DNA from: a virus
DNA: 50,472 nucleotides
Direction: 5' to 3' (one strand)
IMG/VR virus record: IMGVR_UViG_3300042343_000358
Span: 1 to 50,472 of that record
Part shown: positions 1 to 50,472 of the stretch, in pieces
How positions within the stretch are numbered: position 1 is the first letter of the stretch
Layout: each line of letters begins with the position of its first letter
The notes under the pieces: model-generated
Told to the model about the DNA's origin: nothing
The model's input: only the letters and a program-made list of their open reading frames with translations
Databases searched by the model: none
Translations under genes and position numbers: made by a program

Positions 1-1757
1 CCAGTTGTTGAACTAGATGCATCAGTAGCTGAACTAATAGTTGCAGTTGCTGTTACTGTTAAGTCAGTTCCAACATATAATTTTTTAGCAATACCTACAC
101 CACCTGATACTACTATTGCACCAGTTGATGAACTAGACGAATCAGTAGTTGATGTTGATTTAACATCCCCATCAGTTAAAATTGCCCATCTGTTAGTTAA
201 TGTGCTATTAGTACCTGCAACTGGAGCAGTTACAAATAAATTAACTGCATCAGTAACTGTAATTGCGTTTGTACTTGCTAATATTGGAGCTTCTATTACG
301 TTTATGTATCTAGATGATATTGTGCTACTAGCAGCCGTACTGTTATCTGTATAGGTACGAGCTTTTAATTTTAAATTAATACCATCAGTTGTCCATGCTA
401 AAGAACTAATTGAAGAACTTGCAGTCATTAGTCCAATGCTACTTACCCACGCATTATCTGTTAAATTCCATGTAAATGTTTTATTAGTTGCACCTTTAAG
501 TGTAATACCACCGCCGTTTGCAGTTGCATCAGATGCAGCACCGGCATCAAACTTAATGTTACCTACTGTGTTTGCTGTTGTACTAGTAACTGTAATTGTG
601 TTGTTTACGGTATCAATTCCTGAAATTACAGGAGAAAAACCAAACGCTCCACTATACCCACTTGGCTGAGTACCTTGTTTACTAAGTGTCATACCGGGTA
701 TTAACCCAACTAATGATGACACATTAGTTATTGTTGCACTTAATCCGGTACCACTAATATAACCAGTAACATCAGTAGTAGCTACTACTGAACCTAACTC
801 AATATTGTTGTCATCAACAGTTAACGACGCTGCATTAAGATCTGCACCGCCATTTAATACCAACTTACCATTAACTGTGACAGTGCCGGTTAATGTAGGT
901 GATGTTGAGAATACTAAATTGCCAGCAGTGCCAGTAGGATCTGATATAACACCAAATAACTCCGAAGACGATGTAGTTGCAAACTTATTTAATTTAGTTG
1001 TACTGTCGTCATAAACAACAGTTCCACCTTTTCCAAATTTTATAAACGGTGAACATGTAAATGATAAACTACCAGTAGTACCACCAGTTGTTGAGATTGC
1101 GCTACCTCCATATGATGTAGATAATTGAAATGTACTAGAAGTATTCGTTGCAATAATGTAATACACACCTACAGGAACCGATCCGGTTCCTGTATTAGTA
1201 CCACTAATGTTAACTTGCATACCCATTGCTAATACTACAGGCGCAACACTACACCCAAACCATCCATCATTTGTCGCTATTACTACCGATGATAATGGTT
1301 GATCTGCACCGGAAACAGTTAACGAATTATCAACATTTAACGTTGCTGATTTTGATACAGACGCATTTACATTTAAATTGTTAACGGTATTAGAGTAACT
1401 AGGATACCATTTGTTGCCATCTGTACTACTTACAACATATGTTAAGTATAATGGTTTTGAAACTTCGGCAATTAACGGTAATGCAATATTACCGGTTGTG
1501 TTAAAGCTAAATCTCCCAGTTGGTATTATAGTTAACGTTCCACCATTAAGTAAATCCATTGGCGGTATTATTGTATTAATAATACTAGTGCCTGAAACTT
1601 TTATAATCTTAAGAACAGGTGTAATACTTGATGCAGATGCAATTGTTGGGACCGATGCACCGGCATCGTCCCACCCTATATAATCTAGAAATGCAAATCG
1701 ACCAAGATCGGAATTAGTTGGTACTTGATTTGGATTAGTTCCTACTATACTAACCAT
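1..1757 (-). CDS. Virion fibre-like structural protein, partial (C-terminus off window)
   Basis: The reading frame is open on the minus strand from an ATG at 1757 to the window edge, at least 585 codons. An AGGAGT ribosome site lies just upstream and an AATAAATA late-promoter-like box at 1816-1823. The N-terminus reads MVSIVGTNPNQVPTNSDLG, a start I associate with marine T4-like phage fibre and virion proteins. The body is rich in Ser, Thr, Gly, Val and Asn with few charged residues. Near the cut end it contains GAIVVSGGVGIAKKLYVGTD flanked by two copies of a D-A/S-S-S-S-T-T-G unit, a repeat typical of such fibres. It follows the giant fibre gene by 68 bases and is probably in the same late unit. 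Role: external fibre or adsorption structure, inferred from composition and motif memory only. Confidence 0.8.
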   Translation of the reverse strand, partial: MVSIVGTNPNQVPTNSDLGRFAFLDYIGWDDAGASVPTIASASSITPVLKIIKVSGTSIINTIIPPMDLLNGGTLTIIPTGRFSFNTTGNIALPLIAEVSKPLYLTYVVSSTDGNKWYPSYSNTVNNLNVNASVSKSATLNVDNSLTVSGADQPLSSVVIATNDGWFGCSVAPVVLAMGMQVNISGTNTGTGSVPVGVYYIIATNTSSTFQLSTSYGGSAISTTGGTTGSLSFTCSPFIKFGKGGTVVYDDSTTKLNKFATTSSSELFGVISDPTGTAGNLVFSTSPTLTGTVTVNGKLVLNGGADLNAASLTVDDNNIELGSVVATTDVTGYISGTGLSATITNVSSLVGLIPGMTLSKQGTQPSGYSGAFGFSPVISGIDTVNNTITVTSTTANTVGNIKFDAGAASDATANGGGITLKGATNKTFTWNLTDNAWVSSIGLMTASSSISSLAWTTDGINLKLKARTYTDNSTAASSTISSRYINVIEAPILASTNAITVTDAVNLFVTAPVAGTNSTLTNRWAILTDGDVKSTSTTDSSSSSTGAIVVSGGVGIAKKLYVGTDLTVTATATISSATDASSSTT

Positions 1758-1815
1758 TATTTCAACTCCTTAGAATTTAATGTTATATCTATGTTTAATG
1801 TAAAGTACTTGTTCA

Positions 1816-1823
1816 TATTTATT
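1816..1823 (-). promoter_or_regulatory. T4-type late promoter box AATAAATA
   Basis: On the minus strand this reads AATAAATA, seven of eight bases of the T4 late consensus TATAAATA. It lies about 60 bases upstream of the fibre start at 1757, in the gap after the giant fibre gene. In T4 this box is read by the phage late sigma gp55, which is not in this window. Confidence 0.5.
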
Positions 1824-1825
1824 CC

Positions 1826-4800
1826 TTATTGAATTGTCATTCTTTGCAATTCGTTGTTACTTATTCTTAATGGGTAATATGTAATTCTTGCAATGTATTG
1901 TATACCAACACTAGTACCTGCTGTATAATTACCAATATATAATGTATCTACATTAGCATCAATAGTTGCAGCACTATCTGTTTGAATCGCTCTACCATTC
2001 CACCCATATGCACAATCATTTAATTTATATGCAATACCGTGCGACACTGCTGGTTTGTACAACATTATGTAAGTTGGTCCTGTTCCAAAAATTCCCGGAT
2101 TTGATGGATACACTATCGTAACTGATGATAATGTACTAGAATCAAGTTTAAACACGCCGTTAAACGCTGAATTGCTGTTACCTAATATTTTATACCATAC
2201 TGTAGTAGACGGTTTACTAGATAACGCAGTAAAGTTAAATGTTACTTTAATTCCAGCCGATATATCAATACTGCTTGATGTGATTACACTGCTGTCTGAA
2301 TACCCGGTAAATCCAACTGGGTTACTAACTGCACTACTAGTTGCATTAAATGTTAATACATACGACGACGTTGATTTACATCCAAGTGTTATTGAATTTA
2401 CATCAGTTGTATTTGTTAATTTAACTGTACTATAATTATTTGTAGATGAAGACGATGATTCAATTGTCTCATTAACAATTAGAGTTCCTTCATCCTGTCT
2501 ATACCACGAACTAAAATTAGTTCCAGTAATTGCTGCATATTCCAATTCTCTCGTTTGAGTTTTACCAGCTTTTATTGTCCATGATGTAAATGTTCCACTA
2601 CCTGTTACAGTTGTAACGTCTACAATTAATGTTGTACCTAGATGTGATGTTACTGTTCCGACTAATGAATTTCCTACAGTAGCAGTAATGGTAACTGATG
2701 CGTTATTTGGTATCTTTTCAACTGTGTTATTTCCATTTGCTGCAACTGTAAATGTTTTAGAGCCTGTAAAACCTGTAGAAATTGAATTACTAGTCGACGA
2801 TGTTGTTTCCCAATCTGTTTTAATATACGAAGTAGCATCGGCATTATCAGTAGCTTCAAGTTGTGCACCCCATAACACCACTACTGCACTTGCCGGAATC
2901 ATAATTGAAAACTTAGTGTTTGAGTTAGGTACTACTACCGGAAACGTATATCGCGTCAATGTTGATGTGATAGTTTGAGTAATCCATGGTGGACTAACTG
3001 CATTGTCTAATGCAATACTAATAGCACTTGTACCGCTAACTGATTTAGCCCATATTGAGAACACATACGGTTGTAGTGTACTAAGAGTTAATAATGTAAT
3101 TGATAATACCCCATTAGATGCTGCAGCAGTAAATCTAATAGCATTTCCGTTAGTAGGTGCACCGCCAGCAACTGTTACTGTTGAACTAATATTAGATGTT
3201 GTCCATGTTGTAAATGTAGTTGAATATATTAATAGGTTTGTTTTTGTTTCTTCAATTAATAATCCTTTTGACACTCCTAATAAATCATAATCAAATCTTG
3301 GTTGATTAACTCCTACAGTAACTAATACTCCAAATGCATTATAACATGTTGCTATTGAATTACGAGTGAATGTTACACGCGGATCTAATGTTCTGCTGTT
3401 TGCAAAGTCTAATATCAACGTTGGACGAATTTTTACACGCGCTTCACTTGCATATAATCCGTCTGCTGACAATTCCGTTACCGCATTAGTTAAATTCCAA
3501 CTACTACCTGATGATACTGTCCAGTTACCAACAACTGTACCAGCAGTGCCTGCAGCACCTGTTGTTAAATTAGCAGTTTGTATTTTACCAGAATTAGTAG
3601 TTGTTTCTAACGTAGTTACTGATATTATCGAACTTGTTGTAGTATCACCTATTGCTGACATAAATGGTTGATCACTACCGGCAGTCGGTGTATAAAACTT
3701 AATTACATTTGATGATGAATCAATTGATTTTTTATTGTTAACTTTTAATGTTTGTGCATCAATTGCACCAGCTGCATCGGTTTGAACTACGCAACTTGCA
3801 GTTCCATTAGTAGTGTACTGAATCGATTCATACGTATTAACTACTATTCCATTAACTACATTGGTAGTTTTAACACTCATTGCTCCTTGCAAAGTGAATG
3901 GTGCATTTTTAACACCGTCACCTAAATCTACAATGTCGCCTGGGTCAACTTCAACTACTGCGTTAATAGATTCTGTTATATTACCTAATATTTTCTTAGC
4001 ACTAAGTTTTTGTAATTTAGGAAGTAATATACCAGTTGTTTTTGACGTTGAGTCTGCTAAATCAACCCATCCAGATGATGTTGAAAATACTTTATTATTA
4101 AACGATGCTACACCAGTTAGTGCTGCAATAGTACCAAGCACGGTTGCGGTACTACTAATATTAGCAGGAACTGTATATGTTACTGTAGTAGTACTACCGC
4201 CAGTTACTGACCAAATACCGTTATATTCTGCAGGTATAAACCCTACTACCTTAATTCTAGTTCCAGATGTAAATGGTTGAATTAATTGAGTAGCAAATGT
4301 TAACGTAACAGTGAACGGGGTGTTAGTGCCAACGCACGACCCTGCCGTAGCAGTAGTGGTAACCGCAGGTGATGCAACTGCACTATCTAATGACAATTTT
4401 GTATGATCAATTGCTGCAGTCTTACTAACCATGCTGTCACTAATTTTTTCAGATCCAATAGTTGATGATAATGTTCCTGATTCATACTTAATAGTAATAT
4501 CACCAGTTAATGATTTATTAATCCATCTACCGTATGTAACAGGAGATGTCGGTCGTGCTAGTAATGCATCGTATACTAGCATCTGCGAAGTTGATGCAGA
4601 AGTTATAGATGCATCATCTAATTGATAAAAATTACTTTTTCCGTCAACTTTGTTTGTAAGGTATCCTACATTTACTGCACATGAATTATCATTTGCGTTA
4701 GTAACTATACCAGTTATAACGTGAGTATTCATTGATAATGTACCGGTCATCCCTACTAATCCAGATAACGGTAAATATCCAGGTCCGATTTTAGATGATG

Positions 4801-7800
4801 GAGGAAGTTCTGATCCGCCGTGATCTATACCTAACCGTTTATCAATATATCCGCGAACTGCACTTTCAACTGGGACTTTATTAGATGAATTATCCGTCAT
4901 TGACGAGTCTGTTGAAAACTCAGATACTACCGCGCCACCTCTATTAAAACCAAATGCACTAACATTTGATAATGCTAAATTTGAACTAAGAGTTACAATA
5001 CCAGTACCTTGATCTACTGAGAAGAATCGTCCTACTCTAAATATACCATCTTGGTTAGTTGACACATAGAAACAACGACCAACTCCTTCATCTAATGTTT
5101 CGTGTGATACTTGTCTACTTAACGCAGGATCACCATAGATTGAATATGGGATGTTTGTTGTACTATATCCGCCAGTACCTATATCACAGAAATCGTGTCC
5201 AGTTGATCGACATGTACTAATACGTGTTGTAACTTGAGCACCTACTCCTGTTGGATAACCTATTTCAAACGTGTACGAAACCGATGACGTAAACGGTTTG
5301 CTAATCCCTAAACTTGAGCTAGTTGCTGCTGTATTAGTTGGCGTAACTGAAGTAAATGTAAATGCACCTGATACACCCGATGTAAATGCACCCGGAGTAC
5401 CCGGATTATATGAATAAAACACCTGTAGAGATGTTGTAGAACCGGTAGCAACTACTTGTACTATGCCATTAAATAAATTATTGCTGTTCCCGGCTATCTG
5501 AACCCACGACCCTGCAGTTAATGCAGATGTAAACGCAGTAGTAGTAAATGTTACAACATATCCACTATTTGCAGTATATGTTATTCCGTTAACTGTACCA
5601 GCATATGATGTACCAGTAGTATTTACTGCACTAGACACTGCAGTTATAATATTAACTTTTGAAATTGAAGTAACTAACGGTAATGTGCCTGCAATTCCTG
5701 GATTAAATGGATACTGTACAGTTACACGAGTTGTAATCGGTGCCGGCGATGCATTAACAATAACAATGCCATTATACAGACTATTACTATTACCTGATAT
5801 CTTAACATACGATCCGCCAGCCGGTGCACTAGCTAATGCAGCAAATGTTATTTCTACATCATAGAACCCGCTAGTAAGATACTGTGTCGGAATGCCACTA
5901 GTTGCAAGGTATGTTGTTTCATTTGCATCAAATATTCCAGGATCTCCTGTGTATAGCAACGTCATTGAAGATGTTGTAATACCCGATGTTGCTGTAGAAT
6001 CTAATTTTACTGGTGTTGATAACACTGCTCGTAACGTTGGTGTGCGTCCGCCTGCTGGAGGCGGTGTAGGAGTAACGGTAGGAGTTGATATATAACCAGA
6101 TCCTTTTAATATCATAGTAATTTGAGATATTCCGCCGTCTGCATTAATTGTACAAGTTGCAGTTGCAGTTACTGTAGATTCAGTAATTGTTAGTTTTGGT
6201 GCGGTTGTATAACCCGACCCCCCGTCAACAATTAAAATTGACTCTACTACTGCCGGAATTGTTGCCCTAACTGGTACATTTATAGGTACCCAACATGCTG
6301 GACTTACATATATCGTATTACCTACAATTGATTGAACTATTGCATTATTTGTAGAAGTATTCATAAATGCACTTCTAGAAATAGGTGTAGTAATTTCTAA
6401 CGATAACAACACATTATTTGCAAAATTGGTAAGAGGAGTACCTGAACCTGCACCTGTGCCAGACGTTGTTTTTAACACAAAGCTAGTAGTAGTAGGCATT
6501 GAGTAAACATAATAATACGGATTTGTTATAACAATTGCATCATATGTTGTACCACTTACTGTAGTAGAAGCAACTGCAGTTTTAAACACTACTAAGTCTC
6601 CTACTGATAAATTATGGACAGTTGATGTTGTAAACGTGCTATTAGATGCAATATTTGTAACAAAAATTTGGAAAGTTACTACCATTCCTGTTGTGTAATC
6701 AGTTGCAGAACCAATAGTAATAGCTGTTTGATCTACAACCGATGCAACTTGATACGAACCATTATATGCAGTATTAGTTACTGTGCCAACTACTTTAACA
6801 TACCCGTTAACTACTGGTAGTTTATTATCTTTATTAAACGGTATATCAAATGTTACTAATTGATTAGTTGTACTTCCAGTTTGTAAAGTTTTACTGTTAT
6901 ACACTAATGCAGGAACAGGCTCACCTGTTGCATTATTGTTAATAAGTGCAGTAGGTGATAATTCTAAATAACTAGTTGCATCGGCACCAAATGTAAAAAT
7001 ACCGTTTGCTGTTAAATTAATAGCTGCTGTATTATCAATAGTTCCATTAGTTGGATTATTAACAATAACACTAACTGTTCCAGTATCTGCAACTGTATAC
7101 GACGCTACTGTTCCTGCAAATTCAATAGCACCAGTAGTTGGATGTCTACCAACAATTAACAAATCTGCATATATTGGTCCTGTTAATCCATTAAGGAATT
7201 TTAACGTACTAGTGTTAAGTGTCCATTCAGAAAACGTACCAGTTACTGCAACTGTTGCAGGAACATATTGAATAATACGATGTAATCTACCATTCCATGC
7301 AGTGACATATTTTTGTTTTTTAAGTTGATCAATAGTTGCAACATTTGAAATTGGGTTACATGCAATTCGTACATCACCTACTTTAGAACCTTGGGTTTTA
7401 GTTGAAAAACTAACTGCACCATACGGTGTAATAGATGGTGCAGTATCTAATGTAACTGCATACTTAACACCACTTATTGTTGTGCTAGTTATTGCAGTAC
7501 CGGTATAAGTAGTTTGCCAGGTAGCATTACTACTATTAAATTTAGTAATATAAATTGCAGTTGAAATGCCGTTAATAGTTAATGTCATTCCGGTTGCAAC
7601 TGTACCAGTTAATGTTCCACCAACAGTTAATACACCTGCAATACTAACAGTACTACTAGTTGACGAAAATGTACTTGCAGTAGGTGCAGTAGTAATATGT
7701 TGACCAGTAAACCCTATACCAGATATGAACTGACCTTGTGCAAGAGTTTCGCCTGCAGCTACATTATTAACGTAGATAGTTGCACCTGAATTAGAAATAA

Positions 7801-10800
7801 TTCTTGCACTTATATCTGCTGGATCCCCATATGCAATCAATTTAGATGTTGACAATGTATAATACAAAAACTCACTATCACTTTGTAAAATTGCAGTATT
7901 AGCTGATAACGGATCACCTGTTGATTCGTTTAAACCATATGAAACTATTCTATATACATCATTTAAATTGTCGTTGTATTGTAATGCAGTTGATGGTCTA
8001 GTTGGTTTAACATTATCAACATTATAGAATTTAAGACTGTTCATTGATCGAACAGTAACAAGTTGATTATGATACAACGCAAGTTTTAAACCAGTAGATG
8101 AGGTACCGTTATTACCCGACGAACTTAAATTTAATTTAAGAACCGTGCTGCCCGCCGCTTGTACAGTAGTATACTGTATTGACGAAATGGTGTACGAAAC
8201 GATAGTTCCACCGTTTAATGTATGATCAATTTCTAAAATTGACCCATTAGTTGGAAGATAATCCCAGCCGTAAACATATACTTCCTGTGCTGCTACTGTT
8301 GCAGTTGGAGTCATATCTAATGCGGTTAATCCTTGCTTGTACACTCTCATAGTTTGAATCATATGATTTGAAAGTGCTACACTGTCTGGTAATTCAGTAA
8401 CGTCATAACCAGATGCACGCATTCCGTAGTTACCAAACGAGTTAGAACACCCTACTCCTCGTAAGTTACTACCATTGTTTGCCCAAAATCCAGTATGTGC
8501 ATAGTAAGTAAATGTACATACTTGCTCAGTGAATGCACCATTGTTTGCTAAAATACCATATGCTAAATCGTTAAACATAGCAAAGTCGTTGCCTAGCATT
8601 GAACGGTTGCCACCTGTTTCTATATTAATTTTTTGACTAGCACCGCTAATTAAATAAGAAACTGTATTAGCTGCAATGTCTATTATGCTAGTATAATACA
8701 TTATTTGAGTATATATGCTGTTTTGAGTATATATGCTGTCATCTACTATTGGGAACCATTCTGGTCCAAGCACTAGTGTTAATGTTGCACCTGTACCTGT
8801 ACCAGCCGATGCTGCAGTGCCTTGCGCTCTAGTAGTTGACAGACTAGTCAATGATACCGGAGCAGTTGTAAAACTTCCGGCAACTGACCCGGTGCCTGCT
8901 ATTTTAAAATCAACAGCTGTTACTTGCCCAGCTGCATTAACTTCAGTAACCCATGCTTTTACATCATTAGTAGTAGCTACTGTAAGTGTAAGTAGATTGC
9001 CTACTACGTATGTACCGGTTTGAGTGCCGCCTATTGTTGCAGAAACTACTTTACACGGTTGACTTACTGTTGGTGTAAATACACCAGCATCAGTTGGTAT
9101 AGTAGCATCAACATAATCAACTAATATGTCAAATAACGGATCTAACGTTGATTGGAACGTTACGCTTGCTGCCGACGTTGTATCTTGTGATCCAATAGTT
9201 CCTGGAGTTTTAGTAATTGTTCCAAAACTAGTTGTCCAGGTAGTTGATCCATGTATAATTGAAGGCAATAATATTTTTAACCGATTAAATACTCGAACAC
9301 ATATAGATGAAACGGTCGGAATATATGAAACTCCGTTATAAAACGAAACGGCACAACTATATGTCTGGCTAGTTCCACCAAACAATAAATCATATGTCAT
9401 TGCATCAAGGATATAACCAATATCTCGCTCACTAGTTAATTGATTATATTTTGCATAATTACTAAGAACCGTTGACTGCGCAATATACGCACTAATTTCA
9501 GATATAATAAACGATTTATTTCTTCTAATGATGCTACATGCTGCATTTAAATTTGTATAATCTGCTACCGAATTTGGTAATACCGGCCATGTAACTCCTG
9601 CAGACGGTTCAACTCCACTTAAAATCATACTTGTAATAATATCAATATTACTATTAAACGATAAATTAGATGCTAAGGTAGGTGTTTGAGATGCAGCATA
9701 CTTAATCCCCGAAACAGTAAGATCTTGCAATGATCCAAGTAGTAAACTAGAATACGAAGCTAAAAAGCGACGACCTGCATGTACTGATCGGTATGTAGTA
9801 TTCAATACTACGTCAGATGCTGCTGCATCAATAACATATCTAACATCTCGTCTTGTTTTTTGCAAATTAAATGTTATTTCATGAGTAGCTGCATCATACA
9901 AGTATGGAGTGGTGTTATCTAACGTTAACTTAACAGTTGCAGTTGCTGGATTAAACTCCACAACGTCATCAATTTGATAACGCTTACCTCTTACATAAAA
10001 CGAGCACGGTGCTTGCGGTGGTCTTATATCAAGTCCACTACTTGGTCCAAACACAATTGTGCCTGACGGTGTTGCATCTGCAACTGCACTTACTACTAGT
10101 GTCCATTGAATTTCGTATAATCCGGCACTAATTAATACCGATGCTGACGTTGCACTTACTACTGTTTGATTAGCTATAAATCCGACACCTGAAACAACCG
10201 CACCTACAAGAATATTTTTATCAACTTTGTTCACTACTAAGGTCTTAGTACCTGCAGTCCAACTTACAACGTTACTAACTGCTCTGATCATCCCTTGAAC
10301 AGTTACAGTAATACCAAGATCTTCAACGTTAACAATAGTACCGTATAACCGTCCAGCAAATCCGTCAATATATTGACCACCTGCAAATCGTTTATAATTA
10401 TTACTTTGTGAAAAACTAGAACATTCTTGAATGTACGGTGATTTAGTTTTAATATTGCCAGTCGGATCTAGCACCATTGCAAACCCGCCCTGTCCTTGGA
10501 AGGTTATTCCTGTTACCCTATTCCCTTCGTTACACAATAATACGTCAATATCTTTATTATTTTTAGCTTGACTAGATGGGTCTGATGGATCAGTTAAATA
10601 GTGATACCCGTAATTTTGAGTATTAAATAACTTCCATTTAGTAGGAGCAAGTGTTTTTGCAACATTAAACGGATAAATTACAGTACAATTCATAATGTTA
10701 CCACTTACTGAATCAACAACTGCCTTACCTCGTTTTTTATTACCTTCACTTTGTTTAATAAATTTTAAAGCGGCAGTAATTGAATCAGCTATTGAATCAG

Positions 10801-13800
10801 TTAACGATGGAAACTTAATATTAAACGATATTGTTGTAATTCCGTTGTTATCAGTTGCACTAGACACTGCAGTAATTGTCGATCCTGCCGGTATATATGA
10901 AACAGTAGATAATGAATCACCTACATAGTCACCTACCGAAATTGTTCCAGTTAACTTAGTAGAAACAACAGACCCGGTAGTAGTACCAACTCCGGAATTT
11001 ATTTTAGCATGTGCAGTAGTAGTTGCTGATGCTTCAGCATTAGCGTTGTCAACTTCTAAATCAGCAAATACTTTACCGACCCAGCCTAACGGTGCTTGAT
11101 ATCCGGCTAATGTAATTGCAATCTTAGATGTAGTACCACTAATTGATGCATAAATGCCGTCTGGTGCATTATTAACGCCGTTGTACTCAACAACACCAAT
11201 TTCTAATGCATCAACAATTGAATCACGATAGAAGAATAATTTACGCCATGGGCTTTGACTAACACGATTAATTGGACGAATAATTGTTCTGCGGAACTCG
11301 TCACCTTTAAGTGAAATGTTTGGTGATAATTTTAACGGAAAATCTTCATAATAAATACCACTTTCTACAAACATTGTAATTTGTAAATCGCGAACAGTTT
11401 CACCAAATTCTACTTCTTCATACAATTTGAAAAAATCTGGTCGAATTAATCGAGTTTGAATAGTATCAACACCAGCTATTAAATTAACACCTGAAGTATC
11501 TGTACCTGATACATATTTTACAATAGTAGCACTTGCAGTTGATGCTGTGATATTAGCGAGTTGATTACCTACTCCTGCAATAATTTTAGCTGGGAATATA
11601 TCAATGTTATTTGGTTTACCTTGATCAACATATCCTTTATCACCATTTGATACCGCTACATGCCAAATACCTGTACCAAACGTTGCAGTTACCATTTCCG
11701 GTGCATTGCCAATACCATTTTCAATAATATCAAGCATGATATTAAAATTATTAACAAATGTAGTATCTCTTGCTAACGATGATACTGTTAAATCTGTTCT
11801 AGTAATACCAACTGGTACTATGTTAATTAACGTACTTGCTAAATCTGCAGAATTAGAAATAACAGAAATTTGAGATACTAAACTTTGATATCTAGTCTTA
11901 TATTCTTTTTTAAGAATCTGATTTGCTAAATTTTTAACAAATTTAATACCAGTAATCGATTGCTCACCTGTAGACCCTAATCTGCCACCATTTTTATAAA
12001 AACTTTTTCCTGTATTAATTGACTGCCAGGTGCCATCAGTTATTAAATCAATTGACATTGCATTAACAATTGACCCAATATCTTGATAACATAACGTTTC
12101 ATTATACTTAAATCCGCCCGCAAACGTAGTTTTAATATGTTGTATAGTATCAGTTTTAATTGTTTCAGTATTACTAGTAAACAAAGATCTCACAGTAGCT
12201 GCAGATCGATACGGCTCAACTAATTGGAGTATTGTGACAGATTCTAACAGAGGTGTACTACTTGTAGTACTTGTAGAAAACGCAGTATCAATAAAATTGC
12301 TAATTGGGTTAATCCCAAACGCGCCTGAACTGTTAATAATATTAGTTTGGGTTATTATATCATTTACAGTAATTCCGGTTGTATTATTTCCAACACCGAT
12401 TAATGTAACTGTGTTCTCTCCTGCATGCAACGTTGCGGTTAATCCAGTTTTAGTCCCCATATTAAACGTTACAGGTCCGCTAATAGCATGATTAACATTA
12501 ACTATAAATTCAGTGCTACTATTAATTGCTGTTACTTTTACTAATACATCGGCTGCAACTTTAATTTGTTTTTTAAGTTCAGTAATCAAACTTACTGCAG
12601 TATTGTCAACTGTACTTAAATAATTAGTTTTATTGTTGGAATCTGTATATGCATTAATAGTTGCAGAATAAGTAGCTGATGAACCACCATATGTAATGTC
12701 ATATGCCACTGCAAGAACTACATCTGTTACATATTGTTTATACAACGCTTCCAAAACACCGGATACTTTATTTCCAGACCGAGCAGCGTATGTATTATTA
12801 ACAATTGTACTTAATGAAGTTGTCATAATAGCAGTTCGCGCTGCATTTAACGCCTCTTTAGTTGTATTGCTATACACTGACGTAATTGTACTTGGGAATG
12901 TTGGTAAATCAACTGGGTGTATTCCGTTAGTAATTGTAGTTGAAATAAATGTAAACAAGTATTCAATTTGAGATTTAACAACACCGTCTTCATCAATTAC
13001 AGGATAAAAATGATCAATAAACCACGGTACTGTTGTTCTAGCATACCCATCCGATTCGTTTGAATCAGTAGCAGTTGTATATGCAGGAATGTTTGTAATT
13101 ACTGTATTTCTAACAGCATTACGCGCTGGTGAAGCATATGATACAAATGGATAAAATGTATATGATAATCCGGATAATGTACCTTCAGTTCCGATTGTTA
13201 ACGGATTACCGTTGCCATTTGCATTTCCTAATTGGAAAGATGAAGTTCCATTAGTTGCAATAATAGGATATGTTCCTTCACTAATGACTCCGCTTCCTAA
13301 ATTAGTACCGCTAATTTTAACATATTGACCAACTGCTAATGTAGAAATTGCAGCTGGAGTGCTTACACCAGTAGTTGCTGTAATTGTGCCAGTTGAATTA
13401 ATGTTAACTGTTACTCCTGCCATTGTAGTTGGCAACAACGAAATAATATTAACTACACTGTTAATATTAAGCGATATTGACGTAGCACCAATAATTCCAC
13501 CAGTTAACGAATTGTTTCTATACTGTTTTACCGATTGTTGATAGGTAGTAGCAAGTGGTATATTTTGTATAATATCTTGAGCTATTACATTAATATATCG
13601 AATTGATGCTGTACAAGCATCAGACGATGCACTTGACATGTTATTAATAAATGATTTAATTTGTGTCGCAGCGTGCGTACTTTGACTGTTCCCGCCGTAC
13701 AGTAAATCATACGCAAGACTCAACACTAGATATTTTACATCTTGAAGACACCCTTCTCTATTATACGTTGCTAATGGAAATTCTGCACTTAAATACGAAA

Positions 13801-15880
13801 CTATTTCTGCTTGAATAAACGAAATATTTGATATTAATAATTCTTTTGCATTACTATAACTAGTAACATCATACCCATTAGGTGTATTACTAAGCGGTGG
13901 CATTACAACAGTTGGTAACATGCTGCCCGATGCTACTGCTGAGATTAATGATGCATTATTAAGAATTGAATTTGATATTGTTGAATTACTAGCAACTCCA
14001 GTAATTGATAACAGCCGGTTAATTAAGTTAGCTCTATCAAAATACGGACTGGCATATCCAGAATTTGCAGCAACAGTATACGCTCCGGATGTTGTAAACC
14101 CAAAACCAGAAACGTCGACTTCAATTTGGAGTGTTGATTTGGTTAAATCTATCGGTCCTGTTACAATTCCGACAAAATTAGATAATGATTTTGTTGAAGT
14201 TGATCTAGTTAATACAGCATTAACTAGTATTTGGCTACCGATTGGCAGAATGTTAGTTGGCTGTTCGTCAAAGTAAAGTGTTAACGTGTCACCACTAAAG
14301 TTTGCTGATTTAATAGTAATTGGGTTAACTACTAACATTGACTCTAACTGACTCGCTGATATACCGGTATTTGCAGTAGTAAATGATAGTCCAGTTTGTA
14401 AACTTTGATAATTTGAACTAACTAAAAAATCATAACATAATGCATTAACAATTGCAGCTGTATAATTTCGTAAATTAGGAACATTATATGAGAAATCAGT
14501 AAATTGAAGTTTAACAAAATCAATTATTGAGTTCCATTGTATTAACTCATCGCTAGATGGATGGTTTCTTAAGTATTCAACTGCAAACCAATATGAATTG
14601 TAGGTTAATGCAGGAGTTGGTCCCTGCGAGTCTACTGCGCCTAACATTAAATCATCAGATACTGCTGAAATTAAATTACCTATTTTAATTTTCAACTCAG
14701 ACTCAACAAACGAATATTTATTTACATATTTTTTGTTAATATATGCAATCGTTTCTGCTTGAATAAATGAACGGTTAGCTTGTAATAAATCATATGCAGC
14801 AATATACCCTTCAGTATCAGATTTTCCACTAGTTAATGTTACTTTTTGAATTGTTGAGAAATGTAAGTCAGCGCCGTTAGTCCATGAAATACGTTGTTTA
14901 TATGGGCCTGGTTCTTGGCTTGCTAATTCAATTAATGATTGAGCATGTAATAACGCAGCACCGACAGTGTTATATGCATAATTCCAAAACCGACCTTCTT
15001 TTCCATTTGGGGTATTTGTTTGTAAATCGTTACCACTACTTGCTGATACATATAAGTTAACACTACTTGAAAATGTTTTGTTATCTACATATAACTTAGT
15101 AGCAGCTTGTAAGTCAGTAACATCGTCAGTAACAACCGCATTTAATGGTGTTGGATGATTACTTAGATATAACGGTCCAGACATTGTATCGCCACCGCGA
15201 TACACTAAATCTTTACGTGGAACTAACGCATTTGATAGGTAATTACCAGTTAACGATGCATCATAAAATGCACTAGTTGTATCAATTTGTGTAGGTTGAG
15301 ATGATAATTCTGGTGTAAGTATGCTACCGTCAAGTTGTTTAAAACCAAGTGCACCGTTATACACCCCTAAAAATGTTTCTGCTGCATACCCAACTGTTAC
15401 TGGTAAATCGTTAAGGGTTGTAGGACCACCTGCACCTGGAATATTTTGCCAAGTTGCATTGTATACGTCTACTGCAGATTGATTTGGGTACGGTAATTTG
15501 CCAATTGGTAGATTTGCTGCATTTAAAGGACGTGATAAGTACGGCAATAAATCTGCCGAAAGCTTTGTGCTAGGTACAGACAGTTTTAATGCACCATCTA
15601 CTATTCGTGCAACTACAGTTCCGTCAGTAGTGATACTACGGGCTATTAATCTATCACCGTTACTGTTGATCATCATAATCTGATCTGCTTTATATGGCAG
15701 ATTAGTAATTGGATCTATTAATGGTCCGTCAGATAAATCAGTAAGACGTAACCCGCCTTCAAGGCCGGTTGCTTTGGCTACAAAGTCAAAATTTTCATTA
15801 ACTTTAGTAAATGCACCACGGATACTGTCTCCAGTTCCATCGTTACCTTCGACACCAATGTTGATCGTTTGTATTGTCAT
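1826..15880 (-). CDS. Giant tail-fibre-like virion protein, 4684 aa
   Basis: One unbroken frame of 14 kb. The first 35 residues (NDGTGDSIRGAFTKVNENF) match the N-terminus common in T4-like marine phage fibres. About six copies of a degenerate module, D-I/V-xx-I-L-x-A-xx-Y-D-L-L-x-G-G-x-S-Q, occur near residues 430, 720, 1060, 1270, 2030 and 2155. A segment near 1500 (VESGIYYEDFPLKLSPNISL) looks like a pectate-lyase-type beta-helix entry. An IxGNSNxxFNG...NPGxxG module occurs near 3270, 3350 and 4600. A Cys/Gly block near 3555 (STGHDFCDIGTGGY) recalls VrlC-type cyanophage proteins. A lectin-like segment near 4150 (QPRFDYDLLGVSKGLLIEE) and the C-terminal YYPLRISNNELQRMT suggest concanavalin/LamG folds for glycan binding. 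AGGAGTG ribosome site and GATAAATA late box upstream. Inferred role: host recognition. Confidence 0.9.
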   Translation of the reverse strand: MTIQTINIGVEGNDGTGDSIRGAFTKVNENFDFVAKATGLEGGLRLTDLSDGPLIDPITNLPYKADQIMMINSNGDRLIARSITTDGTVVARIVDGALKLSVPSTKLSADLLPYLSRPLNAANLPIGKLPYPNQSAVDVYNATWQNIPGAGGPTTLNDLPVTVGYAAETFLGVYNGALGFKQLDGSILTPELSSQPTQIDTTSAFYDASLTGNYLSNALVPRKDLVYRGGDTMSGPLYLSNHPTPLNAVVTDDVTDLQAATKLYVDNKTFSSSVNLYVSASSGNDLQTNTPNGKEGRFWNYAYNTVGAALLHAQSLIELASQEPGPYKQRISWTNGADLHFSTIQKVTLTSGKSDTEGYIAAYDLLQANRSFIQAETIAYINKKYVNKYSFVESELKIKIGNLISAVSDDLMLGAVDSQGPTPALTYNSYWFAVEYLRNHPSSDELIQWNSIIDFVKLQFTDFSYNVPNLRNYTAAIVNALCYDFLVSSNYQSLQTGLSFTTANTGISASQLESMLVVNPITIKSANFSGDTLTLYFDEQPTNILPIGSQILVNAVLTRSTSTKSLSNFVGIVTGPIDLTKSTLQIEVDVSGFGFTTSGAYTVAANSGYASPYFDRANLINRLLSITGVASNSTISNSILNNASLISAVASGSMLPTVVMPPLSNTPNGYDVTSYSNAKELLISNISFIQAEIVSYLSAEFPLATYNREGCLQDVKYLVLSLAYDLLYGGNSQSTHAATQIKSFINNMSSASSDACTASIRYINVIAQDIIQNIPLATTYQQSVKQYRNNSLTGGIIGATSISLNINSVVNIISLLPTTMAGVTVNINSTGTITATTGVSTPAAISTLAVGQYVKISGTNLGSGVISEGTYPIIATNGTSSFQLGNANGNGNPLTIGTEGTLSGLSYTFYPFVSYASPARNAVRNTVITNIPAYTTATDSNESDGYARTTVPWFIDHFYPVIDEDGVVKSQIEYLFTFISTTITNGIHPVDLPTFPSTITSVYSNTTKEALNAARTAIMTTSLSTIVNNTYAARSGNKVSGVLEALYKQYVTDVVLAVAYDITYGGSSATYSATINAYTDSNNKTNYLSTVDNTAVSLITELKKQIKVAADVLVKVTAINSSTEFIVNVNHAISGPVTFNMGTKTGLTATLHAGENTVTLIGVGNNTTGITVNDIITQTNIINSSGAFGINPISNFIDTAFSTSTTSSTPLLESVTILQLVEPYRSAATVRSLFTSNTETIKTDTIQHIKTTFAGGFKYNETLCYQDIGSIVNAMSIDLITDGTWQSINTGKSFYKNGGRLGSTGEQSITGIKFVKNLANQILKKEYKTRYQSLVSQISVISNSADLASTLINIVPVGITRTDLTVSSLARDTTFVNNFNIMLDIIENGIGNAPEMVTATFGTGIWHVAVSNGDKGYVDQGKPNNIDIFPAKIIAGVGNQLANITASTASATIVKYVSGTDTSGVNLIAGVDTIQTRLIRPDFFKLYEEVEFGETVRDLQITMFVESGIYYEDFPLKLSPNISLKGDEFRRTIIRPINRVSQSPWRKLFFYRDSIVDALEIGVVEYNGVNNAPDGIYASISGTTSKIAITLAGYQAPLGWVGKVFADLEVDNANAEASATTTAHAKINSGVGTTTGSVVSTKLTGTISVGDYVGDSLSTVSYIPAGSTITAVSSATDNNGITTISFNIKFPSLTDSIADSITAALKFIKQSEGNKKRGKAVVDSVSGNIMNCTVIYPFNVAKTLAPTKWKLFNTQNYGYHYLTDPSDPSSQAKNNKDIDVLLCNEGNRVTGITFQGQGGFAMVLDPTGNIKTKSPYIQECSSFSQSNNYKRFAGGQYIDGFAGRLYGTIVNVEDLGITVTVQGMIRAVSNVVSWTAGTKTLVVNKVDKNILVGAVVSGVGFIANQTVVSATSASVLISAGLYEIQWTLVVSAVADATPSGTIVFGPSSGLDIRPPQAPCSFYVRGKRYQIDDVVEFNPATATVKLTLDNTTPYLYDAATHEITFNLQKTRRDVRYVIDAAASDVVLNTTYRSVHAGRRFLASYSSLLLGSLQDLTVSGIKYAASQTPTLASNLSFNSNIDIITSMILSGVEPSAGVTWPVLPNSVADYTNLNAACSIIRRNKSFIISEISAYIAQSTVLSNYAKYNQLTSERDIGYILDAMTYDLLFGGTSQTYSCAVSFYNGVSYIPTVSSICVRVFNRLKILLPSIIHGSTTWTTSFGTITKTPGTIGSQDTTSAASVTFQSTLDPLFDILVDYVDATIPTDAGVFTPTVSQPCKVVSATIGGTQTGTYVVGNLLTLTVATTNDVKAWVTEVNAAGQVTAVDFKIAGTGSVAGSFTTAPVSLTSLSTTRAQGTAASAGTGTGATLTLVLGPEWFPIVDDSIYTQNSIYTQIMYYTSIIDIAANTVSYLISGASQKINIETGGNRSMLGNDFAMFNDLAYGILANNGAFTEQVCTFTYYAHTGFWANNGSNLRGVGCSNSFGNYGMRASGYDVTELPDSVALSNHMIQTMRVYKQGLTALDMTPTATVAAQEVYVYGWDYLPTNGSILEIDHTLNGGTIVSYTISSIQYTTVQAAGSTVLKLNLSSSGNNGTSSTGLKLALYHNQLVTVRSMNSLKFYNVDNVKPTRPSTALQYNDNLNDVYRIVSYGLNESTGDPLSANTAILQSDSEFLYYTLSTSKLIAYGDPADISARIISNSGATIYVNNVAAGETLAQGQFISGIGFTGQHITTAPTASTFSSTSSTVSIAGVLTVGGTLTGTVATGMTLTINGISTAIYITKFNSSNATWQTTYTGTAITSTTISGVKYAVTLDTAPSITPYGAVSFSTKTQGSKVGDVRIACNPISNVATIDQLKKQKYVTAWNGRLHRIIQYVPATVAVTGTFSEWTLNTSTLKFLNGLTGPIYADLLIVGRHPTTGAIEFAGTVASYTVADTGTVSVIVNNPTNGTIDNTAAINLTANGIFTFGADATSYLELSPTALINNNATGEPVPALVYNSKTLQTGSTTNQLVTFDIPFNKDNKLPVVNGYVKVVGTVTNTAYNGSYQVASVVDQTAITIGSATDYTTGMVVTFQIFVTNIASNSTFTTSTVHNLSVGDLVVFKTAVASTTVSGTTYDAIVITNPYYYVYSMPTTTSFVLKTTSGTGAGSGTPLTNFANNVLLSLEITTPISRSAFMNTSTNNAIVQSIVGNTIYVSPACWVPINVPVRATIPAVVESILIVDGGSGYTTAPKLTITESTVTATATCTINADGGISQITMILKGSGYISTPTVTPTPPPAGGRTPTLRAVLSTPVKLDSTATSGITTSSMTLLYTGDPGIFDANETTYLATSGIPTQYLTSGFYDVEITFAALASAPAGGSYVKISGNSNSLYNGIVIVNASPAPITTRVTVQYPFNPGIAGTLPLVTSISKVNIITAVSSAVNTTGTSYAGTVNGITYTANSGYVVTFTTTAFTSALTAGSWVQIAGNSNNLFNGIVQVVATGSTTSLQVFYSYNPGTPGAFTSGVSGAFTFTSVTPTNTAATSSSLGISKPFTSSVSYTFEIGYPTGVGAQVTTRISTCRSTGHDFCDIGTGGYSTTNIPYSIYGDPALSRQVSHETLDEGVGRCFYVSTNQDGIFRVGRFFSVDQGTGIVTLSSNLALSNVSAFGFNRGGAVVSEFSTDSSMTDNSSNKVPVESAVRGYIDKRLGIDHGGSELPPSSKIGPGYLPLSGLVGMTGTLSMNTHVITGIVTNANDNSCAVNVGYLTNKVDGKSNFYQLDDASITSASTSQMLVYDALLARPTSPVTYGRWINKSLTGDITIKYESGTLSSTIGSEKISDSMVSKTAAIDHTKLSLDSAVASPAVTTTATAGSCVGTNTPFTVTLTFATQLIQPFTSGTRIKVVGFIPAEYNGIWSVTGGSTTTVTYTVPANISSTATVLGTIAALTGVASFNNKVFSTSSGWVDLADSTSKTTGILLPKLQKLSAKKILGNITESINAVVEVDPGDIVDLGDGVKNAPFTLQGAMSVKTTNVVNGIVVNTYESIQYTTNGTASCVVQTDAAGAIDAQTLKVNNKKSIDSSSNVIKFYTPTAGSDQPFMSAIGDTTTSSIISVTTLETTTNSGKIQTANLTTGAAGTAGTVVGNWTVSSGSSWNLTNAVTELSADGLYASEARVKIRPTLILDFANSRTLDPRVTFTRNSIATCYNAFGVLVTVGVNQPRFDYDLLGVSKGLLIEETKTNLLIYSTTFTTWTTSNISSTVTVAGGAPTNGNAIRFTAAASNGVLSITLLTLSTLQPYVFSIWAKSVSGTSAISIALDNAVSPPWITQTITSTLTRYTFPVVVPNSNTKFSIMIPASAVVVLWGAQLEATDNADATSYIKTDWETTSSTSNSISTGFTGSKTFTVAANGNNTVEKIPNNASVTITATVGNSLVGTVTSHLGTTLIVDVTTVTGSGTFTSWTIKAGKTQTRELEYAAITGTNFSSWYRQDEGTLIVNETIESSSSSTNNYSTVKLTNTTDVNSITLGCKSTSSYVLTFNATSSAVSNPVGFTGYSDSSVITSSSIDISAGIKVTFNFTALSSKPSTTVWYKILGNSNSAFNGVFKLDSSTLSSVTIVYPSNPGIFGTGPTYIMLYKPAVSHGIAYKLNDCAYGWNGRAIQTDSAATIDANVDTLYIGNYTAGTSVGIQYIARITYYPLRISNNELQRMTIQ

Positions 15881-15919
15881 TTTAAGTTACACTCCTGCGG
15901 TAAACATGTTATTTTATAA

Positions 15920-15927
15920 TATTTATC
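15920..15927 (-). promoter_or_regulatory. T4-type late promoter box GATAAATA
   Basis: On the minus strand GATAAATA lies 40 bases upstream of the giant fibre ATG, seven of eight bases of the T4 late consensus. The ribosome site AGGAGTG lies between box and start. Confidence 0.55.
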
Positions 15928-15961
15928 AAATATATTTTATAATCTTAATGTAAATACTATA

Positions 15962-16249
15962 ATGATTATTACTACAACATATGTTACTACTGAATATACT
16001 CGAACTAGTAAGTTAGGACATACACATTCATATTTTCGAAAAAAAACTATTATAATTTTAAGATGCGATAATTGTGGATTAATTTTTAATCGAGACAAAG
16101 GTTCTATTGCACCTGATCGAGTTTCAGATCAAGTGTATCATGTATGTCAACATTGTAATGCTAAACAGTTTGCACAATCAAAAGGAGTTGAACGACGATT
16201 AATATGGAAAATGCCAGTTAGTAGTCTTAAGACATTAGACCAATTATAA
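15962..16249 (+). CDS. Small zinc-ribbon protein (95 aa)
   Basis: Two CxxC knuckles are visible: C35-D-N-C38 and C62-Q-H-C65, spaced as in a single four-cysteine zinc ribbon. The N-terminus is basic and aromatic (GHTHSYFRKKT), and a KGVERRxIW segment follows the second knuckle. I associate this arrangement with a conserved small protein of T4-like marine phages, but I know of no assigned function. It is transcribed divergently from the giant fibre gene. The 80-base gap holds a TATAAT at 15938-15943 without a clear -35, and TGTAAATA at 15948-15955 is a weak late-box match. No strong ribosome site is visible, so the start is less certain. Zinc binding and nucleic-acid contact are inferences. 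Confidence 0.75.
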   Translation: MIITTTYVTTEYTRTSKLGHTHSYFRKKTIIILRCDNCGLIFNRDKGSIAPDRVSDQVYHVCQHCNAKQFAQSKGVERRLIWKMPVSSLKTLDQL

Positions 16250-16268
16250 ATATGAAAAAGGAGATATT

Positions 16269-16619
16269 ATGTTTGAATTCATTAAATCGTTATTTAGAAA
16301 AACCCCTACCAAACCTGTAGCCTCTACTGGACCGGTACTTGTACATGCTGATATTGGCGAAAGCATTGTTATTAAAGAAGTTGCATTAGCAACTACTAAA
16401 CCAAAAACAGCTAAACTAAAAACTACAAAACTAAAAGAAGTTAAACCAATAGCAACTGTTACTGAAATTAAACCTGCAGTAGCTAAAGGTGTTAAAGCAG
16501 CTAAACCAAAAACACCTAAACCTAAACAGGCAAAAGTTGAACCTGCAAAAATTGTGCAACTTGTACAACCGTTACCAACTAAGAAAAAAGGTCGTCCTAA
16601 AAAAGATACTACTGTTTAG
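16269..16619 (+). CDS. Lys/Pro/Ala-rich protein with C-terminal AT-hook-like motif (116 aa)
   Basis: After a short start (MFEFIKSLFRKTP) the protein is a low-complexity basic tail: repeated KPKT, KLK, KPKQ and AKP units resembling histone H1 or HU tails. It ends in KKKGRPKKD, which matches the core G-R-P of an AT-hook flanked by lysines, suggesting minor-groove binding to AT-rich DNA. A strong AAAAAGGAGAT ribosome site precedes the ATG. A TATAAATA box at 16245-16252 overlaps the stop of the preceding zinc-ribbon gene, but a start point there would cut into the ribosome site, so co-transcription with that gene is also possible. A bidirectional terminator follows immediately. DNA binding is inferred from composition and the motif; the exact role is unknown. 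Confidence 0.75.
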   Translation: MFEFIKSLFRKTPTKPVASTGPVLVHADIGESIVIKEVALATTKPKTAKLKTTKLKEVKPIATVTEIKPAVAKGVKAAKPKTPKPKQAKVEPAKIVQLVQPLPTKKKGRPKKDTTV

Positions 16620-16624
16620 TCATT

Positions 16625-16652
16625 AAAAAAGGCAGCCTAAGCTGCCTTTTTT
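16625..16652. terminator. Bidirectional intrinsic terminator
   Basis: GGCAGC-CTAA-GCTGCC forms a six-base GC-rich stem, flanked by A6 on the left and T6 on the right, so it works on both strands. It separates the AT-hook-like gene (ending 16619) from convergent queD (ending 16654). Confidence 0.9.
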
Positions 16653-16653
16653 C

Positions 16654-17184
16654 TTATCCTGTATATCTACAGTGGCTTTTACGAGTTTCCCACAGCTCAA
16701 CTGCAGTAACCTTTGCTACATCACCTATACGTGATTGAGCATACTCAAACAAATATTTACAAATGTTTTCGCTTGTTGGTACAAAATCAACTAATACAAA
16801 ACTATTATAATGTAATTGCATACTGTCTGTTAGCCCGACCCAGTTATAACTTCCTAAATTTGAAAAGTTTTTAAAATCTTCAATCTTAGGCATGTGACTT
16901 GCTGTGATCATATCAAAATTTGGATCGTTAATATCAATCATAAATTTATGATCCAATACATCATCTACAAATTGTTTCATAAAGTTTAAATTCTTAAAGT
17001 CTGTAACCATTTCTGAATGATCTAAAGTATCAGACCCTAAAAATACTTTAATTGAATAACTGTGACCATGTAAATGCTTGCAGGCACAGTCAGTTGAAAT
17101 ACTTAACTCAACATGATTTAATTTTTGTGCCCATACTCTGTGTCCCATTTCAAAATGAAACTCTTTATCTATTTCCCATTTCAT
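16654..17184 (-). CDS. queD: QueD-like 6-carboxy-tetrahydropterin synthase (176 aa)
   Basis: Family hallmarks are clear: H15 (MGHRVW) and H39/H41 in C35-K-H-L-H-G-H-S-Y are the three zinc histidines with catalytic Cys35. VTDFKNLN, LDHKFMIDIND, PTSENICKYLFE and a C-terminal AVELWET glutamate follow in the usual order. QueD converts dihydroneopterin triphosphate to 6-carboxy-tetrahydropterin, an early step to preQ0 and queuosine. At 176 aa it exceeds the roughly 120 aa of bacterial QueD, with an insertion between the LDH and PTSEN motifs. In phages the pathway can feed 7-deazaguanine into DNA; a DpdA-like transglycosylase lies at 48395. It has its own sigma-70-like promoter (17212-17240). A closely related pyruvoyl-tetrahydropterin synthase activity is the main alternative. 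Confidence 0.92.
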   Translation of the reverse strand: MKWEIDKEFHFEMGHRVWAQKLNHVELSISTDCACKHLHGHSYSIKVFLGSDTLDHSEMVTDFKNLNFMKQFVDDVLDHKFMIDINDPNFDMITASHMPKIEDFKNFSNLGSYNWVGLTDSMQLHYNSFVLVDFVPTSENICKYLFEYAQSRIGDVAKVTAVELWETRKSHCRYTG

Positions 17185-17211
17185 ATAATTGCCTGTCTAT
17201 TAAAAAGCTAT

Positions 17212-17240
17212 ATTATATAATCATTGCTTCAAGAAGTCAA
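17212..17240 (-). promoter_or_regulatory. Sigma-70-like promoter for queD
   Basis: On the minus strand TTGACT (17240-17235), a 17-base spacer and TATAAT (17217-17212) give a near-consensus host promoter. The predicted start is near 17205, 21 bases before the queD ATG. Confidence 0.75.
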
Positions 17241-17241
17241 C

Positions 17242-17631
17242 CTACTTCTTCATATCAGCACAACTATCTACTGCTGGACAATCGTTGCATATGTTGCCAG
17301 CTGTTTCTTTACAATTCACAATAATCTTTATTTGGTCAAGATCTGATGTAATCTCAGTTAATATTTGATATTCAGAATGCACAGCCCTGACTATTTTACC
17401 AATTGCACTAACTGTCCAATACCACCAATTTATACTAACTATTAAACTAACCGAAATAATTCCCCACCAAATTAAATTATTATCAAGACTAGAAAGATAA
17501 AACCAACTAACAATTATACCAATTACTGCAACTACTACTACTGAACTAGCATATAACCATAACCTACGTTGTTTATAAATTTCTTCTAAATCATCAGTGT
17601 GATTCTTTATCTTACTAGTTATATCACCCAT
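17242..17631 (-). CDS. Two-helix membrane protein with Cys-rich tail (129 aa)
   Basis: I place the start at the ATG at 17631, which overlaps the stop of the upstream fibre gene as TAATG and has GGAGTG just before it; a longer frame to 17694 would overlap the fibre by 64 bases. The N-terminal third is soluble and charged. Two hydrophobic segments follow (LWLYASSVVVVAVIGIIVSW and LIWWGIISVSLIVSINWWYW), so both ends probably face the same side. The C-terminus has four cysteines, C-x7-C-x2-C-x5-C, near the end (CKETAGNICNDCPAVDSC), which could bind metal or form disulfides. Translational coupling to a fibre gene suggests late expression. I do not recognise the family; function unknown. Confidence 0.75.
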   Translation of the reverse strand: MGDITSKIKNHTDDLEEIYKQRRLWLYASSVVVVAVIGIIVSWFYLSSLDNNLIWWGIISVSLIVSINWWYWTVSAIGKIVRAVHSEYQILTEITSDLDQIKIIVNCKETAGNICNDCPAVDSCADMKK

Positions 17632-19118
17632 TACACTCCAATCAATCCAAACGGTTTCCATTCTCCCGGCGTACCCGTTTGCAAACATATCCAACCAACA
17701 TATCCATTAGCTGTTGGATTTTCATTCCAGCAAATGTCACCTTTTACAAAAGAACCGACTACTGGAGCAGCAATTCCAGTAACAAACTTTTTATTGTTAA
17801 AACTTACATCACCATTTACTGATAAACTAACTGTTGGATCAGGGTTATTAATACCAATTGATAATGGACCAAACACTTTAATTGGAGTAGTTGCATTTAA
17901 TTTGTTACCTAGCACAATTTCATTAGGATCACTGTATAGTACAACTGACTCATTAACTGATAATACTAATTTAGATTTTGCATCTAATCCATTAGTGTTA
18001 ATAGTTATAGAATCGGCTATGTTAACAACCGGCGTATTAACATGTGATGCTGACGTTATTCCGCTATCAAAGGTTACTGTTCCTAATACCGATAAAGATT
18101 TTAACTCTCCAACTGATGTTAATTTTGAATCAGTAATATTATTACCAATTGCAGTTTCTGATAATACTTCAGTGCCGTTGATGTAATACGACCTCCCAGC
18201 AACTATATCAATTGACTCAGTTGACCAAAATCTGTCCGGTAATTCACTTAAAATAAATTGTTTTAATGCACCAATCCCTGACCATAGTAACCCTTTCCCA
18301 TAGATTGAACTACTAGCAGATGTATTAAATTCTAACGAAGTTGTTCTTTCTATTCGTGTATCAGAAACTACGCTGTCAGCATATAATGATCCAAACACTC
18401 GCAACACACCAGTTTTACTTAGTTCATTGCCAATATGCACCTCTCCATTATTTTTTACTACTAATCTAGGTAAATTATCACTAATGATTGCAACATCATG
18501 ATTTGATCTTGTTCCGATATTAGCCAAATTATAAACAGGACTGCCAATTGAAATCTCTACATTGTTATCAACAATACTAATTGACGCCGACGGTTCAGAT
18601 GTTCCTAATCCTAATCGATTACTAGTACTATTAAAAAATGCAAATCCACTTAACGAAGTATCACCGTAAACTGTTAACGCAGTTAACGGACCAACTTGTC
18701 TTAAACTACTTTTAGAAATAGATGGTCCTAAGCTAGTTGCAGAAATTACCGGAACATCGTCGATCCTATAAGACGCATCAGATGGGATATCAAATGAATT
18801 ACTATTCCACAACCGACCACCTGACCGATAAATTAATTGGGTTGTTTCGGTGTTGTGTATCCATTTAAGTCCTCGTCCGTTAAGATCGTCGGTTGTATTA
18901 GCGATCCATTCGGCATTAGGTGTTAAGTCTTTTTCTTGCTCATTGTCAGTAATTAAATTTTTAACACGCAACGTATCGGCTACAATAGTATCTGCAGTTA
19001 ACAAATGTATAACTGACTCGCCAGTAACCTGTAAGGTATTAGCTACATTAAGGTTAGTAGTAACTGAAAGGTTATCAATAACAATAATATCGTTTTGTAT
19101 AGTAAGTAGTTGGTTCAT
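17631..19118 (-). CDS. Tail fibre-like protein with internal duplication (495 aa)
   Basis: The N-terminal half has beta-helix-like NLSVTTNLNVANTLQVTGES turns. Two related modules of about 75 residues begin near residues 80 and 275, each reading G-x-GLxW...R-x-W...S-x-DI...SY-x-I...VxS-x-T...G-x-x-I...S-x-L...VG-x-L. Fibre-type GLGTSEPSASISI and SIGINNPDPTVSLSV turns occur. The C-terminus (GDICWNENPTANGYVGWICL then GTPGEWKPFG) is a terminal module I recognise from many phage tail fibres. It is the first gene of a minus-strand unit with the membrane protein at 17242. A GATAAATA late box lies 19 bases upstream of the ATG. Adsorption role is inferred. Confidence 0.88.
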   Translation of the reverse strand: MNQLLTIQNDIIVIDNLSVTTNLNVANTLQVTGESVIHLLTADTIVADTLRVKNLITDNEQEKDLTPNAEWIANTTDDLNGRGLKWIHNTETTQLIYRSGGRLWNSNSFDIPSDASYRIDDVPVISATSLGPSISKSSLRQVGPLTALTVYGDTSLSGFAFFNSTSNRLGLGTSEPSASISIVDNNVEISIGSPVYNLANIGTRSNHDVAIISDNLPRLVVKNNGEVHIGNELSKTGVLRVFGSLYADSVVSDTRIERTTSLEFNTSASSSIYGKGLLWSGIGALKQFILSELPDRFWSTESIDIVAGRSYYINGTEVLSETAIGNNITDSKLTSVGELKSLSVLGTVTFDSGITSASHVNTPVVNIADSITINTNGLDAKSKLVLSVNESVVLYSDPNEIVLGNKLNATTPIKVFGPLSIGINNPDPTVSLSVNGDVSFNNKKFVTGIAAPVVGSFVKGDICWNENPTANGYVGWICLQTGTPGEWKPFGLIGV

Positions 19119-19136
19119 AATTAGCTCTCTTTTAAA

Positions 19137-19144
19137 TATTTATC
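19137..19144 (-). promoter_or_regulatory. T4-type late promoter box GATAAATA
   Basis: GATAAATA on the minus strand lies 19 bases upstream of the fibre ATG at 19118. With the plus-strand box at 19178-19185 it makes a divergent late promoter pair. Confidence 0.55.
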
Positions 19145-19177
19145 TTAAATTTCATTATGTAAACTACATAAAAAACA

Positions 19178-19185
19178 TATAAATA
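19178..19185 (+). promoter_or_regulatory. T4-type late promoter box TATAAATA
   Basis: An exact match to the T4 late consensus TATAAATA, 19 bases upstream of the ATG at 19204. The transcript would start near 19192. Confidence 0.65.
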
Positions 19186-19203
19186 CTAAAAACGAGAACA
19201 CTT

Positions 19204-21876
19204 ATGGCACTAGACGTTTGGAACAAACCCTCTGGATATTCATTTGGAATATTCCAAGAAAGAACTACTCTTAACATACCGTTACCGGTAGGTAATTACA
19301 CGAATGTAACTTACAACGTTATTTCTGGCAACTTACCTACTGGATTACGAATAGTTAATAATGCAATCATCGGCGCTGCTTTGGAAGTGTTGCATGAAAC
19401 TACATATTCATTTTGCATTCGAGCAAGCACCCCTACTGAAATTGCAGATCGAACCTTTAACATTACCATTCAAGGAGAAGATGCACCGTTATTTGTAACA
19501 CCTGTAGGATTCTTACAAGTTGGAACTGGAACATATAAACAATATTTTGCAATTGATAACTCAATTATTGATTATCAGCTAAGTGCAGTAGACACTGATA
19601 CAATTGCAGGTGCAAAACTAAGTTATTTTATCTCAAGTAAAGACGGGCAGTTGCCGCCGGGATTAACCCTTAGCACAGATGGTAGAATTTTTGGTCGAGT
19701 ACAAGCAGTTACTGAAATTAGATTAGACGATGGCGACGGCACATACGACACTGGGTTATACGGAGTAAGTCCTTATGATTATGCATTTTATAACTATACT
19801 AACAACTATGCAACACAGATTTCTAATGGCGGATATGAGTTTTATCCATATGATGTAATTTACGATTACATTCCTGATGTACTGCCGTTGCGATCACTTA
19901 ATAGAAATTACGAATTTGTAGTTACTGTATCAAATGGTGTGTCGTTGTACGATCGACGAGCATTTCAAATATATGTTGTAGGCGATACTTGTTTTAGAAC
20001 TGATTCAACTGAATTAATTTCTGACACTGGTCTATTTACTACTGATGTAACATATTTACGAAATCCAGCGTGGCTTACTTCAAAAGATCTCGGAAGCCAC
20101 CGTGCTAATAATTATATTACACTATTTTTAGACGTCTACGACTTAGGTGAGATATTTTACAGGTTTGAAACAACCACTACTATTTGGAAGCCAAATCATT
20201 ATTACTATGTAGACGATTTAATTTATATAAATTCATTGCTATCGTATATATGTACTGTTAATCACAGATCAGGGATTTCAATTGCATTAGATAATTGGCA
20301 TGCATATGGGTTACCTCCAGGTATGAAGTTTGATCAAAAAACTAGTGAAATATTTGGATATGTACCGTATCAAGCAGTATCTTCAAAAATTTATAAATTT
20401 ATAGTAACTGCGTATAGATACGGTGACACTGTATCTGATATTGCATCGTCATCAAGAACATTTTCAGTTAACATTATAAGCGAAATTAATACCGTGTTAA
20501 CCTGGGATACTGATTCAAATCTTGGAACGTTAGCTGCAGGGTACAACTCAACGTTATCAGTACATGCAACATCAACTGCATCGGCATCTCAATTAATTTA
20601 TAGAAAAACTGACGGAATGCTACCACCTGGTTTAAAGTTGTTAGCTACTGGTGAAATTAGCGGAAACATAAATCATTATGCTACTGTGTTATCATTTGAC
20701 AACGACGACCTCACATTTGATCATAATAGAACTTCGTTTAGACAGAATACAGTTGATCAATACGGATTAATATCATTTGATTTTAAACCAACAGTTGAAA
20801 CGACGTTTAGAGATATAGTTCCCGTACTTGATAGTAACGGCAACACAACGTCGTTTGTTGAGTTAAGCACTACATTTAACGGTAATGGTGTTGTTACGTT
20901 CAACAAATATAAATCCATTGATGTCGGTACTATAACATTTGATTATTGTGCATATCCGTACAACAGTGAAACAAACACATTTATTGATAATCCGTATGAA
21001 ACATCATTTAACATTGATAAAGTAACATTTAGAGATTTATTAATCAACGTATTAGATAAAGATACTACATTTGACGATGATACTACTACCATTGATCATA
21101 AGTTTACATTTAATGTGCGGGCAGCTGATCAATATGTATATAGTGCAATCGATCAAACATTTACAATTGATGTTAGCACACCAAACTCGTTATCGTATAA
21201 TAACATATACGTTAAGCCGTTCTTAACTCTAGAACAACGAGCAGTGTGGTCTTCATTTATAAATGATCCTACTATTTTTACATTGGCAAACATTTACAGA
21301 CCGTCAGATTTAAACTTTGGTGTACAAACAAATTTAGAAATGTTGATTTACGCAGGGATTGAGGATAAACAAACTTGGTTATATGCCGAATCGTTTACTA
21401 AAAATTTTAAAAAGAAGCAATTTCGATTTGACGGAGTGCATAAGGCAATTGCAATGCCAATTGGCACGTCGACACCGACATATGAAATTGTGTATATTAC
21501 AATGATTGACCCATTAGAAATTGGAAAATCGCATTTATCAAATCAAATTTCTATTAACAATACTCAATATTATCCTAGTAGTACCTCAATATGGCAAGAT
21601 CATATTAGAGATGTTGGATCAACAAAAGGTAATTTGTTGCCGTTATGGATGAGATCAATCCAACCTGGGACACGATCAGAATTAGGGTTTGTACTAGCAA
21701 TACCGTTATGTTATTGCAAGGTAGGCAAAGCAGACGACATTATTTTAAATATTAAATATAGTAACTTTGATTTTAAATTAATTAATTATACTGTCGATCG
21801 TCTCATTATAGACGCCGCAACTAACGACAATAGCGATAAATATATCATATTCAATAATAACAGGGAAACAATATGA
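19204..21876 (+). CDS. Ig-like (putative He_PIG) repeat virion protein (890 aa)
   Basis: At least four copies of the He_PIG-type signature LP-P/T-G-L/M...G-x-I-x-G are visible: LPTGLRIVNNAIIGAALE near residue 44, LPPGLTLSTDGRIFGRV near 150, LPPGMKFDQKTSEIFGYV near 369 and LPPGLKLLATGEISGNI near 472. These strands mark immunoglobulin/cadherin-like beta sandwiches common on phage surfaces. The C-terminal third is more varied, with an aromatic segment near residue 720 (KQTWLYAESFTKNFKKKQF). No signal peptide or membrane segment is seen. It lies behind an exact late promoter and overlaps the next fibre gene by four bases (ATGA). Likely a baseplate or fibre component; which one cannot be told from sequence. 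Confidence 0.85.
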   Translation: MALDVWNKPSGYSFGIFQERTTLNIPLPVGNYTNVTYNVISGNLPTGLRIVNNAIIGAALEVLHETTYSFCIRASTPTEIADRTFNITIQGEDAPLFVTPVGFLQVGTGTYKQYFAIDNSIIDYQLSAVDTDTIAGAKLSYFISSKDGQLPPGLTLSTDGRIFGRVQAVTEIRLDDGDGTYDTGLYGVSPYDYAFYNYTNNYATQISNGGYEFYPYDVIYDYIPDVLPLRSLNRNYEFVVTVSNGVSLYDRRAFQIYVVGDTCFRTDSTELISDTGLFTTDVTYLRNPAWLTSKDLGSHRANNYITLFLDVYDLGEIFYRFETTTTIWKPNHYYYVDDLIYINSLLSYICTVNHRSGISIALDNWHAYGLPPGMKFDQKTSEIFGYVPYQAVSSKIYKFIVTAYRYGDTVSDIASSSRTFSVNIISEINTVLTWDTDSNLGTLAAGYNSTLSVHATSTASASQLIYRKTDGMLPPGLKLLATGEISGNINHYATVLSFDNDDLTFDHNRTSFRQNTVDQYGLISFDFKPTVETTFRDIVPVLDSNGNTTSFVELSTTFNGNGVVTFNKYKSIDVGTITFDYCAYPYNSETNTFIDNPYETSFNIDKVTFRDLLINVLDKDTTFDDDTTTIDHKFTFNVRAADQYVYSAIDQTFTIDVSTPNSLSYNNIYVKPFLTLEQRAVWSSFINDPTIFTLANIYRPSDLNFGVQTNLEMLIYAGIEDKQTWLYAESFTKNFKKKQFRFDGVHKAIAMPIGTSTPTYEIVYITMIDPLEIGKSHLSNQISINNTQYYPSSTSIWQDHIRDVGSTKGNLLPLWMRSIQPGTRSELGFVLAIPLCYCKVGKADDIILNIKYSNFDFKLINYTVDRLIIDAATNDNSDKYIIFNNNRETI

Positions 21877-22475
21877 GTAACATAATTTTCAATAATATAG
21901 ATGTAACTTTTCCAATTGCAGGGCAAGATAATCCAAGTAAAGGATTCCGTGATAATTGGGGTTACATCCAAAATGCATTATCGATTGCTAAATCAGAAAT
22001 TTCTGCGTTAGAATCAACTGCATTATTAAAACACAGTTTAACTAGTAATACTACAAAAGTCGAAAACAATTTAGGAGGCAGTTCTATTATTAATGGTAGT
22101 TACCGTGCATTCTACGGAACCTCACATATTACTACCCAGGCTGCAGAAACAATATACGTAAATGTAGCAAATGGCGATGTGCAACAAGTTAATTTAACTG
22201 CTAGTGCTAATATTACTTTCATAGGATGGCCTAGTTTAGGTACCCAATATGTTAAAGTTAGATTACATGTTAATAATGTTCAACCGTCTTCACTTACTGT
22301 AAATAATATTACTTCACAGCAGACAGCATCAGTAAAAAAAGAAGCAGACTTGTTTCCAAGCCCATTTACTGTATTAACTAATAAACAATTAGTAATTGAA
22401 GCATGGAGTTTTAATTGTGGAGGCACGGTATTTTTAAAATACTTGGGCGAATACTTGGGCGAATCAGTAGAGTAG
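21873..22475 (+). CDS. Small fibre-like virion protein (200 aa)
   Basis: The start overlaps the stop of the Ig-like gene as ATGA. The N-terminus (GQDNPSKGFRDNWGYIQNAL) resembles the NDGTGDxxRxAFxKxNxNF starts of T4-like marine phage fibres, including the giant fibre here, followed by a short coiled-coil-like stretch (IAKSEISALESTALLKHSL). The rest is beta-rich, with Ser, Thr and Asn strands. Coupling to the Ig-like protein suggests they belong to the same structure. Function is inferred from N-terminal similarity and neighbourhood. Confidence 0.8.
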   Translation: MSNIIFNNIDVTFPIAGQDNPSKGFRDNWGYIQNALSIAKSEISALESTALLKHSLTSNTTKVENNLGGSSIINGSYRAFYGTSHITTQAAETIYVNVANGDVQQVNLTASANITFIGWPSLGTQYVKVRLHVNNVQPSSLTVNNITSQQTASVKKEADLFPSPFTVLTNKQLVIEAWSFNCGGTVFLKYLGEYLGESVE

Positions 22476-22483
22476 GAGATAAT

Positions 22484-22714
22484 ATGCACCCATTAGTAAA
22501 CGATTTAGATAGCCTCAAAACTACTGAACTTGAAGCTAAGATAAATGATTTAACTAAAAAATATTTCATGACTGCTAATCCCGGTATGCAAGCTCAAATT
22601 TCTATTGTATTAGACACCTATAAAGAAGAAATAGGTAAACGTCAACAACTAGAATGGGAAAAAGTTTTGGAATCACGCAATAAAGGACTTGACAAACTCA
22701 TAAATGTAAGTTAA
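22484..22714 (+). CDS. Conserved small helical protein of T4-like phages (76 aa)
   Basis: I chose the ATG at 22484 because AGGAGA lies seven bases upstream; an in-frame ATG at 22415 would overlap the fibre gene. The protein is highly charged and mostly helical (LEAKINDLTKKYFMTANPGM, then QISIVLDTYKEEIGKRQQLE). I associate this arrangement with a small conserved protein of T4-like marine phages but know of no function. Its 3' end carries the -35 and part of the spacer of the promoter for the next gene. Confidence 0.75.
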   Translation: MHPLVNDLDSLKTTELEAKINDLTKKYFMTANPGMQAQISIVLDTYKEEIGKRQQLEWEKVLESRNKGLDKLINVS

Positions 22715-22717
22715 AAT
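22689..22717 (+). promoter_or_regulatory. Sigma-70-like promoter for a probable leaderless mRNA
   Basis: TTGACA (22689-22694), a 17-base spacer and TAAAAT (22712-22717). By standard spacing the transcript would start at 22724, the A of the ATG of the next gene, which has no visible ribosome site. Confidence 0.6.
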
Positions 22718-22723
22718 ATACAT

Positions 22724-23233
22724 ATGAGACTAGATCAATTTAACAATCCTATTTTTAACGAAGCTGACATATTTGATGCTCTATACACAGGGCATCAAAC
22801 AGCATTACCTAATATATTAACTGAAGAAACTTCTGAAATTTTAAATTTTTGTAAAATTTCAGAAATTAAGTTTACTAAGTTAGATCCAGCACTTCATAAC
22901 TTATCAATTACCGAATATGATACCTTACTGCAAAAAGAATGGTTTATGCCTAATGAATATTTCAATTTTGATGTTGAAAACTTTTGCATTTTAAAATGTA
23001 AAACTCAAATAGAAACATCTAGAGTGTTAGATGAATTAGCTGCATATAAAATTCGAGGAATGCTACCATTACTACAATGGTTAGTATATTTTATTGATAC
23101 TTGCATAGAAAATAACATTGTTTGGGGTGTAGGTCGAGGATCAAGTGTATCTAGCTTTGTGTTATATTTAATTGGTGTCCATAAAATAGACAGCATTAAA
23201 TATAATTTAGACTGGCAAGATTTTTTAAGATAA
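22724..23233 (+). CDS. Stand-alone DnaE (Pol III alpha)-like fragment (169 aa)
   Basis: The last 37 residues (WGVGRGSSVSSFVLYLIGVH, then KIDSIKYNLDWQDFLR) closely follow the start of the C-family polymerase palm: the GRGSxxxSxVxY nucleotide-binding loop and the IDxLxYxLxxxxFL helix. The protein stops where the PDxDxD catalytic aspartates would follow in DnaE. The upstream part (LLQKEWFMPNEYF; ALLPLLQWLVYFID-type helices near residues 115-130) may correspond to the preceding helices. It is therefore not expected to polymerise DNA itself. I recall similar stand-alone proteins in T4-like marine phages. It has its own sigma-70-like promoter placed so that the mRNA may be leaderless. Possible roles include nucleotide binding or interference with host DnaE; none is shown. 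Confidence 0.7.
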   Translation: MRLDQFNNPIFNEADIFDALYTGHQTALPNILTEETSEILNFCKISEIKFTKLDPALHNLSITEYDTLLQKEWFMPNEYFNFDVENFCILKCKTQIETSRVLDELAAYKIRGMLPLLQWLVYFIDTCIENNIVWGVGRGSSVSSFVLYLIGVHKIDSIKYNLDWQDFLR

Positions 23234-23260
23234 GTATAACAAATAACTAAGGAGAACAAT

Positions 23261-23626
23261 ATGGCACAGAACTTACATCGTACTGCAAAAGGCAAACTCA
23301 TTGATATGAATAAATTAATGAATCAACACGAATTAGAAGTTGCAGTTAGTAACGTGAAAATTAACGCAAGGGGGGATGAATTAGGCCCGGGTGGAAACAT
23401 TATTCGAAATATTAACCAGTTAGACGATATTGGAGTTAGCAGCACGCCAGTCCATTTTCATTCTACACCAACACCAGTAGCTGTAGTAAAACCAGCTGCG
23501 CCAATTGTAGAAAAACCTGTATTCGAAGCACCTAAACCAGTAGTTGACTCACCAAATGCACTTATACAACCTGCGGTAGATACACAATACGTTAACAAAT
23601 CATTTAATCATAAAGGTAAACAATGA
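23261..23626 (+). CDS. Conserved hypothetical protein with Pro/Ala/Val-rich tail (121 aa)
   Basis: A strong AAGGAG site precedes the ATG. The first 60 residues (LHRTAKGKLIDMNKLMNQHE and VKINARGDELGPGGNIIRNI) look conserved; I associate the RTAKGKxIDM and NARGDxL pattern with a small T4-like phage protein. The second half is a disordered Pro/Val/Lys tail (PTPVAVVKPAAPIVEKPVFE). The stop overlaps the GroES-like start as ATGA, so the two are co-translated. No function known to me. Confidence 0.75.
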   Translation: MAQNLHRTAKGKLIDMNKLMNQHELEVAVSNVKINARGDELGPGGNIIRNINQLDDIGVSSTPVHFHSTPTPVAVVKPAAPIVEKPVFEAPKPVVDSPNALIQPAVDTQYVNKSFNHKGKQ

Positions 23627-24003
23627 TTATAACAGAACAGTTAGAAACTATTCATGATAATGTACTTGTCTCAAATATGAACTTTGAAGAACAAGTAACT
23701 GCTGGCGGTATTATTGTTAGTAGTGATAACGGCAAAACTGAAGGTATCAAACCTCGTTGGGGTAAAGTTTATAAAATTGGTCCTGAACAACATGATGTAA
23801 AAATTGGTGATTGGGTGTTAATAGAACATGGTCGATGGACGCGCGGTGTCCAAGTAGAAGAAGAAAACACTGTTCTTACTATTAGACGAGTTGAAACTAA
23901 AGCAATTTTAGCAGTATCAGACCATTTACCTACAGATATTAATTTAAGCGCATCAAACGCATCAACTGTACAAGAGTTTGACTTTAGTCAACCAATGTAC
24001 TAA
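23623..24003 (+). CDS. GroES-like cochaperonin (gp31-like, 126 aa)
   Basis: The GroES fold is recognisable in order: HDNVLVSNMNFEEQVTAGGI (strand plus mobile loop with the hydrophobic GGII), KPRWGKVYKIGPEQHDVKIG, and DWVLIEHGRWTRGVQVEEE. The length matches T4 gp31 (about 111 aa) better than host GroES (about 97 aa), owing to a 25-residue C-terminal extension. Gp31 replaces GroES on host GroEL and is needed to fold the major capsid protein gp23. It is coupled to the upstream gene by a four-base overlap and followed by a 13-bp hairpin terminator. A host-derived GroES is less likely given length and neighbourhood. Confidence 0.85.
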   Translation: MIITEQLETIHDNVLVSNMNFEEQVTAGGIIVSSDNGKTEGIKPRWGKVYKIGPEQHDVKIGDWVLIEHGRWTRGVQVEEENTVLTIRRVETKAILAVSDHLPTDINLSASNASTVQEFDFSQPMY

Positions 24004-24010
24004 TCACATT

Positions 24011-24043
24011 AAACAACAGAGAACTTGACATTCTCTGTTGTTT
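24011..24043 (+). terminator. Hairpin terminator with a promoter -35 in its loop
   Basis: A perfect 13-bp stem (AAACAACAGAGAA / TTCTCTGTTGTTT) closes a seven-base loop, CTTGACA, and is followed by a T-rich stretch. It ends the GroES-like operon. The loop contains the TTGACA -35 of the gp44 promoter. Confidence 0.75.
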
Positions 24044-24053
24044 ACTTTATAAT
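24025..24053 (+). promoter_or_regulatory. Consensus sigma-70 promoter for gp44
   Basis: TTGACA (24025-24030), exactly 17 bases, TATAAT (24048-24053): perfect host consensus in both boxes and spacing. The start is predicted near 24060, 24 bases upstream of the clamp loader ATG. Confidence 0.85.
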
Positions 24054-24083
24054 ATACTTTTTAAACACAACAAAAAGGCATTT

Positions 24084-25016
24084 ATGGCAACAACATCATT
24101 ATGGGTTGAGAAATATCGCCCAAAAACAATTGACAGTTACGTATTTAGAGATCAACAGCAGAAAAATCAAATAGACGGGTGGATTAAACAACAAAGTATC
24201 CCACACTTGTTGTTTAGTGGTAGTGCAGGTATTGGTAAAACTACCCTTGCAAAGATTTTGTTCAATGAACTTGACATTGATCCATTGGATATTTTAGAAA
24301 TTAATGGTTCAAGGACTAACTCAGTCGACGATGTACGTAATGCAATTACTAACTTTGTACAAATGATACCATTTGGTGATTTTAAAGTAGTGTTACTAGA
24401 CGAAGCAGATTATTTAACAGTTAATGCACAAGCAGCCTTACGTGGAGTTATGGAGGAATATCATAATACTGCAAGATTTTTACTTACTTGTAACTATCCA
24501 CATAAAATCATTCCAGCTATCCATTCAAGATGTCAAGGATTCCATATAGAAAAAGTAGATATTGTTGAATTTACTGCAAGAGTTGCTACTATATTAGTAG
24601 AAGAGAACATTGAATTTGATTTAGATACGCTTGATACATTTGTTAAGGCAACTTATCCAGATTTACGTAAATGTATTAATACAGTACAGATGAATAGTTT
24701 AAGTGGAACACTTGCGTCACCGTCACAAAGCGATACAGGAAGTAGCGACTATAAAGTAGAAATGGTTGAGCTATTTAAAGCAGGTAAAATATCCGACGCA
24801 CGCAAATTATTGTGTTCACAAGCACGTCCAGAAGAGATGGAAGAAATCTACAGATGGTTGTATTCAAATTTAAATTATTTAGGAACTAATGAACGACAAC
24901 AAGACAAAGCTATCTTAATTATTAAACAAGGGCTAGTTGATCATACAATTTGCGCTGATAGTGAAATCAATCTTGCAGCCGTACTAATCCGACTTGCTCA
25001 CAATTTAGAATCATAA
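24084..25016 (+). CDS. 44: Sliding clamp loader large subunit, gp44-like AAA+ ATPase (310 aa)
   Basis: It begins LWVEKYRPKTIDSYVF, the RFC/gp44 box II start. Walker A is SGSAGIGKTT (about residues 46-54), Walker B VVLLDEAD (about 103-109), then an ARFLLTCNYPHKIIPAIHSR segment containing sensor 1 and the SRC arginine finger. The length is close to T4 gp44 (319 aa). With gp62 it uses ATP to open and load the gp45 clamp on primed DNA. No gp62 homologue is recognised in the window. A consensus sigma-70 promoter and an AAAAAGG ribosome site precede it. Its last 50 bases overlap the antisense HNH endonuclease gene. Confidence 0.93.
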   Translation: MATTSLWVEKYRPKTIDSYVFRDQQQKNQIDGWIKQQSIPHLLFSGSAGIGKTTLAKILFNELDIDPLDILEINGSRTNSVDDVRNAITNFVQMIPFGDFKVVLLDEADYLTVNAQAALRGVMEEYHNTARFLLTCNYPHKIIPAIHSRCQGFHIEKVDIVEFTARVATILVEENIEFDLDTLDTFVKATYPDLRKCINTVQMNSLSGTLASPSQSDTGSSDYKVEMVELFKAGKISDARKLLCSQARPEEMEEIYRWLYSNLNYLGTNERQQDKAILIIKQGLVDHTICADSEINLAAVLIRLAHNLES

Positions 25017-25746
25017 CTAACCATCCTACACATTTACCAGAGGTAGGAGAGGATCCTCTCCTACCTGCTCCTCTCATAGTAGACGCCGGTAAGTTGTGCA
25101 TTTTACAAAACTCATCCATACTACCAAAAATTATAAACACTTCCCCGGTTGGACTAATAATTTTCCATGTTTTTGCATTAGGATTGTTACTGCCACTAAC
25201 ATTTGCATGATTCTTTGACATATTTAATTTATGATCTTTTGAAATTTCTCGCCCTACTAATGATTTGGATATTTTTGTGCGAGTTGCTAATGAAGTAACC
25301 TTTCCTAGTCTAGCAACTCGTAACTGATTAGCTACATGTGCAGGTTGAGGTTTTCCTTTACGAGCTGCACTCATTTTTGCCCGGGTTTCAACCGATACGT
25401 GTTGTTTAGCTGCACTCATTTTAGCTTTAGTAATCGCCGAATGCGTTTTACCTTTAGCTGCAGTATTAAGTTTACGTTTAATCCATCCGTATGATTTATT
25501 ATTAACTCGGTTATTGGTTTTTGACCCTACGCACATTAAATTTGCAGCATACACTAATTTATGATTATCTGGATAGATTTTTACAAGTAGTTGATGTGCT
25601 ACATAATGAGCCTCTGGTGTTAATCTTACTAAATTGCGGTGATCATTAGATCCACCCATACACCGCGGTATTATGTGATGCTTTTCTGTATAGTCTGCAA
25701 TCATATCCTTTGCAGTTAGTTGTTCGTAGATTCGTTGATAGTTCAT
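24967..25746 (-). CDS. HNH homing endonuclease with NUMOD-type repeats (259 aa)
   Basis: The HNH core EKHHIIPRCMGGSNDHRNLV and LTPEAHYVAH (residues about 21-50) has the double His, central Asn and final His of the family. Downstream, repeats of the form K-M-S-A-A-K/R-x-G (TKAKMSAAKQHVS, TRAKMSAARKGKP, TRTKISKSLVG, KLNMSKNHA) are NUMOD3-like DNA-binding units, then a NUMOD1/helix-turn-helix-like end (FGSMDEFCKMHNLPASTMRG). GGAGAAG precedes the ATG. The gene is antisense to, and its last 50 bases overlap, gp44, as expected for a free-standing homing element landed just after a conserved replication gene. Its intended target is probably the gp44 region of a related phage (inference). Confidence 0.9.
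   Translation of the reverse strand: MNYQRIYEQLTAKDMIADYTEKHHIIPRCMGGSNDHRNLVRLTPEAHYVAHQLLVKIYPDNHKLVYAANLMCVGSKTNNRVNNKSYGWIKRKLNTAAKGKTHSAITKAKMSAAKQHVSVETRAKMSAARKGKPQPAHVANQLRVARLGKVTSLATRTKISKSLVGREISKDHKLNMSKNHANVSGSNNPNAKTWKIISPTGEVFIIFGSMDEFCKMHNLPASTMRGAGRRGSSPTSGKCVGWLVMILNCEQVGLVRLQD
25041..25066. repeat. Perfect 26-bp palindrome
   Basis: AGGTAGGAGAGGA is followed at once by its exact reverse complement, centred on GGATCC. As RNA it can form an 11-bp stem with a GATC loop in either transcript. It lies inside the 3' part of the HNH gene, 25 bases beyond the gp44 stop. No T-run follows on either strand, so it is not a standard intrinsic terminator. Confidence 0.9.
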
Positions 25747-25822
25747 TGTACTTCTCCATTTATAGAAGAAGAGGTGATTGTGTTGAATAAATACATTGCT
25801 GTGACTCCGTTGAAGTTATAGA

Positions 25823-25859
25823 GCCGTTAGATATCCCCATATCGTGAACGGCTTTTTTT
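25823..25859 (+). terminator. Intrinsic terminator
   Basis: GCCGTT / AACGGC stem with an inner GATAT-CCCC-ATATC stem, followed by T7. On this strand the nearest upstream gene is gp44, so it may end gp44 transcripts that run past the HNH element. Confidence 0.8.
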
Positions 25860-25894
25860 ATTTATCAAACAACAAGTAATTAATTAAATTAAAC

Positions 25895-25923
25895 TTGCAT
25901 TAATGCAACTAATATAGTATAAT
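25895..25923 (+). promoter_or_regulatory. Sigma-70-like promoter with palindromic operator-like -35
   Basis: TTGCAT (25895-25900), a 17-base spacer and TATAAT (25918-25923). The -35 is half of a perfect 14-bp palindrome, TTGCATTAATGCAA (25895-25908), which could bind a dimeric regulator. It drives the membrane/SPFH pair. Confidence 0.7.
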
Positions 25924-25953
25924 ATATTTTTATTTAATTACTAAGGAGCAACA

Positions 25954-26163
25954 ATGTTGTTAGTTTATTTTAAGACATTAGCAGTGTTATTATTTTTCAT
26001 ACTGCAATTTGTATTTGTATTACCATACTATATGTCATCAAATCAATGGTGGGAGTTTACGTTAGGTTGGTTTATTATACTGGTAATTGATCCGATTGTA
26101 ATTTACAAATTATGGAAAGATGCTGGCGCACCTGTTGAAAAACTTTTTGAGGACGTGAAATGA
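25954..26163 (+). CDS. Small two-helix membrane protein, SPFH partner (69 aa)
   Basis: Two hydrophobic helices (LAVLLFFILQFVFVLPYYM and FTLGWFIILVIDPIVIYKLW) flank a short polar turn with paired Trp. The C-terminus is short and charged. AAGGAG precedes the ATG, and the stop overlaps the SPFH start as ATGA, so the two are co-translated. SPFH proteins in bacteria are often paired with a small membrane partner such as NfeD; this could be an analogue, though it shows no recognisable NfeD signature. Function otherwise unknown. Confidence 0.8.
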   Translation: MLLVYFKTLAVLLFFILQFVFVLPYYMSSNQWWEFTLGWFIILVIDPIVIYKLWKDAGAPVEKLFEDVK

Positions 26164-27011
26164 ATAAATTAATATTAGTTGCTACAATAGCAACTGTGCT
26201 TTCTGGTTGCTCAAACGTAAACGTAGGTGAAGTTGGTATTAAAGTTCATCTTTTAGGTGGCGACAAAGGTGTTGACTCTGAACAGTTAGGACCAGGTCGT
26301 TATTGGATTGGGGTTAACGAACAATTATACACGTTCCCAACGTTCATGCAGAATTACACATGGACTAAATCACACTCCGAAGGTAAAGCTGAAGATGAGT
26401 CAATTACATTCCAAACTAAGGAAGGCTTATCTGTAAACGCTGACATTGGTATTACGTATACGTTAGAACCAGATAAGATTCCAATTTTGTTCCAAAAATA
26501 TCGTAAAGGTATTAGTGAAATTACTGATATCTATTTGCGTAACTTAGTAAGAGATGCTATTAACACAGAATCATCCACCAAGCCAATTGAATCAGTATAC
26601 GGCGAGGGCAAAGCTGAGTTAATTAAAGCAGCTGAAGCTAGGGTACGTGTTGAGATTGAACAATACGGTATTCACTTAGATCACTTGTCGTGGGTGGGTA
26701 ATATTAGATTACCCGAAACTGTAACTAATGCAATTGACGCTAAGATTTCAGCATCGCAAATTGCGATTACACGCCAGAACGAAATTGAAACTGCTAAAGC
26801 CGAAGCACAAAAAGCTATTGCAGTTGCAGAAGGTGAAGCAAATGCAAGATTGCTAGTAGCTGAAGCTGAAGCTAAAGCAATTAAGTTAAAAGGTGACGCT
26901 GTTAAAAACAATCCCGGAGTAGCAGAGTTAAATGCTATTGAACGATGGGATGGCCATTTACCTACCACAATGCTTTCTGACTCAGCAATGCCGATGATTG
27001 GCATAAAATAA
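26160..27011 (+). CDS. SPFH/prohibitin-family lipoprotein (283 aa)
   Basis: A lipoprotein signal ends in the lipobox LSGC with Cys17, so the protein should be lipid-anchored. The band-7 body follows: VGEVGIKVHLLGGDKGVDSE, then GPGRYWIGVNEQLYTFPTFM, TFQTKEGLSVNADIGITYTL and LRNLVRDAINTESSTKPIES. A long Ala/Glu-rich helix (TAKAEAQKAIAVAEGEANAR, LLVAEAEAKAIKLKGDA) is the coiled coil by which SPFH proteins assemble into rings. Related host proteins HflK/HflC and prohibitin regulate FtsH protease. A phage copy might protect phage proteins or shape the membrane (inference). It is coupled to the two-helix protein upstream under a palindrome-marked promoter. Most bacterial SPFH proteins use a transmembrane anchor; the lipobox is the unusual part. 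Confidence 0.88.
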   Translation: MNKLILVATIATVLSGCSNVNVGEVGIKVHLLGGDKGVDSEQLGPGRYWIGVNEQLYTFPTFMQNYTWTKSHSEGKAEDESITFQTKEGLSVNADIGITYTLEPDKIPILFQKYRKGISEITDIYLRNLVRDAINTESSTKPIESVYGEGKAELIKAAEARVRVEIEQYGIHLDHLSWVGNIRLPETVTNAIDAKISASQIAITRQNEIETAKAEAQKAIAVAEGEANARLLVAEAEAKAIKLKGDAVKNNPGVAELNAIERWDGHLPTTMLSDSAMPMIGIK

Positions 27012-27024
27012 AAAGGAAAATTCT

Positions 27025-27189
27025 ATGTTTAAATTTATTTGGTCAACTATTACTAACATGTTTAATAGAGATAATGATCACCATGTGGGAGACATTTCAA
27101 AGTGTCCGTTTATGAATTCATCTGCGATACCTAAAGATTCAAACGACACCCAACCGTTACTAAAATCTGATGATGAAAACCAAGTTTAA
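27025..27189 (+). CDS. Small hypothetical protein (54 aa)
   Basis: An ATG at 27025 follows a good AAAAGGAAAA site and opens 54 codons ending in TAA at 27187-27189. The product starts with an amphipathic MFKFIWSTITNMFNR, followed by a polar HHVGDISKCPFMNSSAIPKD tail. It lies 13 bases after the SPFH stop and overlaps the dCMP deaminase start by 20 bases, so it fits the operon. Its size and position are its main support; no family recognised. Confidence 0.6.
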   Translation: MFKFIWSTITNMFNRDNDHHVGDISKCPFMNSSAIPKDSNDTQPLLKSDDENQV

Positions 27190-27604
27190 AAACGCGTTTA
27201 TGAAAACAGCTTATGTATTTGCGGAATTAAGTTCCGCAATTAAGCTTAAAGTTGGTGCTGTTGTAGTTAAAGACGATAGAATTATTAGTCTTGGCTACAA
27301 CGGTACTCCTACTGGATGGGATAACGTATGTGAACTTGAAATTATTAATTTTCAGGATGGATCTGTTCAACTTAAAACTAAATCAGAAGTTATTCATGCA
27401 GAAATGAATGCACTTATGAAACTAGCAAGTTCAAATGAATCTGGTAAAGGTGCAGCTATTTTTATTACACATTCGCCTTGCATGGAATGTGCTAAAGGAA
27501 TATACCAAACTGGTATAACTGAAGTATACTATACTGAAGCATACCGTAATGTAGATGGTATTGAATTTTTACAAAAATGTGGTATTACAGTTGAAAAACT
27601 ATAA
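27170..27604 (+). CDS. dCMP/deoxycytidylate deaminase (144 aa)
   Basis: The zinc deaminase signature is complete: H76-A-E78 (IHAEMNAL) and P-C104-M-E-C107 (HSPCMECAKG). The N-terminal VGAVVVKDDRIISLGYNGTP is typical of the ComEB/dCMP deaminase group. It makes dUMP from dCMP for thymidylate synthesis, as T4 gene cd does. Tandem ATGs (27170 and 27173) leave a one-codon uncertainty. The start lies inside the preceding mini-gene, so it is probably translationally coupled. At 144 aa it is shorter than T4 Cd (193 aa). A hairpin at 27608-27631 ends the operon. Confidence 0.9.
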   Translation: MMKTKFKNAFMKTAYVFAELSSAIKLKVGAVVVKDDRIISLGYNGTPTGWDNVCELEIINFQDGSVQLKTKSEVIHAEMNALMKLASSNESGKGAAIFITHSPCMECAKGIYQTGITEVYYTEAYRNVDGIEFLQKCGITVEKL

Positions 27605-27607
27605 AAC

Positions 27608-27631
27608 TAGCAGCTGATTTCTCAGCTGCTA
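27608..27631. terminator. Terminator hairpin between convergent genes
   Basis: TAGCAGCTGA-TTTC-TCAGCTGCTA forms a 10-bp stem followed by TTTTCATTT on the plus strand; on the minus strand GTTTTAT follows. It lies between the dCMP deaminase and phoH stops and may serve both. Confidence 0.75.
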
Positions 27632-27647
27632 TTTTCATTTGTAACTT

Positions 27648-28379
27648 CTAACTTTCCCCGTAGAGTGCTAAAACCTCCTTTACAGCACTATGTCGTTCAA
27701 TATCCTTATGCGTAAAATACGCAACATCAATATGGCTTAATGCCGTTTTATTTTTATCTAATCTATCAATAAACTCCAATAATCCGTTATCATGCAAGCG
27801 ATCAGCTTGTGCTAAATCCCCTGTCACAACCATACGTGAATTTTCCCCTAATCTAGTAAGAGCCATCTTCATTTGATTAGGTGTAGTATTTTGAGCCTCG
27901 TCAAAAATGATATAAGCATTTTTAAACGTTCTCCCTCTCATATAACTTAGTGGACTGATTTCAATATCACCTTCAGCTAGAAATTTTGCAATATCTGTTT
28001 GATGGTAATACTCTCCGAATACATCAAAAATAGGTCTTGTCCATGGCGCCATCTTTTCATTTAATGTGCCTGGTAAGAACCCTAATTCTTCATCTACCGA
28101 TACTGCTGGTCTAGTTACAATAATCTTATCTATTAACCCTTCTTGAAATAATTTAATCCCATTTTGAACTGCTAACATTGTTTTCCCTGTACCTGCCGGT
28201 CCAACTGCAAACACGATGCTAGTATCTTCATCTTGTAGCATTGCGACATATTCTTTCTGACTTTGGTTGCGCGGGTTTAATGTTACGCTGTATCTTTTTG
28301 GTTTAATCAATTTTGGTTGTTGAAACTCAACTATGTTAACTTGCGATGTGAAACGTTTTTGTACTCGTTTTTGGGCCAT
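27648..28379 (-). CDS. phoH: PhoH-like ATPase (243 aa)
   Basis: Walker A is GPAGTGKT (residues 60-67), Walker B AYIIFDEAQN (about 156-165), then MKMALTRLGENSRMVVTGDL, the PhoH sensor region. The TRPAVSVDEELGFLPGTLNE segment is highly characteristic of the family. PhoH is widespread in marine T4-like phages; its biochemical role is poorly defined, with RNA helicase or ribonuclease-linked functions proposed for bacterial relatives. The length matches the PhoH core without the TRAM or PIN domains found in some homologues. AGGAG precedes the ATG. A 7-bp inverted repeat (GTAGTAA/TTACTAC, 28411-28438) lies upstream; no clear promoter is seen. Confidence 0.93.
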   Translation of the reverse strand: MAQKRVQKRFTSQVNIVEFQQPKLIKPKRYSVTLNPRNQSQKEYVAMLQDEDTSIVFAVGPAGTGKTMLAVQNGIKLFQEGLIDKIIVTRPAVSVDEELGFLPGTLNEKMAPWTRPIFDVFGEYYHQTDIAKFLAEGDIEISPLSYMRGRTFKNAYIIFDEAQNTTPNQMKMALTRLGENSRMVVTGDLAQADRLHDNGLLEFIDRLDKNKTALSHIDVAYFTHKDIERHSAVKEVLALYGES

Positions 28380-28496
28380 ATAGTGTAACTCCTAGTTTTG
28401 TGTTAGAATGGTAGTAACCACAGCGACATGATTACTACACAGTTATTTAATAGATCATAATCAAATACAAAGAAATACAGGTTGATTTTAAACCAG

Positions 28497-28504
28497 GATA
28501 AATA
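28497..28504 (+). promoter_or_regulatory. T4-type late promoter box GATAAATA
   Basis: GATAAATA lies 25 bases upstream of the ATG at 28530 and would start a late unit running through the lysis cassette. Confidence 0.55.
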
Positions 28505-28529
28505 AGTGTAAACATTTTAGGATATTATT

Positions 28530-29126
28530 ATGGTAACGGATGTATTAGATATTATTAAAAACATTCAAAGTCTATATGAGAACAATTCAAGTCTAGCAGT
28601 ATTAAAAGATTTTGAAAGAGTACTTGATGAATTAGATTTGTATGTTTATGCCAATTGGGAAGATGGTGAATTGGCCTATGGACCAAAAGTTGATCGTCAT
28701 TGGATTACCGTTGGGTTTATGTGGCCAAGAGACAAAATGCCAGATCCAACTGGTGGTAAACGACTAATTGATTTAGGATGCAAAGTAAAGTATCAAAAAT
28801 CTATGATGGTTGAACCACGAAAAATTAAAACACCTGACGATATACGCCCAGGTACTAAAAAAGGTAAATTAGATAGACATCCAATTTGGATTGTAGAAAT
28901 GCAAATGCCAAAAAAATTAGCCTTTGACATGTATAAAGGTTATATGGATAAATTGAAAAATGAAAACATACAACCACCGGATCAACCAGCACAAGGTGCA
29001 ATGCCACAAGCCGGTGCAGCTCCAATGCCAGCTCCAGGCGGAATGCCTCCAGCAGGCGGCGGAATGCCTCCAGCAAGTGGCGGAATGCCTTTAGCAGGCG
29101 GCGCAGCAGCTCCTGCACCGATGTAA
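28530..29126 (+). CDS. Conserved hypothetical late protein with Gly/Pro/Met repeats (198 aa)
   Basis: The folded N-terminal part (about 145 residues) contains FERVLDELDLYVYANWEDGE, FMWPRDKMPDPTGGKRLIDL and RPGTKKGKLDRHPIWIVEMQ. The last 50 residues are low complexity, with three tandem 7-residue units G-G-M-P-x-A-x from a 21-base DNA repeat at 29037-29099. I associate the folded part with an uncharacterised protein of T4-like aquatic phages. A late-box sequence upstream and its place ahead of the next structural-looking gene suggest a virion or assembly role, but this is inference. Confidence 0.75.
   Translation: MVTDVLDIIKNIQSLYENNSSLAVLKDFERVLDELDLYVYANWEDGELAYGPKVDRHWITVGFMWPRDKMPDPTGGKRLIDLGCKVKYQKSMMVEPRKIKTPDDIRPGTKKGKLDRHPIWIVEMQMPKKLAFDMYKGYMDKLKNENIQPPDQPAQGAMPQAGAAPMPAPGGMPPAGGGMPPASGGMPLAGGAAAPAPM
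29037..29099 (+). repeat. Three tandem 21-base units
   Basis: Three in-frame copies of a unit starting GGCGGAATGCCTCCAGCA, the third with two changes. They encode G-G-M-P-P-A-G repeats in the C-terminus of the gene at 28530. Confidence 0.85.
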
Positions 29127-29134
29127 GGATGATT

Positions 29135-29863
29135 ATGATTACAGAAAGTTTACACTCTCAAGATCTTAAACACTTAGTAAAAAAAGTTTTTGAAATTGAT
29201 TCATACAGAAGTAAAATAGGTGACGATCAGGATGTCGTAGTAGTATCGTTTACTGTAGATCACGAAGATCCTGCAAAAGATTTAGAAAACTTTGTTGAAA
29301 TGGGGTATGATTTTGTCCTTGATGCAGATGTTAGTCCAGGCGAAACTGATGATGGAAATTATAAAGTTTTTATTGAACTAGAACGAAGCAGACATACTGC
29401 TGAACAAATTGTTGAATTAATGAGCGGCATTGAACAACTAACTGGAATGTCTGATATGAGATTTCGATATTTTAAAAGTTTTAAAAGCCAAGATGCAAAT
29501 TTAGAGAACTTAACTGCAGCTATTCCGGTTGATAAAGATGCATACGATATTGCAACAAAACGAGATAAGTTAGACAATTTTAGTAATTTCTTTTCAAATA
29601 GTTTTTCAGATGACGTTAGTGTAACTAACGAATCTATTACATTTAAAAGAATATGGACTGACCCGTTATCATTTGAGATAATTACTAGTGGTCCTAAACA
29701 AACAGTTTATAACGCAATACAAGGTCCAATTATGTTGGAAGGTAGTGCTATTGCAGAAGTAATGTACTTTACAAAATGCATAGGTAACTACAATATTACC
29801 AAGGTTGGTAATACATTTATATTTGAAAACAGCGGATGGGCTGTTGCATTGGAGAAAAAATAA
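29135..29863 (+). CDS. Conserved hypothetical protein (242 aa)
   Basis: Two in-frame ATGs lie at 29129 and 29135; the second sits a normal distance after AAGG, whereas the first directly abuts it, so I use 29135. The protein is acidic with a mixed fold: LKHLVKKVFEIDSYRSKIGD, VVSFTVDHEDPAKDLENFVE, VSPGETDDGNYKVFIELERS, and a C-terminal MYFTKCIGNYNITKVGNTFI strand pair. No membrane segment or catalytic motif seen. The stop overlaps the endolysin start as TAATG. I recall similar proteins in uncultured T4-like phages, without known function. Confidence 0.72.
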   Translation: MITESLHSQDLKHLVKKVFEIDSYRSKIGDDQDVVVVSFTVDHEDPAKDLENFVEMGYDFVLDADVSPGETDDGNYKVFIELERSRHTAEQIVELMSGIEQLTGMSDMRFRYFKSFKSQDANLENLTAAIPVDKDAYDIATKRDKLDNFSNFFSNSFSDDVSVTNESITFKRIWTDPLSFEIITSGPKQTVYNAIQGPIMLEGSAIAEVMYFTKCIGNYNITKVGNTFIFENSGWAVALEKK

Positions 29864-30483
29864 TGGCATTTACATTTACAGAAGCACACTTAGCAAAAAT
29901 TATTCCAGGTAACTCGTACATTTCAGAATGGTATGACGCGTTGTCGTCTATCTTACCAGAATACGATATTAACACACCAGAACGCGTTGCAGCATTCCTT
30001 GCTCAAACCGCTCACGAAAGCGGCAACTATACTGCATTAAAAGAAAACTTAAATTACAAAGCTGTAACATTGCAAAAAGTGTTTCCTAAATACTTTCCAA
30101 CTGCAGCGTTAGCAGAATCATATGCCGGTAAACCAGAAAAAATTGCTAGCAAAGTATACGGCGGACGTATGGGCAACGGTGACGAATCTACAGGCGAAGG
30201 ATTTAAATTTTGTGGTCGTGGACTTATCCAATTAACAGGTAAAGATAACTATACACGTTTTGCAGAAAGTTTAGAAATGGATATTAACGAAACAATTGAA
30301 TACTTAGAAACATTTGAAGGCGCTGTACAAAGTGCTTGCTGGTTTTGGGAAACTAATAACTTAAACCAATGGGCTGATAAAGGTGATATCGTTACACTTA
30401 CTAAACGCATTAATGGCGGAACTATTGGTTTAGAAGACCGTAAACATCACTATGCTAACGCAATCAAAGTATTGAGTGCATAA
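29863..30483 (+). CDS. Endolysin, glycoside hydrolase family 19 (chitinase-like, 206 aa)
   Basis: I start at 29863, after GGAGA and overlapping the previous stop as TAATG. The GH19 pattern is clear: AAFLAQTAHESGNYTALKEN with catalytic Glu52 in HESG and a second Glu about nine residues on, YGGRMGNGDES, then GFKFCGRGLIQLTGKDNY and the LTKRINGGTIG end. GH19 phage endolysins cut the GlcNAc-MurNAc backbone of peptidoglycan. No signal peptide or membrane anchor is seen, so release should need the holin at 31796. It is the first gene of a compact lysis cassette (endolysin, spanins, lipoprotein, holin). Confidence 0.93.
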   Translation: MAFTFTEAHLAKIIPGNSYISEWYDALSSILPEYDINTPERVAAFLAQTAHESGNYTALKENLNYKAVTLQKVFPKYFPTAALAESYAGKPEKIASKVYGGRMGNGDESTGEGFKFCGRGLIQLTGKDNYTRFAESLEMDINETIEYLETFEGAVQSACWFWETNNLNQWADKGDIVTLTKRINGGTIGLEDRKHHYANAIKVLSA

Positions 30484-30983
30484 TGTTTATCTTACATTTC
30501 CTCCCTGATTCATATTTACTTTGGGCGGTTAATACAATCCTGCTACTCGGTGCTGTCGGTACCGTAGCAGGATTTTTTATTAAGTTTATTCCATTTTTAA
30601 ATCATTACAAACTATTGTTAAATATACTGTCAACATTTTTACTAGTTGTAGGAGTTTACTTTAAAGGTGGTTATGGTGTTGAGATGGAGTGGCGTAACCG
30701 TGTAGCAGAACTTGAACAAAAAATAGCGATAGCAGAAGCCCAATCAAAAGAGGTTAATATCCAAATTGAAACTCGTGTGGTGGAAAAAGTAAAAGTTATT
30801 AAGGAAAAAGTATATGCAACCAAAAAAATTATTCAAGAACACAAAGAGATTATTAACGCTGAGTGTACTGTTCCTGATGTTGCAAGGGTGCTCTACAACA
30901 GTGCCGTTAACAATGAGCTTCCCGCAGGTACCTCCGTCCTTGATGGAGCCAGCACCAACGTTAAAGACATTATCTCAAACTAA
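30483..30983 (+). CDS. Inner-membrane spanin (Rz-like, 166 aa)
   Basis: Two N-terminal hydrophobic segments (LLWAVNTILLLGAVGTVAGF and LLLNILSTFLLVVGVYF) precede a long charged helix (RVAELEQKIAIAEAQSKEVN, then KVKVIKEKVYATKKIIQEHK) and a C-terminal CTVPDVARVLYNSAVN, which I associate with phage i-spanins. The helix would span the periplasm and pair with the outer-membrane spanin. Start and stop arrangement: TAATG overlap with the endolysin, and the o-spanin gene begins inside it in another frame. The second hydrophobic segment is unusual, since classical Rz has one. Confidence 0.82.
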   Translation: MFILHFLPDSYLLWAVNTILLLGAVGTVAGFFIKFIPFLNHYKLLLNILSTFLLVVGVYFKGGYGVEMEWRNRVAELEQKIAIAEAQSKEVNIQIETRVVEKVKVIKEKVYATKKIIQEHKEIINAECTVPDVARVLYNSAVNNELPAGTSVLDGASTNVKDIISN

Positions 30984-31113
30984 ACCAGAACTAAGTGATA
31001 TATTAGAAAATGCTAGTGAGAATTACGGTTCTTACTATGAACTACGAGAACGATATCTTGCATGGCAAGATTGGTACAAACAACAAACGAAAATATATGA
31101 GGACGTAAAATGA
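30814..31113 (+). CDS. Outer-membrane spanin lipoprotein (Rz1-like), nested start (99 aa)
   Basis: It starts inside the i-spanin gene in a different frame, with AAGGAAAAAG upstream, and extends 130 bases past it: the overlapping type of Rz/Rz1 arrangement. The signal peptide ends in the lipobox LQGC (Cys26). A Pro-rich stretch follows (FPQVPPSLMEPAPTL), as in Rz1, then YLAWQDWYKQQTKIYEDVK. Mature o-spanin sits in the outer membrane and fuses it with the inner membrane with its partner in the last step of lysis. The stop overlaps the next lipoprotein start as ATGA. Confidence 0.85.
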   Translation: MQPKKLFKNTKRLLTLSVLFLMLQGCSTTVPLTMSFPQVPPSLMEPAPTLKTLSQTKPELSDILENASENYGSYYELRERYLAWQDWYKQQTKIYEDVK

Positions 31114-31514
31114 AAAGAGTATTAGCAGTTATTTTACTTAGTATGCTATCTGGTTGCGCAGCAATGGATGCGTATTTTATGGCAAAATTTGATCAAAACG
31201 AATATCAATTAATCAATGACGTTCGGAGTCTTTCGCAAATAGGATCAGAGTTTTGTAGTAATCAACAACAAATGGTTCCTATTGTAGATCGTATATATTT
31301 AAAAAGTATTGAATTTAAAAACTATGCTGAATTTATACCAGAAAACAAAGTAACTATGAAACTATCAGAATCATTAATGGATTTAACAGAACCATTACAT
31401 GTACGATATCATAAAACAGAAAAAATAAGTGAAGCATATTGTAAACAAAAAATGGATATTTTAACAAAAGCGGCAACTACAATTGCCCAAACTATAGGGA
31501 GTAAACCACGATGA
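31110..31514 (+). CDS. Lipoprotein in lysis cassette (134 aa)
   Basis: The signal peptide MKRVLAVILLSML ends in a lipobox SGC at Cys16. The mature part is helical and polar with two further cysteines (GSEFCSNQQQ and SEAYCKQKMD) that could form a disulfide in the periplasm. It overlaps its neighbours by four bases on both sides (ATGA), so it is translated together with the spanins. I do not recognise a family. It could be an accessory lysis protein, or an exclusion lipoprotein that alters the envelope; neither can be decided here. Confidence 0.78.
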   Translation: MKRVLAVILLSMLSGCAAMDAYFMAKFDQNEYQLINDVRSLSQIGSEFCSNQQQMVPIVDRIYLKSIEFKNYAEFIPENKVTMKLSESLMDLTEPLHVRYHKTEKISEAYCKQKMDILTKAATTIAQTIGSKPR

Positions 31515-31780
31515 GTACACAAGATATTTTAAATAGTTTAAGCGGATACGATACTGTTAAAAGTCACGCTCTTGCAGATGCAGCAGCAGAACTTAAAGGA
31601 TTAACTGAAGACTTTCAAAACGGTGTAATTAGCGCGTCTGAATATGAAGAACTATTACAAGATATTTCTACAACTGGAATTATCATCGAAGATGCGGCAG
31701 CACTTAACGCACAAACTGAATTAAACAAAATTATAAACACTGCAATCACAATTGCATCAACCGCTGCAAAAGCAATTTAA
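31511..31780 (+). CDS. Small helical hypothetical protein in lysis cassette (89 aa)
   Basis: Starts with an ATGA overlap on the lipoprotein stop. The sequence is acidic and helical (DAAAELKGLTEDFQNGVISA, SEYEELLQDI) and ends in a mildly hydrophobic Ala/Ile-rich helix (LNKIINTAITIASTAAKAI) that could lie on a membrane. No signal peptide. Its position between spanins and holin suggests a lysis-related role, such as an antiholin or regulator, but nothing in the sequence proves it. Confidence 0.7.
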   Translation: MSTQDILNSLSGYDTVKSHALADAAAELKGLTEDFQNGVISASEYEELLQDISTTGIIIEDAAALNAQTELNKIINTAITIASTAAKAI

Positions 31781-31795
31781 ATACAAGGAACGTAA

Positions 31796-32239
31796 ATGGA
31801 ACAAAACGAGGATTTTATGACAAAATACTGGCGCCCTATGATGGCAATGACTTACATGATTACATGTTTGTTTGACTTCGTATTAGGACCAATTTTATAC
31901 AATATTTTACAATACTACAATCCAGGTCAAAACTTAGATATGTGGCAACCATTAACATTACAAGGTGGTGGTCTTTATCACATTGCAATGGGTGTTGTAT
32001 TAGGTATTTCAGCACACGGTCGTACCCAAGAAAAAATTAATGCACCAGGATTACCTGATTTTAGCAGCTTTACTCCACCGCCAGCAGCTCCAGCGCCAGT
32101 GTATGCTCCAGCTCCTGCACCGGTATATGTACCACCGGCTCCTGTAGTAGCACCGGTTGTTATTCCAGAACCAGTTGCAGTAGAAGCACCTAACGTAGCA
32201 AGAAAACGCCCCGCAGGCAAACCAATTCCAAAATCATAA
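31796..32239 (+). CDS. Holin-like membrane protein with Pro/Ala/Val tail (147 aa)
   Basis: AAGGA precedes the ATG at 31796. The N-terminal YWRPMMAMTYMITCLFDFVL and the following LQGGGLYHIAMGVVLGISAH with a WQPLTL turn follow the 3TM phage/GTA holin pattern I recognise (W-R-P...W-x-P-L-T-L...GG-x...G...RTQEK). The last 60 residues are a disordered Pro/Ala/Val tail (APAPVYAPAPAPVYVPP) ending in basic residues. Holins form the inner-membrane holes that release endolysin and set lysis timing. The long tail is unusual for the group and might act in regulation. Adjacent to endolysin and spanins. Confidence 0.8.
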   Translation: MEQNEDFMTKYWRPMMAMTYMITCLFDFVLGPILYNILQYYNPGQNLDMWQPLTLQGGGLYHIAMGVVLGISAHGRTQEKINAPGLPDFSSFTPPPAAPAPVYAPAPAPVYVPPAPVVAPVVIPEPVAVEAPNVARKRPAGKPIPKS

Positions 32240-32248
32240 GGAGAAATT

Positions 32249-32482
32249 ATGAAAAAACTATTATCATTAATTATTATTAGCATGTTAGCAGCTCCAGTTG
32301 CTTATGCAAACCATGAAGAAGGACACGTTGGTCCAACTACTAAAGAAGTTTGTAAAACTGTAAAAGGTAAGAAACAATGCAAAACTATCAAAGTTCATAA
32401 GAAGTTTGAAGGTAAAAAAGTTCCACCTAAAAAAGCAGTTGTAAAACCAGCTCCAAAAAAAGTAGTTAAAAAACACAAGTAA
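32249..32482 (+). CDS. Exported Lys-rich small protein (77 aa)
   Basis: A signal peptide (MKKLLSLIIISMLAAPVAYA) with an AYA cleavage site gives a mature protein of about 57 residues. That part is strongly basic, with two cysteines (EVCKTVKGKKQC) likely to form a disulfide, then repeated KK, PPKK and APKK units. AAGGAG precedes the ATG. It ends just before a composite terminator/promoter. A basic periplasmic peptide in a lysis region could bind peptidoglycan, lipopolysaccharide or DNA; this is speculation. Confidence 0.75.
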   Translation: MKKLLSLIIISMLAAPVAYANHEEGHVGPTTKEVCKTVKGKKQCKTIKVHKKFEGKKVPPKKAVVKPAPKKVVKKHK

Positions 32483-32490
32483 TCAAAATC

Positions 32491-32519
32491 TTGACAGGTC
32501 AGTCTTTGTATAGTATAAT
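32491..32519 (+). promoter_or_regulatory. Consensus sigma-70 promoter nested in a terminator hairpin
   Basis: TTGACA (32491-32496), 17 bases, TATAAT (32514-32519). The spacer and -10 form the 5' arm and loop of the terminator at 32496-32542. The start is predicted near 32526, inside the 3' arm, so new transcripts lack the full hairpin. Confidence 0.85.
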
Positions 32520-32542
32520 TACTATACAAACTGACCTTTTTT
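32496..32542 (+). terminator. Long intrinsic terminator overlapping a promoter
   Basis: AGGTCAG pairs with CTGACCT (outer, 7 bp); after a two-base bulge TTTGTATAGTA pairs with TACTATACAAA (inner, 11 bp), loop TAAT, followed by a T-run. It ends the lysis cassette just before dnaJ. Confidence 0.85.
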
Positions 32543-32556
32543 ATGAGATATTAACC

Positions 32557-33396
32557 ATGACAGACTTTTATTCAAAACTAGGTGTGTCCAAAGACGCATC
32601 GCAGGACGATATTAAAAAAGCATATCGTTCATTAGCTAACAAACATCACCCCGACAAAGGCGGAGACCAAGCAACATTTAAAGATATATCAGTAGCATAT
32701 GACACATTAAGTGATCCGCAATCTCGTCAAGAATACGACATGCAACAAAATGGAAATCCGTTTGGCGGATTTGGCGGTGGCCACTCACAACACTTCCATT
32801 TTGATATGAATGACGTATTTGGACAGCATCCGCATTTTACAAATATGTTTGGACATGGATTTAGACAACAACAGCGCAATAGAGATTTAAACTTACAAGT
32901 ACAAATAACATTAGCTGAATCATTTAATGGAAAACAAGTAGATGCAACATTTACTTTACCAAGTGGAAGATCGCAAACTGTTTCAATAAATGTACCTGCA
33001 GGTATAGATAACGGTGATTCAATACGTTATAATGGATTAGGGGATGATTCTATTCCAAATGTTCAACGTGGAAATCTTAACGTAACGGTAATAATACTAC
33101 CAGATCCAACTTTTAAACGAGAAGGAAACGATGTACATACAACATTAGAAATTAATCCAATTGAAGCAATGCTTGGATGTATAAAACCTGTAAAAACAAT
33201 TAACGGCGACACTATTAGCTTAACAATTAGAGCCGGCGTTGAAACCGGTACAAAATATGCAAACGGTTCTGGATTCACTAATATACATAGTAAACAAACT
33301 GGCCAATTTATTACTGTTATTAAAATTAAAGTACCTGCTATTACTGATCCTGCATTAATAGCACAATTGCAAGCAATAAACAGTCAATTAAATTGA
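32557..33396 (+). CDS. DnaJ-class cochaperone, CbpA type (279 aa)
   Basis: The start at 32557 gives MTDFYSKLGVSKDASQDDIK, the canonical J-domain beginning. HPD is present in NKHHPDKGGDQATF (about residues 31-33). A Gly/Phe region follows (GNPFGGFGGGHSQHFHFDM), then two C-terminal substrate-binding sandwiches (LQVQITLAESFNGKQVDATF; GNLNVTVIILPDPTFKREGN). The four CxxCxGxG zinc motifs of DnaJ are absent, which makes it CbpA/type II. J-proteins stimulate Hsp70 ATPase, so it probably recruits host DnaK. It has a private consensus sigma-70 promoter, and its stop overlaps the -35 of the clpA-like promoter. Phage-coded DnaJ may help fold or assemble virion proteins. Confidence 0.9.
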   Translation: MTDFYSKLGVSKDASQDDIKKAYRSLANKHHPDKGGDQATFKDISVAYDTLSDPQSRQEYDMQQNGNPFGGFGGGHSQHFHFDMNDVFGQHPHFTNMFGHGFRQQQRNRDLNLQVQITLAESFNGKQVDATFTLPSGRSQTVSINVPAGIDNGDSIRYNGLGDDSIPNVQRGNLNVTVIILPDPTFKREGNDVHTTLEINPIEAMLGCIKPVKTINGDTISLTIRAGVETGTKYANGSGFTNIHSKQTGQFITVIKIKVPAITDPALIAQLQAINSQLN

Positions 33397-33420
33397 CATT
33401 TACGTGTAATAGTGTATAAT
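33393..33420 (+). promoter_or_regulatory. Sigma-70-like promoter for the ClpA-like gene
   Basis: TTGACA (33393-33398), a 16-base spacer and TATAAT (33415-33420). The -35 contains the TGA stop of dnaJ. The start is near 33427, 25 bases before the ATG. Confidence 0.8.
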
Positions 33421-33451
33421 ATAACTTTACTAACAACAACAAGGAACTACA

Positions 33452-35746
33452 ATGGTCGAACCAAGCGAAAAACTACAAGCAATTTTTGACAAAGCAATAA
33501 CTGCTGCAAAAAATATGCATCACGAGTATGTAACACTTGAGCATGTTCTGTTTTCAATGCTCACAGAAGACGACGCATTTACTAATTCGTTACAACACTT
33601 TGGCGCTGATGTAAATTTTTTAAAGGGCACTGTACTCGATCATTTACAATCTAAATGCCATGAAATTACTACAGTAGAAGTAGTAGTTAAACCAAAAAAA
33701 ACACAAGCAGTTGAGAGATCATTAAATCGAGCATTTACTCAAGTGTTGTTTAATGGTGGTACCCGTATTGAACCAGCTGACTTTTTCTTAGCAATGTTAG
33801 GGGAAAAACGATCATGGGCATTCTACTATGTTGCACAAGTTAACATTACAAAAGAAAAATATGCAGAGTACGTGCAAAATGTTATGTCAGACGACGATTC
33901 ATCATCTGACACAATTAAACCAAATGCACAAATGCACAAAGCATTGCAAGCGTACACTACTAATTTAAATGACGAAGTTAAAAATAATAAAATTGATCCT
34001 GTTATCGGTCGGGTTGATGAATTAGAACACATTGCACTAGCATTAGGCCGTCGCAGCAAAAACAATGTTATTATGGTAGGCGATCCAGGTGTAGGTAAAA
34101 CTGCAATTGCCGAAGGTCTTGCATATAACATCGTAAATGGTGCTGTTCCTGAGTTTTTAACTGATTATACTGTATATAATTTAGACATTGCAGCTATGCT
34201 AGCAGGTTCTAAGTACAGAGGCGACTTTGAAGAACGATTTAAACAAGTTATTAAGTCGTTGCAAAAACTTGGTAAATGCGTGTTATTCATTGATGAAGCT
34301 CATATGATTAGCGGAGCAGGCGCATCAGGTAGCTCATCTAACGATTTAGCTAATATGATGAAACCTGCATTAAGCAAAGGTAACATTAAAGTTATTGCAA
34401 GTACAACTTGGGATGAATATCGTAAACACTTTGAAAAAGATCGAGCATTGATGCGCAGATTCCAACGTATTACAGTTGACGAACCTACACAAGAAATGAC
34501 TTTACAGATTCTTAAAGGTATTAAGAAGTATTACGAAGGCCATCACAAACTTAAAATTAAAGATGAAGCACTACAAGCGTCAATTAAACTATCTGTAAAA
34601 TATCAAGCAGATAAAAAATTGCCAGATAAGGCTATTGACTTAATTGACTGCGCTTGCTCACGGTTTAATTTAAAACTTGCTGATCATCGTGTAGTTACAG
34701 AAGCTGATATTCAGTTTGAATTAGCTAAAATGGTCAACATGCCAGTTGAACAGATTATGCAAACCGAAACTAGTTCATTAGCATCATTACAAGACAAGTT
34801 AGAAGCAGAAGTATTTGGTCAAAATACTGCGTTAACTGAAATCGTTGATAAGATCATGGTTGCACAAGCAGGTTTAAAATCAGAAAACAAACCAATTGGT
34901 AGCTTTGTGTTTATGGGGCCAACAGGTTGTGGTAAAACTGAGACTGCTAAAGCACTTGCTAAACACTTGAGTACTAAGCTATTACGCTTTGATATGTCAG
35001 AATATCAAGAGAAACACAGTATTAGTAAGCTTATTGGTAGTCCTCCAGGTTATGTAGGGTTTGAAGATAACGCAGGATTGTTAATTACTCAAATACAAGA
35101 AAATCCTAATGCGGTATTGTTGTTTGATGAGATTGAAAAGTCACATCCAGATGTATCAACTGTACTATTACAGATGATGGACAACGGGTTTATTACTGGA
35201 TCTAATGGTAAACAAGCTGATTGTCGACATATTGTACTAATTTTAACTACAAATGCTGGCGCACAAACTGCAGAAAAGAATCAGATTGGATTTGGTACAC
35301 AAGAAAAAGACTATTCGGATGCAGATCTTAAGAAGTTTTTATCACCTGAGTTCCGTAACAGGTTAGACGGTGTTATTACGTTTAATAAACTAGGGAAAGA
35401 CGTGATGATTAAAGTAGTTAACAAGTTTATTGACGAAGTTCGTAATCAAGTTAAAGATAAAGGTGTTAAAATTAAGATTGATAAAGCTGCAACTCAGTGG
35501 TTATTAGATAAAGGTTTTGATTCTAAAATGGGTGCTAGACCATTACATCGCATTATTGATAAAGAAATCAAGCGAGATCTTGCTAAAATGATGTTATTTG
35601 GTGACCTTAGATCCGGCGGATGGTTAACAATTTCAGTATTACACGATTCGTTAATATTGTTAGCTAAACCTAAACTAGCTAAAGTTCCGTTAATATCAGC
35701 ACCAAGCGAATACGATCAAATGTTTAATGTTGAAGATGCAGATTAA
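33452..35746 (+). CDS. ClpA-like AAA+ unfoldase with ClpP-docking loop (764 aa)
   Basis: Domains in order: a Clp N-terminal repeat domain (HHEYVTLEHVLFSMLTEDDA, residues about 20-140), first AAA+ module (Walker A GDPGVGKT near 210, LFIDEAH, sensor RFQRITVDEP), second module (GPTGCGKTE near 489, AVLLFDEIEKSHPDV) and a D2 C-terminus (MGARPLHRIIDKEIKRDLAK). No ClpB-type middle coiled coil is present, so it is ClpA/ClpC-like. Pore residues KYRGDFEERF and GSPPGYVGFE are intact. NQIGFGTQEKD near residue 612 contains IGF, matching the IGL/IGF loop that docks on ClpP. No ClpP gene is in the window, so host ClpP is the likely partner (inference). Own sigma-70-like promoter, next to dnaJ. Confidence 0.92.
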   Translation: MVEPSEKLQAIFDKAITAAKNMHHEYVTLEHVLFSMLTEDDAFTNSLQHFGADVNFLKGTVLDHLQSKCHEITTVEVVVKPKKTQAVERSLNRAFTQVLFNGGTRIEPADFFLAMLGEKRSWAFYYVAQVNITKEKYAEYVQNVMSDDDSSSDTIKPNAQMHKALQAYTTNLNDEVKNNKIDPVIGRVDELEHIALALGRRSKNNVIMVGDPGVGKTAIAEGLAYNIVNGAVPEFLTDYTVYNLDIAAMLAGSKYRGDFEERFKQVIKSLQKLGKCVLFIDEAHMISGAGASGSSSNDLANMMKPALSKGNIKVIASTTWDEYRKHFEKDRALMRRFQRITVDEPTQEMTLQILKGIKKYYEGHHKLKIKDEALQASIKLSVKYQADKKLPDKAIDLIDCACSRFNLKLADHRVVTEADIQFELAKMVNMPVEQIMQTETSSLASLQDKLEAEVFGQNTALTEIVDKIMVAQAGLKSENKPIGSFVFMGPTGCGKTETAKALAKHLSTKLLRFDMSEYQEKHSISKLIGSPPGYVGFEDNAGLLITQIQENPNAVLLFDEIEKSHPDVSTVLLQMMDNGFITGSNGKQADCRHIVLILTTNAGAQTAEKNQIGFGTQEKDYSDADLKKFLSPEFRNRLDGVITFNKLGKDVMIKVVNKFIDEVRNQVKDKGVKIKIDKAATQWLLDKGFDSKMGARPLHRIIDKEIKRDLAKMMLFGDLRSGGWLTISVLHDSLILLAKPKLAKVPLISAPSEYDQMFNVEDAD

Positions 35747-36341
35747 TACTACTAAAAAACTATACAGAGGCAAATACCAGTACAATATTGTGCTGGTATG
35801 CGCATTTAGCCATGTATTTAGAGGCACTAAAAGTGATCTATATTTTAATAGAATTACCCGTGAATCTAAACTACTTAAAACTACTAATACATGGAGATCA
35901 CCTGCTGACTTGGCATACACAACTCAGATCTACACCGAATTAACAGATATGGATGACTACTGCACTCGCGTAGAATATCCTACAGTTACAGTGTACACTA
36001 ATACATACAGTGACATTATTGCATTAAGAGATATCAACATAGATAAAGTGCGTAGTATTAGCATGCCACCTGCTAACTTAACAGCAGGAACAGTTTATAT
36101 GCCAACTATAGAATACGAATATCGAGTTACTATTGGCAGAACTGAAAAACAGTATTTAGATTTTTTAGAATGGGCTGATGCTATTAACAAATTGCGAATT
36201 ACTAACGGATGTAGAGACATGTTATTACAACAAAGTAGTTATGGTGGTGGGCATTTTTATGTAACTGGTAAAAACATGTTGTTAATGTGTAGAATGCAAC
36301 TTGCAGGAATAAAACTTACAGTTGATCGGATAGTGCATTAA
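35736..36341 (+). CDS. Hypothetical protein (201 aa)
   Basis: I prefer the ATG at 35736 (MQINTTKKLYRGKYQYNIVL); an in-frame ATG nine bases earlier is possible and neither has a strong ribosome site. It overlaps the ClpA-like stop by 11 bases, suggesting coupled translation. The protein is basic and rich in Tyr and Arg, with RGKYQYNIVLVCAFSHVF, LLKTTNTWRSPADLAYTTQI and a C-terminal QQSSYGGGHFYVTGKNMLLM. No membrane segment or enzyme motif is evident. I do not recognise a characterised family. Confidence 0.7.
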   Translation: MQINTTKKLYRGKYQYNIVLVCAFSHVFRGTKSDLYFNRITRESKLLKTTNTWRSPADLAYTTQIYTELTDMDDYCTRVEYPTVTVYTNTYSDIIALRDINIDKVRSISMPPANLTAGTVYMPTIEYEYRVTIGRTEKQYLDFLEWADAINKLRITNGCRDMLLQQSSYGGGHFYVTGKNMLLMCRMQLAGIKLTVDRIVH

Positions 36342-36342
36342 G

Positions 36343-36350
36343 TATAAATA
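36343..36350 (+). promoter_or_regulatory. T4-type late promoter box TATAAATA
   Basis: Exact TATAAATA, 24 bases upstream of the ATG at 36374, at the head of the long plus-strand cluster running to 43953. Confidence 0.65.
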
Positions 36351-36373
36351 TACTAATAACACGGGATTTAACT

Positions 36374-36748
36374 ATGCGTATTACAGATCTACTTGAAAAC
36401 TCTCACTTTAAAGGTGAGGAGTTTATTAAACAAACTGACGACGGCAATGAGATTGATTTTGACTTAGCTGAAGATTTAGTTTTCTTTTTAAATAACGACG
36501 ACGATGCATATCGCCGTCATTTGCTACCCGCAGTACACACGTTTATCGATAAGAAAAAAGCAGGTAAAGATATTAAGTATACTATTTTTAAAACTGCAGT
36601 AGCAGATGGTTATAAACGGTATACTAAAGAATATCCAATGCGTGAATTGCCAGAAGATATTGATGCTAAAACATGGAAAGCAGCTTGTAAACAACTGTTT
36701 GATGAAGTATCTAAAGATATGAAAGATGGTAGTTACGATCACAATTAA
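36374..36748 (+). CDS. Late hypothetical protein with capsid-targeting-like leader (124 aa)
   Basis: It begins MRITDLLENSHFKGEEFIKQ. The first eight residues resemble T4 internal-protein leaders (MKTYQEFIAE) and end in L-L-E, matching the (I/L)-x-E cleavage rule of the T4 prohead protease gp21. The rest is acidic and helical (FDLAEDLVFFLNNDDDAYRR, DAKTWKAACKQLFDEVSKDM). An exact late promoter precedes it. Packaging inside the capsid is a hypothesis based on the leader and on the similar leaders of genes at 38892, 39557 and 39870. Its body matches nothing I recognise. Confidence 0.72.
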   Translation: MRITDLLENSHFKGEEFIKQTDDGNEIDFDLAEDLVFFLNNDDDAYRRHLLPAVHTFIDKKKAGKDIKYTIFKTAVADGYKRYTKEYPMRELPEDIDAKTWKAACKQLFDEVSKDMKDGSYDHN

Positions 36749-36771
36749 CATTATTACATAGAGGTAACACT

Positions 36772-38484
36772 ATGGCAGGAATTGCACATCCGGAAGATCT
36801 TATCATTAATGAAGGATCTAAAGGAGCCCAACGAGCAGTTAATGAATTAACTAGTCTTTCTTATAACACTAACACATTAACTATTAAATGGGACGGATTT
36901 CCTGCTATAGTTTTTGGTCGTGATAGTAATGGCACCTTAGTGTTTGTTGATAAACACATGTTCAAACAAATTGCTGCTGGCAACCTTAAGTTTACTACTA
37001 TTAGAGATTATGACGCTAGTCGTAACGTTAATCGTAGCGATCTTTGGAGCAAAGAAGATATATTACGTCCTGCATTAGATAGAATTATACCAAATGTTAC
37101 TGATACATATTACATGGGCGACTTGCTATGGGCAGGTATACCAGATAGTATCGGTGATTCATTTGTGTTTAAACCTAATACAGTTGAATATAGGGTTAAT
37201 CACAACAGCAATTTAGGTCAGTCTATTGCTAACAGTGTAGGCGGTATTGCAGTACATACATTCTTTCCAGGATTAACTGCAGACGATGAACCAATTACAG
37301 GATTTAACGGATTTTCAGAATGTAAAGACATTACGTTTATTGCAACTGAAATGACAACTAAGCCAAATATTGTAGTAAACAGCACACTAGTATTAAATGC
37401 ACAACACGCTATTGCAACACACAGCACCGCTGTAGACGTGTGTATTGCTAAAATAACTGCAGCTAAGTGTAAATGCGTAATTAATGCAATGGGACCATTT
37501 ATTACAAGTATGATTGAATCTGAAGATCTAGAAACAGACATTGTTACTAGATTTATAGAGTTTGCTACACCAAGGTTTACTAAATCTGTTACAGAAAAAC
37601 TATGTAAACCAACCGGTCAGTTCCATATTGACATATATAAAGGGCTAATAGGATTGTGGGAAATATGGAGTGCAATATCTAATCTTAAATTAGATATTAA
37701 ACAACAAATTGATACGCAACAAGTACACAGTGCAGTGCAACCTATAATAAATAGTATTATAAGTCATGAAGGTTACGTTATAGGCGCAGGTAACACTAAG
37801 TTAAAAATTATTAACAGATTAGAATTTAGCCGAGCCAACTTTTCTAAATACAAAGTGTCAGCTGAAGAAATTGAAGCAAAAGGTAAAATGCCAATGGCAA
37901 CTTTTTGTTTTGGTAGAATGAATCCTCCTACAGTTGGACATAAAAAAGTTATACAGAAAACCGTAGAACTTGGAAAAGAACATGCATATATATTTGCAAG
38001 TAGTAAATGCGATCCATCTAGTGATCCATTAGATTATGAAGTTAAGACTGAATTTATTAAAAAGATTCATCCTGACTATTCTAATTTTATGGTAACAGAA
38101 TATGTTAGAGACCCATGGCAAGCTGCATGCTGGTTATATGATAGAGGTTATAGGCATATGACATTTATAGCAGGTAGCGATAGATTAGGTACAGGTAGTA
38201 GAAGTTTAGAAACTGCGCTTAATAATTGGAATAGCGGGCCATCTCGTACTGTCGATTACGCACGTGGTCCAACCGGTAGAGAACATGTAGTTATAAAATT
38301 TGTTAGTTGTGGTGATCGTAAAGACTCTACAAATAATGTTAGTGGTACATTAGCACGCGAATACGCTAAAATAGGTGACAAAATTAATTTCCAACTAATA
38401 ACTGGTGTAAGTGAAGATATCACAGTCTGTGGTAAAACATTATATCAAGCAACTAGAGAGGGAATGAATTGCACAACGGAATGA
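36772..38484 (+). CDS. Ligase-like nucleotidyltransferase fused to an NMNAT-like adenylyltransferase (570 aa)
   Basis: The N-terminal part has TIKWDGFPAIVFGRD with K39-W-D-G42, which fits motif I (KxDG) of ATP-dependent DNA/RNA ligases and capping enzymes, and YYMGDLLWAG near 113-122 in the place of motif III. It resembles uncharacterised cyanophage proteins beginning MAGxxHPED. The C-terminal domain (from about residue 373) starts TFCFGRMNPPTVGHKKVI, a GRxxPxxxGH version of the HxGH cytidylyl/NMN adenylyltransferase motif, followed by AYIFASSKCDPSSDP and near 523 VSGTLAR, equivalent to the ISGTxxR end motif. Two AMP-transfer folds on one chain suggest NAD or RNA-end chemistry (inference). 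It lies in a late cluster of putative capsid proteins. Motifs IV and V of ligases are not clear. Confidence 0.8.
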   Translation: MAGIAHPEDLIINEGSKGAQRAVNELTSLSYNTNTLTIKWDGFPAIVFGRDSNGTLVFVDKHMFKQIAAGNLKFTTIRDYDASRNVNRSDLWSKEDILRPALDRIIPNVTDTYYMGDLLWAGIPDSIGDSFVFKPNTVEYRVNHNSNLGQSIANSVGGIAVHTFFPGLTADDEPITGFNGFSECKDITFIATEMTTKPNIVVNSTLVLNAQHAIATHSTAVDVCIAKITAAKCKCVINAMGPFITSMIESEDLETDIVTRFIEFATPRFTKSVTEKLCKPTGQFHIDIYKGLIGLWEIWSAISNLKLDIKQQIDTQQVHSAVQPIINSIISHEGYVIGAGNTKLKIINRLEFSRANFSKYKVSAEEIEAKGKMPMATFCFGRMNPPTVGHKKVIQKTVELGKEHAYIFASSKCDPSSDPLDYEVKTEFIKKIHPDYSNFMVTEYVRDPWQAACWLYDRGYRHMTFIAGSDRLGTGSRSLETALNNWNSGPSRTVDYARGPTGREHVVIKFVSCGDRKDSTNNVSGTLAREYAKIGDKINFQLITGVSEDITVCGKTLYQATREGMNCTTE

Positions 38485-38487
38485 ATA

Positions 38488-38895
38488 ATGAAACGATATA
38501 CAAACGAAGATATAAAAGAATTTGAGCTTGCATTGGACGAAATGCGAGTTACTGTACTGCGCGAAGAGAAGTTACGTAAAGGTGTTAGAGATGCATCGCC
38601 GGGCATGGCTGCGTGGCCTGCATTAAACAACAACAACAATCCATATCATGCTTATAGATTTGGGATGGCACTAGCAAGTGCACCGGATAACAAAGTAACA
38701 AAAGAAGGCCCGGTTGGCGGTGATTTTATTACAATGTCGTATACAGACGGTGATGAAAAGATTCTAAACTCTGCTGCAAAACAATTTGGTATTAGTAGCA
38801 AATCAATGGGATCGTCTAAAAAGTCAGCTGAGTTACCAGATGTTCATAAATCTAGTCCCGTTGCTACTAAAAAAAGAAATCGGTATGGTATATGA
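38488..38895 (+). CDS. Hypothetical protein, paralogue of the next gene (135 aa)
   Basis: Starts three bases after the fusion gene stop. The N-terminal 45 residues are charged and helical (NEDIKEFELALDEMRVTVLR). From residue 46 it reads DASPGMAAWPALNNNNNPYH, then AYRFGMALASAPD, ITMSYTDGDEKILNSAAKQF and ends KSSPVATKKRNRYGI. These elements recur in order in the next gene (MYRFGVDMAGSPDD, VTLSYSDEDQKIIDKSKKKM, SPVANVKRNKYGV), so the two are paralogues; this one lacks the MKIxEIISE leader. Function unknown; a virion-associated role is inferred from the cluster. Confidence 0.75.
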   Translation: MKRYTNEDIKEFELALDEMRVTVLREEKLRKGVRDASPGMAAWPALNNNNNPYHAYRFGMALASAPDNKVTKEGPVGGDFITMSYTDGDEKILNSAAKQFGISSKSMGSSKKSAELPDVHKSSPVATKKRNRYGI

Positions 38896-39296
38896 AAATT
38901 AAAGAAATTATATCGGAATCAGAAACTGGCAATACTGATGCGTCTGGACAAGCTGGAAAAATAGGCAAGTCTGGAAAAATGCATGACCATTTTAAGTCTT
39001 CAATAAAAGGAATGCATACTTACACCGGACCGCACACATATTACGATATGTATAGATTTGGTGTTGATATGGCCGGAAGTCCAGACGACGAGCACAATTA
39101 CGATCCTGCAAGTCCAGTTGCTAACCAATTAGTTACGCTATCTTATTCTGATGAAGATCAAAAGATTATTGATAAAAGTAAAAAGAAGATGGGACTTACA
39201 AGTAAACAGCTAACCCCAAACGATAGCAAAGAACCATCTAATACTAACAATACTAGTCCCGTAGCTAACGTAAAAAGAAACAAATACGGAGTTTAG
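38892..39296 (+). CDS. Putative capsid-targeted protein with MKIKEIISE leader (134 aa)
   Basis: The start overlaps the previous stop as ATGA. The leader MKIKEIISE-SETG ends with I-S-E, matching the T4 gp21 prohead protease rule. The body has GKMHDHFKSSIKGMHTYTGP, MYRFGVDMAGSPDD and a C-terminal SPVANVKRNKYGV, shared with the upstream paralogue. It is Lys, Ser and Gly rich with no membrane segment. If processed, about 125 residues would stay inside the head. No known enzyme motif. Confidence 0.78.
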   Translation: MKIKEIISESETGNTDASGQAGKIGKSGKMHDHFKSSIKGMHTYTGPHTYYDMYRFGVDMAGSPDDEHNYDPASPVANQLVTLSYSDEDQKIIDKSKKKMGLTSKQLTPNDSKEPSNTNNTSPVANVKRNKYGV

Positions 39297-39299
39297 CAT

Positions 39300-39560
39300 G
39301 TGAAACAATATAAAATAACATCAGAAAACATTCTACAAGACAGTCCCGAGGACTGTTTTCTTGCGCCTGACGATCCAATACACGAATTAAAAATTGCGCA
39401 CCATTTAGGTGGGTTAGGATCTGCTGCTCGTCTACATGAATATCGTGCTAATAAAATGCAAGAATCATTTATTACAGATGAACGCGGCAAGTATCAGCGT
39501 GAAAATAATATCAAACCCGGGACTCCTGCATGGTTTGAACTATGGAGTAAACCATTATGA
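39300..39560 (+). CDS. Small hypothetical protein, GTG start (86 aa)
   Basis: The start must be GTG at 39300: the ATG two bases earlier runs straight into TGA, and GGAG lies nine to ten bases upstream. The protein begins MKQYKITSENILQDSPEDCF and contains GGLGSAARLHEYRANKMQES and a C-terminal IKPGTPAWFELWSKPL that echoes the SPGMAAWPAL segment of the gene at 38488. The leader-like KITSE lacks the I/L three residues before the cut that gp21 prefers. The stop overlaps the next start as ATGA. Confidence 0.7.
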   Translation: MKQYKITSENILQDSPEDCFLAPDDPIHELKIAHHLGGLGSAARLHEYRANKMQESFITDERGKYQRENNIKPGTPAWFELWSKPL

Positions 39561-39847
39561 GAATTAGAGAAATTATTTCGGAAATGGCATCTGCAGGCGC
39601 GACTAGTGCTGCAAATGTTGGAGTAGGACCAGTTGTTCTTGGTAAAAATAAAGGTGATAAAAAGTATACAGGTTCTCCAGGTAAAAGCGGCACCCATGCA
39701 ACACCAGTTAAAACTATATCTAAGAAAAATAAAGATGGCACTGTAGTAAATGCATTAGACATGACAGGAAAGACAGGTAATCTATTTGGCACAGCAATAG
39801 GTGAGGGTGGGAACTTATTTTCCGGCGGAACTATTAAAAGAGGCTAA
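39557..39847 (+). CDS. Putative capsid-targeted protein with MRIREIISE leader (96 aa)
   Basis: The leader MRIREIISE-MASAG is nearly identical to that of the gene at 38892 and ends in I-S-E. The body is Gly, Lys and Ala rich (VGVGPVVLGKNKGDKKYTGS, PGKSGTHATPVKTISKKNKD, GTVVNALDM) and likely disordered. I associate this composition with many short proteins of uncultured T4-like phages. GGAG lies about ten bases before the ATG, and the start overlaps the previous stop as ATGA. Role inside the head is inferred. Confidence 0.75.
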   Translation: MRIREIISEMASAGATSAANVGVGPVVLGKNKGDKKYTGSPGKSGTHATPVKTISKKNKDGTVVNALDMTGKTGNLFGTAIGEGGNLFSGGTIKRG

Positions 39848-39869
39848 ATATACAATAACGGAGTTTACC

Positions 39870-41099
39870 ATGAACAACAGAAAAAAACTTTCAGAATTTG
39901 CAGGTCTAGAAGTAGAGTTGCCAAAAATTGAATTACCAGAACCAAACATTGACATCTCATCAGACGAACTTCACCATGACGGCCATAATATTGAAGCAGA
40001 CGACGAAGGTGCAATGGTTAAAGCTGACTTATACAAGTTGGCAAAATATAGCGTTAAATTATTTAAAAAAATAGAAGACGAAGATCAATTTGAATCTTGG
40101 GTACAGGCTAAAATTACAAAAGCTGCAGATTATATTTCTTCAGTTTACCATTACCTAGAATACGAAATGAAGTTTAGCGAATACGGCGATAAGATAGAGA
40201 ATAGCGATATGTACTCAGAAAGTGAAAAAAGACAAATGAAAAACGCATTAATGGAAGCAAAGAAATCACTTGCTGCCCTTAAAATTGACCAAGCTGATAA
40301 ACTTGATAAAACTAAAACAGTTAAAGAAAGCGTATCGCATACATGTGCAGAATGCGGCGGTACTGGTATGGTTGAAAAACCACTTCCAGAACGTACTCAA
40401 AAATTAGTAAAAAAACATAGAATTTTACGTAACTTTGTTCAATCAAAAGTTGATGCTGACGGCAACGGTATACCGGATGCAGAAGAACAACCAAAAAAGA
40501 AAGCAATGGATGACGAGATTGTAACTACAAAAGAACAATCTAAAAAATCAGCTCCTAAAAAAGAAAGCGGAAATCCATTTGCTAAAAAATCTAAAGATAG
40601 CGATAGTGATTGTGACGATGACAAACCAAAAAGCAAAGCTCCTAAAAAAGACAGCGGAAATCCATTTGCTAAAAAATCTAAAGATAGCGAATCAGATTCA
40701 GATGCACCTAAAAAACCTAAAAAAGATGATTCTAAAACAGAAGGCATCTATGGTGGATCAGTTTATGGCGAATCAGTTGCTCCTGTTAAAAAACCAAGCA
40801 GTGTAGCTGATAAAAAAGGTGGAAACCCATTTGCTAAAAAAGATGACGCTAAAAAAGAAGGCGGCAAAGAATTTGGAAAAGCATTAGATAAAGCTAGATC
40901 AGAATTAAACACTGTTAAAGAATCTGCTAAAGAAAAAGCTAAAAAAGATTACGACAAAGATGGCAAAATTGAAACTGGTGAAGAAGAGCATAAAGGTTCT
41001 GTTGATAACGCAATTAAATCATCAAAAGAAAAAGAATGCATAAAAGAATCAGTTGAGTTGAGCCGTTTAAGAGAACTTACCTCACGAGTAATTAGATAA
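39870..41099 (+). CDS. Acidic/basic repeat protein with zinc-knuckle and EF-hand-like loops (409 aa)
   Basis: I start at 39870, after AACGGAG, rather than at an in-frame ATG at 39801 inside the previous gene. The leader MNNRKKLSE-FAG ends in L-S-E. A helical region (about residues 50-135) precedes SHTCAECGGTGMVEKP, a single DnaJ-type CxxCGGTG knuckle. VDADGNGIPDAEE and DYDKDGKIETGEEE look like EF-hand-type calcium loops. Between them lie S/G-GNPFAKK repeats (three copies) in a charged, probably disordered region built partly by an 87-base tandem repeat. KES sites (TVKES, TVKES, CIKES) recur, one matching I-x-E. Such proteins could be scaffold or core components; that is inference. Confidence 0.78.
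   Translation: MNNRKKLSEFAGLEVELPKIELPEPNIDISSDELHHDGHNIEADDEGAMVKADLYKLAKYSVKLFKKIEDEDQFESWVQAKITKAADYISSVYHYLEYEMKFSEYGDKIENSDMYSESEKRQMKNALMEAKKSLAALKIDQADKLDKTKTVKESVSHTCAECGGTGMVEKPLPERTQKLVKKHRILRNFVQSKVDADGNGIPDAEEQPKKKAMDDEIVTTKEQSKKSAPKKESGNPFAKKSKDSDSDCDDDKPKSKAPKKDSGNPFAKKSKDSESDSDAPKKPKKDDSKTEGIYGGSVYGESVAPVKKPSSVADKKGGNPFAKKDDAKKEGGKEFGKALDKARSELNTVKESAKEKAKKDYDKDGKIETGEEEHKGSVDNAIKSSKEKECIKESVELSRLRELTSRVIR
40551..40690 (+). repeat. Direct repeat, 53-base units 87 bases apart
   Basis: Bases 40551-40603 and 40638-40690 match at 52 of 53 positions, beginning GCTCCTAAAAAAGA. They encode APKK(E/D)SGNPFAKKSKDSD/E. The high DNA identity suggests recent duplication or slippage. Confidence 0.85.
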
Positions 41100-41101
41100 T
41101 C

Positions 41102-41692
41102 ATGGATATGAAACAAATTCTACAAGCAATGGATTCTGTTAAAGTATCTGCTCCTGTAGAAAACACAGATGATATGAAAAAATTCATGTCAATTGTAACA
41201 GAAGGATCGTCACCACATAAAGTTGCATTACCTGTTCAAATGGCAATGCAGCATTATGCAACTCCGGTTGAAGACGAACTATCTAACAATCGACCATCTA
41301 GGCCATCGTTGCTTAAACAATACATGGCTGAAGCTTCTGCAGAACAAGAAGCAGCTCTTTATACTAAATCAGCTGACATTAAGCAGTATGCTCAAAAAAT
41401 TGCATACAAAGTAATGGGCGAAAACGCCGTTCCTGGTCACTCACCTGGTTTTAAACCAGTTGGTCCTGGTATACAAACACCAGAATCTGCAGAGAATCCT
41501 CAAGATGTAGTTAAAGTAGATATTCCATTACTTATTCGCTTACTTGAATATGCTAGAGAAGATGCACAAACTGATATGGATTTACATAACGTTACTGAAA
41601 TGTTAATCAAATTAAGTGCAAATGGTGACGTATTAACTATGGATAATTATGATCAAATTGTAAATGATCAAAGGACAGACGATGAATTTTAG
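41102..41692 (+). CDS. Conserved hypothetical protein (196 aa)
   Basis: It follows the previous stop by two bases. An alternative ATG lies six bases in. The N-terminal half is flexible (MKQILQAMDSVKVSAPVENT, LLKQYMAEASAEQEAALYTK); the C-terminal half contains VVKVDIPLLIRLLEYAREDA then QTDMDLHNVTEMLIKLS, a segment I recall from T4-like aquatic phage proteins of unknown function. No leader or membrane segment is clear. Overlaps the next gene by 11 bases. Confidence 0.75.
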   Translation: MDMKQILQAMDSVKVSAPVENTDDMKKFMSIVTEGSSPHKVALPVQMAMQHYATPVEDELSNNRPSRPSLLKQYMAEASAEQEAALYTKSADIKQYAQKIAYKVMGENAVPGHSPGFKPVGPGIQTPESAENPQDVVKVDIPLLIRLLEYAREDAQTDMDLHNVTEMLIKLSANGDVLTMDNYDQIVNDQRTDDEF

Positions 41693-43031
41693 AAATTTAA
41701 TAGCCACATTAGATAACATCGACCAACCCGTTCTATTAGAAACATTAACCCTTTCAGCAATACTTGCATTAACTGCTGGATACGAACAAGACGACAAAGT
41801 TCGCATTCCTAAGTTAGCAGAGCTTGCTAAACAAAACGGACTAGAAGGGTTAGTTGATCCAGTTACTGGAAATTATGTATCTAATGATGGGGATGAGGAT
41901 GACGAAGTACCATTTGAAGTAGCTGAAAAATTATCAGCAGCTGGATTACTTCCAAAAAATGCAAAACTTCCACAGGCTGGTTGGTTTGATAACAATCGAG
42001 TATTTGATGCAGCTAATGCAAACTTACAGCAACAAAGCTCAAGCATTTCTGCACGTCACGATGAGTTAGCCGATATAATGCATCAACTACGTGAGCTTAT
42101 TAAACAAATGATAGCATTACGCGACAAACACGCAACAAGTAAAATGGGCAGTGAGATTGGTGATAAACCAGTTCTTCCATCAAATGCACCATCTGCACTT
42201 GCAGCTAAAATGACTCCAACATTCCCATCTCAAACAATGGCAGGTATGCATGAGTCGGCAGGTTTAGCGGATGCACTTATAGAGTCTTTTGGGTACGCTG
42301 ATGAATCTCACCCACTGTCATCAGCTAGCGCATTCTATGCGCAGAATATGGGTTTAAATGAAGATTTAAAAGATCAAGAATGGTCGTTTACTCGGCCATC
42401 TGCAGAACCAAAACCATCTGCTGCTAAATTATCCGGAATGAATGTAGATGATCTTGCAAAATCTTCATCTAAAGGGCTTGGCGCAGGTGAAAAACTTGCT
42501 AAAACAGGTGCAAAGGAATTTTTAGGTAAAACAGCTGCTAGATTAGTTCCAGGTGCATTAACTGCATATGACGCAGCTGATGCATATGATAGGTATAAGA
42601 AAGGTGATTACCTCGGAGCTGGTATTTCCGGCGCTGCCGGACTTGCATCATTAGTACCCGGAATTGGCACAGGCGTAGGTACAGTATTAGATTTAGCAAA
42701 TTTGTATCGTGATTGGAACGATCCTAATTCAAACGAACCTGTTACTAATACCTCACCTATAACTAATACCCCACCTGCTACAAATACTGAAAAATCGCAA
42801 ACTGCACCACCTGTTAAACCAGAAGCTCCGGTTGCGCCAGTTGCTCCTGTTAAATCAGTACCGCATAATAGACATACTGGAACTGCACCAAAAGGGCATA
42901 CACAGTCTAGTAAGCGGACTCCATCCGCAAAATCAATTAGTGCTAATGAATTTCAACAATACCTAAAATCGTTAGGTGCAAATAATGGTGATATTAGTAC
43001 ATCAGTTAACAGATATATTTTAGGAAAGTAA
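41682..43031 (+). CDS. Large late protein with glycine-zipper hydrophobic segment (449 aa)
   Basis: I use the ATG at 41682 (MNFRNLIATLDNIDQPVLLE), preceded by AAGGA; an in-frame ATG 18 bases upstream lacks a ribosome site. A helical N-terminal half includes ISARHDELADIMHQLRELIK. Near residues 290-350 ALTAYDAADAYDRYKKGDYL is followed by GAGISGAAGLASLVPGIGTG and VGTVLDLANLYRDW, a Gly/Ala-rich hydrophobic hairpin seen in membrane-active or pore-forming proteins. The C-terminus is Pro/Thr rich. The segment could insert into the host membrane during DNA entry, as internal ejection proteins do; this is inference. Confidence 0.75.
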   Translation: MNFRNLIATLDNIDQPVLLETLTLSAILALTAGYEQDDKVRIPKLAELAKQNGLEGLVDPVTGNYVSNDGDEDDEVPFEVAEKLSAAGLLPKNAKLPQAGWFDNNRVFDAANANLQQQSSSISARHDELADIMHQLRELIKQMIALRDKHATSKMGSEIGDKPVLPSNAPSALAAKMTPTFPSQTMAGMHESAGLADALIESFGYADESHPLSSASAFYAQNMGLNEDLKDQEWSFTRPSAEPKPSAAKLSGMNVDDLAKSSSKGLGAGEKLAKTGAKEFLGKTAARLVPGALTAYDAADAYDRYKKGDYLGAGISGAAGLASLVPGIGTGVGTVLDLANLYRDWNDPNSNEPVTNTSPITNTPPATNTEKSQTAPPVKPEAPVAPVAPVKSVPHNRHTGTAPKGHTQSSKRTPSAKSISANEFQQYLKSLGANNGDISTSVNRYILGK

Positions 43032-43035
43032 CCAA

Positions 43036-43953
43036 ATGAAATCAAAAACAATAGCAGAATCAATTGCAGATTTAAGAAACAAATTAGATTCTATTGAATC
43101 ATCTACTGCATCTACCATATTACAAGAATCTACCCAACCATTAAATAGATTACATGCTCATATGCAAACTATTGAACAAGAATACTTAGAAGAAGGATTA
43201 CTTGGTAGTACTATAGGCGGAATTAAAAACTATGGGAGAGGGGCATTCTTTCAACCTGCAAGAGGCGCAGCAAAAGATTGGGAACTTGCATCAGATGCAG
43301 GAAAAACTGCTGCTAACTTTGGAAAAGCAACAACTATCGGTGCCGGTGCAGGTGGCGTTATATCAGCTGACAGATTGTATATGGGTAAAGATAATCCAAT
43401 ATCGTATCTTAATCCATTTGATTATGGAAATGCGCATCCTGAATGGAATACAAGCGAATGGAAACCGACTGATCCTGTTTCTTCAGAAAAACCTCCAGTA
43501 ACTTCAGAAAAACCTCCAGTAATTCCAGATGTTCCGGACAATTCTAACACCCATGGCGGCGATGCAAAACCACACGCCGGATTACAATATGACCCAAAAG
43601 TTGAAAAATTACAACAATTTTTAAATGGTCAAGGTGCATCATTAGCAGTTGATGGGAAATTTGGACAGCATACCCAAGCAGCATGGGAAGACTATCAACA
43701 ACACAAATTAAGTAGTCATAGCTCAACACCTAATGTACCTGACGTGCCTAATGTACCTGACGTGCCTAATGTACCTGATGCATCAGCTCCACCTGTTGCA
43801 ACGCCAAATGCTAATGCCGATGCTGATTTTAATGCGCAAATGAAAGCAATTCAGGATCAATTCAATCAGCTTGCACAACGTGCTCAAGGATTATCAAAAG
43901 ATCCTAACGTGAGTCAAGAAATAACTGATATAGTAAAAAACGCAGGTCTTTAA
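43036..43953 (+). CDS. Peptidoglycan-binding, probably virion-associated protein (305 aa)
   Basis: The N-terminus is helical (MKSKTIAESIADLRNKLDSI). Near residues 90-120 a Gly/Ala-rich segment (TTIGAGAGGVISADRLYMGK) recalls the previous gene. Near residues 190-220 DPKVEKLQQFLNGQGASLAV then DGKFGQHTQAAWEDYQ matches the PG_binding_1 fold (Q-x-x-L...VDGxFGxxTxxAxxxFQ). Pro-rich linkers with tandem repeats (SEKPPVT and NVPDVP units) flank it. The C-terminus is helical (MKAIQDQFNQLAQRAQGLSK). No catalytic domain is seen, so it may anchor to the cell wall at entry. A terminator follows. Confidence 0.8.
   Translation: MKSKTIAESIADLRNKLDSIESSTASTILQESTQPLNRLHAHMQTIEQEYLEEGLLGSTIGGIKNYGRGAFFQPARGAAKDWELASDAGKTAANFGKATTIGAGAGGVISADRLYMGKDNPISYLNPFDYGNAHPEWNTSEWKPTDPVSSEKPPVTSEKPPVIPDVPDNSNTHGGDAKPHAGLQYDPKVEKLQQFLNGQGASLAVDGKFGQHTQAAWEDYQQHKLSSHSSTPNVPDVPNVPDVPNVPDASAPPVATPNANADADFNAQMKAIQDQFNQLAQRAQGLSKDPNVSQEITDIVKNAGL
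43481..43522 (+). repeat. Two identical 21-base units
   Basis: Two perfect copies of a unit beginning CTTCAGAAAAACCTCCAGTA encode SEKPPVT/I repeats in the linker of the peptidoglycan-binding protein. Confidence 0.85.
43732..43778 (+). repeat. Tandem 18-base repeat, about 2.6 copies
   Basis: Units AATGTACCTGACGTGCCT, perfect in the first two copies, encode NVPDVP repeats in the Pro-rich linker. Confidence 0.88.
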
Positions 43954-43966
43954 CTGACTACTATCT

Positions 43967-43990
43967 AAAAAGGCAGTCATCTGCCTTTTT
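43967..43990 (+). terminator. Intrinsic terminator after the late cluster
   Basis: AAAAAGGCAG-TCAT-CTGCCTTTTT: 10-bp stem with a four-base loop and T7. Stem and loop resemble the terminator at 16625. Confidence 0.9.
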
Positions 43991-44013
43991 TTACGATCAT
44001 TTTACCATGCCAG

Positions 44014-44042
44014 TTGACATACTGAGTAAACGAATATATAAT
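44014..44042 (+). promoter_or_regulatory. Consensus sigma-70 promoter for the dsbA/gp43 unit
   Basis: TTGACA (44014-44019), exactly 17 bases, TATAAT (44037-44042). Start near 44049, followed by a GGAG ribosome site before the ATG at 44074. Confidence 0.85.
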
Positions 44043-44073
44043 ATATACTTTATAACACAAAGGAGAAGTACTA

Positions 44074-44328
44074 ATGAGTAGAGCATACGGTCCAGAAGAA
44101 AAAGCTAAACTTGAAAAATTAATTACCGAAGGTTCTTTAGTTTTACGTGAAGTCGAAGACTTACAAGCTGGCTTAAAAGATACTGTAAAAGCAGTAGCAG
44201 AAGAATTACAAGTCAAACCTGCAGTTATAAATAAGGCTATCAAGATAGCCCATAAAGGAAATTGGCAAGATCATAATGAAGATTGGGAAGAAGTTGAAGC
44301 AATCTTAGACATTACAAAACGTATTTAA
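44074..44328 (+). CDS. dsbA: DsbA-like dsDNA-binding protein (84 aa)
   Basis: MSRAYGPEEKAKLEKLITEG and DLQAGLKDTVKAVAEELQVK then PAVINKAIKIAHKGN match my memory of the DsbA family of T4-like phages: small, charged and helical with a KDxVKxxAEELxxKPxVxNKAxxxAxK core. T4 DsbA (89 aa) binds double-stranded DNA and helps late transcription. Length and layout fit. AAAGGAG precedes the ATG and a consensus sigma-70 promoter drives it, consistent with expression before the late phase. It heads the unit leading to the Cys-rich mini-protein and DNA polymerase. Confidence 0.82.
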   Translation: MSRAYGPEEKAKLEKLITEGSLVLREVEDLQAGLKDTVKAVAEELQVKPAVINKAIKIAHKGNWQDHNEDWEEVEAILDITKRI

Positions 44329-44351
44329 AAAGTAGTAAACTGGAACGGCAA

Positions 44352-44399
44352 GCAGGCCATAAGCTGCAAAAGGGTATTTGTGAGCCACAAGTCACATAC
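44352..44399 (+). ncRNA. Twin RNA hairpins with matching 8-nt loops (putative operator)
   Basis: Hairpin 1: GCAG-[GCCATAAG]-CTGC (44352-44367). Hairpin 2: TGTGA-[GCCACAAG]-TCACA (44379-44396), extended by GTA/TAC across a two-base bulge. The loops differ at one base and start 28 bases apart. They lie in the leader of the Cys-rich mini-gene, which is coupled to gp43. T4 gp43 represses its own translation by binding a hairpin with an 8-nt loop near its ribosome site; these may be analogous (inference). Confidence 0.5.
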
Positions 44400-44413
44400 A
44401 CAGAGAATACAAT

Positions 44414-44587
44414 ATGGAAGAATTTAATACCTGTACGGAATGCATCCGTCCGGAAGTATGTACAGTAAGATGTGAATGCAGTGTCATTGTTCATGGATCA
44501 GAAGAAGTTGCAAAACAACGCGACGAAGCGATGTTTATGGAATGGATTAATGATCATGCAACTAATCGCGATAGAGGTGCAGAATGA
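44414..44587 (+). CDS. Cys-rich mini-protein coupled to DNA polymerase (57 aa)
   Basis: The ATG at 44414 opens 57 codons: MEEFNTCTECIRPEVCTVRC then ECSVIVHGSEEVAKQRDEAM and FMEWINDHATNRDRGAE. Five cysteines in the first 22 residues (CxxC, x5, C, x3, CxC) suggest a small metal-binding knuckle. The stop overlaps the gp43 start as ATGA, so polymerase translation is probably coupled to it. The ribosome site is weak (AGAGAA) and follows the twin hairpins. I know no family; a leader-peptide-like control role is possible. Confidence 0.65.
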   Translation: MEEFNTCTECIRPEVCTVRCECSVIVHGSEEVAKQRDEAMFMEWINDHATNRDRGAE

Positions 44588-47247
44588 GTTATGTAGATGC
44601 ATGGTTTGATCGCGATAATGATGTTATTAAAATTGTAGAAAGAAATTCAAAAGGTGAACGGGAATACAAAGATATTGCCGTTAAACACACATTATATTAT
44701 ACAGACCCGAAAGGGAAATATCAATCAATTTACGGAGACCCCGTATCAAAAGTAATTTGTAACAATACTAGAGAGTTCCGCAAAGAACTTGCAATACACG
44801 GTAACAAAAAGTTATTTGAAGCGGATATTAATCCAATCTTTAAATGCTTATCAGACAACTACCTTAATCACGATGCACCTAAATTAAATATTGCGTTTTA
44901 CGATATTGAGGTTGATTTTGATCCAGAACGTGGGTATGCATCACCAGATGATGCGTTCATGCCCATTACAGCAATTGCAGTATACTTACAATGGTTAGAC
45001 ACTCTTATTTGTTTAGCAATACCTCCAAAGACATTAACTATGGATCAAGCTAAAGAACAAATTAGAGATATTCCAAATACTATACTGTTTAACTCTGAAG
45101 CAGAGATGTTAGATACATTTCTTACACTACTTGAAGATGCTGATATTATTAGCGGATGGAATAGTGAAGGATTTGATATACCATACACTGTAAATCGTGT
45201 TACTAAAGTACTTTCAAAAGATGACACACGCAGATTCTGTTTGTTTAATCAATTGCCAAAACGTAGAGAATACGAAAAATACGGTAAAGCTGCAGTAACA
45301 TATGACTTTGTAGGACGTGTACATTTAGATAGTTTACAATTATATCAGAAATACACATATGAAGAAAGACACAGCTTTCGATTAGACGCTATTGCAGAAT
45401 ATGAATTGGGTGACCGTAAAACACAGTACGAAGGCACACTTGATCAGTTATACAACAATGACTTTAGAACATTTATTGAATATAACAGACAAGATACTAT
45501 GCTGTTACACAGACTTGATACAAAGTTAAAGTTTATCGACTTAGCTAATACACTTGCACACGAAAACACTGTGTTACTACAAACTACTATGGGTGCAGTT
45601 GCTGTAACAGAACAAGCTATTATTAACGAATCACACAACCGAGGATTTGTTGTACCTAATAGAAAAGGTAAAGCAGAACCAATTCAAGCTGCAGGTGCGT
45701 ATGTTGCATATCCTAAAGAAGGTATACATGACTGGATAGGCTCACTAGATATTAACTCTCTGTATCCGAGTGCTATTAGAGCATTGAATATGGGTCCGGA
45801 AACTATTGTAGGACAGTTAAGACCAGTTGCAACTGACGAATATATAGGCTTACAAATAGCTAAAGGTAAATCGTTTGCTGCTGCATGGGAAGGATTGTTT
45901 GGTACACTTGAATATACGTCTGTTATGAACGAAGAAATTGGTACTGATATCATTGTTGACTGGGAAAACGGCGATACTGATATTTTAAGTGCAGCCGAAG
46001 TATATAGATTAATATTTGAAAGTAATCAACCTTGGGTTATGTCAGCTAACGGAACTATATTTTCGTATGAAACAGAAGGTATTATTCCTGGATTACTAAA
46101 GCGATGGTATGCAGAACGTAAAGATATGCAGAAAAAGCTAAAAGAAGCAATTAATGCAGGTAATAAAATTGAAGAAGAATACTGGGATAAACGTCAGCTG
46201 GTTAAGAAGATTAACCTAAATAGTTTATATGGTGCTATTCTTAATCCAGGATGTAGGTTCTTTGATAAACGTATTGGGCAATCAACTACGTTAACTGGTA
46301 GACAAATTGCTAAACATATGGCAGCTAAAGTAAATGAAATTATAACTGGTGAGTACAATCATACAGGTAAGTCTATTATTTACGGTGACACTGACTCCTG
46401 TTACTTCTCAGCATATACTACACTTAAGAAAGACATTGAAAATGGTAGTTTACCCTGGACTAAAGAGACAATTGTACACTTGTATGATCAAATTGGTGAA
46501 CAAGTTAATGGTACATTCCAACAGTTTATGTTAGATGCGTTTCATTGTCCTAAAACACGCGGTGAAGTTATTAAAGCAGGCCGTGAGATTGTTGGCAGTA
46601 AGTCACTATTCATTACTAAGAAGCGTTATGCTGTATTAGTTTATGATAAAGAAGGTAAACGTAAAGATACCCATGGTAAAGAAGGTGAGATCAAAGCTAT
46701 GGGCTTAGATTTAAAGCGTAGTGATACACCTGAGTTTATCCAAGACTTCTTATCAGAAGTATTGCAAATGGTGTTAGCAGGCGACACTGAGCAACACGTT
46801 TTAGATTACATCAGCCAGTTCAGAATATTGTTTAAAGCTAGACCGGGTTGGGAAAAAGGTTCACCTAAACGTGCTAATAGCATTACTGCATACTTAGAAA
46901 AAGAAACAAAAGAAGGTAAAGTTAATATGCCGGGCCACGTTAGGGCAAGTTTAAATTGGAATACATTAAAACGAATGTACGATGACAAATACTCAATGAG
47001 TATTACAGACGGTGCAAAGGTAATTGTATGCAAACTTAAACAAAACCCATTAGGGTTTACTAGTGTTGCATACCCGGTAGACGAATTAAGACTGCCTCAA
47101 TGGTTTAAAAATTTACCATTTGATCATAATGGTATGGAAGATACTATTATAGACAGCAAACTTAATAACTTAATTGGTATTTTGAACTGGAAACTAGCCG
47201 ATACTTCAGATAGAAACACGTTTAACAGTTTATTTGAATTTGAATAA
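44584..47247 (+). CDS. 43: Family B DNA polymerase, gp43-like (887 aa)
   Basis: All exonuclease and polymerase motifs are present in order: Exo I NIAFYDIEVDF (Asp107), Exo II SGWNSEGFDIPY (about 190-200), Exo III YNRQDT (about 303), motif A SLDINSLYPS (about 388-397), motif B KKINLNSLYGA (about 541-551), motif C IYGDTDSC (about 599-606). GSKSLFITKKRYAVLVYD is the T4-type thumb-proximal segment. The C-terminus ends in LFEFE, similar to the clamp-binding tail of T4 gp43. The length is close to T4 gp43 (898 aa). No intein or split is present. It is coupled by ATGA to the Cys-rich mini-gene. Confidence 0.97.
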   Translation: MSYVDAWFDRDNDVIKIVERNSKGEREYKDIAVKHTLYYTDPKGKYQSIYGDPVSKVICNNTREFRKELAIHGNKKLFEADINPIFKCLSDNYLNHDAPKLNIAFYDIEVDFDPERGYASPDDAFMPITAIAVYLQWLDTLICLAIPPKTLTMDQAKEQIRDIPNTILFNSEAEMLDTFLTLLEDADIISGWNSEGFDIPYTVNRVTKVLSKDDTRRFCLFNQLPKRREYEKYGKAAVTYDFVGRVHLDSLQLYQKYTYEERHSFRLDAIAEYELGDRKTQYEGTLDQLYNNDFRTFIEYNRQDTMLLHRLDTKLKFIDLANTLAHENTVLLQTTMGAVAVTEQAIINESHNRGFVVPNRKGKAEPIQAAGAYVAYPKEGIHDWIGSLDINSLYPSAIRALNMGPETIVGQLRPVATDEYIGLQIAKGKSFAAAWEGLFGTLEYTSVMNEEIGTDIIVDWENGDTDILSAAEVYRLIFESNQPWVMSANGTIFSYETEGIIPGLLKRWYAERKDMQKKLKEAINAGNKIEEEYWDKRQLVKKINLNSLYGAILNPGCRFFDKRIGQSTTLTGRQIAKHMAAKVNEIITGEYNHTGKSIIYGDTDSCYFSAYTTLKKDIENGSLPWTKETIVHLYDQIGEQVNGTFQQFMLDAFHCPKTRGEVIKAGREIVGSKSLFITKKRYAVLVYDKEGKRKDTHGKEGEIKAMGLDLKRSDTPEFIQDFLSEVLQMVLAGDTEQHVLDYISQFRILFKARPGWEKGSPKRANSITAYLEKETKEGKVNMPGHVRASLNWNTLKRMYDDKYSMSITDGAKVIVCKLKQNPLGFTSVAYPVDELRLPQWFKNLPFDHNGMEDTIIDSKLNNLIGILNWKLADTSDRNTFNSLFEFE

Positions 47248-47255
47248 ACTAAACA

Positions 47256-47284
47256 TTGACAAATTGATACAAATATAATATAAT
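47256..47284 (+). promoter_or_regulatory. Consensus sigma-70 promoter for the clamp gene
   Basis: TTGACA (47256-47261), 17 bases, TATAAT (47279-47284). The start would be near 47291, leaving a short leader with TTAGGAGA around 47293. A second TATAAT at 47274-47279 is too close to the -35. Confidence 0.75.
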
Positions 47285-47305
47285 ATAACAAATTAGGAGA
47301 TTTAA

Positions 47306-48043
47306 ATGAAAGGTTTTTTACAAGATTTAGTAGCACATACACACACATTAACCGTTTTACCATTAGTTAAAGTAACTGCGACTGCAGCAAATGCAGTGAT
47401 TGAATCAGTTGCTGAAGACAGATCAGTTATGCTGTACGCAACCACACATGCACCAGTTAGCGGACTAGGTGAATGCATTTTTGGTATGCCAAATTTAAAC
47501 AAATTAGATTTACATCTTAAATGCCCAGAATATAAAACAGATGCAACTATTAAAGTTGTACAAGAAACTAGAGATGATAAGAAAATTCCAACAGGATTAC
47601 ACTTTACTAATGCTGCAGGTGATTACGAAAATGATTACAGATTTATGAATGAAGAAATCATTAGTGCAAAAGTAAAAAGACCAAAACTTAAAGTAGAAAT
47701 TATTTATGATGTTGAATTTGTGCCAACCGGTGTAAGTATTCAACGCTTAAAACACCAAGCTGCTGCACACACAGAAGAAACCGTGTTCCAATTGGCAACA
47801 GTTAATGACGACTTAGTGTTTAGATTTGGTGATGCAAGTACACACGCAGGATCATTTGTATTCCATTCTGGTATTACTACTACATTAAAAAATACATGGT
47901 CGTGGCCTGTGTCACCTGTACTTGGTATCTTAGGGTTAAACGGTGACTTAACTATGAGAGTATCGGACCAAGGATCGTTGCAAATTATTGTCGATAGCGG
48001 CACTGCAGTTTACCACTACACATTACCAGCATACACAAAATAA
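47306..48043 (+). CDS. 45: Probable sliding clamp, gp45-like (245 aa)
   Basis: The overall build fits a sliding clamp: a 245-residue protein right after gp43, with repeated helix-strand modules (VTATAANAVIESVAEDRSVM; FGMPNLNKLDLHLKCPEYKT; YDVEFVPTGVSIQRLKHQAA) and a clamp-like C-terminus (LGLNGDLTMRVSDQGSLQII, then GTAVYHYTLPAY). T4 gp45 is 228 aa. The clamp encircles DNA and tethers gp43 and, in late transcription, gp55/gp33. It has its own consensus promoter and AGGAG. Sequence resemblance to T4 gp45 itself is weak, so the call rests on C-terminal pattern and position. The stop overlaps the next start as TAATG. Confidence 0.7.
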   Translation: MKGFLQDLVAHTHTLTVLPLVKVTATAANAVIESVAEDRSVMLYATTHAPVSGLGECIFGMPNLNKLDLHLKCPEYKTDATIKVVQETRDDKKIPTGLHFTNAAGDYENDYRFMNEEIISAKVKRPKLKVEIIYDVEFVPTGVSIQRLKHQAAAHTEETVFQLATVNDDLVFRFGDASTHAGSFVFHSGITTTLKNTWSWPVSPVLGILGLNGDLTMRVSDQGSLQIIVDSGTAVYHYTLPAYTK

Positions 48044-48426
48044 TGATAGACATTAGAAAAGCAATGCGCTTACTTGATACAATGTACGTAAGCGCAAACG
48101 ATAGTATTAAAAACTCAGTTGATAAAATAGTAACATTAGCGCAATTAGATCTACCAGTTGGATCTAATCCAGGACCGTTTGAACAACTACTGAATGATTT
48201 TGAAACTATAAAATGGCAATTTGGTGGGATTAAGACCAGTACAGATAAATTTGAAAAATTCATTAATGCACCATACAATGAATTTCAATTTACTAATTGG
48301 CTTAATAGCCATGTAACTAGTTTACCAATGTTAGTTACAATGAATAATAAAATTACAAATTTAGAAATAGAGTTAGCAAATATAAAGGAAAAACATGAAT
48401 CGGAACTTAACAGCGACACAAAGTGA
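48043..48426 (+). CDS. Hypothetical protein between clamp and DpdA-like gene (127 aa)
   Basis: Starts in a TAATG overlap with the clamp stop. It is helical and begins IDIRKAMRLLDTMYVSANDS, with FEQLLNDFETIKWQFGGIKT and a terminal coiled coil (NNKITNLEIELANIKEKHES). It does not resemble gp62, the expected small clamp loader subunit, beyond size. Its last 32 bases overlap the DpdA-like gene, so it is translated from the same mRNA. Function unknown. Confidence 0.72.
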   Translation: MIDIRKAMRLLDTMYVSANDSIKNSVDKIVTLAQLDLPVGSNPGPFEQLLNDFETIKWQFGGIKTSTDKFEKFINAPYNEFQFTNWLNSHVTSLPMLVTMNNKITNLEIELANIKEKHESELNSDTK

Positions 48427-50290
48427 TTACGCAGTGTTCCTACCTGCAACGTCGGGATTCTACTCGACGTTTGTTGGAAAACAACGGTATGGCAATTATG
48501 TTGAACCGTCACGTATTCCTGCATCGTTTAAAGCAGGCGTAGAAGGCCTTAATTACTTAGAACCCGAAAAAGGTGAGTTTTATTATAGATGGTGTTTGTA
48601 CTCAGCTGGACATGCAAACTTAGATTTAACTAAACCTGACGAAAGCGAAGACATGTTCCGTAATAGAGACAGAAGCACAAGTTGGGTGTTAGGCGACTCT
48701 GGAGGTTTTCAGATTGGTAAAGGTGTATGGGAAGGCGAATGGCGAGATCCAACTAGTGCAGTAGTACAAGCAACAATGGCTGATTGTGTTGCTAAAGGTA
48801 TCGAAACTGTTCCTGTACTTGATGCAACTGGTAATCCTATAGTTAACAAAAAAGGGGTTGCTAAAACTACTAAGATTGATCATGTTAAACTTTACCAAGC
48901 GCGGTTAGATGCTGCTCAAAAGAAAAGAGAGCAAGTATTAGCATGGATGGACGCGTTAATGGATTACGGTATGGTGCTTGATATTCCGGCATGGGTTGAA
49001 AGAAGTCCTGCAGGTAAACTTGCAACTGGTATTACAAGTTATGACGAAGCAGTTGATGCTACGATTTATAACAATGAATACTTTATGAAACACCGCAATG
49101 GTAACTGTAAATTCTTAAACGTATTACAAGGCGAAACCCATACACAAGCTGATGACTGGTATAGTAAGATGAAAGACTTTTGCGACCCGGCTATATATCC
49201 AGATAATCATTTTAATGGTTGGTCAATGGGTGGTCAAAATATGTGTGATGCTGAGTTAGTACTTAAACGTGTAGTGGCTTTAAAATTTGACAACTTATTA
49301 CAAGAAGGCAAACACGATTGGATGCATTTCTTAGGAACTAGTAAATTAGAATGGGCGTGTTTCTTAACTGATATACAACGTGCAGTGCGCAAATACGTTA
49401 ATCCTAGTTTTACTATTAGCTACGATTGTGCTAGTCCATTTTTAGCTACTGCTAATGGTCAGGTATATATTACTACAGAATTAGATGATAGATCTAAATG
49501 GGTTTATCGAATGGTGCCAAGTGTTGACAATAAAAAGTATGCACAAGATGCTAGACTATTTAAAGATGCAGTAATACAAGATGGCATATTTAATGTGTTT
49601 GACCCAAGTCCGTTAATAGATCAAGTAGAAATTAAAGACATTTGTATATATGGTCACGGTGTGCCTAATTGGACAGAAGTTAATAATGATAAGATTGATC
49701 ATGCTAAACTATTTACAGAACCGGAGTATTTAAATGATCCTAAATACTGGATAACATTAGGTGATGCAAACAAAGTTAATAAGATTGGCAAAACTAGTTG
49801 GGATAGTTTTAGCTATGCTATCCTAATGGGGCATAATGTGTGGAGTCATGTTAACGCTGTGCAAAAAGCAAACGAAGCATATGATAATAGTGTAATTCCT
49901 CGAATGTTAGTAAATGAAATACATCAGTTTAAACTTGTTAAAGATGTAATTGACGAAATTATTGCATGCCCTGATCAAACAGCTGCAATTAAAATAATTG
50001 ATTATTATCATCTCATGTGGCGAGGTATTCCGGGTACACGTGGCAATACTGGCAAAAACATAGTTAATATTGAAACTACTACGACTACTCAGTATGTAGC
50101 AGAATCAATTATTACAGAAAAAGTTGAAAAAATTAGAAAAGTGTTATTAACAGATCTTACATCACAAGTTAACAACTTATTTGATTTTGATGACGATATT
50201 ACAGAAGAAGTAGAATCCGATGACTATGAGTTTTCTGAAGAAGACGAACTTACCTTATCTAACCTAGAAGATAGCATTAAACATGAATAG
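48395..50290 (+). CDS. dpdA: TGT/DpdA-like 7-deazaguanine DNA transglycosylase (631 aa)
   Basis: Core elements of the tRNA-guanine transglycosylase barrel are recognisable: WVLGDSGGFQIGKGVW with Asp101 as the general-base position (DSGGFQ); KFLNVLQGETHTQADDWYSK matching the VQGG strand; FNGWSMGGQN matching the GYAIGG substrate loop; and DWMHFLGTSKLEWACFLTDI leading to ISYDCASPFLATANGQVY, with Asp344 at the nucleophile position of FDCVxPTRxARNG. The CxCxxC zinc site of tRNA TGT is not seen. At 631 aa it is longer than bacterial TGT (about 375 aa), with an acidic C-terminal tail. Phage DpdA proteins of this superfamily insert preQ0-type bases into DNA. queD at 16654 would supply precursor. AAAGGAAAAA precedes the ATG. 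Confidence 0.82.
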   Translation: MNRNLTATQSDYAVFLPATSGFYSTFVGKQRYGNYVEPSRIPASFKAGVEGLNYLEPEKGEFYYRWCLYSAGHANLDLTKPDESEDMFRNRDRSTSWVLGDSGGFQIGKGVWEGEWRDPTSAVVQATMADCVAKGIETVPVLDATGNPIVNKKGVAKTTKIDHVKLYQARLDAAQKKREQVLAWMDALMDYGMVLDIPAWVERSPAGKLATGITSYDEAVDATIYNNEYFMKHRNGNCKFLNVLQGETHTQADDWYSKMKDFCDPAIYPDNHFNGWSMGGQNMCDAELVLKRVVALKFDNLLQEGKHDWMHFLGTSKLEWACFLTDIQRAVRKYVNPSFTISYDCASPFLATANGQVYITTELDDRSKWVYRMVPSVDNKKYAQDARLFKDAVIQDGIFNVFDPSPLIDQVEIKDICIYGHGVPNWTEVNNDKIDHAKLFTEPEYLNDPKYWITLGDANKVNKIGKTSWDSFSYAILMGHNVWSHVNAVQKANEAYDNSVIPRMLVNEIHQFKLVKDVIDEIIACPDQTAAIKIIDYYHLMWRGIPGTRGNTGKNIVNIETTTTTQYVAESIITEKVEKIRKVLLTDLTSQVNNLFDFDDDITEEVESDDYEFSEEDELTLSNLEDSIKHE

Positions 50291-50472
50291 ACAGTATAAT
50301 AACATAACTACTAACACTGCTAAATTTTTTGTTGGTAACGAGGTAGAACACACACCAGCATATGGTTTAAAAACATTGTTTGTTGTTGGTAATCAAACTA
50401 TAGAAGCAGTACATTATCGGTTAGATGCTGAAGAAGATGTTACACACATCTTCTTTGGTGCAAACCATAGCT
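50283..50472 (+). CDS. Hypothetical protein after DpdA-like gene, partial (C-terminus off window)
   Basis: An ATG at 50283 overlaps the DpdA-like stop by eight bases and the frame stays open for 63 codons to the window edge. It begins MNRQYNNITTNTAKFFVGNE, then VEHTPAYGLKTLFVVGNQTI and EDVTHIFFGANHS. I recall similar FFVGxEVExTPAxGxxTLFVVG proteins near 7-deazaguanine genes in aquatic phages, but without an assigned role. Translational coupling suggests it works with the DpdA-like protein. Confidence 0.75.
   Translation, partial: MNRQYNNITTNTAKFFVGNEVEHTPAYGLKTLFVVGNQTIEAVHYRLDAEEDVTHIFFGANHS

What the first reader, a model, noticed from the sequence alone, without database searches (positions are those of the whole stretch)
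36374..43953. Cluster of putative capsid-targeted proteins sharing M(K/R)I(K/R)EIISE leaders
Genes at 38892 and 39557 start MKIKEIISE and MRIREIISE, 36374 starts MRITDLLE, and 39870 starts MNNRKKLSE. In T4, ten-residue leaders such as MKTYQEFIAE target internal proteins to the prohead core and are cut by gp21 after (I/L)-x-E. The cluster has an exact late promoter at its head. If right, this is a large set of ejected internal proteins, which in T4 include anti-restriction factors.
Basis: partly seen in the sequence, partly recalled or inferred. Interest (0 to 1): 0.72.

Follow-up and report, generated by a model that had tools for sequence, protein, structure and literature searches.

The report
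Phage head-packing tags on unlike proteins
A giant, uncultured relative of phage T4 appears to put the same short, removable address tag on many unrelated proteins so that they are packed in the virus head and delivered with the DNA; cultured cyanophages carry the same kind of tag on enzymes already seen in their particles, which makes the idea easy to test.

Summary
It is weaker for 39870, and the cytidylyltransferase gene 36772 has no leader. The leaders match the T4 capsid-targeting sequence at the residues shown by mutation to matter: two hydrophobic residues for targeting, then hydrophobic-x-Glu for cleavage. In orthologues those positions are kept while the residues between vary. The tag is not confined to this cluster. 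A 372-kb relative, G001, which encodes the gp21 protease and gp23 capsid protein, has it on 13 of 520 proteins, against 0 of 1626 internal methionines and about 0.1 in shuffles. A second relative, G002, has 8 of 559. Bodies include a HicA domain, an acetyltransferase and T7-kinase-like proteins. The related jumbo phages GAP32 and Vibrio 2.275.O lack this enrichment. Outside support: in cyanophage S-CREM2, 5 of the 6 proteins fitting the T4 register are in the published virion proteome (p = 0.003), and virion cytidylyltransferases of three cyanophages carry such a leader. Best reading: a T4-type capsid-targeting system, expanded onto many cargos. Cleavage, packaging and injection in this phage are inferred, not shown.

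The parts
36343..36350 (+). T4-type late promoter element TATAAATA at the head of the cluster
   Evidence: exact match; also present upstream of the G001 orthologue; TATAAATA within -40..-14 marks 3/13 leader genes vs 9/520 of all genes in G001 (Fisher p=0.0009) and 2/8 vs 6/559 in G002 (p=0.003)
36374..36397 (+). capsid-targeting leader MRITDLLE| of gene 36374
   Evidence: M1 R2 I3 L6 L7 E8 invariant in 13 unique orthologues while positions 4 and 5 vary
36374..36748 (+). gene 36374, 124 aa, leader protein of unknown body
   Evidence: no PHROG or Pfam match; AlphaFold model of low confidence, pLDDT 61, residues 1-14 below 50
36772..38484 (+). DUF6267 (KxDG ligase-like motif) fused to a cytidylyltransferase/NMNAT-like domain; no leader
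   Evidence: PF19782 5.8e-36, phrog_3041 1.8e-25; separate neighbouring genes in cyanophages, where only the cytidylyltransferase has a leader
38488..38895 (+). paralogue of 38892 without the short leader; conserved [LIM]-[RQ]-E site near residue 26
   Evidence: alignment A2
38892..38918 (+). capsid-targeting leader MKIKEIISE|S of gene 38892
   Evidence: 8 unique orthologues: E9 invariant, hydrophobic at 3, 6 and 7, residues 4 and 8 free
38892..39296 (+). gene 38892, 134 aa, leader protein
39557..39583 (+). capsid-targeting leader MRIREIISE|M of gene 39557
   Evidence: 9 unique orthologues: I6, I7, E9 invariant; variant leaders in L012 and L023/L033 still end in x-E just before the conserved AS stretch
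39557..39847 (+). gene 39557, 96 aa; residues after the leader (ASAGATSAANVG) resemble the mature start of the relatives' capsid protein (ES|PTAGATSAGNVATL)
   Evidence: MCP is among the top 4 of 520 G001 proteins but the jumbo-phage score (38-40) is not significant alone
39870..39896 (+). MNNRKKLSE|F: conserved cleavage-like L-S-E but no targeting register
39870..41099 (+). 409-aa Lys/Asp/Ser-rich repetitive protein with a CAECGGTG motif
   Evidence: weak match to the HTVC008M gene at 109288 (2.2e-5)
41102..41203 (+). candidate longer propeptide of gene 41102 ending KKFMSIVTE|G
   Evidence: F-x-x-I-[VI]-T-E kept in all listed orthologues
41682..41741 (+). candidate propeptide of gene 41682 ending VLLE|T
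   Evidence: 7 of 7 distinct orthologues end a variable-length N-terminus in L-x-E|[TGAS] just before conserved LTLS
43036..43059 (+). MKSKTIAE|S of gene 43036 (peptidoglycan-binding-like domain); candidate only
   Evidence: [IVL]-[AT]-E|S kept in five of the seven distinct N-termini listed; the other two were read from a later start; PF01471 5.7e-4, below its cut-off

Best explanation
The leaders are T4-type capsid-targeting sequences. Genes 36374, 38892 and 39557 (probably also 41102 and 41682, with longer propeptides) are made late. Their N-terminal amphipathic tag, M[KR]-Phi-x-x-Phi-Phi-(x)-E, binds the prohead core; the gp21-type protease then cuts after the Glu, leaving the bodies free in the mature head, from which they would enter the host with the DNA. 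The same tag has been grafted onto at least a dozen unlike proteins elsewhere in the genomes of this 372-kb T4-like lineage. Shown: the motif, its conservation, its N-terminal and genome-wide enrichment, the protease and capsid genes in relatives, and leaders of the same register on virion-detected proteins of cultured phages. Inferred: cleavage, packaging and injection in this phage.
For: (1) Register identical to T4 IPIII residues 4, 7 (targeting) and 8, 10 (processing) (PMC9026906). (2) Those positions are kept in orthologues while the ones between drift. (3) 13/520 N-termini vs 0/1626 internal Met in G001; 8/559 vs 0/1637 in G002. (4) gp21 (PF03420, E about 1e-26) and gp23 in G001, G002, G004; the capsid proteins carry L-[MI]-E|S and cultured relatives L-M-E|S or L-R-E|S. 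(5) Unlike bodies: HicA, GNAT, DUF6321, T7-kinase-like, metallopeptidase-like; Pfam domains of GNAT and HicA start at residues 14 and 21, after the leader. (6) Same locus, different cargo: three leader genes in G001, one kinase-like leader gene in G002. (7) Late promoter association. (8) S-CREM2: 5 of 6 proteins with the T4 register are in the virion (p = 0.003): SAM hydrolase, kinase, cytidylyltransferase, gp13, gp136. (9) Virion-detected cytidylyltransferases: MKNFSSFLTE|A (S-CREM2), MRFRQFIIE|A (S-SZBM1), MKSFLQFLKE|A (S-SCSM1). (10) CBB_210, 60% MS coverage, is the orthologue of GAP32_204 (MNKLQKILTE), whose Vibrio-phage look-alike MKDLNTILTE is matched by G001's leader protein MKSFKQHLLE|S.
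Against: No proteomics exists for this lineage. The cultured jumbo relatives GAP32 and Vibrio 2.275.O show no genome-wide enrichment (1 strict hit each). Some G001 hits are dubious cargo, e.g. an endonuclease-like protein at 97982. S-CREM2 gp175 and the S-SCSM1 gene at 44215 (MKTFKQFMSE) have leaders but were not seen in virions, and a looser motif is not enriched in S-CREM2 virions. The cytidylyltransferase, the best virion-linked enzyme in cyanophages, has no leader in this window.
Confidence: 0.75

Rival explanations
1. The tagged proteins are head core or structural components: the leader docks them to the scaffold and gp21 cuts them, but they serve assembly and are not delivered effectors.
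For: In T4, gp22, gp67 and gp68 are core proteins cut by gp21 (PMC9026906). Scaffold proteins of GAP32 and Vibrio 2.275.O begin MSKLDKFLNE|S and MSKLEQLLKE|S. Window gene 39557 resembles the capsid protein's mature N-terminus, and 39870 is repetitive and charged like core proteins.
Against: Does not explain HicA, GNAT or kinase-like bodies with the same leader, nor cargo swapping at one locus.
Confidence: 0.3
2. The motif is a chance or translational effect: AT-rich genomes favour Lys/Ile/Glu codons after ATG.
For: Genome G+C is about 36%; a looser motif has many false hits, e.g. HNH endonucleases MNYQKIYEQL.
Against: Shuffling residues 2-12 of each protein gives 0.12-0.18 strict hits against 13 and 8. 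GAP32, with the same G+C (0.356), has 1, and HTVC008M has two loose hits, neither strict. Selective conservation of the hydrophobic-x-Glu pattern argues against codon bias.
Confidence: 0.04
3. The N-terminal amphipathic helix is a localisation or degradation signal unrelated to the head, such as membrane or nucleoid targeting.
For: The signal is short and amphipathic; no direct packaging data exist for this lineage.
Against: The terminal Glu with a hydrophobic residue two before it is kept exactly as gp21 requires, and leaders of the same register sit on virion-detected proteins.
Confidence: 0.08

Closest known systems
T4 internal proteins IPI, IPII, IPIII and Alt with capsid-targeting sequences cut by gp21
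   Same: N-terminal tag of about ten residues, same hydrophobic register, cut expected after hydrophobic-x-Glu, unlike bodies, T4-type late promoter (for some), gp21-family protease and gp23 capsid in relatives
   Different: 9- and 8-residue versions M[KR]I.; far more tagged genes (13 strict in G001), scattered over the genome; bodies include HicA, GNAT and kinase-like domains; no homologue of T4 IPs found
Virion-associated enzymes of T4-like cyanophages (NMNAT-like cytidylyltransferase, APH/ChoK kinase, SAM hydrolase, Cas9-like nuclease)
   Same: leader of the same register on proteins detected in virions
   Different: published as virion-detected with carry-over in CsCl preparations left open (PMC10665884); the leader was not discussed in the passages read here; in the window the cytidylyltransferase is fused to DUF6267 and untagged
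Processed ejection proteins of phiKZ and SPN3US
   Same: many head proteins with propeptides cut after x-x-Glu by a gp21-family protease
   Different: motif S/A-x-E and an inner body in a different phage family; the short hydrophobic targeting tag seen here is not described for them in the passages read

Membership tests
T4-type capsid-targeting sequence (CTS) proteins | N-terminal leader of about 10 residues (T4: 10-19) with the targeting hydrophobics of IPIII residues 4 and 7 | tested here: met
   36374, 38892 and 39557: hydrophobic at 3 and 6 counted from Met, conserved in orthologues. 39870: not met
T4-type capsid-targeting sequence (CTS) proteins | gp21 site (I/L)-x-E closing the leader | tested here: met
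   Glu invariant; the residue two before it is I or L (for 36374, L-L-E)
T4-type capsid-targeting sequence (CTS) proteins | same leader on unlike bodies | tested here: met
   G001 and G002 leader proteins with HicA, GNAT, DUF6321 and kinase-like bodies
T4-type capsid-targeting sequence (CTS) proteins | gp21-family protease in the same phage | tested here: inconclusive
   Present in relatives G001, G002, G004; PF03420 is absent from the 50-kb window itself, which is a fragment
T4-type capsid-targeting sequence (CTS) proteins | late expression | tested here: inconclusive
   TATAAATA at 36343 and enrichment before leader genes, but most leader genes lack an exact match
T4-type capsid-targeting sequence (CTS) proteins | leader removed in the mature virion | not testable with these tools
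   needs N-terminal proteomics
T4-type capsid-targeting sequence (CTS) proteins | body packaged in the head and injected | not testable with these tools
   only indirect: virion detection of leader proteins in S-CREM2, S-SZBM1, S-SCSM1 and CBB
T4 IPI-type anti-restriction proteins | body related to IPI or another known restriction inhibitor | tested here: not met
   no Pfam or PHROG match of the leader bodies in the window to such a family

The most novel reading that the evidence does not exclude
This T4-like jumbo lineage carries a modular delivery system: a portable leader of 8-9 residues grafted onto a swappable arsenal of a dozen or more effectors, including a HicA-type RNase domain, T7-kinase-like proteins and an acetyltransferase, packed in the head and injected at the start of infection. 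The same tag explains the puzzling enzymes in cyanophage virions.
Probability: 0.45. Interest if true: 0.82.

Novelty: new variant of a known kind. Interest (0 to 1): 0.64.

Why it matters
Which phage proteins enter the host with the DNA is mostly unknown outside a few model phages. A readable tag would let injected effectors be predicted from sequence in uncultured phages. It also bears on an open question in the cyanophage literature: whether kinases, NMNAT-like enzymes and a Cas9-like nuclease in purified virions are real cargo or carry-over (PMC10665884 and PMC9602691 leave it open). A tag of the T4 register on those proteins favours cargo and says exactly which peptide bond to look at.

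Tried and rejected
Looser motif (hydrophobic-x-E anywhere at residues 7-13): not enriched in S-CREM2 virions (10 of 31, p = 0.16), so dropped. 36772 'LIINE|G' as a leader: rejected, since it aligns inside the DUF6267 domain and the Glu is lost in several orthologues. Capsid-protein mimicry by 39557: only suggestive in the jumbo phages (score 38-40, rank 2-4 against full-length proteins), though clear for S-CREM2 gp160 (score 95 vs 46 for the next protein). HMMs of the window genes against cyanophage proteins: only 36772 found clear homologues, plus a weak one for 39870. AlphaFold of 36374: low confidence, so no fold search was made. T4 itself was only partly fetched and not used as a scan control. 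No isolate-phage homologue of the G001 HicA protein was found. Literature search for capsid targeting together with cyanophage: one review only.

Full report
What is there. The window is a 50.5-kb IMG/VR fragment. Its cluster 36374-43953 holds ten forward genes. Three begin with a full leader: 36374 MRITDLLE, 38892 MKIKEIISE, 39557 MRIREIISE. TATAAATA, the T4 late promoter core, lies at 36343-36350. Gene 39870 begins MNNRKKLSE, which has the cleavage-like end but not the hydrophobic register. Gene 36772, a DUF6267-cytidylyltransferase fusion, has no leader.

The register. In T4 IPIII (MKTYQEFIAE; sequence from general knowledge and the finding) suppressor mutagenesis placed targeting at residues 4 and 7 and processing at 8 and 10 (PMC9026906). 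That is Phi-x-x-Phi-Phi-x-E. MKIKEIISE and MRIREIISE have the same pattern one residue nearer the start; MRITDLLE lacks the last x. In orthologues from 37 viral contigs the pattern positions are kept and the others vary: for 38892, MKIKEIISE, MKILEIITE, MRINELLNE, MRVIDIIKE, MKVYDILRE, MKIREIIKE. Gene 41682 ends a variable-length N-terminus in L-x-E|[TGAS] in 7 of 7 distinct orthologues, and 41102 keeps FMSI[VI]TE|G.

Not a local matter. Relatives G001 and G002 (372 kb) encode a gp21 protease and a gp23 capsid protein (PDB match to T4 gp23). In G001 the strict motif starts 13 of 520 proteins, against none of 1626 internal methionines and 0.12 by shuffling. The regex was written after looking at G001, so G002 was fetched as a replicate: 8 of 559, none of 1637, 0.18; several of the eight are orthologues of the G001 hits, so the two genomes are not fully independent. 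GAP32 and Vibrio phage 2.275.O, cultured phages with related capsid proteins (66-69% identity), have one hit each; GAP32 has the same base composition, so composition is not the cause. Genes were called with a simple script of my own, so some starts may be wrong.

Cargo. Bodies after the leader include a HicA domain (PF07927, 1.9e-8), a GNAT domain, DUF6321 (1.9e-23), two weak matches to the T7-type host-takeover kinase family (phrog_15752, 1.3e-5 and 0.0012) and a weak metallopeptidase match. At one locus G001 has three leader genes where G002 has a single, different one. An endonuclease-like hit (97982) shows that not every hit need be cargo.

Outside evidence. S-CREM2 has a published virion proteome (PMC10665884). 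Of its 219 ORFs six fit the exact T4 register and five are virion-detected (Fisher p = 0.003): SAM hydrolase MKDFDSFLEE, kinase (V/M)KRFDAFLTE, cytidylyltransferase MKNFSSFLTE, gp13 and gp136. The virion Cas9-like protein has RFASFMAE about 17 residues in. I had seen these N-termini before writing the regexes, so the T4-derived form is the fairer test. S-SZBM1 and S-SCSM1 virion cytidylyltransferases begin MRFRQFIIE|A and MKSFLQFLKE|A; S-CRM01 has MKLFNQFFKE|A on its cytidyltransferase and MISFDQFLSE on the kinase that PMC10665884 cites as virion-detected. Virion detection of the S-CRM01 cytidyltransferase itself was not checked. DUF6267 (gp141), untagged, is not on the S-SZBM1 virion list. 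In jumbo phage CBB, virion protein CBB_210 (PMC5259590) is the orthologue of GAP32_204, MNKLQKILTE; its Vibrio-phage look-alike MKDLNTILTE is matched by G001 MKSFKQHLLE (E 1.2e-8), while the GAP32-G001 link rests on resemblance only. Misses: S-CREM2 gp175 and the S-SCSM1 gene at 44215 have leaders but were not detected.

Capsid site. Capsid proteins of the lineage carry YLMES or YLIES and of GAP32 and Vibrio 2.275.O L-R-E|S and L-M-E|S, near the place homologous to the T4 gp23 cut as far as the alignment goes. The stretch after the leader of 39557 resembles the stretch after that site; the likeness is weak here but strong between S-CREM2 gp160 (virion) and its capsid protein.

Verdict. The leaders are best read as T4-type capsid-targeting sequences (0.75). 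The mechanism is known, and a review already suggests that the tag may let T4-like phages load various proteins; its extent here, the shorter register and the cargo are new. What the window bodies do is unknown, and delivery into the host is inferred from T4.

Noticed in passing
window 36772-38484; L001 8986-11044: DUF6267 and the cytidylyltransferase are one fused gene here but two neighbouring genes in cyanophages; only the separate cytidylyltransferase carries a leader, so the fusion seems to lack the tag.
   Followed up: partly
L066 28342-29235 (S-CREM2 gp160); L097 31121-31306 (S-SCSM1 gp97): Small virion-detected cyanophage proteins share the sequence just after the capsid protein's cleavage site (GFTGAAAPEGPVAGYDP), as if mimicking the mature capsid N-terminal arm.
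   Followed up: partly
L064 7704-10313 (S-CREM2 gp12); L093 5422-5973 (S-CRM01 gp128); L094 5716-8649 (S-H34): The Cas9-like nuclease of S-CREM2 and neighbouring genes in related phages have a leader-like RFASFMAE / SLDSFIKE / GFSSFLKE after an extra 16-17 residues that are themselves alike (SRW..W..G).
   Followed up: no
G001 246143-246385 (L057 6143-6385); G002 276173-276415: HicA-domain protein with a leader, without an obvious HicB partner next to it, 91% identical between G001 and G002.
   Followed up: partly
window 24967-25746; G001 239346, 333391, 345972: Several closely similar endonuclease-like genes starting MNYQKIYEQLTA, multiplied in these genomes; false positives of the loose leader motif.
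   Followed up: no
window 33452-35746: ClpA/B-like AAA+ protein (phrog_4871, E 5e-244) two genes upstream of the cluster.
   Followed up: no
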